This document shows positions 1 through 64,000 of a stretch of DNA of 64,000 nt, one piece after another. The notes below the pieces were generated by a model. It saw only the letters and a program-made list of their open reading frames with translations. It was not told the DNA's origin and searched no databases. The stretch covers positions 1,612,001 to 1,676,000 of the forward strand of contig NZ_AP022873.1 in the NCBI RefSeq assembly GCF_014701235.1. Direction: 5' to 3'. The position numbers were made by a program, and so were the translations under genes. This DNA comes from Dissulfurispira thermophila. GTDB taxonomy: Bacteria; Nitrospirota; Thermodesulfovibrionia; Thermodesulfovibrionales; Dissulfurispiraceae. Each line of letters opens with the position of its first letter. The first letter of the stretch is position 1.

Positions 1-636
1 TCCACCATGTTTTAATAATTCTATTGCTGCTTCTATCGGATTTTCTTTTTTATTGACTGTGAACTGTGAACTGTGAGGCGTAAATTCTAATTTTGGCCCG
101 CACTCATGACATGCATTGGGTTGGGCATGAAATCTGCGGCTGCGTGGGTCATTATATTCAGAGAGGCATTCATGACACATATTAAACACTGACATCGTTG
201 TATTTGGTCTATCATATGGAACCCGTTGTGTTATAGAATATCGAGGCCCGCAGTTTGTGCAATTTATAAATGGATAAAGATAGCGCCTGTCAGAAGGATC
301 GAGTAGTTCTTTCAGACAGTCATTACAGATAGAAACATCAGGAGAGATAAGCGTGAATCTCCCTGTATCAATACTCTCGACAATTATGAAATCATCATAG
401 CCATTAAAAGGCAGTTTTTCTGTTTCGATGCTTTCTATTTTTCCAATCGGAGGGCACTTATCCCGGATGAATATGATAAATTCATTAAGAGACTCTCCCT
501 CGACATCTATGATGACGCCATCAGATGTATTTTTTACATAACCCTTGAGATTAAGACTTTTTGCAAGATTATAAATAAAGGGCCTGAAACCCACGCCCTG
601 AACAATACCTTTAATTGATATGAGTATGCGATTCAT
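1..636 (-). CDS. hypF: Carbamoyltransferase HypF, N-terminal part (cut by window edge)
   Basis: HypF makes the thiocarboxamide precursor of the CN ligands of NiFe-hydrogenase. The visible 212 codons start at the ATG whose complement ends at 636 and run off the left edge. Residues 1-90 form an acylphosphatase-like domain (GIVQGVGFRPFIYNLA, then a fold ending near DDFIIVES). After it come the HypF zinc-finger modules with paired CxxC/CxxH motifs (ICNDCLKELLD, NCTNCGPRYS, MCHECLSEYNDPRSRRFHAQ, ACHECGPKLEF). The residues after that (TPHSSQFTVN) look foreign: they are encoded by a tandem heptamer repeat, and the family-like ENPIEAAIELLK resumes afterwards. It lies 36 bp downstream of the DtxR-like gene on the same strand. 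The YrdC-like and carbamoyltransferase domains are outside the window. Confidence 0.95.
   Translation of the reverse strand, partial: MNRILISIKGIVQGVGFRPFIYNLAKSLNLKGYVKNTSDGVIIDVEGESLNEFIIFIRDKCPPIGKIESIETEKLPFNGYDDFIIVESIDTGRFTLISPDVSICNDCLKELLDPSDRRYLYPFINCTNCGPRYSITQRVPYDRPNTTMSVFNMCHECLSEYNDPRSRRFHAQPNACHECGPKLEFTPHSSQFTVNKKENPIEAAIELLKHGG
55..78. repeat. Heptamer tandem repeat inside hypF
   Basis: Three copies of a CTGTGAA-type 7-mer lie within the hypF reading frame and keep it open. They encode about eight residues after the last zinc-finger motif that do not look like HypF. The same unit type (GAACTGT/GAACTAT) recurs near 2060 and 32820. Confidence 0.6.
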
Positions 637-672
637 TTCTTTAAAGACAGGCTAATCCCTCAACCTGTCTTT

Positions 673-1323
673 TTATGTAACCTTTTTAACAAATATCTCC
701 TTTGCGAGTTCAGGGTCTATAGCAATCGTAGTCTCATCTACTTGAAGCACAATCGACGGCCTCTTCTGTATTAACTTTATTATCGTTCCCGGAATAATAC
801 CGATAGAGCTTAACCGTCCTATCCTCGCCACCTCTGACGGTGTAATGAACAATATTTTCCCGTTTTGTCCTACTTCGAAATCAGCAAGCCTTACAACAAC
901 AGGCTGTACATCAATTCTGTATTTCTTACAGCAATCTCCTCTCGGAATTGGCTTTCCATGCGGGCATGTAGTAGGATGTCCAAGAAATGTGCATACACTA
1001 TCTGTAAGCTCTTCGCTGAGTATATGTTCCATTTTGCAAGCATCTTCATGAACAACATCTCCTGAAAGATCAAAAACATCAATAAAAAGTCTCTCTGCCA
1101 GTCTGTGCCTTCTTATAAGACCCTTTGCTAACTCATTGCCTTTGTCAGTAAGCCTTATATTATCGCCGTTAACAGTAACAAGCCCTTCATCTATCAGAAA
1201 CTGGGTTAGGGTATCAACATCAGTGTCATCTGAACTCAATTTAAATCTATTTATGATAGAGACCCCTTCTTCACTCAATTCCCACAAAAGCTCCAGTGCT
1301 TCATCAATCCTTTCTTTTTCCAT
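673..1323 (-). CDS. DtxR/MntR-family metal-dependent regulator with FeoA domain
   Basis: Predicted metal-responsive repressor of iron or manganese genes, 216 aa. Residues 1-65 form a winged-helix region (DTLTQFLIDEGLVTV, then LTDKGNELAKG). Residues 70-130 match the DtxR dimerisation/metal domain, with RHRLAERLF and EDACKMEHILSEE supplying His, Glu and Cys ligands. A Cys-rich link (TTCPHGKPIPRGDCC) follows. Residues 145-216 are a FeoA/SH3-like domain (ARIGRLSSIGIIPGTIIKL). The N-terminal helix is more divergent than in classical DtxR. It sits between rnhB (33-bp gap) and hypF (36-bp gap) on the same strand, so the three may be cotranscribed. Whether it senses Fe or Mn cannot be read from the sequence. 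Confidence 0.88.
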   Translation of the reverse strand: MEKERIDEALELLWELSEEGVSIINRFKLSSDDTDVDTLTQFLIDEGLVTVNGDNIRLTDKGNELAKGLIRRHRLAERLFIDVFDLSGDVVHEDACKMEHILSEELTDSVCTFLGHPTTCPHGKPIPRGDCCKKYRIDVQPVVVRLADFEVGQNGKILFITPSEVARIGRLSSIGIIPGTIIKLIQKRPSIVLQVDETTIAIDPELAKEIFVKKVT

Positions 1324-1356
1324 TATATCTCCATGACAAAATATAGTTCGAATAGT

Positions 1357-2010
1357 TCAACTCTGTTCAAGCGGTAACACTAAATCCATAACCTTTTGAA
1401 AACTTTTTCTGTGTATAGGACATGGTCCGTACTTATTTATTTTATCAAGATGTGCCTTTGTTGCATAGCCCTTATGTTTATCAAACCCGTATTGCGGATA
1501 GATTGAATGATAGCTTTTCATAATTCCATCTCTTACTACCTTAGCAATAATTGATGCTGCAGCAATAGAGGCACTTTTTGCATCACCCTTTATAATAGAC
1601 ATCTGTTTTACATCCATGGACGGAATGGTAAGGGCATCTATCAGGATTATATCAGGTCTGATAGACATATTATTTGTTAAATCTACCAGTGCAGCATACA
1701 TTGCTTGCCTTGTTGCTCTTAATATATTAATCCTGTCAATTACATTAGCATCAACTATGCCGATGCCTATGCACAAGGCATTGAGAAGTATCTCATAAAA
1801 GAGTATTTCCCTTTCTTTTTCAGGTATCTTCTTTGAGTCCCTTATCCCTTCTATTCTGACGCCACAAGGTAAGATTACAGCAGCCGCTACAACCGGACCA
1901 GCCACAGGTCCCCTGCCAGCCTCATCTATCCCAGCGATTATACCAAATCCATTCTTCCTAATGGATTCGTCGTATTCATAGGGGTCTATGCTTGTTAGTT
2001 CTTTGTTCAT
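1357..2010 (-). CDS. rnhB: Ribonuclease HII
   Basis: Endonuclease that removes ribonucleotides and RNA primers from RNA/DNA hybrids. It has 217 aa, the usual length. The catalytic DEAGRGPVAGP motif is at residues 29-39 (Asp29, Glu30) and a third acidic site lies in DIILIDAL near residue 120. The ASIIAKVVRD segment and the C-terminal HKGYATKAHL and HRKSF motifs are typical. It follows rplS, as in many bacteria. The start codon lies inside a heptamer repeat (ATGAACA...) and has no Shine-Dalgarno sequence, so the first seven or so residues were probably supplied by the repeat. Confidence 0.96.
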   Translation of the reverse strand: MNKELTSIDPYEYDESIRKNGFGIIAGIDEAGRGPVAGPVVAAAVILPCGVRIEGIRDSKKIPEKEREILFYEILLNALCIGIGIVDANVIDRINILRATRQAMYAALVDLTNNMSIRPDIILIDALTIPSMDVKQMSIIKGDAKSASIAAASIIAKVVRDGIMKSYHSIYPQYGFDKHKGYATKAHLDKINKYGPCPIHRKSFQKVMDLVLPLEQS

Positions 2011-2090
2011 TGTTCATAGTTTTAAGTATTTCTACAATAAAAAACAAGTTTTACCATGAACTATGAACAATAACCTATGAACTAAGTACT
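1994..2090. repeat. Inverted heptamer-repeat element between rplS and rnhB
   Basis: The left arm (about 1994-2024) contains TTGTTCA-type 7-mers and the right arm (about 2054-2090) contains TATGAAC-type 7-mers in opposite orientation. The arms are complementary over roughly 30 bp with a loop of about 30 bp. The element covers the last codons and stop of rplS and the start codon of rnhB. Confidence 0.7.
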
Positions 2091-2434
2091 GTTTCTCTTG
2101 CCTTTTCTTTAACCTTTGCCTCTTTACCCTTTTTGCCTCTTAGATAATAAAGTTTTGCCCTTCTTACAGCACCTTGTTTTATTACCTCTATCTTGTCAAT
2201 AGATGGCGAATGCACAGGGAATATTCTCTCAACGCCCACACCAAAGGAAATCTTTCTCACAGTAAATGTTTCTTTTATACCACTTCCTCTGCGGGAAATG
2301 ACAATACCTTCAAAAGGCTGGAGCCTCTCCTTATCTCCTTCTATGACCTTTACATATATCCTGACAGTATCTCCTACATTAAAATCAGGTATCTCCCTCT
2401 TATAACCCTCTTCTACTACTTGTATTGCATTCAT
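2075..2434 (-). CDS. rplS: 50S ribosomal protein L19
   Basis: Structural protein of the large subunit at the 30S-50S interface, 119 aa. Diagnostic stretches are [51 protein letters not shown] and [18 protein letters not shown]. It overlaps the end of trmD by 4 bp (ATGA) and has a good ribosome-binding site inside trmD (GGAGGA). The last residues (VLSS) and the stop codon lie in the heptamer repeat that follows. Confidence 0.98.
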
Positions 2435-3165
2435 AATCCTTCCTCCTTTAATATTTCTATATCTTCATCAGTAAGTTTTGCATTCTTAAGAATCTCTGGT
2501 CTTCTCTCTAAAGTCCTCCTTATTGCTTGCCTTCTCCTCCATTTATATATTTCCCTGTGATTACCAGAAAGCAAAACATCTGGAACCTTCATTCCCATAA
2601 ATTCAGGAGGTCTTGTATAGTGGGGATAATCCAGAAGTCCCCATGTAAAAGACTCTTCCTTTATAGATTCTTCATCTCCAAGCACACCCGGTATCAATCG
2701 TGCAATGCTATCTATTATAACCAAAGCAGCAAGTTCTCCGCCAGTCATTACATAATCTCCGATGGAAATTTCTTCGTCGACTATAGACTCCCTCACCCTC
2801 TCATCTATACCCTCATATCTGCCACAGATAAAAAGAACTCTCCTCTTTTCTTTTAACATCTCTTCTGCCATTGCCTGATTATAAATCTTGCCCTGTGGGC
2901 TTAACATTACAATCTGCCTTTCAAGACCATCTGCCTTTATTGCATGAACCGCATTGTATATGGGTTCTATCTTCATGACCATACCGGGACCACCGCCATA
3001 TGGATAATCATCAACAGTCTTGTGCCTGTCTGTTGTAAAATCCCTGAGATTATATACCTTTACATCAAGCAATTTCTTTTGCAATGCCTTTTTAAGAATG
3101 CTCTCACCAAGATAGGCATGAAATATCCCTGGAAAGATTGTAATTATGTCAAAACCGATATTCAT
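2431..3165 (-). CDS. trmD: tRNA (guanine-N1)-methyltransferase
   Basis: SPOUT methyltransferase that uses S-adenosylmethionine to make m1G37 in tRNAs and so prevents +1 frameshifting. It has 244 aa, the full family length. Key segments are [11 protein letters not shown] at the N-terminus, [13 protein letters not shown] near residue 57, [11 protein letters not shown], the trefoil-knot motifs [11 protein letters not shown] and [17 protein letters not shown], and the C-terminal [19 protein letters not shown]. The order rimM-trmD-rplS is the conserved bacterial arrangement. Confidence 0.98.
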
Positions 3166-3181
3166 AATTAACCAAACCCAT

Positions 3182-3700
3182 TCATTCCTCTACAACTTCC
3201 ATAAGCTTCACTATCATCTTTCTTGCCTCTAAATCTATCTCTCGAATAACATCTTTTATTGCCGGAATAAGATATTCTCTATCATCATTATTAACAATAT
3301 ATACATCATTACTTCCTGTAGCGAATATAGAAGTTATCTTTCCAAGATAATTGCCGTCAACTGTATAAACACTCAATCCAACTATCTGATAGTGATAATA
3401 AACCCCTTCAGGTAATTTTGGGCTCTCTGATTCTTTAATCTTTATCAATGCACCACGGTACCTCCGCACATCCTCTGGGGTATTACACTCCTCAATACTA
3501 ATGAGGATATTATTTCTATAGGGTTTTACAGACTTTAATTTCTTATGCTCGATTATATCCTGAATCTGAACAAACACATCTTTTAGCTTCAAAAACCTTT
3601 CAGGGGCAAAGGTCAATGGCTGCACTATCATCTCTCCCTTTAATCCCCACTCCCTCATTACCCGTCCAATTACAACAATAGATTCACCTTCCTTGCTCAT
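3182..3700 (-). CDS. rimM: 16S rRNA processing protein RimM
   Basis: Assembly factor that binds S19 and helps mature the 30S head, 172 aa. The N-terminal RimM domain has [20 protein letters not shown] and [14 protein letters not shown]. The C-terminal PRC-barrel half has [30 protein letters not shown] and [14 protein letters not shown]. It lies between khpA and trmD, 16 bp from trmD. A hairpin followed by a T-run separates it from khpA and may reduce readthrough into rimM-trmD-rplS. Confidence 0.96.
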
Positions 3701-3749
3701 ATCAACTGCTCCACCAATTCACCCATTCTTCGATAATTACCTAACATCA

Positions 3750-3784
3750 GAAAAACAAAGGGCGTTCCCAGAAAAACGCCCTTT
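3750..3784 (-). terminator. Hairpin with T-run between khpA and rimM
   Basis: A perfect 10-bp stem (AAAGGGCGTT / AACGCCCTTT) with an 8-nt loop is followed on the minus strand by GTTTTT. It looks like an intrinsic terminator or attenuator inside the operon. The plus-strand side is also T-rich, but no plus-strand gene ends here. Confidence 0.65.
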
Positions 3785-3807
3785 CGAAAATTTTTATTTT
3801 GATGCTT

Positions 3808-4038
3808 TTATTCTAATATCTCAAGCACACAACGTTTACCAACCTTTGTACCAGCAGCGCCAAGTATGGTTCTCATTGCACGAGCAGTCTTTCCTTGCTT
3901 GCCAATAACCTTTCCGAGGTCGCCCTGAGATACCCTGAGTTCATAGACCGTTGTCTTCTCACCTTCAACCTCAGTAACCTTCACCTCATCAGGCCTATCA
4001 ACAAGTGACTTGGCCATCGTCTCAATCAATGTCTTCAT
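3808..4038 (-). CDS. khpA: KH-domain RNA-binding protein KhpA
   Basis: Small single-KH-domain RNA-binding protein, 76 aa, the usual length. The GxxG loop lies in [17 protein letters not shown] and the family start is [20 protein letters not shown]. It sits between rpsP and rimM, its normal position in many phyla. In Firmicutes KhpA works with KhpB in RNA binding and cell-elongation control; the role here is inferred only. A strong GGAGGTGGAGAG-type ribosome-binding site precedes the ATG. Confidence 0.95.
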
Positions 4039-4084
4039 CTCTCCACCTCCATAGGTTTTAGAATTTTGAATCGTGGTTTAGAAG

Positions 4085-4324
4085 CTATTGTGCCGCAGCC
4101 TTTTGCATAAGTTTCTTGACAGTATCCGTAGGCTGTGCACCGTGCTCAATCCAGTACTTTGCCCTTTCTGAATCAATCTTTATCTCAGACGGTTCCTTTT
4201 TAGGGTCATATGTCCCTATAACCTCTATAAATGGGCCATCCCGCCGCGCCCGTGAGTCAGCCACTATAATCCTGTAAAATGGCTTTTTATGAGCACCCAT
4301 CCGTGTCAATCTAATCTTAACCAA
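4085..4324 (-). CDS. rpsP: 30S ribosomal protein S16
   Basis: Small-subunit assembly protein, 79 aa. Typical sequence: [40 protein letters not shown] and [20 protein letters not shown]. The start is a TTG codon (complement CAA at 4322-4324) placed 7 nt after a strong GGAGGTGA site, which decides the start. Gene order ffh-rpsP-khpA-rimM-trmD-rplS is conserved. A gap of about 200 bp separates it from ffh. Confidence 0.98.
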
Positions 4325-4523
4325 GTAATCACCTCCTGAATAATCTTATAAAATCTTAACAAAGATGTTATCACAACAGCCTGTGTAATAAGCATACCTA
4401 CCACACCTTTAATTATCTAATTATTTCGACCTTTGTCTTTGCAATAGTGATTTCAAGCTCTATTTTTAGTTTTTCAATTCTTAAGCTGTTAATTTTAATA
4501 CATTTACTGCCAATAATGCAATC
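4325..4523 (-). other. ffh-rpsP spacer holding an in-frame extension of ffh
   Basis: No independent gene is evident. On the minus strand the ffh reading frame stays open for about 37 codons after its TGA stop, to a TAA near the middle of the gap, and encodes a charged, helical-looking stretch (RIEKLKIELEITIAKTKVEI). There is no start codon or ribosome-binding site for it, so it is either chance or a decayed 3' extension. The rest is the rpsP leader. Confidence 0.35.
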
Positions 4524-5852
4524 TCAAAAACCAAATTTTGGCAGCTTAAACCCCTTCTTGCCCATTCCGCCTTTGAACATTTTCATCATCTTCTTCATTT
4601 CAAGATATTGTTTTATGAGTCTGTTCACATCAGTTACTGTTGTGCCACTTCCCATAGCAATCCTTTTTCTTCTGCTGCCGTTTATTATATTGTGATTATT
4701 TCTTTCAGCCTTTGTCATTGAATTTATAATAGCCTCTATCTTCACAAACTCCTTCTCTTCAACCTTTATATCTTTTACTGCCTTACCCATACCAGGTATC
4801 ATGCTAATAAGATTTTCGAGCGGTCCCATACTCCTGAGTTTTTTTAACTGATCCCTCAGATCCTCAAAAGTAAAACTCTCCTCCATTATCCTCTTATGGA
4901 GTTTTTCTGCCTCTTTTTGATCAAATGACTTCTGCGCTTGCTCAATCAATGAGAGGACATCACCCATACCAAGTATCCTGTTAGCAATCCTATCAGGATA
5001 GAAGGGCTCTATCATATCTATTTTTTCGCCTGTGCCTATGAACTTTATTGGCCTACCTGTAACATTCCTTATTGAAAGTGCAGCACCTCCCCTTGCATCA
5101 CCATCCATCTTTGTGAGGATAATGCCGTCGATACCTATTTGCTCATTAAAGCTCTTTGCCATGTTAACCGCATCCTGTCCTGTCATGGCATCTGCAACAA
5201 GCAGAACTTCTTTTGGATTTACCTTTGTCTTTATAGAAAGGAGTTCATTCATCAATTCTTCATCAATATGCAGTCTTCCAGCAGTATCAATAATTACTAT
5301 ATCTCTACCTTCGAGTCTTGCTTGTCTTACTGCACTTTCACAGAGTACCACAGGGTCTTGTATTTCTTTTGAATAAAAAACAGGAATATCTATTTGTTTA
5401 CCAAGTGTTATGAGTTGGTCAATTGCAGCAGGCCTCTTAAGGTCTGCTGCCACAAGCATCGGCCTTCTTCCCTCTTTTTTGAAAAACCTGGCAAGTTTCG
5501 AAGATGTAGTAGTTTTGCCTGACCCCTGCAGTCCAACCATCATTATGATCGTAGGTGGATTTGGCGAAAGCTGTATCCTTTGATTTGTAGCACCAAGGAG
5601 TTCACACAATTCATCGTGAACTATCTTTATAACCTGTTGCCCGGGGGAGAGGCTTTCGAGGACTTCCTTACCCACAGCTCTTTCTCTGACATTTTGAATA
5701 AAGTCCTTTACAACTTTAAAATTAACATCTGCCTCAAGTAGTGCAAGCCTTACTTCCTTAAGCGCAACATCAACATCTTCTTCTTTAAGAAGCCCTCTTC
5801 CCTTTAATTTCTTAAATATAGAATCCAGTTTATCACTTAAACTCTCAAACAT
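4524..5852 (-). CDS. ffh: Signal recognition particle protein Ffh
   Basis: SRP54 GTPase that binds 4.5S RNA and signal peptides for cotranslational targeting to FtsY/SecYEG. It has 442 aa, the full length. The N domain (1-90) begins [20 protein letters not shown]. The G domain has Walker [17 protein letters not shown] near residue 105, DTAGRLHID near 190 and [14 protein letters not shown] near 245. The M domain (about 320-430) is Met-rich and includes [29 protein letters not shown] and [16 protein letters not shown]. It lies 8 bp after trxA on the same strand. Confidence 0.98.
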
Positions 5853-5860
5853 AAAAATAT

Positions 5861-6190
5861 TTATCCAAGAAGTGCATCTATTTTTGCCTTAAGTTGAGGC
5901 TTTGGCACTGCACCAACAATCTGATCAACCTTTTGCCCATCTTTAAAGAACATAATAGTCGGTATTCCCATTATCTTATATTTGCTTGCAATATCAGGAT
6001 TTTCATCAGTATTTAATTTTCCGACTTTTACCTTACCCGCATATTCCTTTGCAAGTTCTTCAACTGTCGGTGCAATCATTCTGCATGGGCCACACCATAC
6101 TGCCCAGAAATCAACCATAACCAGTCCGTTTGCCTGTAAAACCTCTTTGTCCCATGAAGCTGTAGTAAGTTCAACAATACCTTCTGCCAT
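5861..6190 (-). CDS. trxA: Thioredoxin
   Basis: Cytoplasmic thiol-disulfide oxidoreductase, 109 aa, with the redox-active WCGPC motif at about residues 33-37 and the cis-Pro loop [16 protein letters not shown]. There is no signal peptide. It is the first gene of the trxA-ffh operon, with a GGAGGA ribosome-binding site 5 nt before the ATG and a consensus sigma-70 promoter about 40 bp upstream. Confidence 0.97.
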
Positions 6191-6228
6191 AGATTCCTCC
6201 TTTTTTGTCAGGTTTAGAAAACTTAAAA

Positions 6229-6258
6229 ATTATAGTTTCTATGTAAATGTTTTGTCAA
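6229..6258 (-). promoter_or_regulatory. Consensus sigma-70 promoter for trxA-ffh
   Basis: Read on the minus strand: TTGACA (6258-6253), an 18-bp spacer and TATAAT (6234-6229). Transcription would begin about 30 bp before the trxA ATG at 6190. Both hexamers match the consensus exactly. Confidence 0.8.
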
Positions 6259-6450
6259 TTTACTATAACCGTACTCATGGATAGCAGGTATGCGATCAAA
6301 AACAATTTAGTGCGATAGAATGAGAGCGATACTTTAGAGCAATGGTTTTTATAATGAATAAATTTTTCCATAATTTGACTGCTGCTCTGCTGGTCTATCA
6401 TTTAAGTGGTTAAAAACAGCATTGTGACTACATACATAGTTACATTTCCG
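6259..6450. other. Intergenic stretch, no gene seen
   Basis: About 190 bp between the trxA promoter and the DUF1640-like gene. It is AT-rich with several short GCGAT- and AGAGCAAT-like words but no open frame with a ribosome-binding site and no clear hairpin with a T-run. Confidence 0.5.
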
Positions 6451-6786
6451 CTACTTAATAACGCCCAGCAGCTTGGCTAACAAATCAATAGCCCTTGGAC
6501 TGACGAGGATTATGACAAAGATAAGCATGATAAAATACAGCTTTAACTTCCTTTCAAGGTCAATTTTTATGGCTTCTATCTTTCCTTCAAGCCGTGCAAT
6601 ATCCGCTTTACTGGCAAGCTCTCTGCTTAGTTCTTCTTTGACCTCTGTCTTCTTTTGCAGGATAATGGCATTGACAGCATCTTCCAGTTCTTTAACAACT
6701 TCTTTAGCCTCATCCCTGCCTAATTTGTCTTCTAAAATCTCATATATCTTTACAGGTATTGTTGCAGCCATGCTAAACTCTAACAT
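6451..6786 (-). CDS. DUF1640-like coiled-coil protein with C-terminal membrane anchor
   Basis: 111 aa. The first 35 residues (VKIYEILEDKLGRDEAKEVV) resemble the DUF1640/CCDC90-like family. Residues 45-85 form a charged coiled coil (KKTEVKEELSRELASKADIARLEGKIEAIKIDLERK), followed by one membrane segment (LYFIMLIFVIILVS) and a short tail (PRAIDLLAKLLGVIK). The start may be Met1 or Met6; neither has a strong ribosome-binding site. A degenerate copy of its 3' end lies at 7402-7484 beyond the response regulator, so the locus was once duplicated. A relative, also a short coiled-coil protein, is at 10966-11205. Function unknown. Confidence 0.7.
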   Translation of the reverse strand: MLEFSMAATIPVKIYEILEDKLGRDEAKEVVKELEDAVNAIILQKKTEVKEELSRELASKADIARLEGKIEAIKIDLERKLKLYFIMLIFVIILVSPRAIDLLAKLLGVIK

Positions 6787-6874
6787 AGAAAGTTTGAGTT
6801 TTCCAGGGCATTTTCAGCAGAAGGGGAACGGACAGGTATTGAAAAAAAATCACAATTATGAATATTATTAAACA

Positions 6875-7396
6875 ATGCCATTAAACAAATATAGAGTGCT
6901 TATTGTTGATGATGAACCCATGACAAGAGACCTCATATCTTCTATACTCTCCTCAAAAGGTCATGTCTGCACTACAGCCCCTGATGGTGTCGAGGCGCTT
7001 GATAAAGCCCGTGTAGAAAAATTCGATGCCGCCATTACTGATATTGTCATGCCGGGCATGGATGGCATTACCCTTACCAGAGAATTAAAAAAACTCAATC
7101 CCTTCCTTCCAATAATGGTCATAACAGGATTCACTGATGAACATTATTATGAAGAATCCATAAATGCTGGTGCCACTGATTTCATAAATAAGCCTTTTTC
7201 GATTGCAGAACTCCTTGCCCGATTTCAACGAATGATGCGCGAGCATGAAACAATCTATGAGATAAAAAAGCGAGAAATAGAGATAGAAAAGATAGGCGCT
7301 GAAATGATAGCAGGCATTCAGCATGACTCAACAGCAAAAATCGAGACTCTCAAAAAAGAGATAGAGGAACTAAAAAAGAGTTTGAAAGACACATAA
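6875..7396 (+). CDS. Response regulator with C-terminal coiled coil
   Basis: 173 aa. Residues 1-120 are a receiver domain: acidic pair in LIVDDEPMTRD, phospho-acceptor Asp in DAAITDIVMPGMDG (about residue 53), Thr in MVITGFTD and Lys in FINKPFSI. Residues 125-173 form a helical, strongly charged coiled coil (IKKREIEIEKIGAEMIAG, ETLKKEIEELKKSLKD) with no recognisable DNA-binding or enzymatic domain. It probably signals through protein contacts. It lies upstream of a second receiver protein and a histidine kinase on the same strand and may be their partner. Confidence 0.9.
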   Translation: MPLNKYRVLIVDDEPMTRDLISSILSSKGHVCTTAPDGVEALDKARVEKFDAAITDIVMPGMDGITLTRELKKLNPFLPIMVITGFTDEHYYEESINAGATDFINKPFSIAELLARFQRMMREHETIYEIKKREIEIEKIGAEMIAGIQHDSTAKIETLKKEIEELKKSLKDT

Positions 7397-7401
7397 AACC
7401 A

Positions 7402-7484
7402 TTATTTGATGATGTCAAGAAGTTTAGTTATTAAATCAATAGCCTTTGGACTAACAAGGATTATGACAGATGTAATGTCAAAGG
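7402..7484 (-). pseudogene. 3' remnant of a DUF1640-like gene
   Basis: On the minus strand this encodes ITSVIILVSPKAIDLITKLL followed by DIIK and a stop. That closely parallels the C-terminus of the gene at 6451-6786 (VIILVSPRAIDLLAKLLGVIK), and the DNA is similar too. No start or 5' portion survives. The intact gene and this remnant flank the response regulator at 6875-7396 in the same orientation. Confidence 0.75.
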
Positions 7485-7517
7485 TATCATAAAAAAGCAA
7501 ACAGTGGGAGGGATTCT

Positions 7518-7886
7518 ATGCAAAAAGACAAGCCTTCTATACTCGTTATCGATGATGAGCCTGTAATAGCCAGTCTGATAAACGATTTTTTGAGACCGAG
7601 GGGATATACTGTTTATACAGCCTATGACGGCATTGCTGGCATAGAAGTCTTTAAAGAAAAAAATCCTGATATAGTGATACTCGATATATTAATGCCAAAG
7701 ATGATAGGGACAAAAGTAAAGGATGAGATAAAGGCAATCAATCCTAATTGCAAGATAATCATAACATCAGGCCATGCAGAGCCGTCAGAATACATTAAAG
7801 AAGGTGATGTATTTCTTAAAAAACCTTTCAATATTCAAGAACTTTCAGATGTGATAAAATTAGCAGAAGAGGGGCTAAAGAAATGA
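7518..7886 (+). CDS. Stand-alone CheY-like receiver protein
   Basis: 122 aa single receiver domain: ILVIDDEPVIASL at the N-terminus, phospho-acceptor Asp in IVILDILMPKM (about residue 54), the Ser/Thr switch in IIITSGHAEPS and Lys in VFLKKPFNIQEL. No output domain. A GGGAGGGATT ribosome-binding site lies about 6 nt before the ATG. It is 75 bp upstream of the histidine kinase gene and is a likely phosphotransfer target of that kinase. Confidence 0.92.
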   Translation: MQKDKPSILVIDDEPVIASLINDFLRPRGYTVYTAYDGIAGIEVFKEKNPDIVILDILMPKMIGTKVKDEIKAINPNCKIIITSGHAEPSEYIKEGDVFLKKPFNIQELSDVIKLAEEGLKK

Positions 7887-7961
7887 ATAATACCCCCAAA
7901 AAATATTGTAAATCAAATAGTTATACTTGCAAGGAAAATATTTACAAAGGAATCACTGGAT

Positions 7962-9905
7962 ATGAAGTTTAATATTACCTGCAAAATCAACCTCCTTACC
8001 ATCATAGGCATTGTCTTTACAAGCATAACACTAAATATCATATTCAAACATCATTATATAATTGATGAGATGGAACATGCAGAAGAGCAAGTCATGGCAA
8101 TATCAAGGCTCGAAACTGCCCATTTCAAGCACCACATCGAAAAATCAGAGTTTGAGATAATGCATGAGCATATAAAAGAATACCTCTTGAAGATAAAAAA
8201 CATATCAGACATCCGCGTGTATGACATAGATGGATACTTGCTGGCTAATAAAGATGGAATTAAAAAAGGAAAGACATCAGATGAAAAGCTCCTCTATGCC
8301 ATAAAAACAAGGTCTATGATACACCGATGGGACGGCTATAGATTCATACATATTGAACCTATATTTAAAAAATCAACACCTCCTCATATACATTATCACT
8401 CAGAAACAGAGCAGAAAACTAAAAATGGAGATCATGTAATAGGCTTTCTTTATATAGAATACAATGCAGACTATTTACCAAAATACCTTATAAAAAGGAG
8501 AAACTATTTTATTATCACAACAGCGATCATATCGCTGATATTCATTGCTGTAAGTATTATACTTTCAAGAAGACTTACAAAGCCATTAATCCAGATTTCT
8601 GATGCCTCAAAAAAGGTTGCAGAAGGCGACCTTTCTATATCATTACCCGTGAAATCAAAAGACGAGCTTGGCATACTTGCATTAAATTTCAATAGCATGA
8701 TCGAAAGCCTTAAATCAGCAAGAGCAGAAATAGAAAACTACACAAAAAATCTCGAACATATCATAAACATCAGAACAGAAAGATTGAATAATGCCATCAA
8801 AGAACTACAGCATGAAAAAGACTTTATAGAAAAGCTCTTCTCAACTATCGGGGCAACAATAGCAGTGCTCGACAGAGATGGGAAATTCGTAAAGATAAAC
8901 AAGACATGGGAAGACCTGAGAGGATATAAAGAAGATGAGATAAGGGGAAGATATGTATGGGACATCATGCCTCCTGATTCTGTACATATTGCAAAGACAA
9001 TGTTTGAGGAGATGCTTGTTTATAAAGCACCAACAACCTTCAAGATAAAGGTATTAACAAAGGATGGGAAAGAGAGAATTATCATGACAAACAATGCAGT
9101 GCTCACAGATGAAAACAGTGAGGTAACATACATTATTGCATCAGGGATTGATATCACAGAAAAAGAGTCACTCGAGAAATATCTTATGGAATCACAAAAG
9201 CTTCAGTCAATAGCCACTCTTGTGACAGGACTTTCGCATAACTTCAACAATATCCTTGTAGGTGTTGTAGGATATGCCGGGATACTGAGAGCACAAATCT
9301 CATTAATAGAACATCCGAAAAAGACAGATATCATGAGATACATAGAGATTATTGAAAATTCTGCAAATAGGGCATCAGAGCTAATAAAACATCTGATGAT
9401 GTTTTCAAAAAAACAGGAATACCAGATGACTGAATTGAATATAAACAACATTATTGATGATACATATCAGATAATATCAGCCACATTCCCAAAATCAATC
9501 TCTATACAGACTGATCTGCAAAAAGATATATGGCTCATCAAAGCTGATAAAACCCAGATTCAGCAAGCACTTCTTAATATGTGCATAAATGCAAAAGATG
9601 CTATGCCAGAAGGAGGCATCCTGAAGATAGAAACATTCAATATGGATGTCACAAGTCCTGAACATGCCATGCAGTATCCCGGCAGATATGTTGTAATCAA
9701 GATAAGTGACACAGGCCATGGTATGGATGAGGAGACAAAACACAGGATATTTGAACCATTTTTCACAAGCCGTAGTCTGCTTACGCACACAGGTCTTGGG
9801 CTTTCTACAGCATATAATATCATTAAAAATCATAACGGTTATATCACAGTTGATAGCATCAAAGGCAAGGGAAGCACATTTACGATATTCTTGCCTGTAA
9901 AATAA
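7962..9905 (+). CDS. PAS-containing membrane sensor histidine kinase
   Basis: 647 aa. Membrane segment at about residues 9-28 (LLTIIGIVFTSITLNIIF), a periplasmic sensory domain (30-180) rich in His (HYIIDEMEHAEEQ, HIHYHSE), and a second membrane segment (about 182-202). A HAMP domain follows (RRLTKPLIQISDASKKVAEG), then a coiled linker, a PAS domain (about 285-400, ending ITYIIASGIDITEKE in style), the phospho-acceptor His in LVTGLSHNFNNILVG, and the ATPase boxes N (LNMCINAKDAMPEGG), G1 (ISDTGHGM) and G2 (THTGLGLSTAYNII). It has no receiver of its own, so the neighbouring receiver proteins are plausible partners. The His-rich periplasmic loop could bind metal, but that is speculation. Confidence 0.93.
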   Translation: MKFNITCKINLLTIIGIVFTSITLNIIFKHHYIIDEMEHAEEQVMAISRLETAHFKHHIEKSEFEIMHEHIKEYLLKIKNISDIRVYDIDGYLLANKDGIKKGKTSDEKLLYAIKTRSMIHRWDGYRFIHIEPIFKKSTPPHIHYHSETEQKTKNGDHVIGFLYIEYNADYLPKYLIKRRNYFIITTAIISLIFIAVSIILSRRLTKPLIQISDASKKVAEGDLSISLPVKSKDELGILALNFNSMIESLKSARAEIENYTKNLEHIINIRTERLNNAIKELQHEKDFIEKLFSTIGATIAVLDRDGKFVKINKTWEDLRGYKEDEIRGRYVWDIMPPDSVHIAKTMFEEMLVYKAPTTFKIKVLTKDGKERIIMTNNAVLTDENSEVTYIIASGIDITEKESLEKYLMESQKLQSIATLVTGLSHNFNNILVGVVGYAGILRAQISLIEHPKKTDIMRYIEIIENSANRASELIKHLMMFSKKQEYQMTELNINNIIDDTYQIISATFPKSISIQTDLQKDIWLIKADKTQIQQALLNMCINAKDAMPEGGILKIETFNMDVTSPEHAMQYPGRYVVIKISDTGHGMDEETKHRIFEPFFTSRSLLTHTGLGLSTAYNIIKNHNGYITVDSIKGKGSTFTIFLPVK

Positions 9906-9913
9906 AATATTAC

Positions 9914-10108
9914 ATGATTAGGATAGTTACACAGATACTTATGGGGCTGATGCTGATGTTTGGTGTGATCACCCTCACACCAAAGATGCTATTTCATTTC
10001 AGAAATAAAAACATATCAAGGGCACTGTATTTTCTGCTCATCTGGCTTATATCTCTATCATTCTCAATAGCAGCATTCTATTATGCATACATTGAATTTA
10101 TAAGTTAG
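9914..10108 (+). CDS. Small two-helix membrane protein
   Basis: 64 aa, with two hydrophobic segments (VTQILMGLMLMFGVITL and ALYFLLIWLISLSFSIAAFY) separated by a basic loop (FHFRNKNISR). The ATG follows the kinase stop by 8 bp without a clear ribosome-binding site. The 3' end overlaps the convergent coiled-coil gene by 4 bp. The membrane-protein composition supports a real gene, but I recognise no family. Confidence 0.5.
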   Translation: MIRIVTQILMGLMLMFGVITLTPKMLFHFRNKNISRALYFLLIWLISLSFSIAAFYYAYIEFIS

Positions 10109-10965
10109 CCTTGTTGTTGCTGTTGTCTATATAAAATCATGTACTCTTTCTCAAGGTCTTCATACTGCTTTTGCATTTCGTCAAATACCTTTGTCTTTTC
10201 CTGTAGTTTATCTTCAAACTCCTTTAGCCTTGCTACCAGTTCCTCTTTTTCGCGCATTATCTCCTCTAATCTTTCACTATACTGGCCTTCATCTACTATC
10301 TCGCTCTTTTCTACAGTCTCCCATATCTGCTTTAACTCGTTTTCCCATCTCGCAAATTTCTCAGCAAGTGTCTCGTTCTCTTTTGCAAGTATTTCTATAT
10401 ATGAACTCAATTCCTTGTTATTATTTTCAAACACCTCCATGGCATCTGCAACACTTTTGTTTTCAGGTGGGTCTCCAAATAATTTTATAAACCTGTCCCT
10501 TAATTCCTGATACCCACTTTGCACAGAAGACAACTTTCTCTGCGCACCTTCAAGTATGTCCTTATAACACATCAGGTCAACAATCTTGTCTTTCTGGAAA
10601 TTCACTATTTTCTGAAGTTTATTTATCTTGCCAATCAGAGAGCCTTCATCTACAGTCTCATCCACAGACTGCGGCATTTCAAATGCCTCTGACACAGCAG
10701 GCTTCTCTTCGGGCATCTCCATGTGTTTTTCTTCTGCGGGTGGTGTTTCTACTTGAGCAACTTCATCTGCTACTTTTGTCTCTTGCTGATATACAGCCTC
10801 TTGCTCACGACTCTTTATTTCTGATAATTCCTTAAGCACTTTCTGATAAAGACTTTTATGCCTCCTGTTTCTTACAAACAGAAATACTGTCATTATCAAC
10901 AGTATCAGTGATATTTCACCAAGAAGCAAAAGATGTAAGGCATCAATAGTTATTTTCATTGGCAT
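10105..10965 (-). CDS. Membrane-anchored coiled-coil protein
   Basis: 286 aa. One N-terminal membrane segment (ALHLLLLGEISLILLIMTVFLFV, about 9-31) is followed by a basic patch (RNRRHKSLYQK). An acidic, Pro/Glu-rich linker (about 50-105) and a long coiled coil to the C-terminus come next, ending in a Gln run (LYRQQQQQG). No catalytic motif. It begins immediately after the stop of the DUF1640-like gene, forming a tight operon with that gene and the VWA protein. The layout suggests a cytoplasmic coiled-coil scaffold attached to the membrane. Confidence 0.75.
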   Translation of the reverse strand: MPMKITIDALHLLLLGEISLILLIMTVFLFVRNRRHKSLYQKVLKELSEIKSREQEAVYQQETKVADEVAQVETPPAEEKHMEMPEEKPAVSEAFEMPQSVDETVDEGSLIGKINKLQKIVNFQKDKIVDLMCYKDILEGAQRKLSSVQSGYQELRDRFIKLFGDPPENKSVADAMEVFENNNKELSSYIEILAKENETLAEKFARWENELKQIWETVEKSEIVDEGQYSERLEEIMREKEELVARLKEFEDKLQEKTKVFDEMQKQYEDLEKEYMILYRQQQQQG

Positions 10966-11205
10966 TTAGGGTAGTTTGACCAATGTAGCTACAATCACTA
11001 TCGAAGTAGCCATCATTGCACCAAGTTTTATTATTAATCTGCATTCGAGATCCTTTAATTCTCTCTGGAGGTCTCCCTTAGTTACAAGATGATCTGTAAC
11101 AATCTCAGCAAGAGCCTCTGCTTGTATTTCAGCTTGTCTTTCTGAAAAACCAGCTTCTCTCAATTTCTTAGCATGTGCAAGGGTATCAAATATTGCTGTA
11201 GCCAA
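10966..11205 (-). CDS. DUF1640-like short coiled-coil protein
   Basis: 79 aa. The N-terminal half (FDTLAHAKKLREAGFSERQAE, then IQAEALAEIVTDHL) is typical of the DUF1640/CCDC90-like family. A short coil (KGDLQRELKDLECRL) and a C-terminal hydrophobic segment (MMATSIVIVATLVKL) follow. It starts with TTG (complement CAA at 11203-11205) after a GAGGAAATGA ribosome-binding site, one base after the VWA stop codon. Cellular role unknown. Confidence 0.75.
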   Translation of the reverse strand: MATAIFDTLAHAKKLREAGFSERQAEIQAEALAEIVTDHLVTKGDLQRELKDLECRLIIKLGAMMATSIVIVATLVKLP

Positions 11206-11206
11206 C

Positions 11207-12661
11207 TCATTTCCTCGCTTTAAGTTTGCTTTTTCTTCGGGATACCACCTTATTTATAAGATATATTATACCACCTGCAAGCAATACTACCAAATTTATT
11301 ATGCCAAATTTGATAAGCACAGAGTTCCAGTCACCCTTTTCTATTCCTTTTTTCCTGGATTGTTCTGGATGAGTAGCTTTATCAGCCTTAGGCTGAGGAG
11401 GCTCAATTACCTTGAACTGTAAAACCTTTTCTCTCTTGAATGTCTTACTCTCTGCTATTATATTCACAGAATACTCGCCTGTTATATTGACTATAAACTC
11501 ACTGATATATTTCCCATTACTCTTTGCGAAATCTATTTTTGTGGTCTGACCATCAGGAGACATTACATTACCAGAGAAAGATATATGCTCAAGCACATCC
11601 TTTTCACCGATAATGCCACCATCTCTTTCAAGCCATGCATCAATAGTAACCCTGTCACCTTTATTCACAAAGCCTTTATCAAATGAAGTTTTAAGGCTCA
11701 GATTTGTTATAACAAATACCTTATTGCCCTCTTTTGTGCTCAGCTTTACCTTCCAACTACCTGCGAGAGGCTCTTTAATAGTAATCATATCAAATGTCTT
11801 TGTCTCATACCACTGGATATTTTTCCCATATTTAGATGCTTTGTGTTTCCTTTTTGACGGATCTATAAGTGTAGTGGAGGTGCCAGGCTGTTTGGTGATT
11901 AAAAGTATTGCCTCATTTATATCCTTATCTATAGTAAAGGTATCGCCTTCAAGTGGTATTGAGTCAGGGGACTTTATCTTCTCAAATACTGATGCGAATA
12001 TAATATGGAGGTCTTTATCTGCCTTTGCAAACCTAAAAAAACCACCCGTTGCCTTTGCCATATCTTCAAGGAGCTTTACATCAGACAGTTCTGTAAATGC
12101 TATGGAATAAAGCTTTATGCCTGACTTAGCAATCTCAGGTAAGAGACCTGATAATTCCTTAAAAGCCGCCTCATCCTTTTCCTTTGAGCCGAGTGCAAGC
12201 TTTCCATCAGACATTAGAATAAGAATCTTGTTTTTTCTGTTTGATGCCTTAAGTTCTTCAAATCCCCTCTTTACAGCATCAGTAATGTTTGTGGAAAATT
12301 CTTTTGATGTTATTTTGTTGATAGCACTTAAAAAAACTGCACTATTTTTTCTTGTATTTTCTGTAAGAGGAGCCAGCACCTTTGCAGAGTCTCCAAAACC
12401 TATGATACCTATGCGATCTTTTTCTCCCAAGAGAGAGATGAAAAGCCTTGCTGCTGGTTTTCTGTAACTCTGTGGGTCTGTCTTTTTCATACTCCCTGAG
12501 CAGTCCATCAGAATTATTATGTCATACCCTTCATTACTGTCACTGTTTTTTATCTGATGAGATAGCTGTCCAGAGGCATTATCAACAGCAAATACAGTAG
12601 CCAGCCAACTGCATACTGATATAAGAAAAACAATAACAACTAATATGATTATTCGTTTCAT
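11207..12661 (-). CDS. Membrane-anchored von Willebrand factor A domain protein
   Basis: 484 aa. N-terminal hydrophobic signal/anchor (IIILVVIVFLISVCSWLATVF). The VWA domain spans about 45-235, with the metal-binding MIDAS motif DCSGSMKKTDP (DxSxS), a downstream Thr region (TSKEFSTNITDAVKRG) and ILMSDGK. The C-terminal half contains beta-rich, Ig-like segments (about 330-420), then a membrane helix (IINLVVLLAGGIIYLINKVV) and a basic tail (RRKSKLKARK). Most of the protein should be extracytoplasmic. It is the first gene of the operon with the DUF1640-like and coiled-coil proteins. It resembles extracellular VWA proteins of unknown role. Confidence 0.85.
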   Translation of the reverse strand: MKRIIILVVIVFLISVCSWLATVFAVDNASGQLSHQIKNSDSNEGYDIIILMDCSGSMKKTDPQSYRKPAARLFISLLGEKDRIGIIGFGDSAKVLAPLTENTRKNSAVFLSAINKITSKEFSTNITDAVKRGFEELKASNRKNKILILMSDGKLALGSKEKDEAAFKELSGLLPEIAKSGIKLYSIAFTELSDVKLLEDMAKATGGFFRFAKADKDLHIIFASVFEKIKSPDSIPLEGDTFTIDKDINEAILLITKQPGTSTTLIDPSKRKHKASKYGKNIQWYETKTFDMITIKEPLAGSWKVKLSTKEGNKVFVITNLSLKTSFDKGFVNKGDRVTIDAWLERDGGIIGEKDVLEHISFSGNVMSPDGQTTKIDFAKSNGKYISEFIVNITGEYSVNIIAESKTFKREKVLQFKVIEPPQPKADKATHPEQSRKKGIEKGDWNSVLIKFGIINLVVLLAGGIIYLINKVVSRRKSKLKARK

Positions 12662-12738
12662 GTCATTATCTTATCGGAATTTTTACATAGAACTATAATC
12701 CAATTTGAACAATTTTGCAAGCACACGGCGTTCTACCC

Positions 12739-12757
12739 ATTAGCCATTAGCTAATCT
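12739..12757. repeat. Short heptamer repeat next to tRNA-Ser
   Basis: Two CATTAGC units and a partial third lie directly against the 3' end of the tRNA gene. They are the same period as the other 7-mer elements in the window. Confidence 0.45.
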
Positions 12758-12846
12758 GGCGGAGGGGGAGGGATTCGAACCCTCGGTGGAGTTGCCCCCA
12801 CAACGATTTTCGAGACCGTCCCATTCAACCACTCTGGCACCCCTCC
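12757..12846 (-). tRNA. tRNA-Ser(CGA)
   Basis: A 90-nt class II tRNA on the minus strand. Acceptor stem GGAGGGG pairs with CCCCTCC; discriminator G and an encoded CCA follow. The anticodon loop CTCGAAA gives anticodon CGA (serine, UCG codon). A long variable arm (rich in G and C, GTGGGGGCAACTCCAC) and the T-loop GGTTCGAATCC are present. Confidence 0.95.
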
Positions 12847-12890
12847 AAAAACATCAACTCCGATAAAAAAGTAATCGAGTATTAGTTTTT

Positions 12891-13337
12891 TTATCTGCGT
12901 TCTTTGAAAAATTTTTTCAAAAGTTCTGCGCATTCATCTTCAAGCACCCCTGAAACAACCTCAACCTGATGGTTAAGCCTTTTGTCTGAAAGTAGTTGAT
13001 AGAGACTCTTGACTGCACCCGCCTTTGTATCTTCACATCCATATACAACCTTTCCTAATCGGGCATTTATCATAGCCCCGGCACACATTATGCAAGGCTC
13101 CTTTGTCACATAGAGAGTTGCACCTGTCAGTCTCCAGTTCTTAATCTTTTGCGCAGCCTCCTTTAACACTATCACCTCTGCATGTGCTATTGGGTCAAAG
13201 GTTGTTTCCCTCATGTTGTGGGCACATGCAATTATCTCCTCTTCTATGACAAGGACGGCACCGACAGGGACTTCATCTTCATTAAACGCCTTTTCTGCCT
13301 CTTTAATGGCAAGCCTCATGTATAGCTCATGATTCAT
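12891..13337 (-). CDS. tadA: tRNA-specific adenosine deaminase
   Basis: Zinc enzyme that converts A34 to inosine in tRNA-Arg(ACG). It has 148 aa. The catalytic HAEV motif (zinc His and proton-shuttle Glu) is near residue 53 and the PCIMCAGAM motif gives the two zinc Cys near 84-87. The N-terminus (MRLAIKEAEKA) and ARLGKVVYGCEDTKAGA are family-typical. The start overlaps the hypA stop (ATGA). A short unrelated frame continues across the tRNA gene and is not real. Confidence 0.96.
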   Translation of the reverse strand: MNHELYMRLAIKEAEKAFNEDEVPVGAVLVIEEEIIACAHNMRETTFDPIAHAEVIVLKEAAQKIKNWRLTGATLYVTKEPCIMCAGAMINARLGKVVYGCEDTKAGAVKSLYQLLSDKRLNHQVEVVSGVLEDECAELLKKFFKERR

Positions 13338-13678
13338 TCTACTTCAAGTTCCGATAACTCCAATCCATTACCTGATTTTATTATAACCGCATCACTCCCA
13401 CAACATGGACACTGAAATACAAAATCCCTTTCAACACTGAACTCACCATTGCAACTCTTACACCATCCTGTTGTTGGTATCTCTTCTACTATCAAAGATG
13501 CCCCACTTGCAATGCTTCCTATTTTCAATGCATCAAAGACAAAAATTAGGGCCTCAACTGATATTGTCGAGGCCCTTCCAATCTTTACTTTTATGCTCTT
13601 TATTCTGCCAAAGCCCTCATCCCTACATTTCTGTATAGATGTATCAAGAAGGCTTTCAGCAATATATACCTCATGCAT
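13334..13678 (-). CDS. hypA: Hydrogenase nickel-incorporation protein HypA
   Basis: Nickel chaperone that works with HypB in NiFe-hydrogenase maturation. The start is placed at the ATG at 13678 because HypA must begin MHE (His2 binds Ni); this gives MHEVYIAESLLDTSIQKC and 114 aa. The longer open frame to 13786 is not HypA-like. The zinc domain has WCKSC and CPCCG. Helical segment EGFGRIKSIKVKIG and FVFDALKIGSIA are typical. It sits between the YtxH-like gene and tadA and is far from hypF at 1-636; no hypB or hydrogenase subunit is visible in the window. Confidence 0.93.
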   Translation of the reverse strand: MHEVYIAESLLDTSIQKCRDEGFGRIKSIKVKIGRASTISVEALIFVFDALKIGSIASGASLIVEEIPTTGWCKSCNGEFSVERDFVFQCPCCGSDAVIIKSGNGLELSELEVE

Positions 13679-13742
13679 ATACTCAGGATACAGTGTAATA
13701 GCAGTAGTGGCAGGTCCAGAACCTACTCCTGCTGTCCACCAA

Positions 13743-14045
13743 TTACTTGTGTATCTCCTTTTCGTATGCCTCTTTACCAGCCTCAAATGCTGCTACTATA
13801 GCAGACTTCTTTTCTTCAAAGACTTCTTTCCCTTTGCCTACAGTAGATGTAACCTTTTCTTTTGCATGTTCTACATAATCAGATGCCTTTCCTTTAACCT
13901 CCTCTGTAAGTTCCCGTATCTTTCTCCTTGTCTCCACACCGGATTGCGGTGCAAGAAGCAGCGCCAGTCCAGCGCCTACCATGCCCCCAAGAAGAAATGA
14001 CAGTAATACAGACCCTGCGCTAAAACCACCTTCTTCGTGTCTCAT
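13743..14045 (-). CDS. YtxH-domain membrane protein
   Basis: 100 aa. N-terminal membrane segment with small residues (GSVLLSFLLGGMVGAGLALLLAP) followed by the signature QSGVETRRKIREL and an amphipathic, Lys/Glu-rich helix with a GKEVFEEKKSAI repeat-like pattern. This is the YtxH/Gvp-like stress-associated family. A strong AAAGGAGGACAAC ribosome-binding site precedes the ATG. It lies downstream of two tiny membrane ORFs and a DUF948 (YtxG) gene, mirroring the ytxG-ytxH pairing seen elsewhere. Confidence 0.88.
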   Translation of the reverse strand: MRHEEGGFSAGSVLLSFLLGGMVGAGLALLLAPQSGVETRRKIRELTEEVKGKASDYVEHAKEKVTSTVGKGKEVFEEKKSAIVAAFEAGKEAYEKEIHK

Positions 14046-14071
14046 GTTGTCCTCCTTTCACTATGAATTTC

Positions 14072-14191
14072 TTACTTTGCCTCTGGCTGTTTCTCTTCAT
14101 AATGGCAGAGTATAAGTAATGCTCCGCCAACCATTATAATAGCCCCTATAACTATAATTAATAAATTAATATCGCCTCCATATTTTATCAT
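14072..14191 (-). CDS. Tiny single-helix membrane protein
   Basis: 39 aa, with one hydrophobic helix (INLLIIVIGAIIMVGGALLI) and a charged tail (CHYEEKQPEAK). Its ATG overlaps the TGA of the preceding tiny ORF (ATGA), suggesting translational coupling, and AAGAGG lies directly before it. It is between the YtxG-like and YtxH-like genes in the same orientation. No family recognised. Confidence 0.55.
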   Translation of the reverse strand: MIKYGGDINLLIIVIGAIIMVGGALLILCHYEEKQPEAK

Positions 14192-14298
14192 CCTCTTGTT
14201 GCTTTTAACGATAACGCAACAAACCAAAAAGCCATGCCTATTAAAAATACAATCGTAGCACCTATTGATACCCTTTTTTCTTTTAGCAATGCTATCAC
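14188..14298 (-). CDS. Tiny membrane ORF upstream of the YtxH cluster
   Basis: 36 aa from a GTG start: IALLKEKRVSIGATIVFLIG and then MAFWFVALSLKATRG. One or two short hydrophobic segments. The frame continues a few codons upstream (DIGS) to a TAG, and another frame just before it starts with ATG, so a frameshift near the N-terminus is possible. It is coupled by ATGA to the next ORF. Confidence 0.45.
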   Translation of the reverse strand: MIALLKEKRVSIGATIVFLIGMAFWFVALSLKATRG

Positions 14299-14361
14299 TG
14301 AACCAATATCCTATTGCCAGATCCTTTATGCTTTTCTGATATGAAATCTCTCATACTACCA

Positions 14362-14763
14362 CTAACTTCTAAGATTTTTTATTAAAACCTCAAGTGCTGT
14401 TTTAATGCCAGCCCTCAGTCCCAGCACCCTCAGCGATACCCCTTCTCTTACATCATGCACAACATTGCTTATTGCCCTAATATTATTAACAATTTCATAC
14501 AGTGCAGATGAAAAATTCCTTGCATTCTCTGTAACTGTGCCAACATCATCGCTCACTTTTTTTAGGCTTTTCAATGTCTGCTCTGTCTCTTCCATTACAG
14601 GGTTAATCTTTTCTTCTGTATTTTTTAGAAACTCCCTAAATGCCTGTGCTGCCCTTCTTATCTCTAAAGAGGCATAGATAAGAAAAACAATTGCAGCAAT
14701 AAACCCGAACGCCATTATAAAAAATCCTACACTCAGAATTATTATCCATGACTGACTATTCAT
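14362..14763 (-). CDS. DUF948/YtxG-like membrane protein
   Basis: 133 aa. N-terminal membrane segment (IILSVGFFIMAFGFIAAIVFLIYASLE) followed by a long helical region with methyl-acceptor-like heptads (EETEQTLKSLKKVSDDVGTV, then TENARNFSSALYEIV). It fits the DUF948 family. It heads the small cluster that includes two tiny membrane ORFs and the YtxH-like gene. An AAGGAG ribosome-binding site precedes the ATG. Likely a general-stress envelope protein, by analogy only. Confidence 0.8.
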   Translation of the reverse strand: MNSQSWIIILSVGFFIMAFGFIAAIVFLIYASLEIRRAAQAFREFLKNTEEKINPVMEETEQTLKSLKKVSDDVGTVTENARNFSSALYEIVNNIRAISNVVHDVREGVSLRVLGLRAGIKTALEVLIKNLRS

Positions 14764-14795
14764 CTTTACTCCTTTCTAATGAAAGTATATCATAT

Positions 14796-14915
14796 TTATT
14801 CCTGATTTAATATATCTACAAAGTGCTTTACAAGTATAGGATCAAATTTGGTTTCTGCATCTTTTTTCAACTCCTTAATAGCAGCCTCCTTTTTCATAGC
14901 ACTTCTATAAAGATT
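14796..14915 (-). pseudogene. C-terminal remnant of an HD-GYP domain
   Basis: The minus strand encodes LYRSAMKKEAAIKELKKDAE and then TKFDPILVKHFVDILNQE before a stop. This is the final segment of an HD-GYP domain (compare IYKAAWPIEKALDYIKEQRE...FDPEIVDAFF in the HD-GYP gene at 32850). It overlaps the last codons of the HDOD gene in a different frame, and the catalytic HD and GYP parts are missing. It may be what remains of a full HD-GYP gene that recombined with the HDOD gene. Confidence 0.7.
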
Positions 14916-15750
14916 TATCAGCCTGTATGATATCCATAACCTCAACAATTATATCTACAAGGTCGCTCTCAGACAATGAAAGGACATTCCACCCTTCCTC
15001 ATCGAGCATCGGAACAAATGGGTCATTACAGTAAGAGACACCAATACCTTTTACAATAATATCAGAAAAATGGACAATAGCTGTTTCTTTCTTATGTCCA
15101 TTGCATGAGCCCGGTTTATGATGATATGCAATGATGTCTTTTATTATAGCGGGGAGATTCCATGTCTCTGCAAGCCATAATCCAACGTCATCATGCGTAA
15201 TATTAATAACCTCTCTTTCTGCATCCAGTATAGTTATGCCCTTACTGCTGACAACTGCCTCTATCTCTTTTGACTCTTCAGGCAGTTGTCTTTTTATCAA
15301 GACCTTTCCTATATCATGAAGCAGCGCACCTGTCATTATTTCCTCGATAGTTATGAGGTTAAATCTTTTTGCTAAAAAACCCGCAACAATAGAACAGCAG
15401 TACGAGTGATCCCATAATCCTGGAAGATTCTTGTCCGCTACATCAAAAAGCGATGTGCTTAATATTATGCCCCTAATAAGGTTCGAACCAAGCAATATTA
15501 CAGCCCTCCTGATAGTTGCCACATCACTGTAAAGACCGTAAAACGAAGAATTTACCAGTTTCAATACCTTGCTGGATAATACCTGGTCCTTTTCGATATG
15601 TCTGCTCACCTCATCTACAGAGTAGTTTATATCTTCCATTATTTTCAGTATCATACTGTGAATTGCTGGAATAGTTGGAAGGTCTTTTATGTTAAAAAGT
15701 CTATTGTTAATTGATAACTGTGTATTTGCCTGCATACCAACTGTATTCAA
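14905..15750 (-). CDS. HDOD-domain signalling protein
   Basis: 281 aa. HDOD domain over about residues 20-215: LPTIPAIHSMILKIM, QVLSSKVLKLVNSSFYG, VILLGSNLIRGIIL, LLHDIGKVLI and AYHHKP. HDOD proteins are HD-superfamily members that often lack activity and act in regulation. The start is probably TTG at 15750, overlapping the upstream stop (TTGA); an ATG five codons later is an alternative. The upstream partner gene encodes a domain usually found N-terminal to HD-GYP modules. Confidence 0.9.
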   Translation of the reverse strand: MNTVGMQANTQLSINNRLFNIKDLPTIPAIHSMILKIMEDINYSVDEVSRHIEKDQVLSSKVLKLVNSSFYGLYSDVATIRRAVILLGSNLIRGIILSTSLFDVADKNLPGLWDHSYCCSIVAGFLAKRFNLITIEEIMTGALLHDIGKVLIKRQLPEESKEIEAVVSSKGITILDAEREVINITHDDVGLWLAETWNLPAIIKDIIAYHHKPGSCNGHKKETAIVHFSDIIVKGIGVSYCNDPFVPMLDEEGWNVLSLSESDLVDIIVEVMDIIQADKSL

Positions 15751-16037
15751 AATAAAAGTTCCTTTATAATATCTTTCATTTTAAGTATCACGGGATGAGA
15801 TCCCGCTGTGCTGAACCGCCTATCTATCTCCTTAAAATAATCATCAGACATGCATATCTCTCTTTTTACAGGACACCCCTCTACAACTATCTTCTTTATA
15901 TCTCTGTTATTCAATATGATAATATGTCTTTCAGTGAGTTCAACTCCCTTAAGAAACAAGATGTTGCCGTCCTTATCTTTTACTGTTGCAGCAAGTACCA
16001 TAGAGGGCTTTACTTCATCTATATTCAATTTCTGCAT
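15747..16037 (-). CDS. HD-GYP-associated N-terminal-domain protein
   Basis: 96 aa. The sequence KPSMVLAATVKDKDGNILFL then KGVELTERHIIILNNRDIKK resembles the small beta-rich domain that precedes HD-GYP in many regulators (PGMVLAEDVYDEDGRLLL-like). Here it stands alone and is coupled to the HDOD gene by a 4-bp overlap. A GGAG ribosome-binding site lies before the ATG. Together with the downstream HD-GYP remnant it looks like a split or rearranged HD-GYP regulator. Confidence 0.7.
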   Translation of the reverse strand: MQKLNIDEVKPSMVLAATVKDKDGNILFLKGVELTERHIIILNNRDIKKIVVEGCPVKREICMSDDYFKEIDRRFSTAGSHPVILKMKDIIKELLF

Positions 16038-16069
16038 ATAAGACTCCTTTTACGGAGGAATAATTATAA

Positions 16070-16306
16070 ATTTTACCATTTATTAACAAAAAAGCAATAA
16101 AAAATAATACGGACGGACCAGATAGGTATAGACATATTAACCAGTTTATAGAGAACATTGAGGGAAAAGGACAAGAGATTAATAATGCTAAAGAAGTGAT
16201 AAGCAGGAAAGAGGCTGCCCACCGAATACTCGGTATAATAAAGAAGTTGGGACTCACTTGGCAGAGAAAAACCCAACCACTTTCAGGATGGAGGGACAGC
16301 CTATGA
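16070..16306 (+). pseudogene. 5'-less ORF upstream of the transposase
   Basis: The frame is open from 16070 to the TGA at 16304-16306 with no ATG. It encodes protein-like sequence (RYRHINQFIENIEGKGQEIN, then NAKEVISRKEAAHRILGIIK and WQRKTQPLSGWRDSL). The stop overlaps the transposase ATG (ATGA), so the two were probably coupled. It may be the 3' part of an accessory ORF of the insertion element whose 5' end was lost. No family recognised. Confidence 0.5.
16103..16113. repeat. Left copy of 11-bp direct repeat bracketing the transposase
   Basis: The word AATAATACGGA occurs here and again at 17397-17407, in the same orientation; both are followed by C and a GG. The two copies bracket the transposase, but no inverted repeats were found. 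Confidence 0.4.
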
Positions 16307-17469
16307 GTATTTTATACCATGAACTTAGGGAAATTGAAGCATCTAAGGCGAGGGAACTGGTGAGAAAGGTTTTGGCTAAAAACAATGGTAATGTATCTGA
16401 GACAGCCCGTATCTTAGGGATATCCAGAAATACTGTCAGAAGGGCAAGAGATGGCAACCTTGAAGATTTAAGCAGACGACCTCATCACAGCCCAAATAAG
16501 ACAGAACACTCATTGGAGGAACTCATAGTTAAAGAATCCAAAAGAACTGGATTCAGATATAGGAGGCTTACCTCTTATATGCAAAAGAAATACGGCATTG
16601 CGATCTCGGAAAACACTATTAAGGCTATCTTAAGAAGAAATAATGTAAAAAAGAAGACCAGAAAGTCATATAATGGCAAACATAGGCCTCTTTATGACTA
16701 TGAGGCATTGATGCCATTCAGTGAGTTTCAACTCGATACTAAGCATCTGTTGGATAAAAATGCCCTGCCAAAGGAAGTCTATGAACATATGAAGGATTAT
16801 AATCTGCCTCTTTATGAATGGAATCTCATAGACATAGGGACAAGAACAAGGTTCACTGCTTATTCTTATGAATTAGGCTCTGTATTTGGACTTATGTTCA
16901 TAGTATTTGCTGTATTATGGCTTAGGGCTCATAATGTAAGAGGTCTTATCAAAATAAGGCTGGACAATGCAATGGAGTTCTGCGGAGGAAGTGAAAGAAA
17001 GTTAAGACAGTGGAATATGATACTATCTACTTTAGGTGTAATACTTGAAGCTATACCAGCCGGGGCAAAACACCTGATGGCTGTTGTGGAGAACTCCCAC
17101 AGGGATGATGACGAGTATTTCTTAATGATCCATGCTGAACGGTGCAATAACACAAAAACATTCCTCTATAAGGCACAACAATGGCAGGATACATGGAATT
17201 TCTATAAGCCAAGCCATGGCAAGGGTATGCATGGGTTAACCCCTTACAGAAAATTAAAGAAATCTAAAATCGCTATCAATTCACATGTGCTGAAATTCCC
17301 TGTTTTGCTTATGGAGGACTTGCTTAAAACAGCAGGTTTAATTACACTGTTCCTTAAATCTCATTTGACTGGTAAATATGTCCATACCAAGTGCCAAATA
17401 ATACGGACCGGAAGCATATCAAGAAAAGTAGGTGCATATATTCATTTGCTCATACGTGTTATCTTATAG
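16303..17469 (+). mobile_element. DDE integrase/transposase of an insertion element
   Basis: 388 aa from the ATG at 16303, chosen because GGAGG lies 8 nt upstream; the open frame extends 15 codons further back. Residues about 20-75 form a helix-turn-helix (NVSETARILGISRNTVRRA). The catalytic core has Asp in FQLDTKHL, Asp in IRLDNAMEFCGG and Glu in VVENSHRDDDEYF (DDE triad), and a C-terminal RHGLTPYRKL-like motif (HGLTPYRKLKKS). It is most like IS481/integrase-core transposases. The last residues read into the antisense of the downstream CDP-alcohol transferase, so the true C-terminus was probably replaced. No terminal inverted repeats were identified. Confidence 0.85.
17397..17407. repeat. 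Right copy of 11-bp direct repeat
   Basis: Second AATAATACGGA, inside the 3' end of the transposase frame. The distance to the left copy is about 1.3 kb, the size expected of a small insertion element. Confidence 0.4.
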
Positions 17470-18014
17470 ACATGGAATATTCTCTGGATTGCGGTAGCAT
17501 GACTGAAAAAAAATAAAGCAATAATCACTGGGAACAACCATCCTGTTATACAGCCAAATGCTAAGAGCACCACCCTTTCAGGCCTTTCCATAAGCCCTAC
17601 GGTGCATGCAATACCAATGCCTTCTGCCCTTGCCCTGACATAGCTTATAAGCAATGCCCCCACAAGGCTGCCGGCTGTAAATATCACACCTGCAAGATTG
17701 CCAATGTTAAAAAAATACCATGCAATTGCAATAAAAACAAATGAATCTGAGTATCTATCAAGGGTTGAATCCAATAGTGCACCAAATTTTGTACTCTTTC
17801 CATTTGTGCGAGCAACAATACCATCGAGCATATCAAAAAAACCACCCAAAAGCACTAAAAATCCACCTGCCAGAAGATTAAATGGTATGCTGACAGCAGC
17901 AACTGCTGTAATCAGAAAACCGAGTATAGTGAGGATATTTGGACTTATAGCTATCTTCTTTGCTATAGGTGCAAGTGGTTTGTCAAGAAAATGGCCGAGT
18001 TTATGACTTATCAC
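17442..18014 (-). CDS. CDP-alcohol phosphatidyltransferase (phosphatidylinositol-phosphate synthase type)
   Basis: 190 aa membrane enzyme joining a CDP-activated lipid to an alcohol phosphate. The signature DG-AR-G-D-D is complete in DGIVARTNGKSTKFGALLDS and TLDRYSD (about residues 63-91). Around six hydrophobic segments. The N-terminus ANISPNILT-like motif appears as KKIAISPNILTILGF. The neighbouring myo-inositol-phosphate synthase gene suggests inositol phosphate as acceptor, as in mycobacterial PgsA1 or archaetidylinositol-phosphate synthase. Specificity is inferred. The insertion element ends at or just before its stop codon without obvious damage to the protein. Confidence 0.85.
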   Translation of the reverse strand: MISHKLGHFLDKPLAPIAKKIAISPNILTILGFLITAVAAVSIPFNLLAGGFLVLLGGFFDMLDGIVARTNGKSTKFGALLDSTLDRYSDSFVFIAIAWYFFNIGNLAGVIFTAGSLVGALLISYVRARAEGIGIACTVGLMERPERVVLLAFGCITGWLFPVIIALFFFSHATAIQRIFHVYKITRMSK

Positions 18015-18113
18015 TATTATCTATCCTGAGCATAAGAGGGACTTTACCCCCTTTATGAAATCCCCCTGATTAGTTAATTTGTTTAAAGCCTTGTATCTTT
18101 AATTTTAAACTTA

Positions 18114-19217
18114 TTATCTATCTCTTTTGCCAGATATAAACTGCTCCACCATTTCTCTTGCATCTTCATCTGAAAACTGGGTTTTAGGATGCTTCATAAA
18201 ATAAGCTGATGGAGAAATAAGAAGTCCTCCTATACCTCTGTCCTTCGCAATCTTACAGCATCGAATGGCATCTATTACAACTCCAGCGCTATTAGGAGAG
18301 TCCTCAACAGATAATCTCATTTCCAGATGCATGGGAATACCGCCAAATCCCTGACCTTCTATTCTTAGAAAACATACCTTGTTATCATTCATCCATGGCA
18401 CATAATCTGATGGTCCGATATGTATATCATCTGCAGTCAAATTATGGGCAACTTGGGATTTCACTGCTTCTGTCTTGGATATTTTTTTAGATTTGAGTCT
18501 ATTGTGATTAAGCATGTTGAGAAAATCCGTATTACCACCGACATTCAACTGGTATGTATGATTTATCTTTACTCCCCTGTCCATAAATAGTTTTGTTAGC
18601 GCCCTGTGAATGATAGTTGCACCTATCTGAGATTTCACATCATCTCCGATTAGAGGTATTCCTCGTTCTTCGAATCGCTTTATCCACTCATCTTCTGATG
18701 CCACAAAAACAGGTATGCAGTTAATAAAAGCAACATTTGCCTCAAGGCAGGCATTGGCATAGTATTTTGTGGCAATTTCTGACCCTACAGGCAGATAGTT
18801 GATAAGCATATCAGCGCCACTTTCTTTTAAAACCTTTACAACATCACAGGGTTTTTCATCAGATACAATAAATCTTCTATCATCAGGATAATCATTCATA
18901 TGAGGTGATATTCCATCATGAACCTCAGCCATCTGGACTATAACAGAGTTATCAGGAAGTGTTGGGAAAAATATTTTTGTGCAATTAGGCTTTGCAAAGA
19001 TAGCTTCATTTAGTGGTTTATTTACCTTTCTTGCATCAACATCAAAGGCAGCTACCACTTTTATATCTCTCGGTAGGTATCCGCCCAAATCATAATGCAT
19101 TAACCCGAGAGAGCTGTCAGGATGCGTTTCTGTCAATGTCCTGTAATATGCTATCCCCTGAATTAGAGAGCTTGCACAATTACCTATTCCAGCAATTGCA
19201 ATCCTTATCTGATCCAT
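18114..19217 (-). CDS. ino1: Inositol-3-phosphate synthase
   Basis: 367 aa NAD-dependent enzyme that isomerises glucose-6-phosphate to inositol-3-phosphate. Rossmann start IRIAIAGIGNCASSLIQG at residues 4-21; VVAAFDVDARKVNKPL; MLINYLPVGSE; IPLIGDDVKSQIGATIIHR with the catalytic Lys region; and NVGGNTDFLNML. It is of the short actinobacterial/archaeal/Thermotoga type rather than the longer eukaryotic form. It has a GGAG ribosome-binding site and precedes the CDP-alcohol transferase by about 100 bp, so the pair likely makes phosphatidylinositol phosphate or di-myo-inositol-type products. Confidence 0.93.
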   Translation of the reverse strand: MDQIRIAIAGIGNCASSLIQGIAYYRTLTETHPDSSLGLMHYDLGGYLPRDIKVVAAFDVDARKVNKPLNEAIFAKPNCTKIFFPTLPDNSVIVQMAEVHDGISPHMNDYPDDRRFIVSDEKPCDVVKVLKESGADMLINYLPVGSEIATKYYANACLEANVAFINCIPVFVASEDEWIKRFEERGIPLIGDDVKSQIGATIIHRALTKLFMDRGVKINHTYQLNVGGNTDFLNMLNHNRLKSKKISKTEAVKSQVAHNLTADDIHIGPSDYVPWMNDNKVCFLRIEGQGFGGIPMHLEMRLSVEDSPNSAGVVIDAIRCCKIAKDRGIGGLLISPSAYFMKHPKTQFSDEDAREMVEQFISGKRDR

Positions 19218-19235
19218 AAATTACAATCTCCTCAA

Positions 19236-19643
19236 TTATTTTATTTCTATATGTTTCGGTAAATCTTTAACATTTTTAGGAAGGATTATCTTAAGAATGC
19301 CATCATTAAGAACCGCTCTTATATTATCTTTATCCACATCAAAAGGCAGGTGGAATGACCTAAAAAATGCACCATAAGGCCTCTCTGCCTGATAATAACT
19401 CCTTCCTTCGCAACTAAATCTTCGTTCACCACTTATTCTTAAGATATTTCCTTCAACTATGATATTAATGTCAGACTCTGTGACTTCGGGCAATTCTGCC
19501 TTTACCACAAACTCTTCGGGTGTTTCATAAATATCGAGGGCAGGCATCCATGTTGATGAATCAGTTATCCCCCTATTTGTCTGAGAAGCCTCAAAGAGTT
19601 TGTTTATCCTTTCCCTCAGTGAAAACGGATCCCATTTTTCCAT
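19236..19643 (-). CDS. Small heat-shock protein Hsp20
   Basis: 135 aa ATP-independent holdase. The alpha-crystallin domain spans about 40-130: ALDIYETPEEFVVKAELPEV, ILRISGERRF, YGAFFRSFHLPFDVD and the A-x-L-x-x-G-x-L motif (AVLNDGILKIILPK). A short variable N-terminal arm starts MEKWDPFSLRERINKL. It is upstream of ino1 with 18 bp between them. A second Hsp20 gene is at 61319. Confidence 0.95.
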   Translation of the reverse strand: MEKWDPFSLRERINKLFEASQTNRGITDSSTWMPALDIYETPEEFVVKAELPEVTESDINIIVEGNILRISGERRFSCEGRSYYQAERPYGAFFRSFHLPFDVDKDNIRAVLNDGILKIILPKNVKDLPKHIEIK

Positions 19644-19711
19644 CTCTCTCTGTCTTACTCCTTACCAAACCTGTCAATCATAAACAGATTTTTATAAATT
19701 AACTCATGCCT

Positions 19712-20452
19712 TTATGTCAACATGCGAATGAAATTAAAAGATTTCTGCGGTCCTGCAATATATGCAATATGGGAATTTATGATATTGTTTACTTCTGAAA
19801 TAAAGTATTCAGGAGCCCTTATCCTGTTTATATTAGACAGGCTCCATTTAAGGAGACTTTTATAAAACTTTAAGATGCCTTCTGTCATTATTATAGAGTC
19901 TTCCCTATTGTCAATACATCTTTTGCACATTATAGAACCATGAGATACATAGAAATGGCGGTTACCATTTCCATTTGCACCACATCTGCCGCATGCATCG
20001 AACTTTGGCAAATATCCTGTAATTTCAAGAAACCTTATCTTGTAATAGAGATAATACAGTTTATTGCTGCAATCAGATTCGAGTCTCATCAATGTATTGA
20101 GAAGCAGTTTAAATGCCTTGAAATTAGGCTCTTTTTCTGGAAGGAATCTAATACTCATCTCGAGCATCTCAGAAATAGACAGAAAGCATTTCAATTCATC
20201 TCTCAGGACATGAAATGCCTTTATGATATCAGACTGCGTTAATCGGGGAAGATTTGCATCTTCTTTACCCAAAAAGGAGATTTTAGAATATGTAAGCGGT
20301 TCAAGACTGCTTCCAAATCTGCTCTTTATCTTTCTTGGGCTTTTTGCAAATACACTTAACAATCCATAATCACGGGTAAGATATGTAACTATCAGGTCAG
20401 CCTCTCCAAATGGAAAACTCTTTAAAACAATTCCTTCAGTTCGTGTCAGCAT
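19712..20452 (-). CDS. recO: DNA repair protein RecO
   Basis: Recombination mediator of the RecFOR pathway that loads RecA on SSB-coated DNA. It has 246 aa. N-terminal OB fold: EGIVLKSFPFGEADLIVTYL, TRDYGLLSVFAKSPRK. A helical domain follows, with a four-Cys zinc site (FDACGRCGANG and CKRCIDN). It abuts DUF151 directly and follows era, a common era-recO pairing. Confidence 0.93.
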   Translation of the reverse strand: MLTRTEGIVLKSFPFGEADLIVTYLTRDYGLLSVFAKSPRKIKSRFGSSLEPLTYSKISFLGKEDANLPRLTQSDIIKAFHVLRDELKCFLSISEMLEMSIRFLPEKEPNFKAFKLLLNTLMRLESDCSNKLYYLYYKIRFLEITGYLPKFDACGRCGANGNGNRHFYVSHGSIMCKRCIDNREDSIIMTEGILKFYKSLLKWSLSNINRIRAPEYFISEVNNIINSHIAYIAGPQKSFNFIRMLT

Positions 20453-20905
20453 TTACATAACATTCCCAAAGTCTTCTGGTTTAAGGTTTTTCAACCATTC
20501 TTCAAGTTCGTCAGCCATTTTTACCTCAAGGACACCTTCCTCTACGAATATAGGTGCCCCAACCCTAAGTGCTACCGCAACTGCATCAGAAGGTCTCGAG
20601 TCAATAGCTATTTCTTTTTTCCCGTCATGTGCATAAATAAGGGCATAGTATGTGTTATCCACTATCTCTGTGATAACTATTCTCGTAACCTTTACATTAA
20701 ATCCATCAAATACATTTTTTATCAGGTCATGAGTAAGAGGTCTCGGCGTGAGCACTTTCCCAAGTGCAAGTGCAATAGCATCTGCCTCTGGCTTGCCTAT
20801 CCATATTGGGAGAGTCTCTGTGCCGTCTATCTGATGCAAGAGAAGGATATACATTCCGCTTCTTGGATCAAACAATAAGCCCTCGACTTTCATCTGTATT
20901 AGCAT
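20453..20905 (-). CDS. Bifunctional nuclease family protein (DUF151)
   Basis: 150 aa. The conserved core is LLHQIDGTETLPIWIGKPEA, DAIALALGKVLTPRPLTHDL and IDSRPSDAVAVALRVGAPIF. Related plant and bacterial proteins are called bifunctional nucleases; the reaction here is untested. It overlaps the end of era by one base and abuts recO, so the three genes form one transcription unit. Confidence 0.92.
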   Translation of the reverse strand: MLIQMKVEGLLFDPRSGMYILLLHQIDGTETLPIWIGKPEADAIALALGKVLTPRPLTHDLIKNVFDGFNVKVTRIVITEIVDNTYYALIYAHDGKKEIAIDSRPSDAVAVALRVGAPIFVEEGVLEVKMADELEEWLKNLKPEDFGNVM

Positions 20906-21792
20906 TATCTATACCCCATTTCTTTCAAGATGCGATCACTATACCGCCAGTCCTTCTTTATCTTCACCCACAACTCAAGGAAAACTTTTGTCCCCAGCAG
21001 TTTTTCTATTTCCATCCTCGCATTCATCCCTATGGTTTTCAATCTTGCACCACCTTTACCTATTATAATACCCTTTTGCCCCTCTCTTTCAACATAAATA
21101 TTTGCATGGATATAAATTGTGCCATCAACTCTTTCATCCCATTGTGTTATATCTACGGCAACAGAATACGGTATCTCATCCTCTGTCTCGGATATGATCT
21201 TTTCTCTGATTATCTCAGAGACCATGAAATTTTCGAGTTGGTCAGTCAGAATATCATCAGGATAATATTTAGGACCCTCTGGGAGATAATTTATAATGTT
21301 TTTAATTAAAATATCGATCCCGTCTCCTGTAAGCGCTGATACTGGAATTATTTCTTTAAATGGATAAAGTCTGCTGTATGCATCAATAATAGGAAGCACA
21401 TGAGGTTTGCTGACTGTATCTATCTTGTTTATCAACAAAAATACAGGCTTTTTAATATCTTTTAAAATGTCAATTATAAATTTATCACCTCTACCGGGCT
21501 CTTCAGGCTCAACCATAAAAAGAATTATATCCACTTCACTCACAGACCCTCTTGCCTCTTTCACCATGATTTCTCCAAGTTTGTGCTTCGGTTTGTGAAT
21601 ACCGGGGGTATCTATAAAAACTATCTGGGCATCAGGCAATGTCTTTACACCGACTATTCTGTTTCTTGTGGTTTGTGGCTTGGGTGAGACAATAGCAACT
21701 TTTTCGCCTAATATATTGTTAAGCAAGGTTGATTTGCCTACATTCGGCCTACCTGTTAACGAGACATAACCGCTTTTGAATTTATTATCCAT
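20905..21792 (-). CDS. era: GTPase Era
   Basis: 295 aa GTPase for 30S maturation. Walker A GRPNVGKSTLLNNILG near residue 14, switch region KPQTTRNRIVG, DTPGIHKPKHKLGE, NKID near 125, and SALTGDG. The C-terminal KH domain (about 200-295) has YVEREGQKGIIIGKGGARLK. The start has only a weak GGTG before it, and a 16-bp word shared with the region near 36752 lies just upstream. Confidence 0.97.
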   Translation of the reverse strand: MDNKFKSGYVSLTGRPNVGKSTLLNNILGEKVAIVSPKPQTTRNRIVGVKTLPDAQIVFIDTPGIHKPKHKLGEIMVKEARGSVSEVDIILFMVEPEEPGRGDKFIIDILKDIKKPVFLLINKIDTVSKPHVLPIIDAYSRLYPFKEIIPVSALTGDGIDILIKNIINYLPEGPKYYPDDILTDQLENFMVSEIIREKIISETEDEIPYSVAVDITQWDERVDGTIYIHANIYVEREGQKGIIIGKGGARLKTIGMNARMEIEKLLGTKVFLELWVKIKKDWRYSDRILKEMGYR

Positions 21793-21802
21793 TATTCACC
21801 AT

Positions 21803-21818
21803 AAATCGCTCAATTTAG
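21803..21818. repeat. 16-bp word shared with 36752-36767
   Basis: AAATCGCTCAATTTAG occurs exactly here, upstream of era, and again downstream of lemA. Too short to classify. Confidence 0.4.
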
Positions 21819-21825
21819 GCATAAG

Positions 21826-23016
21826 CTATTTTAGTCTTGACATCGCCTCTTTTATCCTCTCCAATCCCTTGTCTATATTTTCCATAGATGTAGCATATGA
21901 AATCCTGATATATGCATCATTGCCAAATGCCTCTCCGTGCACAAGTGCAACCCTTGCATCCTCGAGCAGATACATCGCCATATCAAGCGAGGAATCTACT
22001 CGCCTCTCTCCAGCCTTTTTGCCATAGAGTTTTGATATATTAGGAAATGCGTAGAATGCACCAGTGGGTTTCAGACACCTTACCCCTTCTATTGAATTAA
22101 GTCCATCAACAAGGAATTTCCTTCTTCTGTCGAACTCTGCATGCATTATAGATATAAAATCCTGTGGCCCCGTTAATGCTGCCACTGCAGCCTTCTGAGC
22201 AATAGAGGTTGGATTTGATGTTGACTGACTCTGGATATTTGTCATCGCCTTTATAATATCCTTTGGTCCCGCTGCATATCCTATCCTCCAGCCTGTCATA
22301 GCATGTGATTTAGAAAGACCATTGACAACAATAGTCTTATTCTTTACCTCTTTGTCAAGAGAGGCGATACTGACGAATTCAATATCGTCATACACAAGTT
22401 TCTCGTATATCTCATCTGATATTATGTAGATGTTATGCTTCAGGGCTATTTCTGCAATAGCCTGAAGGGTCTTTCTATCATAAGTTAGTCCTGTGGGATT
22501 GGATGGAGAATTAAGGATTATCGCCTTTGTTTTTTTCGTAATTTTAGATTCAAGTACTTCGGGTCTCAACATAAAATTATCTTCTTCATAAGTGCTTAAA
22601 AACACAGGGACTGCATCATTCAGCAATACCTGATCAGGATAAGAAACCCAGTATGGAGAGGGGATTATCACCTCATCGCCGGGAGCATATAAGGCTTGTG
22701 CTATGTTATAAAGACTGTGTTTTGCTCCGCAGGATACCAGTATTTCCTCTTTTGTATACTCAAGGTTATTGTCAATCTTGAACTTCTCAATAATGGCTTC
22801 CTTGAGTTCATCTATTCCTCCTACAGGTGTATATTTTGTAAATCCATCTCTTATTGCCTTTATTGCAGCCTCTTTAACATGTTCAGGAGTGTCAAAGTCA
22901 GGCTCTCCAACACCGAAATTCACAATATCCAGTCCCTGAGCCTTCATTGCTTTTGCTCTTGCATCCATAGCAAGTGTAGGCGAAGGCTTAATCTTTTTTA
23001 CCCTATCAGCAAGCAT
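21826..23016 (-). CDS. aspC: Class I PLP-dependent aminotransferase (aspartate aminotransferase type)
   Basis: 396 aa, fold-type I transferase. N-terminal VNFGVGEPDFDTPEHVKEAA, YTPVGGIDELKEAI, SCGAKHSLYNIAQAL, NSPSNPTGLTYDRKTL, the PLP lysine in LSKSHAMTGWRIGYAAGP, and the arginine region YIRISYATSMENI near the end. It is in the Ib subgroup (aspartate or prephenate aminotransferase); substrate cannot be decided by eye. A GGAGG ribosome-binding site precedes the ATG. Confidence 0.92.
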   Translation of the reverse strand: MLADRVKKIKPSPTLAMDARAKAMKAQGLDIVNFGVGEPDFDTPEHVKEAAIKAIRDGFTKYTPVGGIDELKEAIIEKFKIDNNLEYTKEEILVSCGAKHSLYNIAQALYAPGDEVIIPSPYWVSYPDQVLLNDAVPVFLSTYEEDNFMLRPEVLESKITKKTKAIILNSPSNPTGLTYDRKTLQAIAEIALKHNIYIISDEIYEKLVYDDIEFVSIASLDKEVKNKTIVVNGLSKSHAMTGWRIGYAAGPKDIIKAMTNIQSQSTSNPTSIAQKAAVAALTGPQDFISIMHAEFDRRRKFLVDGLNSIEGVRCLKPTGAFYAFPNISKLYGKKAGERRVDSSLDMAMYLLEDARVALVHGEAFGNDAYIRISYATSMENIDKGLERIKEAMSRLK

Positions 23017-23049
23017 ATAAAAAATCCTCCTTAAAAAATATAATAAACA

Positions 23050-23625
23050 TTATAGCCCATTCTTAGATTTTAATTCCCTGATCTTATTAAGGGTATCTTT
23101 ATAATTTTCATTTAAAGGGTTCAATTCCAATGCCTTAAGCACAAGCCCTTCTGCTTCTTTAAGGATTTCATTTGCATCTTCAACCTTTAAGCCTTGTCCT
23201 TTAGCCTTTATATAATAAAGCCATGAAAGGTTGTTATATGCGTCTGCAATGTCAGGTTGCTTTTTTATTGCCTTTTTATAATATTTCTCTGCTTCATCAA
23301 GGTTTTCTTTCTGCATATATACATTACCAAGATAGAGATATGCAATTGGAAGTTTTTTTGATGCAATTTCATATTCCTTAATAGCTAAATCCAATTCACC
23401 TTTTTTTTCATATGCAACACCAAGATTTATATGTTCTTCAGGGGTCAGTGGATCATCGAGAATAATTATGCGAGGAAATGAACAGGAGAACGAGAGCACA
23501 GAGGACAGAAGACAGAGGACAGACAAAAGACTTAAAAAAATATCTTTTATTCTTCTTCTGACTTCTGTCTTCTGTGCTCTGTACTCTGTTTTATCAGCAG
23601 TGTCCAATAATTTGTCCTTTTCCAT
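23050..23625 (-). CDS. TPR lipoprotein of the PA2778-type locus
   Basis: 191 aa. After a hydrophobic stretch and a lipobox-like Cys (LSSVLSFSCSFPRI), residues 60-185 carry tetratricopeptide repeats: EHINLGVAYEKKGELDLAIK, YLYLGNVYMQKENLDEAEKY and AYNNLSWLYYIKAKGQG. The first 45 residues are encoded by the 7-mer repeat element at 23480-23590 (including QKTEVRR and LLSVLCLLSSVLS), and they overlap the end of the C39 peptidase gene by 79 bp. The true signal peptide may therefore be repeat-derived. It is next to a C39-like peptidase and a PA2779-like protein. Confidence 0.8.
   Translation of the reverse strand: MEKDKLLDTADKTEYRAQKTEVRRRIKDIFLSLLSVLCLLSSVLSFSCSFPRIIILDDPLTPEEHINLGVAYEKKGELDLAIKEYEIASKKLPIAYLYLGNVYMQKENLDEAEKYYKKAIKKQPDIADAYNNLSWLYYIKAKGQGLKVEDANEILKEAEGLVLKALELNPLNENYKDTLNKIRELKSKNGL
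23480..23590. repeat. Inverted heptamer-repeat element at the peptidase/TPR junction
   Basis: The left arm (23480-23530) has AGAGGAC/AGAAGAC units and the right arm (23551-23590) has CTGTCTT/CTGTGCT units in inverted orientation, with an AT-rich loop. The arms could pair over about 30 bp. The element is translated in two frames: it supplies the C-terminus of the peptidase and the N-terminus of the TPR protein. Confidence 0.75.
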
Positions 23626-24206
23626 ATCTTAAGAAATTTCTCTTTATCAATAAACATATGCTCTGTTTTACCTGAATTAACAATAACACCTTTGTCATTA
23701 TAACCAACAACAACCATAAAGTGATTTGCCTGATATACTGAAAAACCGTAATCCACAAGAACAATCATCGGATATCCATTATTTATGTTTTTCTTTAAGT
23801 CATCCCAGTTTCCGATATATTGTAATGCATATAAACCAATTTTACTGGCATAAAGCACCATATCAATATTAAGCGTACCGCGGGCAGATGCACTATATAT
23901 ATCCCTTGCCACATCATCAGGTGCAACACTTATACCCCAGTAATTCAAGACTCCTGCAAGAGATGCAGGTCCACACTGATAGTCCTCCTGAGGATAAAAT
24001 GGCACTGCGTTTATCAGTATTGTTTTGGAGTCAAATTGAATATCCACAGTAGAACATGAGTAAAGAAAAAATAATATGACTATCAGTAGGCTATAGATTA
24101 AAGGAAACACAAGGCGATGGGCAAAAGACAGAAGGCTATAGGAATGAGAATTAAAAATATTGCCTCTTATCCATCGCCTATAGCCCATTGCTGCTCTATT
24201 GCCCAT
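23547..24206 (-). CDS. PA2778-type C39-like cysteine peptidase lipoprotein
   Basis: 219 aa. Hydrophobic signal plus lipobox-like Cys (LIVILFFLYSCSTVD, Cys near 51). The C39-like peptidase domain has the catalytic Cys in DYQCGPASLAGVLNYWG, His in NHFMVVVGYND and Asn/Asp in GVIVNSGKTEHMFI. The first 33 residues (MGNRAAMGYRRWIRGNIF) and the C-terminal tail (TEHRRQKSEEE) are encoded by 7-mer elements, so the native start was probably near VFPLIYSLL. In this family it is found with a TPR protein and PA2779, as here. Confidence 0.85.
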   Translation of the reverse strand: MGNRAAMGYRRWIRGNIFNSHSYSLLSFAHRLVFPLIYSLLIVILFFLYSCSTVDIQFDSKTILINAVPFYPQEDYQCGPASLAGVLNYWGISVAPDDVARDIYSASARGTLNIDMVLYASKIGLYALQYIGNWDDLKKNINNGYPMIVLVDYGFSVYQANHFMVVVGYNDKGVIVNSGKTEHMFIDKEKFLKIWKRTNYWTLLIKQSTEHRRQKSEEE

Positions 24207-24208
24207 AG
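24114..24208. repeat. Inverted heptamer-repeat element at the peptidase 5' end
   Basis: The left arm (24114-24142) and right arm (24171-24208) are complementary (GGCTATAGG against CCTATAGCC, GATGGGC against GCCCATAG in part). The units are 7 bp (ATAGGCG, ATGGGCT, GCAATAG). The element supplies the predicted start and first 30 or so codons of the C39 peptidase. Confidence 0.7.
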
Positions 24209-24217
24209 CTTAAAATC

Positions 24218-24619
24218 TTATTTCGTCACTACCACCCTGTGCCCTGTTAACTGCAATATTATTATAACCAGTATTGTAATAACAAGAAGGGCAATGATAA
24301 TACCAAGGGCATCGTCCTTTCCAACCTTCAGGTCATCAAGCTGAAGGGCAAGCTGGTGTATCTGCTGATCACTGAGTTGTGAAAGTCTGCTATTAATCTC
24401 ATCCTGTGTAAGACCAAGTTTCCCAAGTCTTTCTTTAATCATCTTTGTTTCGAGCACTTTCTGTATCCTTTCAAGATCAGCAGCCCTGTCAACCTTTGAA
24501 AGAGCAATCACTTCTGATGGAGCAAGACCTGCCTCAACCTTTGGAGCAATACCAATAACAAATATAGCAAAAATAAGATACCATGCGACCTCTTTCATAA
24601 AAGGAATTCTCACCATCAT
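24218..24619 (-). CDS. PA2779-family membrane protein
   Basis: 133 aa from the ATG at 24619, chosen because AAAGGAGGTGA precedes it; the open frame extends 21 codons upstream to 24682. N-terminal signal (AWYLIFAIFVIGIAPKVEAG), then a conserved helix-rich region (PSEVIALSKVDRAADLERIQ, KVLETKMIKERLGKLGLTQD, INSRLSQLSDQQIHQLALQL) and a C-terminal membrane helix (LGIIIALLVITILVIIILQL). This matches the PA2779-like protein that accompanies C39/TPR proteins. Function unknown. Confidence 0.85.
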   Translation of the reverse strand: MMVRIPFMKEVAWYLIFAIFVIGIAPKVEAGLAPSEVIALSKVDRAADLERIQKVLETKMIKERLGKLGLTQDEINSRLSQLSDQQIHQLALQLDDLKVGKDDALGIIIALLVITILVIIILQLTGHRVVVTK

Positions 24620-24647
24620 CACTTCACCTCCTTTCATATATTTTATT

Positions 24648-25793
24648 TCAGTTATTATAAATTTTTTTTGCCATATTTCCAAGTGATGTTAATATCTCAT
24701 ATGGAATTGTATCTGCCCTTCGTGCAAGCTCAGCCGCATCAATGAATTCATTTCCCTGTCTTCCTATGATAACTGCATCATCTCCCTCATCAACATGTTC
24801 TATACCTGTTAAATCAATCATAGCCAGATCCATGCAGACACGACCAACAACAGGCACCCTTCTGCCAGCTACGAGCAATTCTGCGTTATTAGAAAATCGT
24901 CTGCTAAAACCATCCGCATAACCAATGGATACAACACCTATAAGACTGCTGCGCTTCGTGATAAATGTTCTTCCGTAACTTATAGGTGTACCCGATGGCA
25001 GTCTCCTCAAGGATAATATTTTTGTCTTAACAGTCATAACAGGCTGTAACAAGTGGCCGGTTGCTGGTAGATAGTAGTCAGACACTTGATACCCTGTTGG
25101 ACTATCCATTGCTGATGTTATTGGTGAATATCCATAAAGCATTAATCCAGGCCTGACTGCATCAAAATGGGATTCAGGTAGTGTCATTACAGCAGCACTG
25201 TTAGCCATATGAAAGAGATGCACATTCAGTCCATTATTTAAAAGTTCGGTCTTGATAAAATTAAATCTATTAACCTGCACCTTTGCAAATGATGCATCCA
25301 TAAGGTCAGCTTCGGAGAAATGGCTCATAATTCCGCCAATGGTTATACCCTTCAGATTTGCTATCTCAATTATCTCTTTAACTGCATTCTCTGCAAAGCC
25401 AAGTCTGCCCATTCCTGTATCAATTTTTATATGCACTTCAACACTTCTGTTATTTCTCTCGGATTCTCTCGACAATAAGGTAGCTTTTTTTCTATCATAG
25501 ATTACTGGGATGAGATTATACCTGAAGACATCATCTATATCTGCATCAAAAAGCACAAGGATTGGACTGGTTATGCCCGCATTTCTTAACTCCTTTGCCT
25601 CCCCTGTAAATGCCACTGCTAAATATTCTACACCACCTGAAAGCAATCTTTTAGAAATCTCTACAGCACCATGTCCATAGGCATTTGCCTTTACAACAGC
25701 TATAACAGGACTATTATTAGAAAGCTTTTTTACAATCCTTAGATTATTAGAAACAGCGTTTAAGTCTATCTCAGCAATAGCGCCTCTATTCAC
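24648..25793 (-). CDS. alr: Alanine racemase
   Basis: PLP enzyme making D-alanine for peptidoglycan, 381 aa. PLP Lys in [15 protein letters not shown] (about residue 34), substrate-side segments [11 protein letters not shown] and HFSEADLMD, the Tyr region [13 protein letters not shown] and [12 protein letters not shown]. The start is GTG at 25793, overlapping the tatA stop (GTGTGA), with a weak AAAAAGG before it. Confidence 0.96.
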
Positions 25794-25996
25794 ACCTTTT
25801 TCTCGTCAGTTGGCTTACCTTCATCAACGGGTTTTTTAGGGGTTACATCAATTTCATCAGGTTCATTCATGCCCTTTTTGAAATTCTTAATAGCCTTTCC
25901 TATCCCCCCTGCTAATTCTGGTAATCTTTTTGCTCCGAAGAGAATAAGGACAATTACCAGTATAATTATTAATTCCTGCATTCCGAGACCGAACAT
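25790..25996 (-). CDS. tatA: Twin-arginine translocase subunit TatA
   Basis: 68 aa. Single N-terminal membrane helix ([20 protein letters not shown]) followed by the [20 protein letters not shown] signature and an acidic amphipathic tail. It fits TatA/E better than TatB because of its short tail. tatC is not in the window. It overlaps the alr start by 4 bp. A GGAGG site precedes the ATG. Confidence 0.95.
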
Positions 25997-26035
25997 ACAT
26001 TACCTCCTTTTTAATGACAATGACGGGTAGTTTTT

Positions 26036-26066
26036 GGCTACTGGTGACTGGGTGCTGCTATTAAAC
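26036..26066. repeat. Heptamer repeat at the mobA 3' end
   Basis: Units TGGCTAC, TGGTGAC and TGGGTGC follow each other with a 7-bp period and supply the last nine codons of mobA (LIAAPSHQ). Confidence 0.55.
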
Positions 26067-26667
26067 TTCCCGTTACTGCCTTTTCATAGTCTTCTATTGT
26101 GTTTATATTGACAAAAGACCTACCATCGTAGTCCACAGTCATTATATCAGATTCACTAATAAAATGAGTATTAATTTCGCTCAGTATTCGCTTCATTGAT
26201 GTTTTACCTTCTAAAATGCAATCCTCAAAATAAGATATGGCAGACTTACAATATATACCAAAAAGAGGCTGTGGCTGTCTATTATAAATAGGGATTGTTG
26301 CACCATGATTTTGAAACATTCCCTTAGATGCCTCTATATGCCTTTTACATATGAATGAAACAAGTTCTTTTTTTATAAATGGCATGTCACATGCTAAAAC
26401 AAAAATGCATTTGTTCTTTGAATTAATCAATGATGAATATATACCAGACAAAGGTCCTTTTGATGGAAGCACATCGCCAATCAATGGCACGCCAAAATGA
26501 AAATATTTCTCAGGCATATTAGTACTGATAAAGACCTCATCAAAAATATCCATGAGGAGTGAAAGATTCTTTCCTATAATTGTGTTATCCCCAATTTTTA
26601 TAAACCCTTTAAGAGTAGGAAATCTGCGGTTTTCACCGCCAGCCAATATAACAGATGTAATATTCAT
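26038..26667 (-). CDS. mobA: Molybdenum cofactor guanylyltransferase
   Basis: 209 aa. Transfers GMP to molybdopterin to make MGD for Mo/W enzymes. N-terminal nucleotide site VILAGGENRRFPTLKGFIKI (the usual GGxSxRMG is altered to GGENRRF), STNMPEKY, DVLPSKGPLSGIYSSL, the acidic metal motif VLACDMPFI and YNRQPQPLFGIY. The last residues derive from a 7-mer repeat and the start lies behind another 7-mer repeat with no ribosome-binding site. The tungstate transporter at 57 kb fits a need for Mo/W cofactors. Confidence 0.87.
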   Translation of the reverse strand: MNITSVILAGGENRRFPTLKGFIKIGDNTIIGKNLSLLMDIFDEVFISTNMPEKYFHFGVPLIGDVLPSKGPLSGIYSSLINSKNKCIFVLACDMPFIKKELVSFICKRHIEASKGMFQNHGATIPIYNRQPQPLFGIYCKSAISYFEDCILEGKTSMKRILSEINTHFISESDIMTVDYDGRSFVNINTIEDYEKAVTGSLIAAPSHQ

Positions 26668-26669
26668 GT

Positions 26670-26693
26670 TTCCGTTGCTCTCTGTCTTCTGTC
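26670..26693. repeat. Heptamer repeat between the Memo-like gene and mobA
   Basis: CTGTCTT/CTGTCAC-type 7-mers (plus strand) occupy the mobA leader, where a ribosome-binding site would be expected. Confidence 0.5.
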
Positions 26694-27495
26694 ACTTAAT
26701 TACTATTCCTGCATATCCAACAACTCGCTCATAATCACCGCTCACATCTCCTGATGTTGCATATTTTATAAGCCTCGCCTGTTTTGCACCAAGTGCCTTT
26801 GCAGCATATAGCATTATTGTTACAGGCAAAAAACCACACATTGATATCTTATGCTCATGTACAGCTTTATACAAACCCTCTGGATTGAGATTAAGCACCT
26901 CCTTGATAGCAAGGTTATCAAGTCTCCTTGCAGTTTCATCTGTCTCATAATGACTCATGTCAGAGCTTGCAGCAATCACAACATCATAGTCAACCTCTCT
27001 TATTGCATCTGCAATCCCTTCACCAATCTCCTTACATTCCTGTAAAGAAGCATACATAACTGTTATTGGAACAATCTTCGTGGTTTCTGAAAAATAAGCA
27101 ATAAAAGGCAACTGCACCTCGAGGGAGTGTTCAAATATATGTGCCTGTATATCTTCTGATAAATAAGTAGATTTCTGCAATATCTTTCTGCTAAGGTCTT
27201 CATCTATGGAGAAAGTTCCTGTAGGTATCTCCCATTGGCCTGAAGCCATAATAGATACATTCGCCCCCAGTCCTGTATGATTTGGTCCTATGAGAATAAA
27301 GGTTTCTGGAAACTGTATTGATGAATACACAACACCTGCAACATGACCTGAATACATTAAGCCAGCATGTGGAGATATAATGCCTATAACCTTTTCTTTT
27401 ACTGCATCCTTAATAATATATTCCTCTACCTGACTTTTAAGTCTCGATGCGATGCCATAATAAAACTGTCCTGCTACTGCTGGCTTTCTATACAT
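26692..27495 (-). CDS. amrB: AmmeMemoRadiSam system protein B (Memo-like)
   Basis: 267 aa from the ATG at 27495, where the family motif begins (YRKPAVAGQFYYG); the open frame extends upstream to 27567 inside dnaB. Family marks: IGIISPHAGLMYSGHVAGVVY, FILIGPNHTGLG, HSLEVQLPFIAYFSE, VIAASSDMSHYETDETARRL and CGFLPVTIMLYAA. The Memo/AmmeMemoRadiSam family sits with a radical-SAM protein in many genomes; none is visible nearby. The start overlaps the dnaB stop. Biochemical role unknown. Confidence 0.9.
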   Translation of the reverse strand: MYRKPAVAGQFYYGIASRLKSQVEEYIIKDAVKEKVIGIISPHAGLMYSGHVAGVVYSSIQFPETFILIGPNHTGLGANVSIMASGQWEIPTGTFSIDEDLSRKILQKSTYLSEDIQAHIFEHSLEVQLPFIAYFSETTKIVPITVMYASLQECKEIGEGIADAIREVDYDVVIAASSDMSHYETDETARRLDNLAIKEVLNLNPEGLYKAVHEHKISMCGFLPVTIMLYAAKALGAKQARLIKYATSGDVSGDYERVVGYAGIVIK

Positions 27496-27499
27496 AGTT

Positions 27500-28912
27500 T
27501 TAATAAACTTCCTCCTCTGATTCATAGGACATACCAGCAAAATCAACAAATCGCGTGCTGTCTGCAAGATATGTGAGATTTACTGTTCCTGTGGGTCCGT
27601 TCCTCTGTTTTGCAATAATAATCTCTGCCTTACCTTTGTTTGAAGGATTATTTTTATTATAAATTTCGTCCCTGTAAATGAATATAATCACATCTGCATC
27701 CTGCTCAATTGCACCTGATTCTCTGAGATCAGCAAGGGTTGGCTTTTTCTCTCCCCTTTGTTCGACTGCCCTATTCAACTGACTAAGGGCAATAACAGGC
27801 ACTTTGAGTTCCTTTGCAAGCGCCTTCAGAGAGCGCGATATCTCTGATATCTCCTGTTCCCTGCGCTCAAAATTGCCTCTGCTCCTCATAAGTTGAAGAT
27901 AATCAACTACAACAAGACTGAGACCACCGTGTTCCATCTTCAATCTCCTCGCCTTTGCACGAACCTCAAGCACTGTAATAGCAGACGAATCATCTATAAA
28001 TATTGGTGCATCAGCAAGCCTGCCTGCTGCATTTGTAAGCTTAGGCCAGTCCTGCTTACTTATAAATCCCTTTCTCACAGACGATGCACTGACCATGCTT
28101 TCTGCACACAGCATCCTCATAGCCAGTTGTTCCTTTGACATCTCCAGACTGAAAATTGCCACGGGCTCTTTTAAATCAATCGCAACATGCTGGGCTATAT
28201 TCAATGCAAATGCGGTCTTACCCATACCAGGCCTTCCACCAATGATTATCAAATCCCCAGGCTGAAATCCAGATGTCAGTTCGTCTATATCCTTAAAACC
28301 AGAAGGAATACCTGTAATGGCCTCTTTTTTATCATAAAGATGTTCTATCATTTTGAATGTGTCCTTGATAACATCCTTCAAGTTTGAAAATGAGGTTTTT
28401 GTCCTTTTATCTGCGATGTCAAATATTAATCTTTCCGCATAATCAACCATTTCATCTGCATCAAGGCTATCTTCGTAAACTCTTGAAGTAATATGCGTAG
28501 CTGTTTGTATTAATGACCTCAAAAGAGATTTTTCACGAACTATTTTTGCATGATACCGTATATTTGCAGAGGTGGGCACTGCATTTGCAAGATAGGAAAG
28601 ATACGAAATCCCTCCGACTGTATCGAGATTGTCTGTCCTTCTCAGATAATCAGTCAGGGTGACGATATCTATTGGCTCATTCTTTTCGAAAAGCTCACAC
28701 ATTGCATTGTATAATCGCCTGTGGGTTTCTCTGTAAAAGTCTTCTGAACTCAGTATTTCGAGGGCTTTCGGCAGTGCCTCATTATCAAATATAATTGCAC
28801 CAAGAACAGCCTGCTCTGCCTCTATATTTTGCGGAGGCAACTTTTCTATAATATCTCCCGGCATGTCTTTTTGACTTGAACCAACCTCTCTCAATGTTAC
28901 CTCATGCGTCAA
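27500..28912 (-). CDS. dnaB: Replicative DNA helicase DnaB
   Basis: 470 aa hexameric helicase. N-terminal domain LPPQNIEAEQAVLGAIIFDN and CELFEKNEPIDIVTLTDYL; RecA core with Walker A GGRPGMGKTAFALNIA near residue 230, SLEMSKEQLAMRMLCAES, Walker B LSLVVVDYLQLMR and QLNRAVEQRGEKKPTLADLR with the arginine finger region. The reading frame begins with TTG at 28912; an ATG 17 codons later (MPGDIIEKL) is an alternative and neither has a strong ribosome-binding site. Follows rplI, the usual pairing. Confidence 0.96.
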   Translation of the reverse strand: MTHEVTLREVGSSQKDMPGDIIEKLPPQNIEAEQAVLGAIIFDNEALPKALEILSSEDFYRETHRRLYNAMCELFEKNEPIDIVTLTDYLRRTDNLDTVGGISYLSYLANAVPTSANIRYHAKIVREKSLLRSLIQTATHITSRVYEDSLDADEMVDYAERLIFDIADKRTKTSFSNLKDVIKDTFKMIEHLYDKKEAITGIPSGFKDIDELTSGFQPGDLIIIGGRPGMGKTAFALNIAQHVAIDLKEPVAIFSLEMSKEQLAMRMLCAESMVSASSVRKGFISKQDWPKLTNAAGRLADAPIFIDDSSAITVLEVRAKARRLKMEHGGLSLVVVDYLQLMRSRGNFERREQEISEISRSLKALAKELKVPVIALSQLNRAVEQRGEKKPTLADLRESGAIEQDADVIIFIYRDEIYNKNNPSNKGKAEIIIAKQRNGPTGTVNLTYLADSTRFVDFAGMSYESEEEVY

Positions 28913-28932
28913 GCGCAGTGCGTCGAGATCAT

Positions 28933-29376
28933 TTACTCGCTTACTACCTTAACATTGAGTTGTGCTGTAACATCAGGATGAATTTTTACACTAACTGTAT
29001 AGTCTCCGAGTCTCTTTATCGGCTCATCAATTACAATTTTCTTTCTATCCACATCGATACCTTCTTTTTTCAATGCATCTGCAATATCTATAGCAGTAAC
29101 AGAGCCGAAAAGTCTATCCTCTTCGCCTGTCTTAACCTTTATTGTGATTGCTGTTTGATAGATCCTTGCTGACAGTTCTTCAGCAGATGCCTTTGCCTTT
29201 TTTGCGAGTTCTTGAATCTTTCTCTTTTCATGTTCCATTGCCTTGATATTTTTAGGATTTGCTTCAACAGCAAGCCCCCTTGGTATCAGAAAATTTCTTG
29301 CATACCCATCCTTGACATTGACCACCTCACCAATATGACCTAAATCCTTAACATTCTCTTTAAGAATAACTTGCAT
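28933..29376 (-). CDS. rplI: 50S ribosomal protein L9
   Basis: 147 aa. The start is set at ATG 29376 (MQVILKENVKDLGHIGEV) because GGAGAG lies 6 nt upstream; the longer frame to 29394 is not needed. Typical: DGYARNFLIPRGLAVEANP, IKAMEHEKRKIQE, FGSVTAIDIADALKKEGIDV and LGDYTVSVKIHPDV. It precedes dnaB on the same strand. Confidence 0.97.
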   Translation of the reverse strand: MQVILKENVKDLGHIGEVVNVKDGYARNFLIPRGLAVEANPKNIKAMEHEKRKIQELAKKAKASAEELSARIYQTAITIKVKTGEEDRLFGSVTAIDIADALKKEGIDVDRKKIVIDEPIKRLGDYTVSVKIHPDVTAQLNVKVVSE

Positions 29377-29399
29377 ACAAAACTCTCCTTTCAAAAAAT

Positions 29400-29472
29400 T
29401 AGGTTAAGGGTAAATGAGTGAATAACCCCTGATTATTATCATACCTTAACCGTAACCTTAACCTCAACCTTA
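29400..29472. repeat. Inverted hexamer-type repeat upstream of rplI
   Basis: GGTTAA on the left and repeated TTAACC/GTAACC units on the right, with a 6-bp period and partial complementarity. It lies between rplI and the methyltransferase gene and overlaps the stop of the latter. The same units recur near tRNA-Leu at 60248. Confidence 0.65.
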
Positions 29473-30291
29473 ATATATTCTCTGCCTCACAACCTCATAT
29501 AAACAAACAGATGCTGCCATTGCGACATTCAAGCTCTCAGCCTTGCCTAAAATTGGAATTTTCAGACCCTTTGCCCTTTTGAGCAACACCTCACTGACGC
29601 CATGGGCCTCATTACCAAAGGCAATAGCAACAGGTAATTTAAAATCAAATTCATAAATAGACATCTGCGCATGAACATCTGCTGCATATAATGAAATATT
29701 TTTCGACTCAATGAAATCAAAAAGGGTCTCTAATCCCGAATAAATAATTGGAATATTAAATAGGCTTCCTGCTGTTGCTCTTATTGCCTTTGGCATAAAG
29801 GCATCGCATGTGTTTGGAAGAATAATCACAGCATCAGCACCTGCCGCATCAGATACCCTGATAATTGTGCCAAGGTTTCCAGGGTCCTGAATACCATCGC
29901 AAACAACAAGAAAAGGAACTTCTTTAAAACTGATACCATCTAATCTCGCTATTTTACAAGACATAACCGCGGCAATCCCTTGAGGTGTCTCTGTATCACT
30001 AAGTTTATTCAAAACCTGCTCTGATACCCGAATAAAAATATCTCTTGGCGGTTGACATTTGATGCTCGATATTATCAGCCTTAAAAGTCTTTGTCCCTCC
30101 TTCTTGTTTGAAAATTCTTCTGTAAAAAACACCCTTTTTATCTCTACATGAGGAGATGCTACTGCCATTTCTATGAGGTGTGGTCCCTCTATAAAAAACG
30201 CCTCATGTCTGTATCTGGCGTATTTTTGCTTTATTTTTAATGCTTCCTTAATTATTGCATTTACAGGGCTTGTGATTGTTATAAATCTCAT
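29470..30291 (-). CDS. TrmH/SpoU-family RNA 2'-O-methyltransferase
   Basis: 273 aa. N-terminal substrate-binding region (AFFIEGPHLIEMAVAS) and a SPOUT domain: VVCDGIQDPGNLGTIIRVSD, VAIAFGNEAHGVSEVLLKRA and IPILGKAESLNVAMAASVCL. It uses SAM to methylate a ribose in rRNA or tRNA; target unknown. It overlaps the end of the site-2 protease gene by 4 bp, and RNase J is further upstream in the same unit. Confidence 0.92.
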   Translation of the reverse strand: MRFITITSPVNAIIKEALKIKQKYARYRHEAFFIEGPHLIEMAVASPHVEIKRVFFTEEFSNKKEGQRLLRLIISSIKCQPPRDIFIRVSEQVLNKLSDTETPQGIAAVMSCKIARLDGISFKEVPFLVVCDGIQDPGNLGTIIRVSDAAGADAVIILPNTCDAFMPKAIRATAGSLFNIPIIYSGLETLFDFIESKNISLYAADVHAQMSIYEFDFKLPVAIAFGNEAHGVSEVLLKRAKGLKIPILGKAESLNVAMAASVCLYEVVRQRIY

Positions 30292-31124
30292 GGCAAAAAC
30301 TTAAAAGGCGAAGGTATAAATGTTATAACAAAAATTATAAATGTGAATATTCCTATGGATCTCCTTTTGGAATCAAGCGGGACTTCCCAGTAAAGCACAG
30401 GCGGGTGTTTTATTCCGAGTATAAGCATCAATACGGCCCACAATGCCCAGCCTTCCCAATAAAGAATCCCCAATATTGCAAGGACGATCACAAGTGCTCT
30501 GGATAGATATTTATGTCTTTCACCCAATATGGCAAAGGCTATATGTCCTCCATCAAGCTGGCCAACAGGAATAAGATTTAATGATGTGACAAAAAGTCCA
30601 ATCCAGCCGGCAAATGCCACAGGATGAAGAAAAATATCATGATTATCAGGTGCTACACCTAATATTACATTGGATAAAAAGGAAAACAAAATTGAATCTC
30701 CGAGACTTAATGCGCCTTCGGTATTTGACAGTGGGGCAATCTCCGACATGCTAAGACCCACAATGCAAGCTATAACAGAAACAATAAACCCAGCTATCGG
30801 CCCTGATGCGCCTATATCTATAAGCGCCTTTCTCGTGATTATAGGCGATTTCATTTTTATGAATGCACCAAATGTTCCTATTATTGATGGAGCCGGAATA
30901 AAATATGGTAGTGTTGCCTTTGTGTGATGCTTCTTTGATGCAATGTAGTGAGATAATTCATGGCATAAAAGTATGGTCATCAATGTGCCTGCAAATGGTA
31001 GACCTTCTATTATCCTACCAGGCTCCCTGAATATGTTCACGCCCTTCTGCAGTGCTCCTGCAGTAAGAGTCGTTAAAAAGGTGACTATGAATAAAATTAT
31101 ATGCAGATATGGGATCTTTCTCAT
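30288..31124 (-). CDS. Site-2 protease family metallopeptidase (M50)
   Basis: 278 aa, around six membrane segments. Zinc motif HELSH in LLCHELSHYIASKKHHTKA near residue 54, and the second conserved NxxPxxxLDG motif in LNLIPVGQLDGGHIAFAILG (Asp near 187). This arrangement is typical of intramembrane proteases related to EcfE/RseP but without PDZ domains. Substrate unknown. It starts one base before the RNase J stop and overlaps the methyltransferase gene, so the three genes are co-transcribed. Confidence 0.93.
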   Translation of the reverse strand: MRKIPYLHIILFIVTFLTTLTAGALQKGVNIFREPGRIIEGLPFAGTLMTILLCHELSHYIASKKHHTKATLPYFIPAPSIIGTFGAFIKMKSPIITRKALIDIGASGPIAGFIVSVIACIVGLSMSEIAPLSNTEGALSLGDSILFSFLSNVILGVAPDNHDIFLHPVAFAGWIGLFVTSLNLIPVGQLDGGHIAFAILGERHKYLSRALVIVLAILGILYWEGWALWAVLMLILGIKHPPVLYWEVPLDSKRRSIGIFTFIIFVITFIPSPFKFLP

Positions 31125-32786
31125 TCATACTTCCATTATTATAGGCATTATCATGGGTTTCCTATCCATTGTGTTTCTCAAATATTTCTTAAGCGTTGAC
31201 CGCAATTTTGCCTGAATAAGACTAATATCAGAAATTATATCGTCCTCAAGGTCAGAAAGCGTATTTGTCATTAAATCCCTGACCTCGTTTATTATATCTT
31301 GCGATGCATCTTCGAATATAAATCCCCTCGATATTATTTCAGGACCGGAAACAATTCTCTTTGTGAGCTTCTCTATACCCACAAGCACAATAACTATTCC
31401 ATCATGTGCAAGTCTCTTTCTATCTCTGAGAACGATATCTTCAACACCTCCCATACCCTTACCATCAATAAATATTCTTCCTGAATTTATCTTTCCATTT
31501 TTTAATGCACCAGTCTCTGTTATCTCAAGAATCTCTCCGTCTTGCATAACAAAAATATTATCAGAAGGTATGCCTGATTTTTCCGCTAATCTTGCATGAT
31601 ATTTAAGATGCCTATATTCCCCGTGTACAGGCATAAAATACTTTGGCCTTACAAGATTGATCATAAGTTTTAATTCTTCTTTCGAGGCATGTCCTGAAAC
31701 ATGTATCTCTGATACCTTCTCGTATATAACATCAGCCCCCCTTTTCATTAGGTGGTTTATAATCTTTCCTATAGATCGCTCATTGCCTGGGATCATCTTT
31801 GCGGAAAGTATAACAGTATCTCCTTCCTTTATTTTTATATGCTTATGCTCATCTATAGCAATCCGAGAAAGAACACTCATAGGCTCTCCCTGACTTCCTG
31901 TTGTTATTATTACAACCTTATCATCAGGCAGATCTCTCAAATTTTCAAGCCTCACCCATGTATCTTCTGGCATTTTCAAATAACCAAGATCAAGAGCAAT
32001 TTGTGAATTAGCCACCATACTCTTACCGCACATTATTATATGCCTCTTATATTGCAGTGCAACATCAATTACCTGTTGAATCCTGTGTATGTTTGAAGCA
32101 AATGTAGCAATAATTATCCTTCCCCTTGCCTTTGAAAATATATCCTCAAATGCCCTCCGCACCTCTTTTTCAGAGAATGTGAATCCTCCTTTCTCTGCAT
32201 TAGTGCTATCAGAAAGCATTAGTAATGTGCCTTTCTCACCATATTCTGAAAATTTATGAAAATCCATCAATTCTCCATCAACAGGAGTTGGATCGAGTTT
32301 GAAATCTCCTGTATGAACAATATTGCCAATAGGTGTTTTAATTCCCAATCCAACACCATCAACAATACTGTGTGTAACCCTCATAAATTCTATATCGAAT
32401 ACACCAAGACTAATAATATCTCTTGGCCTTACAGAAATAAGGTTTATGTCTGCTATATCGTGTTCTTTTAATTTCTCTCTGACAAGGGCAAGGGTTAAAG
32501 AAGTTCCATAGACAGGAACATTGATTTCCTTAAGCAAAAAAGGCAATGCACCTGTGTGATCTTCATGACCATGAGTAAGGATTATGCCTTTTACCTTTTC
32601 CTTATTTTCAAGAATATAAGAAAAGTCTGGAATAACAAAGTCTACACCCAGCATATCCTCTTCTGGAAACATCAATCCAGCATCGACTATAATAAGGTCA
32701 TCAGCATACTGAAACACGGTCATATTCAGACCGATTTCTTCAAGGCCACCAAGAGGGATAATAAAGAGAGACCGTTCACCGTTCAT
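31125..32786 (-). CDS. rnj: Ribonuclease J
   Basis: 553 aa metallo-beta-lactamase-fold RNase with 5'-exo and endo activity. LTHGHEDHTGALPFLLKE carries the zinc HxHxDH motif near residue 75; IVHTGDFKLDPTPVDG, LSDSTNAEKGGFTFSE, GSQGEPMSVLSRIA and VHVSGHASKEEL-like HVSGHASKEELKLMI complete the beta-CASP part; a C-terminal domain follows. Its first codons (ATGAACGGTGAACGG) come from a GAAC heptamer repeat and there is no good ribosome-binding site. Confidence 0.96.
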   Translation of the reverse strand: MNGERSLFIIPLGGLEEIGLNMTVFQYADDLIIVDAGLMFPEEDMLGVDFVIPDFSYILENKEKVKGIILTHGHEDHTGALPFLLKEINVPVYGTSLTLALVREKLKEHDIADINLISVRPRDIISLGVFDIEFMRVTHSIVDGVGLGIKTPIGNIVHTGDFKLDPTPVDGELMDFHKFSEYGEKGTLLMLSDSTNAEKGGFTFSEKEVRRAFEDIFSKARGRIIIATFASNIHRIQQVIDVALQYKRHIIMCGKSMVANSQIALDLGYLKMPEDTWVRLENLRDLPDDKVVIITTGSQGEPMSVLSRIAIDEHKHIKIKEGDTVILSAKMIPGNERSIGKIINHLMKRGADVIYEKVSEIHVSGHASKEELKLMINLVRPKYFMPVHGEYRHLKYHARLAEKSGIPSDNIFVMQDGEILEITETGALKNGKINSGRIFIDGKGMGGVEDIVLRDRKRLAHDGIVIVLVGIEKLTKRIVSGPEIISRGFIFEDASQDIINEVRDLMTNTLSDLEDDIISDISLIQAKLRSTLKKYLRNTMDRKPMIMPIIMEV

Positions 32787-32845
32787 AGTTCACCATCACA
32801 TGGTTTTGGTTTTGAACTGTGAACAATAATCTATGAACTATGAAT
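32781..32845. repeat. Inverted heptamer-repeat element upstream of RNase J
   Basis: TTCACCG/TTCATAG units on the left and TGTGAAC/TATGAAC units on the right, in opposite orientation, flank a T/G-rich loop. It supplies the RNase J start codon and lies after the stop codon of the HD-GYP gene (32850). Confidence 0.7.
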
Positions 32846-32849
32846 TTTC

Positions 32850-33968
32850 TTATCTCCACCGCTCCACTAATTCTTCAATACTAACATCGCCATCTATAAT
32901 CTGTTGCACTATTGGCTTGACAGAAGACACATCAGCCTTTGCTTTTTTAATCTGTATTATATTATCCACCCTATTAAAAAATGCATCAACAATTTCAGGA
33001 TCAAACTGTCTTTCTCTCTGCTCCTTTATATAATCCAATGCCTTTTCTATTGGCCATGCAGCCTTATATATTCGGTCTGATGTAAGTGCATCAAACACAT
33101 CTGTAACCGTAACTATCCTTCCTGATATGGGAATATCACTTCCTTTTAGTCCGAGCGGATAACCAGTGCCGTCCCATCGTTCATGGTGAGATAATGCAAT
33201 CTCTTTTGCAAGCTCAAGGAGAGGAAGGGTTGTACCGCTGAGAATCTTTCCTCCTATAATTGTATGCAGCTTTATTATCTTGAATTCATCATCTGTCAAT
33301 TTTCCAGGCTTAAGAAGCACACCGTCAGGGATACCTATCTTCCCAACATCATGCATTGGTGATGCATATCTCATCATCATGCTCTGCTCATGGTTCATGC
33401 CGATTTCCTCAGCTATAAGGTTCACATAATCAGCTATCCTTTCTATATGTCTTCCTGTCTCGTCATCTCTGAATTCAGATGCCTTACCAAGCCTTATTAT
33501 AATCTCCAGTTGTGTGTACTCCAACATCTGGAGTTTTTCCAAAAGATTTGATTCCATGACATCAAGGGAGCTATTTAAGAATTCATCCCTTTCTTTGAGT
33601 TTAAGCATGTTATAGACCCTTGCCTTGAGTTCCTCCACAAAAAAGGGCTTTGTCACATAATCATCTGCCCCAAGATTAAGGGCGTTTATAATGCTCTGCT
33701 TATCAGTAAGTGCAGACAGGACAATTATAGGGAAGTAATTTTTTTCTCTAATATTTTTTAATCTTCTCAGGACATCAAAACCATCCATCACAGGCATCAT
33801 AAGGTCAAGAACTATTAAATCAGGAGTACCATTCTTTTCTATAGACTCAAGAAGTTCTTTACCATCACCTGCTTTTTTGATAATAATATCAGGGTCATTT
33901 CTAAAAACAGCTTCAACCAGTTCTATGTTTGTCGGAACATCATCAGCTACATAAACTGTCCTCTGCAT
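32850..33968 (-). CDS. Response regulator with HD-GYP phosphodiesterase output
   Basis: 372 aa. Receiver domain (1-120): VYVADDVPTNIE, phospho-acceptor Asp in LIVLDLMMPVMDG near residue 55, Lys in YVTKPFFVEEL. HD-GYP domain (about 150-350): RHIERIADYVNLIAEEIG, HDVGKIGIPDGVLLKPGKLT, HHERWDGTGYPLGL and DVFDALTSDRIYK. Expected to hydrolyse cyclic-di-GMP. Lies 24 bp downstream of copA. A GGAGG ribosome-binding site precedes the ATG. Confidence 0.95.
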   Translation of the reverse strand: MQRTVYVADDVPTNIELVEAVFRNDPDIIIKKAGDGKELLESIEKNGTPDLIVLDLMMPVMDGFDVLRRLKNIREKNYFPIIVLSALTDKQSIINALNLGADDYVTKPFFVEELKARVYNMLKLKERDEFLNSSLDVMESNLLEKLQMLEYTQLEIIIRLGKASEFRDDETGRHIERIADYVNLIAEEIGMNHEQSMMMRYASPMHDVGKIGIPDGVLLKPGKLTDDEFKIIKLHTIIGGKILSGTTLPLLELAKEIALSHHERWDGTGYPLGLKGSDIPISGRIVTVTDVFDALTSDRIYKAAWPIEKALDYIKEQRERQFDPEIVDAFFNRVDNIIQIKKAKADVSSVKPIVQQIIDGDVSIEELVERWR

Positions 33969-33992
33969 TAATATAATTTCCTCCTGTATTAG

Positions 33993-36503
33993 TTATAATA
34001 CCTTACGCTTAAGCCTCAAAGAATTACTCACAACAGATACAGAACTAAAAGCCATTGCTGCTGAAGCAATCATTGGATTCAGCAGTGGTCCCCCAAACGG
34101 ATAGAGAAGACCTGCTGCAATCGGAATTCCTACTACATTATAAAAAAATGCCCAGAATAAATTCTGCTTGATTGTTTTAATTGTAAGCTTACTTAATTTA
34201 ATGGCATCAACTACACTTTTCAGATTTCCCTTAATTAAGGTTATATCAGATGCCTCAATGGCTATATCAGTGCCAGTGCCCATAGCAATTCCTACATCTG
34301 CCTCTGCGAGAGCTGGTGCATCATTAATACCATCACCAACCATTGCTGTTATCTTACCCTCTGACTTTATCTTCCTCACAACCTCAACCTTTTGATCAGG
34401 CAAAACCTCAGCAAAAAATCTTTTAATTCCAACCTGAGCAGCAATTGCACCAGCAGTATTCTGATGGTCACCTGTAAGCATTATAATCTCTATACCCATT
34501 GATTTAAGTAATCCTATTGCCTCTATAGAGCCTTCCTTTATTGTATCAGCAATGGAAAAGACAGCTTTAATCTCATTATTTACAGACATAAAAACAGGTG
34601 TTTTAGCCTCAGATGATATTTTATCAGACAATGTCTTTACAGTCGAGATATTTATACCTTCACCCTGCATCATACTTTCATTGCCAATGAATACAACATC
34701 AGGCACCGTGTGTGCAACATCGTTAGACTTACCCCCGATGTTTGACAACTGACGCATTTTTGCCTTTATTCCGCCACCCGGCACAGCAACAAATTCTATT
34801 GGTTCAAAGATTTCAAGACCATTCTCAACCGCCTTCCTTACAATTGCCTGACCAAGTGGATGCTCAGACAGTTTTTCAGCCGATGCAGCAATTTGTAATG
34901 CGTGGTGAATTGGTGAATCAGCAAATCGTGTCTCCGTGTCTTCGCTTCTTTGTTTCTCTATTTCATTTAATACTATAACTTCCACCACCTCAGGTTCACC
35001 TTTTGTTATAGTTCCTGTTTTGTCTAAAATCACAGCCTGAATCTTATGAGATAATTCCAGAGCCTCGGCATCTCTAATAAGAATACCTCTCTCTGCCCCT
35101 TTACCTGTACCAACCATTATCGCTGTTGGTGTAGCAAGTCCTAATGCACACGGACAGGCTATAATCAAAACTGCAATAAAATTCATCAATGCAATGGTAA
35201 ATGAAGGCTTTGGAGCAAAGACAAACCACACAAAGAAGGTAACAATAGCAATACCTATTACAGTTGGAACAAATATGGAGGCAACTTTATCTGCAAGTCT
35301 CTGGATAGGTGCTTTACTGCCCTGCGCTTCTTCAACAAGCCTTATTATCTGAGCAAGGGCTGTCTCTTTACCAATCTTTAATGCCTTGAGCTTGAAACTG
35401 CCTGCTTTATTCACAGTGCCACCAAACACCTTGTCGCCATTTAATTTTTCCACAGGCAGGCTCTCGCCTGTAAGCATGGATTCATCCACTGTAGAATATC
35501 CATCTACAACCTCACCATCAACAGGTATTCTTTCTCCTGGCCTGACGATTACTATGTCCCCTATCATTAATTCTTCTACAGGCACTTCCTTTTCAATACC
35601 ATCTCTCAATACAGTAGCTGTCTTTACCTGAAGTCCCATGAGCTTCCTTATAGCCTCTGATGTTTTTCCTTTTGCACGAGCCTCAAGCATTCTGCCAAGA
35701 AGAATAAGGGTTATTATTGTTGCAGATGTATCAAAATATACATGAGGGATTATGCCACCCTTGAAAAATAACTGCGGCATAAAAGTAGCAAAGAGACTAT
35801 ATATATATGCAGATGTTGTTCCAACACTTATAAGTGTATTCATATTGGATGTACGATGTTTGAGAGCCATAAGTGCTGCCCTGTGAAACCTCATGCCACT
35901 CCAGAACTGTACAGGAGTTGCAAGAAGGAATAATAAATACCTGCTTGACAGTATAGGTATTGTAAGCATGCTTCCAATAATAACAGGCACTGTGAGTATA
36001 GCACTAACAATGAATTGTCTCTTTAATGCACGGAGTTCCTTTTCTCTTTGTATCTGCTCTTTATCAATAAATTCTTCTGTTATCTGTAAAGCAGTATAAC
36101 CTGCCTCCCTGACCGTTTTTTTGAAGTCTTCAAACCCAACTATTGTGGGGATATACTCAACAGTAGCTTTTTCTGCAGCAAGATTAACTGTGACATCAAT
36201 TACTCCATAAAGCCCCTTCAATGCCCTTTCTACTGCCCCAACACATGCAGCGCATGTCATCCCCTTTACAGCAAAGTCCATTTTAACGACAGACACACCA
36301 TAGCCTTCATCTTTTATTACATCAATTATGGCATGTAAGGGAATAGGGTTTTCAGGATTTGCAAATTCTACAGTTGCCCTCTCTGCTCCAAAATTTACCA
36401 CAGCACTTTTTATTCCTTCTATCTTTGGCAGTGCCTTTTCAATAGCAGCAGCACATGCAGCACATGTCATTCCAGTAATAGGTATATCTATTTTATTAGG
36501 CAT
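33993..36503 (-). CDS. copA: Copper-transporting P1B-type ATPase
   Basis: 836 aa. Two N-terminal heavy-metal domains, each with CAAC ([15 protein letters not shown] and [15 protein letters not shown]). Membrane domain with [15 protein letters not shown] and the [10 protein letters not shown] copper motif. Actuator TGESLPVEK, phosphorylation [11 protein letters not shown] near residue 494, and [20 protein letters not shown]. Two stretches in the nucleotide domain look like insertions: about residues 514-535 ([20 protein letters not shown]) from a 7-mer repeat, and about 584-597 ([14 protein letters not shown]) from a small palindrome. The start has no ribosome-binding site. Exports Cu(I) by analogy. 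Confidence 0.95.
34718..34756. repeat. Small palindrome inserted in copA
   Basis: AACATCG and CGATGTT arms flank a 13-bp loop, inside the copA frame, encoding residues that do not resemble this part of P1B ATPases. Confidence 0.45.
34901..34965. repeat. Heptamer-repeat insertion in copA
   Basis: Units such as TGGTGAA, CGTGTCT and TCGCTTC run with a 7-bp period for about 60 bp and keep the copA frame open. They lie between the phosphorylation site and the helix that carries [10 protein letters not shown]. Confidence 0.6.
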
Positions 36504-36768
36504 AGTAAATCAATTTTAAAACACTCGATAAATTTAGAGCAAATTTAAACCTAATCTGAGCAATTTTAAAATCCCTGAGATATATGTTAGATGCTGCGAT
36601 AAGACCTTAAACCCCGCACTTGTATTAACATTTATCTTGAATCCGTCACCACCTATTAGTGAATACTTGTTGAGTAATACATTTATGGCTCCATAGTATG
36701 CACTTGAAACAAACACTTTTTAAAGACTTTGAGCAGTGCCTGACATATATAAAATCGCTCAATTTAGA
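36504..36768. other. Gap between copA and lemA, no gene seen
   Basis: About 265 bp. AT-rich with no open frame that has a ribosome-binding site. Contains the 16-bp word at 36752-36767 that recurs before era. No clear terminator. Confidence 0.5.
36752..36767. repeat. 16-bp word shared with 21803-21818
   Basis: Exact AAATCGCTCAATTTAG, next to the lemA stop. Confidence 0.4.
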
Positions 36769-37344
36769 TTAAAATTTCACCTTCGGCGCTTCCTTCTCAG
36801 CAGCAGGAATTTCATAATACGCTGCCTCTCCTACACCTGCTATAGCAGAAAAGATTCTGCCAAAGACTGTCCTCCTATATGTATTTAATGCCTGTACAGC
36901 CTCATTATATCTCTTTCTTTCAACAGAAATCCTGTTTTCTGTGCCTTCAAGACTGTCCTGAAGCTTGAGAAAATTTTCATTTGCCTTTAACTGCGGATAT
37001 GCTTCTCTGAGCACAAGAAGCCTCGAAAGAACGCCTTCGAGCTGATTTGAGGCATCTATTTTTTCAGCAGGTGTCTTTGCTTGAAAATACCTTGTTCTTG
37101 CCTCTGCAATATTTTCAAAAATCTCCTTTTCGTGCTTTGCATATCCCTTTACCGTCTCTACCAGATTTGGAATCAAATCGTATCTCCTCTTTAACTGATT
37201 CTCGACCTGAGCCCACTGAGATTTTACCTGCTCATCCATTGCTATAACCTTATTGTATTGCCCTATGCCCCATGCAACAATAATAATACCGACTAATACA
37301 ATTACCCCAACAACTGCCAATGTAATCTTTAATCCATTACTCAT
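36769..37344 (-). CDS. lemA: LemA family protein
   Basis: 191 aa. N-terminal membrane anchor (ITLAVVGVIVLVGIIIVAWGI), then the LemA helical core: DEQVKSQWAQVENQLKRRYD, LIPNLVETVKGYAKHEKEIF and QLEGVLSRLLVLREAYPQLK, with a C-terminal ALNTYRRTVFGRIFSAIAG. It follows a TPM-domain protein, a very common pairing, with 64 bp between them. A GGAGG site lies upstream. Function in the envelope is unknown. Confidence 0.95.
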   Translation of the reverse strand: MSNGLKITLAVVGVIVLVGIIIVAWGIGQYNKVIAMDEQVKSQWAQVENQLKRRYDLIPNLVETVKGYAKHEKEIFENIAEARTRYFQAKTPAEKIDASNQLEGVLSRLLVLREAYPQLKANENFLKLQDSLEGTENRISVERKRYNEAVQALNTYRRTVFGRIFSAIAGVGEAAYYEIPAAEKEAPKVKF

Positions 37345-37408
37345 AAAAACCTCCGTTTATTTTTACCCGAATTAAGCGATTTTCTTCTTAGATTTTATAT
37401 TTTAAACA

Positions 37409-38197
37409 TTACCATTCTCCTGACGCACCACCTCCGCCAAAACCACCGCCTCCACCACCTCCGAATCCACCTCCACCAAAGCCACCACCTCCTGACCAGC
37501 CGCTTCGTCTGCCGCCCATAGAAGAACTCAAAAAAAACAGGAGAAGGAGCCTCGGATGCCTTATAAATAAATACACCACCAGGATAAAAATAAAAATACT
37601 AACTGCTATATTAAAGATACTGCGTCCTTTGTTAATCGGAGTTTGCTGTCTGACATCAATTTTAGGCATCCCTGATATTTCAACTCCATGATTTTCTGCT
37701 ATCACAGAAACTACAGCCTCAACAGCTCTTACAATACCTGTGCTGTAATCACCTTTTTTAAAGTATGGCACAAAATATTGTCTGCCTATTGAGCCAACAA
37801 GACTGTCGGGTAAAATACCCTCAAGTCCATAACCTGTCTCAAAACGGTATTTCCTGTCCTTTAATGCAATAGTTATCAAAAGACCATTATCCTTTCCTTT
37901 CTGTCCGAGTTTCCATTTTTCTGCAATCCTCATAGAAAACCCTTCAATGTCTTCTCCGTCGAGGCTTTGAATTGTAAGGATAACAACTTGTGCCGTTGTC
38001 TTTTGCTCAAGCTCTCTCAGATATGAGTTTAATTGTGCCTCTGTATCATCTCTGATCACTCCTGCAAGGTCAACGACATAATTTGGTGGAATAGATGGCG
38101 GCTCTGGAGTAACAGCAAAAGATAAAGAACTGAAGACAAAACACAAAAAACAGCATATACATAAAGGAAAAAGAAATAAATTAAGACGTGAGTTCAT
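37409..38197 (-). CDS. TPM-domain (YgcG-like) membrane protein with Gly-rich tail
   Basis: 262 aa. Signal peptide (LFLFPLCICCFLCFVFSSLS). TPM domain about 40-180: YVVDLAGVIRDDTEAQLNSY, TTAQVVILTIQSLDGEDIEG, NGLLITIALKDRKYRFETGY and GLEGILPDSLVG. One membrane segment (IFNIAVSIFIFILVVYLFI) and a Gly-rich C-terminus (WSGGGGFGGGGFGGGG) ending GASGEW. Partner of LemA downstream. It overlaps the nucleotidyltransferase-like gene by 17 bp. Confidence 0.93.
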   Translation of the reverse strand: MNSRLNLFLFPLCICCFLCFVFSSLSFAVTPEPPSIPPNYVVDLAGVIRDDTEAQLNSYLRELEQKTTAQVVILTIQSLDGEDIEGFSMRIAEKWKLGQKGKDNGLLITIALKDRKYRFETGYGLEGILPDSLVGSIGRQYFVPYFKKGDYSTGIVRAVEAVVSVIAENHGVEISGMPKIDVRQQTPINKGRSIFNIAVSIFIFILVVYLFIRHPRLLLLFFLSSSMGGRRSGWSGGGGFGGGGFGGGGGGGFGGGGASGEW

Positions 38198-38924
38198 TAA
38201 TCATTCCTGATATTTTCTCTATTGTTGTATAGTACTTTTTAAAAATTTCGACAAGTGCTGGTTTTGAAGGCTTGATCTGTCCATTTCTTAAAAGAAGCAA
38301 CTCTTCAAATACGTCAGAATCAGCAAATACACCCTGTATTGTCTTAATAACATCATGCCTCATAACAGGAGGCTCTTTACCTAAAAGGTAGATAATTGCC
38401 CTAAATAAAGGTATGCATCCTGTAAATGATTTTATAAGAAGTGTAGAAATGAGCTCTTTGTCACCACTACAACCAATATATCCCTGCCTAATACCTATAA
38501 GCTTAATCTTTATATCCCTTTCGCATTGCAATCGCAGATGTTCATGATTAATTTGCAGTTCTTTAAGTATATCCTCTCCATAAATAGTTTTATGTATCAA
38601 CCTGAAGTCATGAAATTCTATGGGAAACACATCAAGGGAGTTCTTTATATAATCAAGTGTCATAATTAAAGGAGCTGCAATCCTTTTTTTACCATACTTT
38701 TTCCCCAAAGGAGCAAGGAATTCCATAAAATCAAAGCTTATTTTACTGAGGACTATAACAGAGTTTATATCAGATGTCTTTTCATTAAAATCAGCCGTAA
38801 CAGCACTTCCAACTATATAGATAGAGTGTATATCCTGTTCATATCCTTTCAAGACAACCTCGACAAAAGGCCTTATTCTATTTGAGACAACAGGATTTAT
38901 TCCTTCGAGATTTATTGTTTTCAT
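38181..38924 (-). CDS. Degenerate nucleotidyltransferase-like protein
   Basis: 247 aa from ATG 38924 (AAAGGA upstream); the open frame extends seven codons further to a TTG. A GSAVTADFNEKTSDINSVIV segment resembles the GSx10DxD motif of nucleotidyltransferases but has DxN in place of DxD, so it may be inactive. The rest is helical with no recognised domain. Its first 60 bp are duplicated exactly at 39814-39873, just beyond the MntA-HepT pair. It is cotranscribed with HepT upstream and the TPM gene downstream. Confidence 0.7.
   Translation of the reverse strand: MKTINLEGINPVVSNRIRPFVEVVLKGYEQDIHSIYIVGSAVTADFNEKTSDINSVIVLSKISFDFMEFLAPLGKKYGKKRIAAPLIMTLDYIKNSLDVFPIEFHDFRLIHKTIYGEDILKELQINHEHLRLQCERDIKIKLIGIRQGYIGCSGDKELISTLLIKSFTGCIPLFRAIIYLLGKEPPVMRHDVIKTIQGVFADSDVFEELLLLRNGQIKPSKPALVEIFKKYYTTIEKISGMINELTS
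38865..38924. repeat. 60-bp direct repeat, copy inside the nucleotidyltransferase gene
   Basis: Exact 60-bp match to 39814-39873, same orientation, encoding the first 20 residues (MKTINLEGINPVVSNRIRPF). The segment between the copies holds hepT and mntA. Confidence 0.85.
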
Positions 38925-38931
38925 AAAAATA

Positions 38932-39267
38932 TTATCCTTTATCAAGAATATCCTTTATAAATTGCTTTAGTGTAGACAAACGTTTTTTAATAGTCTGCCA
39001 TACCAACTCATATTTTATACCAAAATAAAAATGTATCAACTTATCTCTAAAAGCAGCCATCTCCCTCCATGGCAACTCAGGATATTTTGCTTTTAGGTCT
39101 TCAGGAAGACCTTTGACTGCTTCTCCAATGATTTCGAACTTCCTGATTACTGCGCTTGTTTTTTCATCGTTATTCTTAAACCCTTCAAAATCAACTCCCT
39201 CAACAAATTTCTCAATTGCAGAAATAGCTTCAAGGATATCTTTGAGCAATAATTCTGGATCCCTCAT
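38932..39267 (-). CDS. hepT: HepT-like toxin RNase (DUF86)
   Basis: 111 aa HEPN-fold protein. The RNase motif Rx4HxY is intact as RDKLIHFY near residue 73. IEKFVEGVDFEGF and FEIIGEAVKGLP are typical of the family. It overlaps the end of the nucleotidyltransferase antitoxin gene by 4 bp. HepT-MntA is a toxin-antitoxin pair in which MntA adenylylates HepT. Its activity here is inferred. Confidence 0.92.
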   Translation of the reverse strand: MRDPELLLKDILEAISAIEKFVEGVDFEGFKNNDEKTSAVIRKFEIIGEAVKGLPEDLKAKYPELPWREMAAFRDKLIHFYFGIKYELVWQTIKKRLSTLKQFIKDILDKG

Positions 39268-39566
39268 ACAGAAACGGTCTCCTTTAATATTCTTTTCTTC
39301 AACTCTGGTCTAACCATGTCCCGAGGGACTACATCAACCTTTCTACCAAGTTTTTCTTCAAGAAAGATAGAAAGGCCAACAAAGTCAAAAAGATCAGCAT
39401 CTTCATTAAACTCAACAAGGATATCAATATCGCTTGATTTTTTCTCTTCGCCACGAACGAAAGACCCAAATATGCCCACTACCTCTGCTTTATATTGTGT
39501 CTTAATTTTTTCTTTCAAAGAATTAATCGAATCTATTATTTCTTTTAATGATATTACTTTCTCCAT
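39264..39566 (-). CDS. mntA: MntA-like nucleotidyltransferase antitoxin
   Basis: 100 aa. Nucleotidyltransferase motif GSFVRGEEKKSSDIDILVEF with GS and DxD intact, and FDFVGLSIFLEEKLGRKVDV. It is the antitoxin partner of the HepT gene that overlaps it. A GGAAC ribosome-binding site lies before the ATG. Confidence 0.92.
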   Translation of the reverse strand: MEKVISLKEIIDSINSLKEKIKTQYKAEVVGIFGSFVRGEEKKSSDIDILVEFNEDADLFDFVGLSIFLEEKLGRKVDVVPRDMVRPELKKRILKETVSV

Positions 39567-39720
39567 TATTTGTTCCTTTCAGATTAGGATACCTTCTTTT
39601 ACATCTATTATATCAAAACTATTAAGCCTGAATTGCGCAAGGATTATTCATATGTCATTCCTTCACGGAGCCAGTCCTGAGCAACTGCGAAGGATTCAGG
39701 ACAGCGTCTGAGGGATAAAG

Positions 39721-39780
39721 CCCCAATTTAGCTGTTAGCTCATAGTTGTAAGCTACAAACTATGAGCTATAAGCTAATAT
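39721..39780. repeat. Inverted heptamer-repeat hairpin
   Basis: TTAGCTC/TAAGCTA/TGAGCTA-type units, 7-bp period. The arms AGCTCATAGTT and AACTATGAGCT pair perfectly over 11 bp around a 10-bp loop. Confidence 0.7.
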
Positions 39781-39813
39781 CAATAAATAGAACCGTCCCC
39801 TTTTCCCAGAGAT

Positions 39814-39873
39814 AAAAGGCCTTATTCTATTTGAGACAACAGGATTTATTCCTTCGAGATTTATTGTTTTCAT
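39814..39873 (-). pseudogene. Duplicate 5' end of the nucleotidyltransferase gene
   Basis: Exact 60-bp copy of 38865-38924. It begins with ATG (complement at 39871-39873) and encodes the first 20 residues, then the similarity stops at a GTCCCC-containing stretch. It is probably the original 5' end of the gene, with the MntA-HepT block inserted after it. Confidence 0.8.
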
Positions 39874-40084
39874 GTCGTAATTATAGCATATTTAAAACCT
39901 CTCACAGCGAATATTAAACTCAAATTTAACTATGGCATCAGGTGTGCTGAAAAAACTTTACATTAGCTCAGAAGTCAAATTATGGAAGAAATCTTCCTTA
40001 AAAAACTTCTGCGCTTCCGTGCTTAGTGCTACACACCTGCTGCCATGCTTTGCGCAATTCAGATTAAACTCTCCAAAATTAATC

Positions 40085-40114
40085 TTGACATTATTTATAC
40101 GCACCACATATAAT
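40085..40114 (+). promoter_or_regulatory. Consensus sigma-70 promoter of the NifX-like operon
   Basis: TTGACA (40085-40090), an 18-bp spacer and TATAAT (40109-40114). Both hexamers are perfect. The transcription start falls inside the palindrome that follows. Confidence 0.85.
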
Positions 40115-40126
40115 GTGCATATGCAC
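40115..40126. promoter_or_regulatory. 12-bp palindrome at the operon start site (operator-like)
   Basis: GTGCATATGCAC is a perfect palindrome lying directly after the -10 box, where a repressor would block initiation. The DUF134 protein at the end of the operon is a candidate regulator; this is inferred from position. Confidence 0.65.
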
Positions 40127-40146
40127 GAAATTAAGGAGGTATGATT

Positions 40147-40518
40147 ATGAAGATATGTTTTCCGGTACAAAAAGATGAAGGTCTTGATAGTAAGGTATTT
40201 AACCATTTTGGCTCTGCATCAATGTTTCTTGTTATTGATACAGAAACAGATGAAGTGTCTGTAATCAACAACAAGGATATGCACCATATGCACGGGGCAT
40301 GCAATCCAATTAAGGCTCTTGACGGACAAAAAGTAGATGCAATAGTTGTAGGGGGAATTGGTGCAGGTGCCTTATCTAAGCTCAATCAGGCAGGTATAAG
40401 GGTTTATCAGGCAAAGGCATCGACAGTGAAGGATAACATAGCAGTGTTTATGGTACATTCCCTTCCTGAGTTTATGATTCAAAATTGCTGCAGCAGCCAC
40501 GCAGTTTGTAGACATTAA
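40147..40518 (+). CDS. NifX/NifB-type dinitrogenase iron-molybdenum cofactor domain protein
   Basis: 123 aa from the ATG at 40147; the ATG two codons earlier (40141) is too close to the GGAGG. Domain marks: ICFPVQKDEGLDSKVFNHFG, SASMFLVIDTET and VDAIVVGGIGAGALSKLNQ. The C-terminus is Cys/His-rich (NCCSSHAVCRH). This small domain also occurs in stand-alone proteins next to DUF134 and NifB-like or ATPase proteins; there is no nitrogenase here, so a metal-handling role is likelier than nitrogen fixation. First gene of a four-gene operon. Confidence 0.9.
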   Translation: MKICFPVQKDEGLDSKVFNHFGSASMFLVIDTETDEVSVINNKDMHHMHGACNPIKALDGQKVDAIVVGGIGAGALSKLNQAGIRVYQAKASTVKDNIAVFMVHSLPEFMIQNCCSSHAVCRH

Positions 40519-40530
40519 GAGGAGGAATTT

Positions 40531-40941
40531 ATGCAATACGCTAATCTATATAAGGCTGAGACATTAAAATCTATAAATAGGTTTGTAAAAGATTTAGGCA
40601 CAGCAGCAAAAAAGCGTGGCTTTATAATCCATAATGAGGATAAGATGGAGATGGCTCACTCTTTTGGGAAACACGGAGTAAAAGTGGCTGAAGGCTTTGA
40701 TCTGCATATGATACAGATATGTAAACCAGAAAAGGCTGCGAAGAGTCTAAGTAAAAATTTAGAAAGGGCAATATTGATGCCCAAATTTGTTATGACATTC
40801 ACAAAGGATGGTAAAACACAAATAAGATTTTTGAGTTATGGCAAGGACTTGATAAAAATCCTTGTTGATGATCCTGAGTTTCCTGACTCACTGGAGGAGA
40901 CATATAAAAATATAATAGCAATGATTGAAGAGGCAAAATAA
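40531..40941 (+). CDS. DUF302 domain protein
   Basis: 136 aa. The sequence AAKKRGFIIHNEDKMEMAHS, LHMIQICKPEKAAKSLSKNL, ERAILMPKFVMTFTKDGKTQ and IRFLSYG fits the DUF302 family, which often accompanies thiol or metal-related genes. A GAGGAGGAATTT ribosome-binding site lies upstream. Function unknown. It is 12 bp after the NifX-like gene. Confidence 0.85.
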   Translation: MQYANLYKAETLKSINRFVKDLGTAAKKRGFIIHNEDKMEMAHSFGKHGVKVAEGFDLHMIQICKPEKAAKSLSKNLERAILMPKFVMTFTKDGKTQIRFLSYGKDLIKILVDDPEFPDSLEETYKNIIAMIEEAK

Positions 40942-40968
40942 CCCCCTGTGTACTGCCATCTTCAGAAA

Positions 40969-40990
40969 GGGATGCTGTTTACAGCATCCC
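40969..40990 (+). terminator. Strong hairpin between DUF302 and the transporter gene
   Basis: A perfect 9-bp stem (GGGATGCTG / CAGCATCCC) with a 4-nt loop. No T-run follows, so it is more likely a processing or stability element, or a weak attenuator, than a complete terminator. Confidence 0.5.
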
Positions 40991-41014
40991 TGAAATCTTA
41001 AAGAGGTGATTAAG

Positions 41015-41968
41015 ATGTGGAATATCCTTTTGAAGATAAGTAAAAACCTTGTCTTAGCAATACCATCCATGATGGTTTTGGGCTTTATATTTGGTCTTTA
41101 CTCAAAAACAGCTATTCTGAAAAATCTCATAGTGCCTTTTACATTTCTAATGGTCTATCCCATGATGGTAACACTAAAAATTAAAAAGGTCCTCGAAGGT
41201 GGTGACACAAAGGCACAGATATTAACCCAGGCAATAAACTTCCTTATTATTCCTTTTATTGCCTTTGGTATAGGAAAAATATTCTTTTCTGACAAACCAT
41301 ATATGGCACTCGGTCTTTTATTAGCTGCTCTTGTGCCAACAAGTGGAATGACAATATCATGGACGGGTTTTGCAAAAGGAAACATCGAGGCTGCTGTTAA
41401 AATGACGGTTATAGGACTAACACTCGGCTCTCTTGCAACGCCTTTTTATGTTCAGTTTTTGATGGGTGCCCATGTAGAGGTAGAAATAATAAATGTCATG
41501 AAACAGATTGCATTTATCGTGTTTCTTCCTATGACAACAGGTTATATAACCCAGCAATTATTAATAAAAAAATTTGGACAGAAAGGTTTTCAAGAAAGAT
41601 GGGCTCCGAGATTTCCATCTCTGTCAACACTCGGGGTCCTTGGGATAGTATTCATAGCCATAGCCCTAAAAGCCAGATCAATAGCCAACTCTCCTCAGTT
41701 ACTGCTTTATATCTTCTTGCCGCTTTTATTACTATATGCGATTAATTTTTTATTGAGCACATTTATAGGCAAAGCCCTTTTGCCAAGGGGTGATGCAATA
41801 GCCCTTGTTTACGGTACAGTAATGAGAAATCTCTCCATAGCCCTTGCAATAGCAATCAATGCCTTTGGTATTGCTGGTTCTGATGCAGCATTGGTAATAG
41901 CTATTGCATATATAATACAAGTTCAATCAGCAGCATGGTATGTGAGGTTTACAGATAAGGTCTTCTGA
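41015..41968 (+). CDS. Arsenite/bile-acid-type (ACR3/BASS family) transporter
   Basis: 317 aa from ATG 41015, set by AGAGGTG just upstream (a GTG at 41006 is an alternative). About ten membrane segments: LVLAIPSMMVLGFIFGLYSK, FLMVYPMMVTLKIKKVLEGG, MALGLLLAALVPTSGMTISW, VQFLMGAHVEVEIINVMKQI and VMRNLSIALAIAINAFGIAG. The fold resembles the ACR3 arsenite exporter / bile-acid symporter superfamily; substrate not determined. Third gene of the NifX-like operon. Confidence 0.85.
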   Translation: MWNILLKISKNLVLAIPSMMVLGFIFGLYSKTAILKNLIVPFTFLMVYPMMVTLKIKKVLEGGDTKAQILTQAINFLIIPFIAFGIGKIFFSDKPYMALGLLLAALVPTSGMTISWTGFAKGNIEAAVKMTVIGLTLGSLATPFYVQFLMGAHVEVEIINVMKQIAFIVFLPMTTGYITQQLLIKKFGQKGFQERWAPRFPSLSTLGVLGIVFIAIALKARSIANSPQLLLYIFLPLLLLYAINFLLSTFIGKALLPRGDAIALVYGTVMRNLSIALAIAINAFGIAGSDAALVIAIAYIIQVQSAAWYVRFTDKVF

Positions 41969-42024
41969 ATGCTGTTATCAGTAGAGGTGCTGTAGTTTTT
42001 GGGGTTATTATGCGATAATATTAA

Positions 42025-42330
42025 ATGCCGAGATACAAAAAACCAAGAAAATGCAATTGTCCATATGAAGGTCAGAGGGGAATGATTTATAAACCTATAG
42101 GCATTCCTATGACCGAACTCCAACATATTACAATCTACCGTGACGAACTCGAGGCAATGCGTTTATGTGATTTGCTTGATATGACTCAGGAAACTGCTGG
42201 AAACAAAATGGGCATATCGAGAGGCACTGTGCAGAGGCTTCTTTCAAGTGCAAGAAAAAAGATTATAAAGGCTGTAGCAGAACGCAAGGCATTATGTATT
42301 GAAAAAGAAGAAAACACAAAACCTACCTGA
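42025..42330 (+). CDS. DUF134 helix-turn-helix protein
   Basis: 101 aa. The Cys-rich start PRYKKPRKCNCPYEG is followed by YKPIGIPMTELQHITIYRDE, LEAMRLCDLLDMTQETAGNK and a helix-turn-helix (MGISRGTVQRLLSSARKKII). DUF134 proteins commonly lie beside NifX-like proteins, so this is the probable regulator of the operon. The ribosome-binding site is weak. The 3' end converges with the MFS gene (5-bp gap). Confidence 0.9.
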   Translation: MPRYKKPRKCNCPYEGQRGMIYKPIGIPMTELQHITIYRDELEAMRLCDLLDMTQETAGNKMGISRGTVQRLLSSARKKIIKAVAERKALCIEKEENTKPT

Positions 42331-42335
42331 TATTG

Positions 42336-43856
42336 TTAATGCATTGCTGATGGTGCACCGCCTCTGCCCTTTTTCATAAGTAGCACAAGAGGTAAAATGC
42401 AGATCATTATAATGCTTGTCAGATAAAAGGCGTCGTTAAATGACATCATTGATGCCTGCCTTAATAATTCTCTATAAATAAATGCATAATCCTGAAGAGA
42501 CTCGGACAGACCTTTGTAATTCATAATCTGTGCTGTGTGTTCAGTAGCAATCTGGTAGTTTCTATCAAAAGGCGTGAGGTGTTCAATAAGCCTAAATTGA
42601 TGAAACTGGGATTTCTGCGATAATATTGTGGTCACAAAGGCAACACCAAAACTACCGCCTAAATTTCTTAAGAGATTATATACAGCAGCAGCATTACCCA
42701 TGTCCTCCTTCTTAATACCAGACATCGTGAGTGTAGTAAGAGGAACAAAAAAGAATCCCATTCCTATACCAAGTACTATTCTTGGTATAGAAATAGTGTA
42801 AAAGTCAGCATAAAGATTAAAGTGAGACATCAAATATACAGCATACGCACAAACTATAATCCCAGTTGATAAAAGTATCTTGGGATTAATCCATGTCATA
42901 AGCCTTCCAGTAATAATAAGCGTTATCATTGTTGCAATACCGCCCGGACCAAGCACCCAACCTGATAGTGTTGCTGTATATCCCATAAGCGTCTGCAAAT
43001 ATATAGGCAAGAGCACAATGCTTGCAAAAAGATTGAAAAAACCAAAAAACATCACAATACTTCCTGTTGTGAAAGAGATATTTTTAAAGACCCTAATGTT
43101 TACAATCGGTTGTTCTGTAAACATCTCCACAACTATGAAAAGAACAAGCGAAATTGCAGATATAATGCTCAATGTTACAATAAATCCAGATGCAAACCAG
43201 TCTTCCCTCTCTCCTTTATCAAGAACTATTTGGAGGCATCCAAGTCCAATGGCAAGAAGCGCAAGTCCCCAATAGTCTATCTTCATCTTCACCCTCTTCA
43301 TATATGGTGGATCTATGATAAAAAATATGGTCATTAGTATTGAGATCACCCCTATTGGGATATTTATATAGAATATCCAATGCCATGACCAATTGTCTGT
43401 AATCCACCCACCAAGAAGAGGGCCAATAATAGGACCAAACATTATTCCAACGCCAAATATCGCCATTGCCATACCATGCTGATAAGGAGGGAATGTTTCC
43501 AAAAGAATAGATTGTGATAATGGTTGAAGCGCACCGCCGCCAATACCTTGCAAGACCCTAAAAAAGACAAGGCTCTGAAGATTCCATGCAGAGCCACACA
43601 AAAAAGAGCTAACAGTAAATAATGTTATAGAAAATATCAGGTAGCGCTTTCTGCCAAATACCCTACTTAACCAGCCTGTCATAGGAATTATAATTGCATT
43701 GGATACAAGATAGGATGTTATTGTCCATGTAGATTCATCTATTCCTGCTGAGAGGCTGCCTCTTATATGATCAAGGGCAACATTAACAACAGAAGTATCC
43801 ACTATCTCAATAAGAGTAGGAAGCATCACAGTTAATGCAACAAGCCATTTGTTCAT
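42336..43856 (-). CDS. emrB: DHA2-family MFS drug efflux permease (EmrB type)
   Basis: 506 aa, 14 predicted membrane helices. Typical: TLIEIVDTSVVNVALDHIRG, SYLVSNAIIIPMTGWLSRVF, GRKRYLIFSITLFTVSSFLC and PIIGPLLGGWITDNWSWHWI. It is the last gene of the efflux operon and overlaps the EmrA-like adaptor by 4 bp (ATGA). Substrates unknown. An emrAB-TolC tripartite pump is the usual arrangement. Confidence 0.95.
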   Translation of the reverse strand: MNKWLVALTVMLPTLIEIVDTSVVNVALDHIRGSLSAGIDESTWTITSYLVSNAIIIPMTGWLSRVFGRKRYLIFSITLFTVSSFLCGSAWNLQSLVFFRVLQGIGGGALQPLSQSILLETFPPYQHGMAMAIFGVGIMFGPIIGPLLGGWITDNWSWHWIFYINIPIGVISILMTIFFIIDPPYMKRVKMKIDYWGLALLAIGLGCLQIVLDKGEREDWFASGFIVTLSIISAISLVLFIVVEMFTEQPIVNIRVFKNISFTTGSIVMFFGFFNLFASIVLLPIYLQTLMGYTATLSGWVLGPGGIATMITLIITGRLMTWINPKILLSTGIIVCAYAVYLMSHFNLYADFYTISIPRIVLGIGMGFFFVPLTTLTMSGIKKEDMGNAAAVYNLLRNLGGSFGVAFVTTILSQKSQFHQFRLIEHLTPFDRNYQIATEHTAQIMNYKGLSESLQDYAFIYRELLRQASMMSFNDAFYLTSIIMICILPLVLLMKKGRGGAPSAMH

Positions 43857-44944
43857 TTTTCTACTATCACTGTCGGCACAACAGACATACCAACTCGCAA
43901 TACATGCTCACTGTCTGTATCTTTATCAAATACTATCTTTACAGGTATCCTCTGCACAACCTTTACAAACTGCCCTGTAGCATTTTCAGGAGGAAAGAGT
44001 GAAAAAACTGCGCCAGTTCCTGCCATTATGCTTTCTACCCTTCCCCAGAAGATCCTTCCCGGATATGTATCAACCCTTATCTTTACTTTTTGTCCAGGTT
44101 TGATCTTTTGAAGTTGTGTTTCTTTGTAATTGGCGATAACATAAACATCTCTTAAAGGAACGACAGCCATCAAAGGCTGTCCTTGCTTTATCTGATTGCC
44201 AACCTCAACAGACTTTTTTGTTATATAGCCGTCATCAGGTGCATATATCTTTGTATATTCATAATTCAGCTTTGCTGCATCCAATAATGCCTCTTTCTGC
44301 CTTACAGAAGAAATTAATATAGCCTTTTCAACCTCTGCCTGTTTTATAGCTGTTTTTTGCGTCTCTGCAGCAATCTCTGCCTGTCTCAACTGTTCTTTTG
44401 CAGCCTTCAGTTGGGCAGTCACTACATCATATATTGTCTTTGTCTTCTCATATCTTTCCTTTGAAATAGCATCTTTTTTGAAAAGATTCTCTGCCCTCTT
44501 TATATCCTTTTCTGCCTGCTTGATGTTTGCGTCCTGGAGTTGAAGATTTGCCCTTGCTACTTCAATATAGGCATTCATCTCTGCCAGTTTCTTCTTTGAT
44601 GCCTCTATCATAATTTCGGATTGCAAAAGTTTCTTCTTTTCTGCATCAAGAATTGCTGCTGCCTCCTTTACCCTGACATCATAATCAACAGGGTCTATTT
44701 CAAGAAGAAGCTCCCCTTTTTTAACAGACTGATTGTCTTTTACATAAATCATTTTCACAGTTCCGTTGACCTTAGATGCAATGGTATGAATATTGCCCTC
44801 AACAAAGGCATCGTCTGTTGTAATGTGCGTGGCATTATAATTTAAATAAAAGTATAGTGTTAATACACTTATAAGAACAAATACACTGAAAACAATGATT
44901 GCAATCTTTTTCCGTTTGTTATTGACTATCTTTATTTCATTCAT
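43853..44944 (-). CDS. emrA: HlyD-family membrane fusion protein (EmrA type)
   Basis: 363 aa. N-terminal membrane anchor (IAIIVFSVFVLISVLTLYFY), biotinyl-lipoyl-like halves (THITTDDAFVEGNIHTIASK and IYAPDDGYITKKSVEVGNQI) and a long coiled coil (about 95-215, e.g. IKQAEKDIKRAENLFKKDAI). It bridges the MFS pump to a TolC channel. Neighbours: TolC gene upstream (21-bp gap), MFS downstream. Confidence 0.93.
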   Translation of the reverse strand: MNEIKIVNNKRKKIAIIVFSVFVLISVLTLYFYLNYNATHITTDDAFVEGNIHTIASKVNGTVKMIYVKDNQSVKKGELLLEIDPVDYDVRVKEAAAILDAEKKKLLQSEIMIEASKKKLAEMNAYIEVARANLQLQDANIKQAEKDIKRAENLFKKDAISKERYEKTKTIYDVVTAQLKAAKEQLRQAEIAAETQKTAIKQAEVEKAILISSVRQKEALLDAAKLNYEYTKIYAPDDGYITKKSVEVGNQIKQGQPLMAVVPLRDVYVIANYKETQLQKIKPGQKVKIRVDTYPGRIFWGRVESIMAGTGAVFSLFPPENATGQFVKVVQRIPVKIVFDKDTDSEHVLRVGMSVVPTVIVEK

Positions 44945-44965
44945 AAAACCCCCTTCCCCTTATCC

Positions 44966-46333
44966 TTATCGCTGGCGCTCGGTATATACAGATGCCAAAT
45001 CCTGGCCAATGGCATACATAAACCCTGCCTCTGCCTTTTTAAATTCATATAAGGCACGATAATAATTTGTCTCTGCCGTTGTAAGGAGTGTTATTGCATC
45101 AAGCACATCAGTTGCTGTGCCAACACCTTCTTCATATCTGACCTTATTAATCCTCAAATTTTCTTCAGCCTGCTCAACAGCATCCTTTGTTATCCTGATT
45201 TTTTCATCTGCGTTTTTCATATCCCGATAATTCTTCTCAACCTCAAGTTTTATATCATCAATAAGTTTATTTTTCTGTTCCAGGACTTTCTGTCTTTTGA
45301 ATCTAACTTTTGATACCTCAGCCTTTGTATTTCCACCATTGAATATATTAAGATTGGCACCAAGTATTAGCGACCAGTTATCCTCGTGTAATTGGTAACG
45401 ATTTTCTGTATAGTTATAACCACCCTGCACAAAGAATTTGGGGAAATAATCCGACTTTTTCACACCCTCTTCCAGATCTACTGCCCTCAATTCCTGCTCA
45501 ATAATGCTTATTTCAATACGCTGTTTTTCTGCTATAGTCCATGCCTTTTCTATTGACATCGCTTCACTGTCTGACTTAATCTGCACATCCTCAAGTATTA
45601 TTTCTGAATTCAATGGTCTTGACAGTATATTGTTAATCCTCGAGGCATTAACTGCCCTCATATTTTTTAAAGTCAGAAGATGTTGCCTTGCATCAGAAAG
45701 CCTCACCTGCGCCTGAAGTAGATCATTTTTTGTAATAACTCCTTCACTAAACATGTTGCGAGCAACATTTAAATGTGACTCAAGACGCTCCACCTCTTTT
45801 TGAGCAACTGCTATCAATTTCTCAGATTCGAGTGTATCAAGATACGCATTTATGAAGTCAAGGGCAACAATATTTTTCACTAAATTTATATTGAGTTTTT
45901 TTGCTTCAAGAAATGATTTTGATGCCTCGTATCGTGATGTATTTTCTCCAAATGCAAATATGCTCTGGTATGCATTAATGCCGTATGATAGATAATCCCT
46001 CTGTGAAGTATAAATCTGCTGTGCACCCATATGAGCCCCAGGTTGACGGGACAAAAAAGTCTGGCTGATATTGGCATTAATGCTTGGAAGTAATTTAGAC
46101 CTTGCAACAGCTGTGTCTTCAAGAAATATATCTCTTTCGTGGGATGCAATCTTTATTAGCCTATTGTTTTCTATTGCGATCTTCAGTCCTTCTGAGATAG
46201 TTATACGATTTATCCTCCCAAAAGTCTCATGACCTTTTTGAGACCCCTCTTCTATAGCACTGTTAGCAAAAGATTTCTCAAAATGTGTGAAAACCATTGT
46301 AAATGCGAACAGCATGATAAAAATCCTTTTCAT
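44966..46333 (-). CDS. tolC: TolC-family outer-membrane channel (third copy)
   Basis: 455 aa from ATG 46333, set by GGAGG six nt upstream; the frame extends 8 codons further. Signal peptide (IFIMLFAFTMVFTHFEKSFA). Two repeats of the outer-membrane efflux domain: RSKLLPSINANISQTF, RLSDARQHLLTLKNMRAVNA and VRYEEGVGTATDVLDAITLL. It probably serves the EmrAB-like pump that follows. Confidence 0.93.
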   Translation of the reverse strand: MKRIFIMLFAFTMVFTHFEKSFANSAIEEGSQKGHETFGRINRITISEGLKIAIENNRLIKIASHERDIFLEDTAVARSKLLPSINANISQTFLSRQPGAHMGAQQIYTSQRDYLSYGINAYQSIFAFGENTSRYEASKSFLEAKKLNINLVKNIVALDFINAYLDTLESEKLIAVAQKEVERLESHLNVARNMFSEGVITKNDLLQAQVRLSDARQHLLTLKNMRAVNASRINNILSRPLNSEIILEDVQIKSDSEAMSIEKAWTIAEKQRIEISIIEQELRAVDLEEGVKKSDYFPKFFVQGGYNYTENRYQLHEDNWSLILGANLNIFNGGNTKAEVSKVRFKRQKVLEQKNKLIDDIKLEVEKNYRDMKNADEKIRITKDAVEQAEENLRINKVRYEEGVGTATDVLDAITLLTTAETNYYRALYEFKKAEAGFMYAIGQDLASVYTERQR

Positions 46334-46349
46334 GTCATGCCTCCACCCT

Positions 46350-47579
46350 TCACTCATACCTCAATGCATCTATCGGATTAAGAAGCGATGCCTTGTATGC
46401 TGGATAAAATCCAAAAAATATCCCAACCAGTCCAGAAAAGCCAAAGGCAAGGACAATAGAAAAAGGCGAAACCACTGTTGGCCACCCTGCCATTGTCGAT
46501 ATTATCTTTGAACTGATTACACCAATAATAATCCCGACAATACCACCAATTAATGACAATGTGACAGCCTCAATAATAAATTGGAGTCTTATATCCCATG
46601 TCTTTGCGCCAACTGCCATCCTGATGCCTATCTCCCTTGTCCTCTCTGTAACAGAGACGAGCATTATATTCATTATCCCTATACCTCCAACAATGAGCGA
46701 TACAGATGCAATGGCACCAAGCAGTATGGTCATTATCCTTGTGGACTGCTCCTGCGCCTGCATCATCTGTGTAAGATTTCGAACAGTGAAATCATTTTCC
46801 TGTTTTGCTCCGATGCGGTGCCTCTGCCTGAGCAGTTCTGTTATCTGCCTCGTTGCACTATCAAGGTCTTCTAAACTTTTTGCCTTTACCATGATTATTC
46901 TCACCATTCCAGGAAAGGTAGTGCCAAAGAGCTTTTTCTGTGCAGTTGTTACAGGGACATATATTGTATCATCCTGATCCTGGCCGGTTGGCGACTGACC
47001 TTTTTTTTCAAGGACACCAATTACTGTAAAAGGGATATTTTTTATCCTCACTATATGACCAATAGGGTCTTCACCTCCAAAAAGATTTTCTACAACAGTC
47101 TGCCCGAGAAGACATACTTTTGTTGCACTATTTACATCCTGTTCTGTAAAAGACCTTCCTGCAGCAAGCCTCCAGTCTCTTACATCAAGCATACTTGGCG
47201 TTGTCCCTACAATGCCTGTTGACCAATTCTGGTGTCCATAAATAACTTGGGCAACACCATTAAGCACAGGTGCCACATTTGATACTGCTGAAGACTCCTT
47301 TAATATTGCTTCAGCATCGCCAATGCTGAGGGTTGGCTGTGTTCCAGATCCCATTCTTACTCCTCCTGCTGTTGTTGCACCGGGCAAGATAATGATCAAA
47401 TTGCTTCCGATACTCGATATCTGCTCCGAAATCCTCTTGCTTGCACCAGAGCCAACAGCAACCATTGCTATTACAGCCCCGACACCAATTATGATGCCGA
47501 GCATGGTAAGTGCCGAACGCATCTTATTCACCCTCAATGCCCTGAGTGATATTTTTAATATTGATTGAATATCAACCAT
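46350..47579 (-). CDS. MacB-type ABC transporter permease
   Basis: 409 aa. N-terminal membrane helix (SALTMLGIIIGVGAVIAMVA), large periplasmic MacB_PCD-like domain (about 45-240, with AAGRSFTEQDVNSATKVCLL) and the C-terminal FtsX-like membrane part (SLIVGGIGIMNIMLVSVTER, TREIGIRMAVGAKTWDIRLQ). In E. coli the ATPase and permease are fused in MacB; here the ATPase is a separate gene directly upstream (42-bp gap). Confidence 0.93.
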   Translation of the reverse strand: MVDIQSILKISLRALRVNKMRSALTMLGIIIGVGAVIAMVAVGSGASKRISEQISSIGSNLIIILPGATTAGGVRMGSGTQPTLSIGDAEAILKESSAVSNVAPVLNGVAQVIYGHQNWSTGIVGTTPSMLDVRDWRLAAGRSFTEQDVNSATKVCLLGQTVVENLFGGEDPIGHIVRIKNIPFTVIGVLEKKGQSPTGQDQDDTIYVPVTTAQKKLFGTTFPGMVRIIMVKAKSLEDLDSATRQITELLRQRHRIGAKQENDFTVRNLTQMMQAQEQSTRIMTILLGAIASVSLIVGGIGIMNIMLVSVTERTREIGIRMAVGAKTWDIRLQFIIEAVTLSLIGGIVGIIIGVISSKIISTMAGWPTVVSPFSIVLAFGFSGLVGIFFGFYPAYKASLLNPIDALRYE

Positions 47580-47621
47580 ATCGTTAAACGCCTGTCTTCT
47601 TTAATCTTAACCTTTTTATGT

Positions 47622-48299
47622 TTATGCCTCACTCACAATTCTTCCGTCTGTAAATCTTACTATCTTCTTGCTGTATGCTGCTATGTCAGGTTCATGAGTA
47701 ACGAGTATTATTGTGATATTGGAGTCTTTATTCAGTCTTGTAAAGAGTTCCATAATTTCTTCGCTTGTCTTTGTATCGAGGTTGCCTGTTGGTTCATCCG
47801 CAAGAATTATGGGTGCATTGTTAACAAGTGCCCTTGCTATAGCAACCCTCTGCTGTTGACCACCTGAAAGCTGATTTGGATAATGATTTTCCCTACCCTC
47901 AAGACCAACCATCTTTAATGCCTCCTTTGCCCTCTTTATCCTCTCCTTTGTGCTGACTCCATTATAAAGCATCGGCAATTCTACATTCTCAAGAGCAGAT
48001 GTCCTTGCAAGCAGATTAAATCCCTGAAAGACAAAACCTATCTTTTTGTTCCTGATAGCAGCAAGTTCATCTCTGTCAAGATGGGCAATATCTATCCCGT
48101 CCAGAAGATACTTGCCACTTGTTGGTTTATCAAGACATCCGATAATATTCATAAAAGTGGACTTACCAGAGCCTGAAGGACCCATTATTGCTAAAAATTC
48201 TCCCCTGTCTATCTTTAAAGAAACATCACTAAGTGCCTTTAATTCTATCTCTCCGAGTTTATACACCTTACTGATATTCATGACATTAATAAGCGCCAT
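47622..48299 (-). CDS. ABC transporter ATP-binding protein (LolD/MacB type)
   Basis: 225 aa. Walker [17 protein letters not shown] near residue 37, Q-loop [10 protein letters not shown], signature [18 protein letters not shown], Walker [13 protein letters not shown] and H-loop LVTHEPDIA. Matches the LolD/MacB-type ATPases that drive mechanotransmission transporters. Between the MacA-like adaptor (1-bp gap) and the permease. Confidence 0.95.
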
Positions 48300-48300
48300 C

Positions 48301-49479
48301 TTAAAAAAACCTCGGCCCTGAGGGTGTCCGCCCGGCCTTGCCTCTTGATACTTCCTCTACTATCACTTCCTGTCTTTCCTTTATATCCCCTGAAATAATC
48401 TCAGTATAACTGCCATCGCTTATACCTGTTTTAATCTTCACATTATAAGGCTTGCCATCTTGTAATACCCAAACTGACAGACCCTTTTTCTCACTGACTG
48501 AATAGTTTTTCCGGGATTTTGCATTAGCGATAATAGATGGCTTAAACCTTAATGCAGCATTAGGGATTCTAATGACATTTATTTTCCTGTCTGTTATGAT
48601 AGAGACATTTGCAGTCATGCCCGGCTTCAGCTTGAATTCAGGATTATCCACCTTAACCACAACATCATAAGTAACTACATTCTGCACAGTTATAGGGGCA
48701 TTTCTTACCTGATATACCCTGCCTTTGAATGTTACATCAGGATAGGCATCTACTGTAAATTCAACATCCTGTCCTACCTTCACCTTACCAATATCTGCCT
48801 CAGCCACATTGGTATCTATCTGCATCTTAGTCAAGTCTTGTGCAATATTAAAAAGTGTTGGCGTCTGAAAGCTTGCTGCAACTGTTTGTCCAACATCCAC
48901 ATTTCTCGATACAACTATGCCATCAACAGGAGAAAGTATCCTTGTATATCTGAGATTTGTCTCGGCATATTTCAATGCAGCCTCTGTTTGTGCAACCTGT
49001 GCGATTGCAGCCTCTACCTGCGCCTTTGCTATCTCGTAATTTGTCTCTGATGTATCTAAGTCACTTTTTGCAATCAGATTTCTTGAGAATAATTCCCTAT
49101 TCCTCTGCATTGTCCTCTTGGCATCGATAAGCGCTGCCTCTGCCTTTTGGAGGTTTGCCTTTGCTGAAAACAGATTTGCCTTTGCCTGCTCTACCTGTGC
49201 CTCAAATGTGGATGGGTCTATCTGTGCTATTAACTGCCCTTTTTTCACCGGGGAGTTAAAATCAACATAAATATGCTTTATTGTGCCAGAAACCTGAGTG
49301 CCGACCAGCACTGTAGTGACTGCATTAACTGTACCTGTCGCAGTAACAGCCTCTATTATATCGCCACGATCAACCTTTTCTGTCTTATATTTAAGCTCAT
49401 TACCTTTACCTCTCAATACAAAAAACAAAGCAATACCTATCAATACTGCTATACCAAGAAAAATCCATATTCTTTTCAT
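48301..49479 (-). CDS. MacA-type periplasmic adaptor
   Basis: 392 aa. N-terminal membrane helix ([20 protein letters not shown]), lipoyl halves [20 protein letters not shown] and [20 protein letters not shown], a coiled coil (about 95-165) and a beta-barrel with AVEA-like [20 protein letters not shown] and [20 protein letters not shown]. Links the MacB-type pair to a TolC channel. It starts one base into the stop of the upstream tolC gene. Confidence 0.94.
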
Positions 49480-50798
49480 TATCTTTTCACCATCCTTTTG
49501 TCTGAGTACTCCATACTACCTATACCCATTGCCTTTTGAATGCTTGCCATTGCAACATTATAATCTGTAAGTGCCTGTATATATGCTGTCTTTGCATTGC
49601 TGAGTGCAACTACTGCATCTGTAACTTCTATAGGATTTCCAACTCCTGCTCCATATCTGCCATTTGCAAGTTCAAGGTTTTCTTCTGCCTGTCTTACGAT
49701 TATTTTAGTAGTAGAAATCCTTTCCTCTGCTTCGCGCAGGTTCAGATATGCCTGTTGAACCTCAAGCAGAACAGATTGTCTCAATGTCTCCTCATTTGCT
49801 TTTAAAATATTCAGATTCGCTCTTGCCTCGCTTACCTGATATTTTGTCAAAAATCCACTGAATATGGGGAATGTGATAGTTACACCTACATCCCATCCAT
49901 CACCAAGAGGTAGCTTGCTACCTGACCAGTTATAGTCTGCATTGCCAGATAATGTCGGATAATAGTTTTTCTTTGCAAGCTCTATAGACGATTCTGCTCC
50001 CCTCTTTCTTGCAATTATCGCCTTGAGGTCTGGCCTATTTTCATATGCCAGTTTTATTGCATCAGCAAGGCTTATCTGATATTTCTGAAGAGAAAGGTCG
50101 TCCTTGATCTCATATTCAGGTGCATCAGGCAAACCAAGGGCATTATCAAGATTTACCTTTGCTATCTTTAATGCATTTTCTGCCCTTATCATGTTTAATT
50201 TCGCATTGCTAAGGTCAACCTCTGCCTTTGTCACATCGAATTTCGATTTTATACCTACTTCATAAAATCCTTTTGCTTGTTTTAAGTGCTGCTCGAACTG
50301 CTTAATGCTTTCAATCGCTACATCTCTGTTCTTCTGTGCCTGCAGCAGTCCATAGTATGCCTGTTTAACATTAAAGATTAATTGTTCTGCTACATTATCA
50401 ATGTCGAAGTGAGATGAATTTAAATTCAACCTCTGAATATCCACTTGAGTTGCAGTCTTCCCGAAATCATAGATGTTTTGTTTGAGGGTCGCACTGCTCG
50501 TATATTCATTAAAGGAACGGTTCATTGTCCTGGAAACAGGAGAATATTTACTATAGCCTGACGACCAGTTTATTTGCGGGTAATAATTAGACTTTGCCTG
50601 TCCAATCTTGCTTTCATTTACATCAGATGCACTCATTGCAGCAATGATATTTGGATGTATTTTTAAAGCAATTTCAACACATCTTTTGAGATCGAGAATT
50701 TCGCCTTTTTTTATTACTTCCTCTGCGTCAGACCCAAATGGAATAATAAACACAAACAACAAAGAGCAAATAATAAAAATAGAAAATAACCTTTGCAT
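49479..50798 (-). CDS. tolC: TolC-family outer-membrane channel (second copy)
   Basis: 439 aa. Signal peptide (LFSIFIICSLLFVFIIPFGS). Efflux domains with IAAMSASDVNESKIGQAKSN, YYPQINWSSGYSKYSPVSRT, LDNALGLPD and RYGAGVGNPIEVTDAVVALS. Positioned between the RND pump and the MacAB-like system, so either could use it. Confidence 0.93.
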   Translation of the reverse strand: MQRLFSIFIICSLLFVFIIPFGSDAEEVIKKGEILDLKRCVEIALKIHPNIIAAMSASDVNESKIGQAKSNYYPQINWSSGYSKYSPVSRTMNRSFNEYTSSATLKQNIYDFGKTATQVDIQRLNLNSSHFDIDNVAEQLIFNVKQAYYGLLQAQKNRDVAIESIKQFEQHLKQAKGFYEVGIKSKFDVTKAEVDLSNAKLNMIRAENALKIAKVNLDNALGLPDAPEYEIKDDLSLQKYQISLADAIKLAYENRPDLKAIIARKRGAESSIELAKKNYYPTLSGNADYNWSGSKLPLGDGWDVGVTITFPIFSGFLTKYQVSEARANLNILKANEETLRQSVLLEVQQAYLNLREAEERISTTKIIVRQAEENLELANGRYGAGVGNPIEVTDAVVALSNAKTAYIQALTDYNVAMASIQKAMGIGSMEYSDKRMVKR

Positions 50799-50819
50799 AT
50801 TCTCTCACCTCCGTAATAC

Positions 50820-53800
50820 TTATGACCTTCTCATAAACTTCCCTTGCAATCTATCCATATAAACATAAACAACTGGGGTAACATAAAGTGTGAGCATCTG
50901 CGAAAACAACAATCCTCCAACAACTGCGAGACCAAGCGGCTGCCGAGCCTCTGCGCCTGCACCAAAACCAATGGCTATAGGCAATGCACCGAGGAGCGCT
51001 GCCATAGTTGTCATCATGATAGGCCTGAATCTTATGATACATGCCTCATAAATGGCATCTACTGCATTTTTACTCCTTTCCCTCTGAGCATCCAGCGCGA
51101 AATCAATCATCATTATTCCATTCTTTTTAACAAGTCCTATAAGCAGTATGATGCCAACAAAAGAATAGATGTTGAGGTCAACCCCAAAAAGCATCAATGT
51201 TACGAGAGCGCCAAAACCTGCAAACGGAAGGGCTGAAAGTATCGTTACTGGATGTATAAAGCTTTCGTAGAGTATCCCAAGCACCATGTATATTACAAAC
51301 ACAGCCATAATCAGCAAAATGCCTAATCCCTTGAGAGAAGACTGAAACGCCTGTGCAGCCCCCTGAAAACTCGTTGTTATTGTGCCGGGCAGTATGGAAT
51401 GTGAAAGCTTCCCTATTGATGAGACAGCATCACCCAGAGATACGCCGGGCTTTAAATTAAAAGAGATGGTTACAGAAGGCAGTTGCCCTGCGTGATTTAC
51501 TGTCATAGGTCCGAGTCCCTGACTTAACTGTGCTACTGCATTGATCGGAATCAACTGCCCTTTTGAAGAACGAACATACAGCATCGAAAGCGCTGATGGG
51601 TCCATCTGATACTCTGGCTTTACTTCAATGATTACTTGATACTGATTGTTAGGTGCATATATTGTAGATATCCATCTCGAGCCATAAGCATTCCAGAGGG
51701 CATTTTCTATCTGTTCTGCTGTAACTCCGAGTGATTCTGCCTTATTTCTGTCTATCTCTACATTCAACTGCGGATTTTTTATCTGCAGGTCACTTGTTAC
51801 ATCCTGAAGCATTGGTAATGTTCGCATCTTTTCCTCGAGCACCTGTGAGTAATGATAAAGTTCTCTTGTGTCAGAGCCTTTCAGGGTAAACTGATAAAGG
51901 CTCTTTGTCAATTGTCCTCCTATGCGAATAGTTGGTGGATTTTGAAGAAATGCCCTTATGCCAGGTACTGATGCCAATTTTGGCCTTAAATACTCTATAA
52001 ACTCATCCACGCTCATGTCGCGCTCTGAACGGGGTTTTAAGTGCATAAACATTCGTCCATTGTTAGTGCTTGGAGAGCCAGGTCCAGGCCCGACTGCGGA
52101 CATGAATCCTTCCACATAAGGCTCTTTTTGCACAATCTCTGCAAGCGCCTTCTGATGCCTTACCATATCGTCAAAAGAAACACCCTGTGCAGCTTCTGTA
52201 ACCACAAAGACCATTCCTTTATCCTCATTTGGCAAAAATCCCTTTGGCATCTTTATAAATAAAATGATAGTCAATATCATTATTATGCCAGAGCCTGCAA
52301 TTATCAACAAACGATGTCTTAATGCCCATGATAGAGTTGTTTTATAGATATTAAGCATCCATTCAAAAAACCTCTCTGATGCCAGATAAAGGCGGTTGTG
52401 TTTGACCTCGCGAGCAGGTTTTATAAAACGGCTACTCATCATGGGTGTAAGAGTAAGAGAGACAATTCCTGATATTAAAATAGCAGCGCTGATGGTTACA
52501 GAAAACTCATGGAAAAGCCGTCCTATTATGCCGCCCATAAAAAGCACGGGTATAAAGACCGCAACAAGAGAGATTGTCATTGATAGTATCGTGAACCCAA
52601 TCTCCTTTGAGCCTCTAAATGCTGCCTCCATCGGCTTCTCTCCCTCTTCCATATGTCTGACAATATTTTCGAGCATAACAATGGCATCATCAACTAAAAA
52701 GCCTACTGAAAGCGTCAATGCCATAAGAGAGAGATTGTCGAGACTGTATCCCATGAGATACATTACTGCAAAAGTTCCAACGATTGAAAAAGGCAGTGCC
52801 ATTGCAGGTATAAGTGTGGCTGATAAATTGCGTAAGAAGATAAATATGACAAGGACAACTAAAAACACTGTGAGCATCAGAGTAAATTTTACATCATTAA
52901 CAGAATCACGAATAGATACAGAGCGGTCATAAAGTATCTCCATAGAAACAGAGGCAGGAAACTGCTTTTTCAGGTCAGATACGAGTTTTTTGACCGCACC
53001 TGCCACCTCTACAGTGTTGGTGCCCGGTTGCCTCTGTACTGCAAGGACTATCGCCCTCTGTAACCTATTATTAGTGCCATACCATGCAGCCACTTTGTTG
53101 TTTTCAACTCCATCAGCAACTGCCGCTATATCTTGAAGCCTCACTGGAGAGCCGCTGCGATAGGCAACTATAAGCGGCCCATATTGAGCAGCAGTAGTCA
53201 ACTGTCCTGTTGCCTGAATCGTATATAATCTGTGAGTCCCATAAAGTGTGCCTGTAGGCAGATTAACATTACCACTTCTTATTGCCTTTTCTACCTCGTC
53301 TATCCCGATCTTTCTGCTTGCAATAGCCTTCGGGTCAACCTGAACCCTCACAGCATATTTCTGAGGCCCAAATATCTGCACTTGTGCTACGCCATTGACC
53401 ATTGATATGCGCTGTGCGATCAATGTATCTGCATACTCATTAAGGCTGTAAAGCGGAAGTGTCGGAGATGTAAGGGCAAAATAGAGTATGGGTTGATCTG
53501 CTGGATTCACTTTCTGGTATGTTGGCGGAGCAGGCATCCCTGGAGGTAGTTGCGGTGCAGCCTTTGTTATCATTGCCTGGACATCTTGTGCTGCTGCATC
53601 TATACTCCTGCTAAGGTCAAACTGGAGCGTAATCTGTGTTACACCGAGTGCATTAACAGATGTCATAGAATCAAGGCCTGCTATTGTAGAAAATTGTTTT
53701 TCGAGCGGTGTTGCTACCGCGGACGCCATTGTTTCTGGACTTGCACCGGGAAGATTGGCTGTTACCAGAAGTGTGGGGAAATCCACATTAGGTAAATCAC

Positions 53801-53903
53801 TCACAGGCAGATTGCGATAGCCCATAATGCCAAAGACTAAAATCCCGAGCATGATCAGAGTTGTTGTAACAGGTCTCTTTATAAAGGTATCGGATATATT
53901 CAT
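50820..53903 (-). CDS. RND efflux permease (AcrB/MdtB-like)
   Basis: 1027 aa. Begins NISDTFIKRPVTTTLIMLGI; typical segments LPVSDLPNVDFPTLLVTANL, PGASPETMASAVATPLEKQF, LAVQRQPGTNTVEVAGAV, LTLSVGFLVDDAIVMLENIV (with the proton-relay Asp pair in helix 4), and SRFIKPAREV. Repeats of 6+6 helices with two large periplasmic loops. MdtB/MdtC- or MuxB-like by sequence. 2 bp after the adaptor gene, whose product should assemble with it. Confidence 0.96.
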   Translation of the reverse strand: MNISDTFIKRPVTTTLIMLGILVFGIMGYRNLPVSDLPNVDFPTLLVTANLPGASPETMASAVATPLEKQFSTIAGLDSMTSVNALGVTQITLQFDLSRSIDAAAQDVQAMITKAAPQLPPGMPAPPTYQKVNPADQPILYFALTSPTLPLYSLNEYADTLIAQRISMVNGVAQVQIFGPQKYAVRVQVDPKAIASRKIGIDEVEKAIRSGNVNLPTGTLYGTHRLYTIQATGQLTTAAQYGPLIVAYRSGSPVRLQDIAAVADGVENNKVAAWYGTNNRLQRAIVLAVQRQPGTNTVEVAGAVKKLVSDLKKQFPASVSMEILYDRSVSIRDSVNDVKFTLMLTVFLVVLVIFIFLRNLSATLIPAMALPFSIVGTFAVMYLMGYSLDNLSLMALTLSVGFLVDDAIVMLENIVRHMEEGEKPMEAAFRGSKEIGFTILSMTISLVAVFIPVLFMGGIIGRLFHEFSVTISAAILISGIVSLTLTPMMSSRFIKPAREVKHNRLYLASERFFEWMLNIYKTTLSWALRHRLLIIAGSGIIMILTIILFIKMPKGFLPNEDKGMVFVVTEAAQGVSFDDMVRHQKALAEIVQKEPYVEGFMSAVGPGPGSPSTNNGRMFMHLKPRSERDMSVDEFIEYLRPKLASVPGIRAFLQNPPTIRIGGQLTKSLYQFTLKGSDTRELYHYSQVLEEKMRTLPMLQDVTSDLQIKNPQLNVEIDRNKAESLGVTAEQIENALWNAYGSRWISTIYAPNNQYQVIIEVKPEYQMDPSALSMLYVRSSKGQLIPINAVAQLSQGLGPMTVNHAGQLPSVTISFNLKPGVSLGDAVSSIGKLSHSILPGTITTSFQGAAQAFQSSLKGLGILLIMAVFVIYMVLGILYESFIHPVTILSALPFAGFGALVTLMLFGVDLNIYSFVGIILLIGLVKKNGIMMIDFALDAQRERSKNAVDAIYEACIIRFRPIMMTTMAALLGALPIAIGFGAGAEARQPLGLAVVGGLLFSQMLTLYVTPVVYVYMDRLQGKFMRRS

Positions 53904-53905
53904 CT

Positions 53906-55018
53906 TTATTTTTTTATCTCTATCTTAGCCCCTGAAACAAGTCTGATCTGACCGTCAGTAACAACAACCTCTCCAGCCTGAATTCCCTTTTCAATCACAA
54001 TTTCCTGATTATATCTCATACCTGTAACAACAGGTCTTAATTCTACTGTGTTGTCAGACCTTACGATAAATACATGCTGACCTTCCTGTCCTGTCTGGAC
54101 AGCCTGATGTGGAATAACAATCGCATTACGCTGAATGCCGAGTGTAAGTGATACATTAACAAACTGTCCAGGCCACAACATTTTATCCTTGTTTGGAAAG
54201 GCTGCCTTGAGCATTATAGTTCCGGTGGATGGATCAACTGCATTGTTCATAAACACAAGTTCTCCTAATGTAGAGTAAGTTTCACTGCCCTGAATAATCG
54301 CCTCGGTTTTTAATTTTTTAGCAGACATGGCTTTTTTAATCCTTATAAGTTCCTGTTCTGGCACAGAGAAGCTCACATATATAGGGCTAATTTGATTAAT
54401 GACAGCCATAACAGTATCATTGGCCCTTATCATATTGCCCTGATGGACAAGGATGCTCCCTATTCGTCCATCAATAGGAGAACGCAGGTAACAGTATTGT
54501 AGTTGAAGCCGGGCATTTTCAAGCGCAGCCTTATCAGCCTTCACTATTGCCTTAAGCGCCTCATAATTAGTGCGAACCTTGTCATACTGCTGCTTTGATA
54601 CTAACTCTTCTTTAAAGAGTTCATCATAACGCTGCACATCGATCCCTGCATTCTCTGCCTGAACAGTATCCCTCACCAGATTTGCCTCTACTTGTCTTAC
54701 AGCCTCTTCAAATGGACGTGGATCTATTAAGAACAAGAGTTCGCCTTTCTTTACATCCCTGCCTTCCTGAAAATAAACTGCAGAAAGCTGCCCATCTACA
54801 CGAGATTTCAACGATACAGTAGAATAAGCCTCGACATTGCCAATAGCACGCAACTCTACAGGAACATCTTTCTGGACTGCAGTACCTACTTTTACAGGCA
54901 CTGCAGGAACTGATTTTGATTTTTTCGAAAATGAATCTCTACCTTTACACGCTGTAAGAAATAAAAAAACAGTGCAAAAAAGCAGAATAATTGCAGATGA
55001 GAAAAACCTTCGCATCAA
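53906..55018 (-). CDS. RND periplasmic adaptor (MdtA-like)
   Basis: 370 aa. Lipobox-like signal (AIILLFCTVFLFLTACKGRD, Cys near 24). Lipoyl halves VELRAIGNVEAYSTVSLKSR and YLRSPIDGRIGSILVHQGNM, coiled coil between them (about 100-170), and MPK-like barrel with TGMRYNQEIVIEKGIQAGEV. Partner of the RND permease downstream; overlaps the first tolC gene by 4 bp. Confidence 0.95.
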   Translation of the reverse strand: MMRRFFSSAIILLFCTVFLFLTACKGRDSFSKKSKSVPAVPVKVGTAVQKDVPVELRAIGNVEAYSTVSLKSRVDGQLSAVYFQEGRDVKKGELLFLIDPRPFEEAVRQVEANLVRDTVQAENAGIDVQRYDELFKEELVSKQQYDKVRTNYEALKAIVKADKAALENARLQLQYCYLRSPIDGRIGSILVHQGNMIRANDTVMAVINQISPIYVSFSVPEQELIRIKKAMSAKKLKTEAIIQGSETYSTLGELVFMNNAVDPSTGTIMLKAAFPNKDKMLWPGQFVNVSLTLGIQRNAIVIPHQAVQTGQEGQHVFIVRSDNTVELRPVVTGMRYNQEIVIEKGIQAGEVVVTDGQIRLVSGAKIEIKK

Positions 55019-56346
55019 TGTTGTCCTCCTTGAACCTTTGCTACCACTGTCTTTAACATTTGTCCTGTAACACGTTGAAGTCTGATCAGAGCAAGCTGAT
55101 AGTTATAGTTTGCATCTGCCAACTGTCTCTCAGATGCAATAAGCAATGTGTTTGCATCAATGACATCAATGCTATTAGCAAGGCCAAATTGGTATTGCCT
55201 TGAGACAGAATTATAATTATCCATTGCAAATGCTCTCTGGTCTTCAAAAGACTTCAAAACTCCTTTCTGTGTTTGAAAATCAAGATAAGCATTTTCAACC
55301 TCGATGCTTATACTCTTTTTTAAATCTTCATATAAAAGTTCTACCTGTCTCTGCTTTGCCTCTGCCTCTCTTACTTCAGCCTTTCTCAGTCCTCCTTCAA
55401 AAAATGGAAAATTCAATCTAATGCCTCCGTATATACTCTCTTTATTCAAAAATGTTGATGATGGATCTTCGTTCTTTCCTGTATAAACACCTTCTATAGA
55501 AAGAGTTGGCCAGTAAGCACCCCTGATATATCCAACCTGCTGTTGCACAACCTTTTTTTGCAGTCCCAGTGCCTTTAGCTCTGCCCTTTCCGTAAGAGCT
55601 GTCTGTTTAAGGAAATCAAGATTATCTACTATATGTATATGCTCTCTGCTGTCTATTGGTTCTTTAATAGTAAAGTCCTCATTTAATCCAACAACCCTTG
55701 CAAGCATAGCCTTTGCAAGTCTAAGATTATTTTCCGACTTTATCAGTTCAGCCTGAGCACCTGAAAGTTCAGCCTCTGCCCTTAAGACATCCGTTTTTGT
55801 AACTTCTCCAACTTTAAGCCTTATTACTGCTGCATCCCTGTGTTTTGTCATGCGGTCAAAATTGCTCTTTGCAATCTCAACGGCCTTCTTTGCACGCAGA
55901 ACATCATAATAGGCTGACGCAACATTGAAAATATATGCCTCCTTCACAGCATAGAGGTCATACTTACTCTTTTCAATGCCTTCCTTTGATATATTGAAAG
56001 CAGTTATCTCCCTTCCACTGATTGAGAATGATTGATCAAGCCTGATTCCCCATGATGTAGAGTCATTCGGCTGAATAACAGAGCCTGTAGATGATCTTTT
56101 ATCTTTGCTGTACTTCGTGTAACTGCCAAAAGCAGAAAGTTTTGGAAGCAAAACTGAGACAGCCTTATCCTTTACCCTTTCTGCAATATATAGGTCTTCT
56201 TCGGATATCTTTATTCTCTCGGAACGTTTGAGGGCTATCCTATAAAAGTCTTCAAGAGAATACTCCTGTGCTGATGAGATGCCAACAGACAGCATGACTG
56301 CTATCAAAACTACACAAAGCAAAAGAATAGGTCTTGAAATAATCAC
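55015..56346 (-). CDS. tolC: TolC-family outer-membrane channel (first copy)
   Basis: 443 aa. Signal peptide (PILLLCVVLIAVMLSVGISS). Efflux domains: ISEEDLYIAERVKDKAVSVL, LPKLSAFGSYTKYSKDK, VGEVTKTDVLRAEAELSGAQ and YQFGLANSIDVIDANTLLIA. It overlaps the TetR gene by 4 bp and the adaptor gene by 4 bp, so it is translationally coupled to both. Confidence 0.94.
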   Translation of the reverse strand: MIISRPILLLCVVLIAVMLSVGISSAQEYSLEDFYRIALKRSERIKISEEDLYIAERVKDKAVSVLLPKLSAFGSYTKYSKDKRSSTGSVIQPNDSTSWGIRLDQSFSISGREITAFNISKEGIEKSKYDLYAVKEAYIFNVASAYYDVLRAKKAVEIAKSNFDRMTKHRDAAVIRLKVGEVTKTDVLRAEAELSGAQAELIKSENNLRLAKAMLARVVGLNEDFTIKEPIDSREHIHIVDNLDFLKQTALTERAELKALGLQKKVVQQQVGYIRGAYWPTLSIEGVYTGKNEDPSSTFLNKESIYGGIRLNFPFFEGGLRKAEVREAEAKQRQVELLYEDLKKSISIEVENAYLDFQTQKGVLKSFEDQRAFAMDNYNSVSRQYQFGLANSIDVIDANTLLIASERQLADANYNYQLALIRLQRVTGQMLKTVVAKVQGGQH

Positions 56347-56969
56347 GACATCCTCTCCTGTCTGCTTACTGGTTTTAATGTCCCATTTACAAAGATATTT
56401 ACATACTCTCTGATCGTCATTTCTGTATCATCGCCCTTATATTTCTTTCTCTTCTTTAATTCCTGGCCGGTAAAGTATGAAAAGAACATGCCCAGAAACG
56501 CTCTCGCACCAAGTTCGGAATTGAAGTCCTTCAACAGTCCCTTTGTCTTCAATTTTTCAAAATAGGAGGCAAGGGTTTTGATTACATCATCAATAATAGA
56601 ATTATGAATCATATGGATTTTCTCAGGATACCTGTGCATCTCGGAATGCATTATCTGTATCAAATTCTTTTTTGATGAGAGTGTTTCTAAAAATCTTTTT
56701 GCAATAACATTTAATGCCATTTCATATGGCATCCCCTCTACTTCCGGCAATAAATCTTTTAGTGCTGGGAGAAATGAACGGGTAACTATAACATTCTCGA
56801 AGAGGTTTTCCTTTGACGGAAAATGCCTGAATAATGTGACCTCTGCTATCCCCGATGCCCTTGCTATCTCCTTTGTTGTAGCCCCAAGATAGCCTTTCTG
56901 GGAAAATAGCTCCAGTGCCGCTTCAAGAATTTTATCCCTCGTGGATTTAGTATCTTTTGAATCGCTCAT
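56343..56969 (-). CDS. TetR-family transcriptional repressor
   Basis: 208 aa. N-terminal helix-turn-helix: RDKILEAALELFSQKGYLGA, TTKEIARASGIAEVTLFRHF and PSKENLFENV. C-terminal ligand domain with VEGMPYEMALNVIAKRFLET. It is the first gene of the eleven-gene efflux operon and its promoter overlaps a 20-bp palindrome, so autoregulation and drug-induced expression of the pumps are likely. Confidence 0.94.
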   Translation of the reverse strand: MSDSKDTKSTRDKILEAALELFSQKGYLGATTKEIARASGIAEVTLFRHFPSKENLFENVIVTRSFLPALKDLLPEVEGMPYEMALNVIAKRFLETLSSKKNLIQIMHSEMHRYPEKIHMIHNSIIDDVIKTLASYFEKLKTKGLLKDFNSELGARAFLGMFFSYFTGQELKKRKKYKGDDTEMTIREYVNIFVNGTLKPVSRQERMS

Positions 56970-56989
56970 TTAAACCTCTGCTTTATTTT

Positions 56990-57009
56990 ATGTAAGTGCC
57001 TACTTACAT
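56990..57009. promoter_or_regulatory. TetR-type operator palindrome
   Basis: ATGTAAGT-GCCT-ACTTACAT: perfect 8-bp arms around a 4-bp centre, covering the end of the -10 box and start site of the TetR promoter. Typical size and layout for a TetR-family operator. Confidence 0.8.
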
Positions 57010-57036
57010 TATAAGGGAAACATACTCGCCTGTCAA
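57008..57036 (-). promoter_or_regulatory. Consensus sigma-70 promoter of the efflux operon
   Basis: Read on the minus strand: TTGACA (57036-57031), 17-bp spacer, TATAAT (57013-57008). Both hexamers match the consensus. The leader to the TetR ATG at 56969 is about 30 bp. Confidence 0.85.
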
Positions 57037-57045
57037 GAAAAAAAA

Positions 57046-57075
57046 TTGACTTACGCAAAAAGCACGGTTTATGAT
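57046..57075 (+). promoter_or_regulatory. Predicted promoter of the tup operon
   Basis: TTGACT (57046-57051), an 18-bp spacer and TATGAT (57070-57075). It diverges from the TetR promoter, with only 9 bp between the two -35 boxes. It argues against the TTG at 57046 being the tupA start. Confidence 0.6.
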
Positions 57076-57096
57076 TGTAGTAACAAGAGACAATAC

Positions 57097-57933
57097 ATGC
57101 TCAAAAGAAGTTTCATATTAGCACTGGTTGTATCGGCTTTTCTCGCCTCGGTAGTCTCCGCCGAGACCAGGATACGCTGTGCATCAACCACAAGCACACA
57201 GAATTCGGGATTGTTCGATTACATTCTTCCAATATTCGAGAAAAAGGCAGGCATTAAGGTAGATGTAGTTGCTGTTGGCACTGGCGCTGCCATAGAGATA
57301 GGCAAAAGGGGAGATGCCGATGTGGTTTTTGTCCACGCAAAGGAGCAGGAATTAAAGGCTGTTGAAGAAGGATATTTCGTGAACCGCCATGATGTCATGT
57401 ATAACGACTTCGTTATTATCGGTCCTGCAAATGATCCTTTGAAGATAAAAGGCATAAAGTCAGCAACAGAGGCTTTCAAAAAGATTGCAGAAAATAATTA
57501 TCCATTTGTTTCGAGAGGAGATAAATCAGGAACTCATACAAAGGAATTATCTCTCTGGAAGAAGGCAGGCATTGAGCCTAAAGGTCAGAAATGGTACCTT
57601 GAAGTGGGACAGGGCATGGAAAAGACCCAGAGGATTGCCAATGAAAAGCGGGCATATACACTGACAGACAGAGGCACATGGCTTGCTACAAAGGATAAGG
57701 ACAGGCTCGAGATGAAGATTATCCTTGAGGGTGAACCTGTATTGTTCAATCAGTATGGTGTGATGGCAGTAAATCCAGAGAAACATAAACATGTAAAATA
57801 CAGAGAGGCAATGGAATTCATAAACTGGCTCATATCAGAGGAAGGACAGCATACCATTGCATCCTTTAAGGATAAGCACGGAAATCAGTTGTTTATTCCG
57901 AATGCAAGAAGTGGTGTCCCCAAAAAATCGTAA
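57097..57933 (+). CDS. tupA: Tungstate-binding protein TupA
   Basis: 278 aa from ATG 57097, which begins a signal peptide (MLKRSFILALVVSAFLASVV); the longer frame from TTG 57046 runs through the promoter. Binding domain: RCASTTSTQNSGLFDYILPI, VVAVGTGAAIEIGKRGDADV, VFVHAKEQE, PFVSRGDKSGTHTKELSLWK and YTLTDRGTWLATKDKDRLEM. These match TupA/WtpA-like tungstate receptors. The last three codons lie in the GTCCCC palindrome. The operon continues with a MntA-HepT pair before tupB and tupC. Confidence 0.94.
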   Translation: MLKRSFILALVVSAFLASVVSAETRIRCASTTSTQNSGLFDYILPIFEKKAGIKVDVVAVGTGAAIEIGKRGDADVVFVHAKEQELKAVEEGYFVNRHDVMYNDFVIIGPANDPLKIKGIKSATEAFKKIAENNYPFVSRGDKSGTHTKELSLWKKAGIEPKGQKWYLEVGQGMEKTQRIANEKRAYTLTDRGTWLATKDKDRLEMKIILEGEPVLFNQYGVMAVNPEKHKHVKYREAMEFINWLISEEGQHTIASFKDKHGNQLFIPNARSGVPKKS

Positions 57934-57947
57934 GATTTTTGGGGACA
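57915..57947. repeat. GTCCCC palindrome, copy 1 (end of tupA)
   Basis: Arms TGTCCCCAAAAAATC and GATTTTTGGGGACA with loop GTAA and one unpaired A. 14 bp of the left arm and 11 bp of the right arm are identical to the copy inside tupC (59724-59752). It covers the tupA stop codon and might act as an intercistronic hairpin. Confidence 0.75.
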
Positions 57948-57976
57948 TCTTTACACGATATGTTAAAATAACCCTG

Positions 57977-58384
57977 ATGGATACTCAGGGCATACTATCA
58001 GGGATCAAGGCATTTCTTGACAATAGAATGGAGATATTACTTGCCTTTGTTTTTGGCTCGTTTACTGAAGAAAGGCTCACAGAGGAAAGCGATGTGGATG
58101 TAGCGATACTTTTCAAGGATAATCCTGACCTCTCCCTTCTGACTGAAATAATGGATGGCATATCAAAGATTACAGGACGAGAGACTGATGTAGTTGTTTT
58201 AAATAACGCCTCTCCGATAATAAAGATGCAGGTCTTAAAAAAGGGTCAGGTGGTAAAAAAGGCGAATCATAGCGTCTACAACGAGTTTTTTCTCCGGACA
58301 GTCAGAGAATATGATGACCTGAAGATGGTGAGAAAACAGCAGGAAGAAAACATACTCAAGGGAAGGCTTTATGTTAGAACCTGA
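57977..58384 (+). CDS. mntA: MntA-like nucleotidyltransferase antitoxin (tup operon copy)
   Basis: 135 aa from ATG 57977; the frame is open 40 codons upstream but that part overlaps tupA. Motif GSFTEERLTEESDVDVAILF with GS and DxD intact, and GRETDVVVLNNASPIIKMQV. Longer than the 39264 copy. It overlaps the hepT gene by 14 bp. Confidence 0.9.
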   Translation: MDTQGILSGIKAFLDNRMEILLAFVFGSFTEERLTEESDVDVAILFKDNPDLSLLTEIMDGISKITGRETDVVVLNNASPIIKMQVLKKGQVVKKANHSVYNEFFLRTVREYDDLKMVRKQQEENILKGRLYVRT

Positions 58385-58799
58385 TGTAATCCTTGCAAAG
58401 GTTGGAAATATCCAGAGGTGTCTGAGAAGGATCAGTGAAGTTACAGACAACGACCCTGATGCCCTCAATGAGATAGATAAACAGGATATATTTGTCTTGA
58501 ATCTGCAGAGGGCCATAGAGGCAACTATTGATATCGCAACTCATGTCATAGCCTCTGAAGGACTCGGGCTCGCCACAACTATAAAAGAAAACTTCAAGCT
58601 CCTGAGGGATGCGGGGATAATTGGCGATGAAGTCATGAAGAAAATGCAATCAATGGTTGGTTTCAGAAATATAGCCATCCATGACTATACGTCCATTGAT
58701 ACAGATATCCTGAAATCAATCCTCAAAAATAACCTGAAGGACATAGAAGAATTCTATACATTGATTCTCAAAAGATTTAATATCTGTAAGCAAAACTGA
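58371..58799 (+). CDS. hepT: HepT-like toxin RNase (tup operon copy)
   Basis: 142 aa, HEPN fold. RNase motif Rx4HxY intact as RNIAIHDY near residue 98. IFVLNLQRAIEATIDIATHV and MVGFRNIAIHDYTSIDTDIL are typical. It sits between the antitoxin gene and tupB with 2-bp and overlap spacing, so a toxin-antitoxin pair is embedded in the tungstate transport operon. Confidence 0.9.
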   Translation: MLEPDVILAKVGNIQRCLRRISEVTDNDPDALNEIDKQDIFVLNLQRAIEATIDIATHVIASEGLGLATTIKENFKLLRDAGIIGDEVMKKMQSMVGFRNIAIHDYTSIDTDILKSILKNNLKDIEEFYTLILKRFNICKQN

Positions 58800-58801
58800 T
58801 C

Positions 58802-59521
58802 ATGCATTCAATATTTCTGGGCTTTAAAGAGGCATTTCTTCTGATACTTAATCTTGATAGGGAATTGATGGACATCATATTTTTGTCTATCAGGGTCTCT
58901 GGTGCAGCACTCCTAATTTCCACTGTAATAGGACTTCCTATTGGTGCATTGTTCGGATTGAAGCGGATTCCGATGAAGACAATGCTCATCAGCATTTCAA
59001 ATACCTTCATGGGGCTTCCTCCTGTAGTTGTCGGTCTCTTCGTTTATATCCTGCTTTCAAGGAGTGGTCTACTCGGTCCTTTAGGATTGCTTTATACCCC
59101 TTCAGCAATGGTAATTGCACAGACAATCCTTGCCTTTCCCATTGTAGTATCCCTCTGCTCAACAGCCATTATAAACGTTGCCCCCATTATAAAACAGGCA
59201 TCGATGACACTCGGTGCAACACAATTTCAAACATCTCTCACAATTATAAAAGAGGCAAGATATGGGATAATATCAGGTATAGTTGCTGCATTTGGAAGAG
59301 TCATGGCAGAGGTCGGGGCAATACTGATTGTTGGAGGCAACATAGCAGGCTACACAAGGGTCATGACAACCACCATTGCACTTGAGACAGACAAGGGAAA
59401 CTTTGAACTTGCAATTGCACTCGGGATTATTCTTTTGATGCTCTCTCTTATTATTAATGCAATTGTCCATTCTATACAGAGGAGGGCAATATCAGGTGCA
59501 AGGAGAATTGATACAATATGA
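58802..59521 (+). CDS. tupB: Tungstate ABC transporter permease TupB
   Basis: 239 aa. Membrane permease with the EAA-type loop EVGAILIVGGNIAGYTRVMT and helices LISTVIGLPIGALFGL, ISNTFMGLPPVVVGLFVYIL and LAFPIVVSLCSTAIINV. It follows hepT by 2 bp and overlaps tupC by 4 bp (ATGA). Confidence 0.94.
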   Translation: MHSIFLGFKEAFLLILNLDRELMDIIFLSIRVSGAALLISTVIGLPIGALFGLKRIPMKTMLISISNTFMGLPPVVVGLFVYILLSRSGLLGPLGLLYTPSAMVIAQTILAFPIVVSLCSTAIINVAPIIKQASMTLGATQFQTSLTIIKEARYGIISGIVAAFGRVMAEVGAILIVGGNIAGYTRVMTTTIALETDKGNFELAIALGIILLMLSLIINAIVHSIQRRAISGARRIDTI

Positions 59522-60207
59522 GTCTCGTCTTGAAGGTGTCTAACATATCAAAGAGTTATAATGGAAAACTTGTCCTGAAGGATTGTTCCTATTGTTTTGA
59601 TATGGGTGGGATATATGTTTTAATGGGAGCAAACGGAAGTGGTAAATCCACATTTTTGAGGATATGTGCACTCCTTGAAGAGCCTGACAGAGGAGAAGTC
59701 AATTATCTATCAAGAGGCAAGGGGTCCCCAAAAAATCCCATGATTTTTGGGGGTAATAGTAGCGTGATTAAAAAGGACATAAACCTCAGACGAAGGATAA
59801 CCCTTGTGCTTCCAGGGATAGGCATATTCAATACAACTGTTTTCAATAATGTAGCATATGGACTCAGGATAAGGGGATTAAAATCAAGAGAGATAAGAGA
59901 CAGGGTTGATAGGGTGCTCGATTTTGTCGGTCTGGCGCATAAAAGAAATCAGAATGCCCTCACCCTTTCCAGTGGCGAAATGCAGCGACTCGGTATCGCA
60001 AGGGCAATAGTTATAGAACCCGAGATACTTTTTCTTGATGAACCGACAGCATCTGTCGATAAGGAAAATACTGAAATCATAGAGCGGATTATTCTGGACA
60101 TGAAATCAGTGTCCCCCATTATTATTACCACCCATGACATGACCCAGGCAGAGAGACTCGCAGACAGCATATTGACTATGTCTGAAGGTAGGATTACTCG
60201 TGCTTAA
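59518..60207 (+). CDS. tupC: Tungstate ABC transporter ATPase TupC
   Basis: 229 aa. Walker A MGANGSGKSTFLRICALLEE near residue 38, signature ALTLSSGEMQRLGIARAI (Gly-to-Ser in LSGGE), Walker B EILFLDEPTASVD and H-loop IITTHDMTQAERLADS. Between the first strand pair and the Q-loop, residues about 65-85 (RGKGSPKNPMIFGGNSSVIK) are encoded by a palindrome also found at the end of tupA, so they look like an insertion. The Q-loop glutamine is not obvious. Confidence 0.92.
   Translation: MSLVLKVSNISKSYNGKLVLKDCSYCFDMGGIYVLMGANGSGKSTFLRICALLEEPDRGEVNYLSRGKGSPKNPMIFGGNSSVIKKDINLRRRITLVLPGIGIFNTTVFNNVAYGLRIRGLKSREIRDRVDRVLDFVGLAHKRNQNALTLSSGEMQRLGIARAIVIEPEILFLDEPTASVDKENTEIIERIILDMKSVSPIIITTHDMTQAERLADSILTMSEGRITRA
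59724..59752. repeat. GTCCCC palindrome, copy 2 (inside tupC)
   Basis: Left arm GTCCCCAAAAAATC and right arm GATTTTTGGGG with loop CCAT. The arms are identical to copy 1; only the loop differs. In-frame within the ATPase gene. Confidence 0.75.
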
Positions 60208-60247
60208 GTTGCACTTTCTACCTGTTTTTTAGTATCTTATCTAAGTA

Positions 60248-60320
60248 AAAGGTTAAGGTTAAGGCTAAGGTTGAGGAATAATTAGTTTTTTCTAAACCTT
60301 AACCTCAACCTTAACCTGAT
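60248..60320. repeat. Inverted hexamer-type repeat before tRNA-Leu
   Basis: AGGTTA/AGGCTA/AGGTTG units on the left and CCTTAA/CCTCAA units on the right, in opposite orientation with partial complementarity and an A/T loop. Very like the element at 29400-29472. A further GGTTAAGG run appears before galU. Confidence 0.7.
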
Positions 60321-60327
60321 TTGTTTT

Positions 60328-60415
60328 GCCGGAGTGGCGGAATTGGTAGACGCAAGGGATTTAAAATCCCTCGGGTCTCTGACCTGTACGAGTTCGAGTC
60401 TCGTCTCCGGCACCA
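60328..60415 (+). tRNA. tRNA-Leu(TAA)
   Basis: 88-nt class II tRNA. Acceptor GCCGGAG pairs with CTCCGGC; D-arm TGGCGGAATTGGTAGACGC; anticodon loop TTTAAAA, anticodon TAA (leucine, UUA); variable arm CGGGTCTCTGACCTG; T-arm GAGTTCGAGTCTC; discriminator A and encoded CCA. Confidence 0.96.
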
Positions 60416-60449
60416 CAAGAAGAAGGAGGTTAAGGTAAAGGTTTTTACT

Positions 60450-61322
60450 ATGAAAACATCTATTAAAAAGGCTATCCTTCCGGCTGCAGGTTTAGGCACA
60501 AGGTTTTTGCCAGCTACAAAGGCATCTCCAAAAGAAATGATGCCAATAGTTGATAAACCATTAATACAGTATGCAGTGGAAGAGTCTTTGTCATGCGGCA
60601 TAAAAGACTTCATTATTATTACGGGTAAATATAAAAGGACTATAGAAGACCACTTTGATACTTCATACAGATTGGAAGAGAAATTAAAGGCATCTGGCAA
60701 AGATAAAATGCTGCAGGAATTAAATAAACTCAATAACATCAATTTAGCATATATACGGCAGAGAGCCCCACTTGGTCTTGGTCATGCAATACTGTGTGCA
60801 AAGCCATTTGTTAAAGATGAGCCGTTTGCAGTTATCTTAAGTGATGATGTTATAGACCCTGAATACCCCTTACTAAAAGAAATGATTAAGGTTTATGAAA
60901 AAAAGAAATGCCCAATTATTGCATTAGAAGAGGTCCCGATGTCAGAAGTACATCGTTATGGTGTTATAGATGGCAGACTTGAAGGGGATATATACAAAAT
61001 AAAGAATATGGTTGAAAAACCCACCCCTGACAAAGCCCCTTCAAGCCTGGCTATAATAGGAAGGTATATACTGACACCCGAAATATTCAAGATGCTCGAA
61101 GAACAGGCTCCCGGTGCAGGAGGCGAGATACAGCTTACCGATGCCCTTAGAAAACTCGTAAAAAAGACACCAATATATGGTTATCTCATAAGAGGCAGGC
61201 GTTATGATGCAGGCGATAAATTGGGTTATTTAAAAGCAACTGTTGATTTTGCCCTTAGAAATAAGGAGTTATCAGAGGGCTTCAAGAACTATCTAATTGA
61301 TAAAGTAAAATCTCTAACATGA
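60450..61322 (+). CDS. galU: UTP-glucose-1-phosphate uridylyltransferase
   Basis: 290 aa. Start set at ATG 60450 because family sequence begins there (KKAILPAAGLGTRFLPATKA); the longer frame runs back over the tRNA. SPKEMMPIVDKPLIQYAVEE, GLGHAILCAKPFVKDEPFAV and ILSDDVIDPEYPLL are typical. Makes UDP-glucose for glycans and envelope polymers. A GGAGG lies 20 bp upstream, within GGTTAAGG-type repeat sequence. Overlaps the hsp20 gene by 4 bp. Confidence 0.95.
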   Translation: MKTSIKKAILPAAGLGTRFLPATKASPKEMMPIVDKPLIQYAVEESLSCGIKDFIIITGKYKRTIEDHFDTSYRLEEKLKASGKDKMLQELNKLNNINLAYIRQRAPLGLGHAILCAKPFVKDEPFAVILSDDVIDPEYPLLKEMIKVYEKKKCPIIALEEVPMSEVHRYGVIDGRLEGDIYKIKNMVEKPTPDKAPSSLAIIGRYILTPEIFKMLEEQAPGAGGEIQLTDALRKLVKKTPIYGYLIRGRRYDAGDKLGYLKATVDFALRNKELSEGFKNYLIDKVKSLT

Positions 61323-61699
61323 GAAATGTTTTAAAAGGCTTATTTTATTACGAGGCAGAAACATGCATAGCGCCTCTTATAGATATTTACGAAACTAAAA
61401 ATGACCTTGTTTTTGAGTGTGACCTTCCGGGAGTGGATCCTGATAACTTATCGATCAGGGCATATGAAGATTTGTTAATTATAGAAGGTGTTATAACGGA
61501 TGCAGATGTTAATTCGTCATCAGGTAGTCTAAAGTATCTATGCATGGAAAGAGGTATAAAAGAATTTAGACGCGTAATAAAGCTACCTGTTCATGTCAAT
61601 ACTGTGGCAGGAGAGGCATTTTACAGCAGAGGTGTTTTAACTGTAAAATTTCCTCTCTTAAAGGGTAAAATGATAAAGATTAAAATACAAAGAAAATAG
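61319..61699 (+). CDS. Small heat-shock protein Hsp20 (second copy)
   Basis: 126 aa. Alpha-crystallin domain about 20-115: LIDIYETKNDLVFECDLPGV, LSIRAYEDLLIIEGVITD and AFYSRGVLTVKFPLLKGKMI (the V-L-x-V-x-F end motif). Begins RNVLKGLFYYEAETCIAPL. ATGA overlap with galU and 27 bp before lon, so the proteostasis genes hsp20-lon are together. Confidence 0.93.
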   Translation: MRNVLKGLFYYEAETCIAPLIDIYETKNDLVFECDLPGVDPDNLSIRAYEDLLIIEGVITDADVNSSSGSLKYLCMERGIKEFRRVIKLPVHVNTVAGEAFYSRGVLTVKFPLLKGKMIKIKIQRK

Positions 61700-61726
61700 C
61701 ACTGGTAGATAATGGAGGAAATACAG

Positions 61727-64000
61727 ATGGCTGAAGCGAATAAAAATAATGATAAAGAACATATAGAAATTCCTGATACATTGCCTGTACTGCCCGCAAG
61801 GGACATCGTGGTTTTCCCTTACATGATATTACCATTATTTGTAGGAAGAGATGTATCTATTAAGGCAATCGACCACTCCCTTAATACAAACAGGATGATA
61901 TTACTGCTTACCCAGAAAGACCTTAATGTTGAATCACCCTCGCCTGATGACCTTTACTCTATAGGCACTGTATGCATTATTATGAGGATGCTTAAACTCC
62001 CTGATGGTCGTGTAAAAATACTCGCACAGGGATTAAGCAAGGCAAAGGTGGTTAACTTCTCACAGCAGGAACCATTCTTTATGGCAAATATAGAGAAGAT
62101 ATCAGAAGAAAAGCCTATAGAAATAACCCTTGAAACTGAAGCATTAATAAGAAATGTCAAAGAACAAATGGACAAGGCAGTATCACTTGGAAGAACCATT
62201 CTGCCTGATGTAATGGTAGTCATAGAAAATATAGATGACCCGGGCAGGCTTGCTGATTTAATCGCATCAAATCTTGGACTAAAAACAGAACAGGCACAAG
62301 AAATACTCGAGATGACAGACCCAATTGCAAGACTAAAAAAAATAAGCGAGATACTGACTCGAGAAATACAATTGCTAACCATACAGCAGAAGATTCAGAC
62401 TGAGGCAAGAGGAGAGATTGACAAGACACAGAGGGAATACTTCCTGAGAGAGCAATTAAAGGCAATACAAAGAGAACTCGGCGATATAGATGAAAGAGGA
62501 GAAGAAATCAGGGAGTTCAGGAAAAAAATAGAAGATGCAAAAATGCCTGAAAAAGTACAGAAAGAAGCAGAAAAACAGTTAAAGCGTCTTGAAAAGATGC
62601 ATCCTGATAGTGCAGAGGCAGGAACAATAAGAACATATCTCGAATGGCTTACAGAACTGCCATGGTCTAAAAGCACAAAAGACCAGATTGATATAAAATT
62701 AGCTGAAAAGGTTCTGAATGAAGACCATTATGACCTTGAAAAGGTCAAAGAAAGGATACTCGAATATCTCAGCGTCAGAAAACTCAAAGAAAAAATGAAG
62801 GGGCCTATTTTGTGTTTTATTGGACCTCCTGGTGTGGGGAAGACATCTCTCGGGCGCTCAATAGCCCGATCACTCGGAAGGGAATTTGTAAGGATGTCAC
62901 TCGGAGGTGTTAGAGACGAAGCAGAAATTAGAGGACACAGAAGAACATATGTAGGAGCACTCCCGGGAAGAATAATACAGGGGATAAAACAGGCAGGAAC
63001 AAATAATCCTGTATTTATGCTGGATGAAATAGATAAAATCGGAATGGATTTCAGAGGAGACCCTTCTTCTGCGCTTTTAGAGGTGCTTGACCCTGAACAG
63101 AATAATTCATTTATGGACCATTATTTATCTGTGCCATTTGACCTGTCGAATGTCATGTTTATAACAACAGGAAATCTTGCAGATACTATACCTGGACCAT
63201 TAAGAGATAGGATGGAGATACTTTATCTGTCTGGCTATACAGAGGAGGAGAAACTGGAGATTGCAAAAAAATATCTCATACCAAAACAACTCGACGAACA
63301 TGGTATAACTTCAAAGATATTGAAATTAAGCGACTCTGCTATCAAACAAATAATATCACACTACACGCGGGAGGCAGGGGTTAGAAATCTTGAACGTGAA
63401 ATAGCAAATCTCTGCAGAAAAGTAGCCAAACAGGTTGCAGAGGGTAAAGTAAGAAAGTTTAATATCACAGCAGATAATATCCAGAAATATCTTGGAGTTC
63501 CAAAATATCTTCCTGAAGAAGAGATGAAAAAAGATGAGGTTGGAGTCTCAACAGGCCTTGCATGGACAGAGTCAGGAGGAGATGTCATATATGTAGAAGC
63601 AACAACCATGAAAGGCAAAGGAAGTCTTACACTTACAGGGCAGCTTGGAGATGTCATGAAGGAGTCTGCACAGGCTGCATTGAGTTATGTAAGATCACGG
63701 GCAAAGCAACTGAACATAAGTGAAGACGCATTCTCAAAGGTTGACTTACATATACATGTCCCTGCGGGTGCAATACCAAAAGATGGGCCGTCAGCCGGAA
63801 TAACAATGGCAACCGCCATTGCATCAGCACTCACAGGAAAACCTGTGAGAAAAGATGTTGCTATGACAGGAGAAGTAACATTAAGAGGGAGGGTGCTTCC
63901 GATAGGGGGACTTAAGGAAAAAACATTAGCAGCAAAAAGGATGGGGATAAAAACTGTTATAATACCCCATAGAAACAAAAAGGATCTTGAAGACCTTCCA
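61727..64000 (+). CDS. lon: Lon ATP-dependent protease (3' end beyond window)
   Basis: 758 codons visible, open to the right edge. N-terminal substrate domain: [20 protein letters not shown] and [23 protein letters not shown]+ module: Walker [21 protein letters not shown] near residue 365, Walker [21 protein letters not shown], and the sensor region. Protease domain: [20 protein letters not shown] with catalytic Ser, and [12 protein letters not shown] with catalytic Lys. A GGAGG site lies about 8 nt before the ATG. About 40 residues are expected beyond the edge. Confidence 0.97.

Follow-up and report, generated by a model that had tools for sequence, protein, structure and literature searches.

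A conserved palindrome at Nitrospirota promoters as a putative operator of DUF134 helix-turn-helix proteins with NifX-like partners

Introduction

In the stretch of Dissulfurispira thermophila DNA analyzed here (64,000 nucleotides of contig NZ_AP022873.1, positions 1,612,001 to 1,676,000; hereafter the window), a four-gene operon begins at a consensus promoter that is followed at once by a palindrome, and ends with the gene of a small DUF134 helix-turn-helix (HTH) protein. Which protein acts on this palindrome, and to what does the operon respond? A preliminary description of the locus had suggested a metalloid or thiol stress unit with DUF134 as its regulator.

A literature search that covered mostly journals readable without a subscription did not return DUF134 (Pfam PF02001, UPF0251) as a regulator, and DUF134 as a whole word was almost absent from it. 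In the excerpts returned, a DUF134 protein is described as being without any known function (PMC7565180) and the other mention is a gene table. UPF0251 appeared there in a mutation-table entry, and the letters of the palindrome, GTGCATATGCAC, in human genetics and telomere contexts as judged from the listing.

Results

The promoter at 40,085 to 40,114 on the forward strand consists of TTGACA (40,085 to 40,090), an 18-nt spacer and TATAAT (40,109 to 40,114). As had been noted, GTGCATATGCAC follows directly at 40,115 to 40,126, covering approximately -6 to +6. Our sequence scan found this to be the sole 12/12 consensus match between 38,000 and 45,000, and the sites of relatives are built alike. 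Promoter-like matches in the same interval were at chance level (24 observed vs 25.0 expected), so that a perfect TTGACA-18-TATAAT is by itself little proof. The 2.37-Mb genome contains one exact copy of GTGCATATGCAC and 11 one-mismatch sites; among nine of the latter whose flanks were checked, none adjoins a TATAAT or is otherwise promoter-like, so that the sites checked give no support for further regulon members in this genome. A reading of the palindrome as an RNA element was rejected because there is no Rfam match at gathering score within 38,900 to 42,700 and because only approximately half of the palindrome would be transcribed, judging from the promoter.

Pfam bears out the domain assigned earlier to each of the four genes, all on the forward strand, for DUF302 weakly. 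The first gene (40,147 to 40,518, with 40,147 the likely start in a frame open from 40,141) encodes a NifX-like protein with conserved cysteines and histidines, a putative sensor, which belongs to the Nitro_FeMo-Co family (PF02579; 77.9 bits vs a cut-off of 26.3). An identity as NifX proper was rejected (TIGR02663; 13.1 bits vs an equivalog cut-off of 112). It is followed by genes for a DUF302 protein (40,531 to 40,941; PF03625, 25.1 bits vs a cut-off of 23) and for a cysteine-free, ACR3-like transporter of the SBF family (41,015 to 41,968; PF01758, 97.1 bits vs a cut-off of 24.3). The last gene (42,025 to 42,330) encodes the DUF134 protein and proposed autorepressor (PF02001, 74 bits vs a cut-off of 27), whose nearest named relatives come from metagenome-assembled genomes of Nitrospirota/Thermodesulfovibrionales with 74 and 61% identity. 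Its HTH is sigma70 region-4-like according to Pfam. We rejected a sigma70/ECF factor (TIGR02937; 27.3 bits vs 42.9), as only the C-terminal region 4 part was matched. In a Foldseek search, the structure model of the protein (mean pLDDT 85.5) gave probabilities of approximately 1 to sigma region 4 and to the DeoR DNA-binding domain, and no match at E<=0.001.

Several features of the surroundings were recorded in their own right. An intergenic inverted repeat with 20-nt arms, 90% complementary, and a 10-nt loop lies at 39,728 to 39,777. Just 5' of the operon, on the reverse strand at 38,932 to 39,566, Pfam identifies HepT-like and nucleotidyltransferase genes, a probable HepT/MntA toxin-antitoxin pair. 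Further off, on the same strand (33,993 to 36,503), is a heavy-metal P-type ATPase gene named by eye as CopA type; in L057, an N-terminal fragment of a similar ATPase is encoded divergently to DUF134. Efflux genes occupy the strand opposite the operon at 42,336 to 47,579 (MFS and HlyD-type by Pfam, TolC-like and MacB-like by eye), and MFS and HlyD-like genes similar to these lie 3' of DUF134 in L054.

To examine the conservation of the palindrome, we fetched DUF134 genes above the Pfam cut-off from Nitrospirota. A script recovered 73 with distinct upstream 60-mers, of which 58 belong to the type found in the window (A) and the remaining 15 to another type (B); type A is defined by the motif LCD (56 proteins) or [LI]CD (58 genes). 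An exact GTGCATATGCAC lies within 100 bp upstream of 30/58 A-type genes; at one mismatch or fewer, the count is 37/58, and the 179 control palindromes of the same composition reached a maximum of 0 in either case. Within 3.5 kb, sites with up to one mismatch precede 50/58 A-type genes (control maximum 3). A lack of conservation with DUF134 operons had been named beforehand as what would refute the proposal, and exact copies were found within 3.5 kb upstream of 41 of the 58 genes, compared to at most one for any control. At up to two mismatches, the site precedes 53/58 A-type genes, a figure that carries less weight because the controls also score high (mean 4.7, top 39/58); the high-scoring ones probably differ from the operator at two letters and match the same sites. 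Two of the 58 genes stand at a contig end without upstream sequence. Three with upstream sequence lack a site (L049, L064 and L146); for L064 and L146, the genome has one ahead of a NifX gene instead.

The association also holds by genome. Among 395 Nitrospirota genomes, the exact palindrome is present in 44/63 with DUF134 vs 23/332 without (p = 1.6e-26), and its reversed-letter control occurs in 10/395. Nine of the 23 motif-bearing genomes without a DUF134 match were examined: in seven, the site is intragenic or adjoins a hexamer matching the -10 box at 4/6 positions or fewer, and one of the remaining two contains a shortened DUF134 frame. Additional exact sites in L124, L125, L134, L136, L137, L138 and L143 were intragenic or without a matching -10 box and were taken as chance occurrences. 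On this sequence evidence, the conserved operator of the Nitrospirota is real and very probably bound by DUF134.

Some individual sites deserve mention. In L126 (site 3556) and L127 (site 3551), the palindrome is centered in a longer inverted repeat of the GAGTTATGCTGAAAT/ATTTTAGCATAACTC type, and the L126 site precedes NapG/NapH-like ferredoxin genes. An exact operator stands at the start of a gene resembling, by eye, a PAS-domain histidine kinase in L135 (site 3491) and L142 (site 4213).

We analyzed the position of the site in 56 cases in which it immediately precedes a NifX or DUF134 gene, counting variants with as many as two mismatches. The hexamer adjoining the palindrome equals TATAAT at no fewer than 5/6 positions in 43/56, TTGACA is matched at 5/6 positions or better in 47/56 with best spacers of 17 to 20, and the spacer is 17 to 18 nt in 45/56 when ties are resolved towards 17. 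As the palindrome covers approximately -6 to +6, a dimer bound there would keep the promoter from opening. A conserved operator overlapping the protein's own promoter, one mark of an autoregulatory repressor, is what we observe. At B-type genes, a different operator, GRGCATATGCYT, fills the spacer between the -35 and -10 boxes, as in the promoter TTGACATAATTATGAGCATATGCTTATAAT. MerR-type activator sites lie in this very spacer, and by analogy DUF134 could act as an activator at its promoters. Against this speak the A-type promoters, which are near consensus with mostly 17- to 18-nt spacers, and the classic repressor position of the A-type site downstream of the -10 box; activation is very unlikely.

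The two operators follow the two protein types. The exact A operator was found at 41/58 A genes and 0/15 B genes, and GRGCATATGCYT at 10/15 B genes and 0/58 A genes. As recognition helix, 56/57 A proteins have SRGT(V/I)Q, and the 14 B-type proteins matched by the script pattern have SRxTFG. Exact operators without crossover that track the recognition helix suggest that DUF134 itself is likely the binder, and this co-variation is the strongest sign in the sequences that DUF134 reads the site. Together with the position of the site, it makes DUF134 a likely binder of the operator and autorepressor. Beyond the HTH, Cys10 is present in 55/56 and Cys12 in 54/56 A-type proteins, and both may have a role; the conservation of Cys48 follows from the definition of type A by LCD or [LI]CD, that of Cys10 and Cys12 does not.

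Alternatively, a different regulator such as an ArsR protein could bind the palindrome, with DUF134 a passenger, a sigma-like factor or a co-activator. The resemblance of the DUF134 HTH to sigma70 region 4 would fit this, as would ArsR genes in 3/54 operons and divergently in L046, L139 and L156, and the motif in 23/332 genomes without a DUF134 match. Against it, exact operators follow the DUF134 subtype, with no exchange between types. Most operons, as chained, contain no ArsR gene, the promoters already hold both sigma70 boxes, and the examined motif genomes without DUF134 have mostly intragenic sites or sites with a poor -10 box (7/9), with a shortened DUF134 frame in one more. We consider another regulator quite unlikely.

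A NifX-like protein is the usual partner of DUF134 in the Nitrospirota. Among 54 motif-headed loci, 41 contain NifX and 45 DUF134, counts conditioned by the selection of loci with either gene among the first five, in addition to four extra-site loci. In the 49 A-linked NifX proteins (125-residue numbering), C6, H49 and C54 are present in all 49, and 47 have C117 and C123; the NifX-like protein carries the motifs HHxHGxC and C-x2-H...CxH. Natural fusions of DUF134 to the Nitro_FeMo-Co domain, found in 4/30 best-scoring Clostridia loci and in two plasmid records, are encoded in L319 (4,001 to 4,774), L320 (3,941 to 4,675), L194, L205, L216 and L217, all from Clostridia; in the promoter of one fusion, TTATTGACATATGTCAATAA overlaps the -35 box. 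Based on this partnership and these fusions, the NifX-like protein is probably the sensor of the DUF134 system. As a side observation, a 405-amino acid gene product 3' of NifX in L052 resembles, by eye, a cation diffusion facilitator (CDF) with an apparent C-terminal NifX-type domain.

Outside the Nitrospirota, we sampled up to 30 best-scoring loci per group search, with taxon labels inferred from the record serving as center. Neither a fusion nor a NifX gene on the DUF134 strand within 1.5 kb was found in 15/30 best-scoring loci of Clostridia, 17/29 of the Ignavibacteria class, 29/29 of the methanogen class and 16/21 of the order Nautiliaceae, so that a nearby NifX is not a universal partner. 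Palindromes centered on CATATG showed no excess in the 29 Ignavibacteria-class, 29 methanogen-class and 21 Nautiliaceae-order best-scoring loci. In the 30 best-scoring Clostridia loci, TGACATATGTCA was found at one mismatch or fewer in three loci vs at most two for controls, and at up to two mismatches in six vs up to 11 for controls. With the site absent or weak in these four samples, the operator belongs, as far as sampled here, to particular DUF134 lineages and not to the whole family. An isolated Ignavibacteriales locus, L074, carries TTATTAGCATATGCTAATAA. DUF134 itself was present in 63/395 Nitrospirota, 77/99 methanogen-class and 93/148 Clostridia-order genomes searched.

DUF134 is also found on plasmids (187/72,556 records), 114 of them conjugative and mostly from Klebsiella and Citrobacter. 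We examined ten gammaproteobacterial plasmid loci (L309 to L318), among which the promoters of L309 and L318 and those of L312 and L315 are the same or nearly so. DUF134 is followed by NifX in 10/10, with vapBC on the opposite strand between them in L311, and nearby genes in 9/10 encode a PaaI thioesterase, a SLAC1 channel or both. Upstream of DUF134, all ten contain paired CATATG-type sites of the GCATATGC type, 22 to 29 bp apart, with variants counted: L311 has two copies of GCATAAGC, and in L314 the second site was recognized by eye. An exact GCATATGC is present at least once in 9/10. Next to the cassette, enteric plasmids also encode DUF6691, TauE/SafE, Dps and ArsR proteins, a CoA-disulfide reductase-rhodanese protein and a YeeE-like protein that scores slightly below the Pfam cut-off.

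To address the function of the regulon, operons were chained by a simple ORF script in which gene names are cluster names. One representative each was checked for DsrE, ArsR, NapG/H-like, methyltransferase, thioredoxin, CcdA, Sulf_transp and SLAC1; CDF, TlpA, CBS, PAS kinase, ChrA, Zn-ribbon and the first YeeE half were named by eye. Behind the A-type operators of the 54 loci, we found DsrE (17), thioredoxin with CcdA (4), NapG/NapH-like ferredoxins (4), SAM methyltransferase (4), ArsR (3), a YeeE/DUF6691-like pair (2), CDF (2), SBF (2), SLAC1 (1) and DUF302 (1), the last in the window only; ArsR is divergent beside three loci (L046, L139 and L156). The four-gene operon is accordingly conserved in part: the DUF134 and NifX pair recurs, and DUF302 and the transporter are local additions. 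In L128, L130 and L133, an exact operator precedes an operon of thioredoxin-like, CcdA and small Zn-ribbon genes; no DUF134 was found in these stretches, and their thioredoxin-like/CcdA operons are likely further regulon members.

These genes bear on the proposed stress function. In an arsenite or metalloid resistance unit, the transporter would export As(III), DUF134 would be an As(III)-sensing repressor through Cys10, Cys12 and Cys48, and NifX and DUF302 would sequester metal. The transporter is indeed SBF/ACR3-related and DUF134 bears cysteines, and L048 combines, following a one-mismatch operator, ArsR, a transporter of the same kind, a methyltransferase, DUF134 and a gene that looks ChrA-like by eye. 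ACR3 pumps use a cysteine in TM4 that is considered essential. The window transporter was rejected as an ACR3 arsenite pump (TIGR00832), with 85.3 and 87.1 bits vs an equivalog cut-off of 282.8 and no cysteine at all. The transporter of L048 has none either, the same D. thermophila genome encodes a closer ACR3 relative (262.3 bits, likewise under the cut-off), and both SBF (2/54) and ArsR (3/54, plus the three divergent cases) are infrequent at motif-headed loci. An arsenite unit is therefore rather unlikely, and the metalloid half of the earlier suggestion is not borne out. The thiol half gains from DsrE, the YeeE/DUF6691-like pair, thioredoxin with CcdA, SLAC1 and the CoA-disulfide reductase-rhodanese protein, which point to sulfur/thiol traffic as the common theme of the regulon and its neighbors, though in a minority of operons.

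Discussion

We propose that DUF134 is an autorepressor acting at GTGCATATGCAC, with the NifX-like protein as sensor and a thiophilic signal opening the operon, a reading to which we assign a probability of roughly 60% from the sequences. The operon would be controlled by its own last gene. DUF134, presumably as a dimer, would bind GTGCATATGCAC where transcription from a strong sigma70 promoter starts, and so block RNA polymerase. The NifX-like protein, rich in cysteine and histidine and a presumed binder of a metal or metal-sulfur cluster, would be made from the same mRNA as DUF134 and alter its affinity for DNA. The signal, either a thiophilic metal or sulfur species that are reactive or in excess, may reach the NifX protein, the DUF134 cysteines or both, upon which the operon would open and its products would handle sulfur/thiol or anion traffic. 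Several observations count against this proposal: sulfur-linked genes occur in a minority of operons (DsrE in 17/54, others in one to four each), metal-type genes (CDF and ArsR) are also present, three A-type genes with upstream sequence lack the site, and in the other groups sampled the site is not general and NifX is often missing near DUF134. What the preliminary description had claimed of DUF134, that it is the regulator acting on the palindrome, is strongly supported by conservation, promoter position and the co-variation of operator and recognition helix.

By comparison to known systems, the best sequence and structural resemblances of the DUF134 HTH are to the DeoR/SorC DNA-binding domain and sigma70 region 4. 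Unlike DeoR/SorC proteins, the window DUF134 has 101 amino acids and lacks an effector domain. ArsR/BigR-type regulators are the functional comparison for a small, cysteine-bearing autorepressor near YeeE/DUF6691-like, rhodanese and efflux genes, and the proposed action of DUF134 resembles that of these sulfur/metalloid regulators. It differs in that DUF134 matches no ArsR model and a separate NifX-like sensor is proposed.

The NifX-like protein shares its Nitro_FeMo-Co domain with MrpORP and the orange protein ORP, and solved relatives include MTH1175 and ORP. According to the excerpt of the report on MrpORP, both of its domains bind Fe-S clusters, and orp operons are sigma54-controlled (PMC6345978), in contrast to the sigma70-type promoter of the window operon.

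Because natural fusions suggest it, DUF134 and the NifX-like protein could be the two halves of a split one-component regulator, a DNA-binding half for a CATATG-centered operator and a sensor half carrying a metal-sulfur cluster; we give this an even chance. The operator, its two types of DNA specificity and the partner are what is new here for DUF134, to which the window protein belongs. With these and a plasmid-borne cassette, the DUF134 family becomes directly testable. The sensor role, if true, would provide a function for NifX-like proteins in non-fixing anaerobes. DUF134-NifX would then be a widespread, uncharacterized metalloregulator class among anaerobes, and one also disseminated by conjugative enteric plasmids.

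What the first reader, a model, noticed from the sequence alone, without database searches (positions are those of the whole stretch)
57915..59752. Identical palindrome at the end of tupA and inside tupC
The arms GTCCCCAAAAAATC and GATTTTTGGGG occur exactly twice 1.8 kb apart, with different loops (GTAA and CCAT). One covers the tupA stop and the other is translated within the ATPase TupC. It looks like a small mobile palindromic element that tolerates being in a coding frame.
Basis: partly seen in the sequence, partly recalled or inferred. Interest (0 to 1): 0.6.

Follow-up and report, generated by a model that had tools for sequence, protein, structure and literature searches.

The report
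In-frame palindromic repeat family in genes
A 35-42 base hairpin-forming repeat, present in more than 50 copies in this Nitrospirota genome, has repeatedly inserted itself into protein-coding genes without breaking the reading frame, adding about 13-14 amino acids to proteins such as TupC, Mfd, GlnE, NuoG and trigger factor, much as the Rickettsia palindromic elements do.

Summary
The two palindromes are members of a dispersed family: 14 exact copies of the 14-nt arm in the 2.37 Mb genome (13 with the partner arm), and 53 sites at E<=1e-3 with a covariance model. In tupC the palindrome sits in a 42-nt (14 aa) in-frame insertion that 29 of 29 aligned orthologues lack. In tupA it follows the last conserved codon, adds 7 codons and supplies the stop codon from its loop. 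About 30 further copies lie in long ORFs. Comparison with close relatives shows in-frame gains of mostly 13-14 aa in nuoG, glnE, mfd (two), tig, pheT, rimP, mnmA, comEC and others. The loops are re-used: mfd carries the element at the same place but in another frame in another genus, and four relatives carry an unrelated palindromic repeat at the same tupC site. This is a new, untagged REP-like family behaving like Rickettsia palindromic elements. The single tyrosine transposase (Y1) gene in the genome shows no link to it, so the mobiliser is unknown.

The parts
57913..57947 (+). Palindromic element copy 1, at the 3' end of tupA; supplies the stop codon TAA (57931-57933) from its loop
   Evidence: Model R1 match 51.4 bits, E 4.1e-11 (genome 1669913-1669947); relatives' TupA ends at ...PNAK/stop just before it
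57910..57933 (+). Seven extra codons (SGVPKKS) plus the stop codon that the element adds to tupA
   Evidence: Orthologues in relatives stop directly after the equivalent of residue 270
59721..59755 (+). Palindromic element copy 2, translated inside tupC
   Evidence: Model R1 match 56.0 bits, E 1.8e-12 (genome 1671721-1671755)
59713..59754 (+). 42-nt in-frame insertion in tupC (residues 66-79, RGKGSPKNPMIFGG) containing copy 2; the exact edges are uncertain by a few bases
   Evidence: Absent from 29 of 29 relatives in the alignment; DNA comparison with empty sites; modelled as a low-confidence loop, residues 73-79 below pLDDT 50, in a model of mean pLDDT 91
57100..57933 (+). tupA, tungstate ABC transporter substrate-binding protein (host gene)
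   Evidence: NF041772 E 2.8e-79, below its curated cut-off
58802..59521 (+). tupB, tungstate ABC transporter permease
   Evidence: NF041773 E 2.9e-49, below its curated cut-off
59518..60207 (+). tupC, ABC transporter ATPase (host gene)
   Evidence: PF00005 E 5e-25; position next to tupB; NF041774 E 3.1e-34 is below cut-off

Best explanation
The two palindromes belong to one family of short (about 35-42 nt) non-autonomous repeats with consensus GGGGTCCCCAAAAAATCGYAAGATTTTTTGGGGTGCAGAA (12-bp stem, about 4-nt loop). The family has spread through the genome and through parts of the class by insertion. Its sequence is open in five of six reading frames, or all six when the loop is GCAA instead of GTAA, and the net insert is 39 or 42 nt in the clean cases. 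An insertion into a gene can therefore leave the frame intact and add about 13-14 mostly polar residues. Those landing in tolerant surface loops or at gene ends survive selection, giving an intragenic load in housekeeping genes like that of the Rickettsia palindromic elements. Shown: the family, the intragenic in-frame copies, empty sites in relatives, re-use of the same loops. Inferred: that copies move by a transposition-like process, that the insertions are near neutral, and that all the proteins are made and functional. How the element is moved is not known.
For: Genome copies; the reversed-pattern control gives 0. Stem maintained: 15 and 20 compensatory cells in the 35-nt and 34-nt copies, against shuffle means of 4.8 and 8.7 and maxima of 11 and 17. 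tupC: 29 of 29 orthologues lack the insert. tupA: the stop has moved into the element. In-frame inserts against same-genus relatives: nuoG-like 14 aa, glnE 13, mfd 13 and 17, tig 13, pheT about 13, M16 peptidase 14, rimP 18, comEC (two), mnmA, histidine kinase, cbiG-cbiH fusion and others, with host families identified. 32 of 53 sites at E<=1e-3 lie in stop-to-stop frames of at least 180 aa. Independent re-use: mfd in G005 carries the palindrome in the same loop in a different frame. Patchy copy number: same genus 50, 7, 2, 0; elsewhere 43, 42, 65, 33. The TupC insert falls in a low-confidence loop while the rest of the model is at high confidence.
Against: No transposase is linked. The only Y1 (PF01797) gene in the genome has different 24-nt terminal repeats and no palindrome beside it. 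Y1 gene number does not correlate with copy number over 100 genomes (Spearman -0.04), and 5 of 15 copy-rich genomes have none. No target-site duplication at a fixed offset was found; the two flanks share slightly longer words than shuffled pairs (4.67 against 3.98, above all 300 shuffles), partly because of simple-sequence surroundings. In G030 and G045 the same core sits inside longer repeats, so part of its spread may be as a passenger. The host loops are length-variable anyway, which makes some alignments (carB, mnmA, CCA enzyme, prepilin peptidase) ambiguous. 32 of 53 is an upper limit for intragenic copies, since some ORFs were not confirmed by homology or are N-terminal.
Confidence: 0.88

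Rival explanations
1. The palindromes are functional RNA hairpins (terminators, attenuators or mRNA stabilisers) kept by selection at useful places; tupA's copy ends the tupA message and tupC's copy is incidental.
For: The tupA copy lies exactly at the gene end, as REPs often do (PMC3733652); the stem is maintained by compensatory changes.
Against: More than half of the copies lie inside long ORFs in both orientations (20 sense, 12 antisense), orthologous sites in relatives are empty, and copy number is patchy. Compensatory changes are also expected from subfamilies copied as units.
Confidence: 0.06
2. The family is a REP proper, mobilised by the RAYT/Y1 (HUH) transposase of the genome.
For: Size, copy number and hairpin form fit; one Y1_Tnp gene is present, and both its 24-nt terminal repeat and the palindrome begin GGGGTC.
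Against: No GTAG or CGTC tag at a fixed place (GTAG near the 3' end in 5 of 57 copies); no palindromes flank the Y1 gene; Y1 number is uncorrelated with copy number; no replichore strand bias visible with halves split at the contig midpoint.
Confidence: 0.2
3. The palindromes are chance inverted repeats or recent local duplications; the residues are ordinary parts of TupA and TupC.
Against: Dozens of dispersed copies with E-values down to 6e-14; the residues are absent from orthologues.
Confidence: 0.01

Closest known systems
Rickettsia palindromic elements (RPE; Ogata et al. 2000, 2002, as summarised in PMC2229807 and PMC10969869)
   Same: Palindromic repeats inserted in-frame into many unrelated, conserved protein genes; homologues elsewhere lack the insert; no mobiliser is tied to this family here.
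   Different: RPEs are reported as about 105-150 bp (RPE-4 and RPE-6 are REP-like ones) in reduced intracellular alphaproteobacteria; this one is 35-42 nt in a Nitrospirota genome. No sequence relation was tested.
Intragenic REPs of the GTAG and CGTC superfamilies (Di Nocera et al. 2013, PMC3733652)
   Same: 20-40 bp stem-loops in tens of copies; some lie inside genes, including repair genes, sometimes at about the same site in two species (recB of Xanthomonas); REP ends often supply a stop codon.
   Different: No GTAG or CGTC tag here; a larger share of copies is intragenic; the stop codon comes from the loop, not the tag; the words Nitrospira and Thermodesulfovibrio do not occur in that paper's main text.
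Wolbachia protein-coding palindromic repeats (Ogata et al. 2005, cited in PMC2229807)
   Same: A second lineage with coding palindromes.
   Different: Endosymbiont; sequence not compared here.
Bacterial MITEs such as ERIC, NEMIS/Correia and YPAL (review PMC2229807)
   Same: Non-autonomous repeats, some translated in fusion with genes.
   Different: MITEs are about 70-300 bp with terminal inverted repeats and usually target duplications; none was found here at a fixed offset.

Membership tests
Rickettsia palindromic elements (as a kind: in-frame coding palindromic repeats) | Dispersed palindromic repeat, many copies per genome | tested here: met
   53 sites at E<=1e-3
Rickettsia palindromic elements (as a kind: in-frame coding palindromic repeats) | Insertion inside ORFs with the frame preserved, absent in orthologues | tested here: met
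   tupC 29 of 29 relatives; nuoG, glnE, mfd, tig, pheT, rimP, comEC and others
Rickettsia palindromic elements (the named RPE families) | Length about 100-150 bp | tested here: not met
   Net inserts here are mostly 39-42 nt. So it works like an RPE but is not filed as one.
Rickettsia palindromic elements (the named RPE families) | Sequence similarity to an RPE family | not tested
   No RPE sequences were compared
Rickettsia palindromic elements (as a kind: in-frame coding palindromic repeats) | Host protein with the insert is made and active | not testable with these tools
   Needs proteomics or enzyme assays
REP (GTAG or CGTC superfamily) | GTAG or CGTC tetranucleotide at one end of the stem-loop | tested here: not met
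   GTAG near the 3' side in 5 of 57 copies and near the 5' side in 1, CGTC in none, its complement GACG in 2
REP (GTAG or CGTC superfamily) | RAYT gene flanked by the repeat | tested here: not met
   The genome's Y1 gene is flanked by an unrelated 24-nt TIR and no palindrome; no correlation over 100 genomes
REP (GTAG or CGTC superfamily) | 20-40 nt stem-loop in tens to hundreds of copies | tested here: met
   35-nt core, 12-bp stem
REP (GTAG or CGTC superfamily) | Predominantly extragenic | tested here: not met
   32 of 53 sites lie in ORFs of at least 180 aa, an upper limit
MITE | Terminal inverted repeats with a target-site duplication and a cognate transposase | tested here: inconclusive
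   No duplication at a constant offset; weak excess of shared words between flanks; no cognate transposase found

The most novel reading that the evidence does not exclude
Certain protein loops are true insertion targets for short palindromes rather than merely tolerant places. At tupC this family and an unrelated CCCCCCTTATCAAGGGGGG-type palindrome were inserted at the same place in different lineages, and at mfd the same family entered the same loop in two genera in different frames. A process acting on DNA hairpins would then be seeding new loop peptides into housekeeping proteins across Thermodesulfovibrionia.
Probability: 0.15. Interest if true: 0.78.

Novelty: new member of a known kind. 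Interest (0 to 1): 0.55.

Why it matters
Heavy in-frame decoration of housekeeping proteins by palindromic repeats is best known from Rickettsia, where it is tied to a reduced intracellular genome, with REP-borne cases in scattered other bacteria. Finding it in a complete Nitrospirota genome with named, conserved host genes and empty sites in congeneric species gives a clean system for asking how such repeats move and how much inserted sequence essential proteins tolerate. It also warns annotators: residues such as GVPKKSxDFLG or GSPKNxxIFWGA in these proteins come from a repeat, not from the protein family.

Tried and rejected
Y1 transposase as mobiliser: gene found, but no flanking copies and no correlation. 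Target-site duplication: nothing at a fixed offset. Replication-strand bias: none with halves split at the contig midpoint (8/11 against 13/21); the origin was not located. Element orientation relative to the gene: 20 to 12, not significant. Rfam over 57000-60500: only a tRNA. The 14-mer at genome 1676125 (L010) has no partner arm and is counted as chance. Several long ORFs spanning copies (for example 2281982, 2287490, 468668, 924979, 143505) had no relative in the loci compared and are not claimed as host genes. The Ogata 2002 paper itself was not held.

Full report
Observation. The first overlaps the tupA stop codon; the second is read through in tupC. The window is genome position 1612001-1676000 of a single 2,370,875-base contig. 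Nearest TupA relatives in the named collection are Nitrospirae and Thermodesulfovibrionales MAGs, so the organism is taken to be a member of Nitrospirota, class Thermodesulfovibrionia (inference).

A family, not a pair. The exact 14-nt left arm occurs 14 times in the genome, on both strands, against zero for the pattern read backwards. Thirteen are followed by the inverse arm; one, at 1676125 just beyond the window, is not and is set aside. From the 13 a covariance model was built (35 positions, 12 pairs). It finds 53 distinct sites at E<=1e-3 in the genome and 67 up to E 10. The consensus read from the copies is GGGGTCCCCAAAAAATCGYAAGATTTTTTGGGGTGCAGAA. Variants such as CCCCAGAAAATC/GATTTTCTGGGG and AAAAAGTC/GACTTTTT keep the stem paired: 15 and 20 cells with compensatory changes in the 35-nt and 34-nt copies, above the maxima of 11 and 17 in 500 re-pairings of the arms. 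Because subfamilies are copied as units, this shows paired arms but not by itself selection for structure.

tupC. In an alignment of the window's TupC with 29 orthologues from whole genomes of relatives (46-68% identical by local alignment, the insert counted), every relative lacks 14 residues, RGKGSPKNPMIFGG, after ...EVNYLS. At DNA level the two same-genus relatives read TATCTCTCCGGCAGT..., with no palindrome. A second set of 65 tupC hits from named genomes agrees, with an exception that is itself telling: L210, L193, L219 and L188 carry a longer insert at this very place, and it is a different palindromic repeat, of the type CCCCCCTTATCAAGGGGGG followed by AATTAAAGGGGGG. L213 has a longer unrelated loop. 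A structure model of the window's TupC (mean pLDDT 91) places the insert in a low-confidence loop between two strands.

tupA. Orthologues mostly end directly after ...FIPNAK. In the window the sequence continues SGVPKKS and stops at TAA, which is in the loop of the palindrome. The element has thus replaced the stop codon, and in the one frame in which the consensus loop GTAA is not open.

Other host genes. For each copy the longest stop-to-stop frame was found: 32 of the 53 sites lie in frames of at least 180 aa. This is an upper limit, since a few are N-terminal or unconfirmed. A chimeric query of insert-spanning pieces was run against the two closest congeneric genomes and one genome of a sister genus, the matching stretches fetched and aligned. 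Clear in-frame gains against at least one relative: NuoG-like oxidoreductase 14 aa, GlnE 13, Mfd 17 and 13, trigger factor 13, PheT about 13, M16 peptidase 14, RimP 18, a ComEC-like protein, a histidine kinase, a CbiG-CbiH fusion, a Tll0287-domain kinase and a DUF512 radical SAM protein. CarB, MnmA, the CCA-adding enzyme, prepilin peptidase and DUF1015 also carry the palindrome, but in loops that vary in length in relatives. Families were assigned with NCBIfam and Pfam. Codon-level comparison puts the net gain at 39 or 42 nt in most of the clean cases.

Repeated use of the same loops. In mfd the sister-genus genome G005 carries the palindrome in the same loop as the window's genome, but translated in another frame (SGSPKNREIFWGD against GVQKKSSDFLG), which argues for independent insertions. 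With the tupC case this suggests that a limited set of loops accepts such sequences again and again. Tolerance plus selection explains this without targeting; targeting is the less likely, more novel reading.

Spread. Of 100 relatives searched, 28 have matches at E<=1e-5. Copy number (matches listed) is 50, 7, 2 and 0 within the genus and 43, 42, 65 and 33 in scattered other genera. A sample across the class gives 14 of 120 at E<=1e-7. In G030 and G045 the same core lies inside longer repeats that differ between the genomes, whereas in G005 the flanks are unrelated. The core is therefore the shared unit, but part of its spread can be as a passenger.

Mechanism. The genome has one Y1 (IS200/RAYT-like) transposase gene, a 290-aa protein in a 24-nt inverted repeat GGGGTCAGGTCTTGCTTTTTGCTA. 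No palindrome lies beside it or beside three Y1 stretches examined in relatives. Y1 number and palindrome number are uncorrelated over 100 genomes (Spearman -0.04, p 0.70), and five of fifteen copy-rich genomes have none, though those are drafts. No fixed target duplication was found; flanks share slightly longer words than re-paired flanks. The mobiliser is therefore unknown.

Comparison with the known. Rickettsia palindromic elements are the closest kind: palindromic repeats in-frame in many conserved genes, with one tested product, guanylate kinase, still active (PMC2229807; PMC10969869). Di Nocera and co-workers report GTAG- and CGTC-tagged REPs inside genes in several bacteria, sometimes at about the same site in two species, and REP ends giving stop codons (PMC3733652). 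The present family lacks the tags and a linked transposase, and is shorter than the classical RPEs. It works like an RPE; it is not shown to be a member of any named family. Searches for papers on such elements in Nitrospirota returned nothing on point, within an open-access library only.

Verdict. The kind of element is known; the family, the phylum and the extent of intragenic load documented here are, as far as could be checked, new.

Noticed in passing
57973-58799: A nucleotidyltransferase (Polbeta, PF18765) and HepT-like (PF01934) pair, a typical MntA/HepT toxin-antitoxin arrangement, sits between tupA and tupB.
   Followed up: partly
L210, L193, L219, L188 (tupC genes of relatives): A different palindromic repeat (CCCCCCTTATCAAGGGGGG followed by AATTAAAGGGGGG) is translated in-frame in tupC at the same site as the window's element.
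   Followed up: partly
60250-60314 and 29429-29473: Word-like inverted and direct repeats (AGGTTAAGGTTAAGG... / CCTTAACCTCAACCTTAACC), one pair beside the tRNA gene at 60328-60412. Other simple-word repeats (CTGAAGGCTGAAGG, GAACTGTGAACTGT) flank several palindrome copies elsewhere.
   Followed up: no
L021:984-1907: Y1 transposase gene with a 24-nt terminal inverted repeat GGGGTCAGGTCTTGCTTTTTGCTA, at the 3' end of an ORF whose product looks like a universal-stress-type protein (recognised by eye); a TIR-flanked tyrosine transposase.
   Followed up: partly
genome 2242080, 2247517, 133746, 1746157 (L084, L085, L102, L106): Four copies of the palindrome share identical 45-nt flanks, suggesting that a larger repeat or element containing it has been duplicated.
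   Followed up: no
L315-L334 (G030) and L335-L343 (G045): The palindrome core is the centre of longer repeats with near-identical flanks, different in the two genomes.
   Followed up: partly
38862-38924 and 39811-39873: A 63-nt direct repeat, 98% identical, about 950 bases apart.
   Followed up: no
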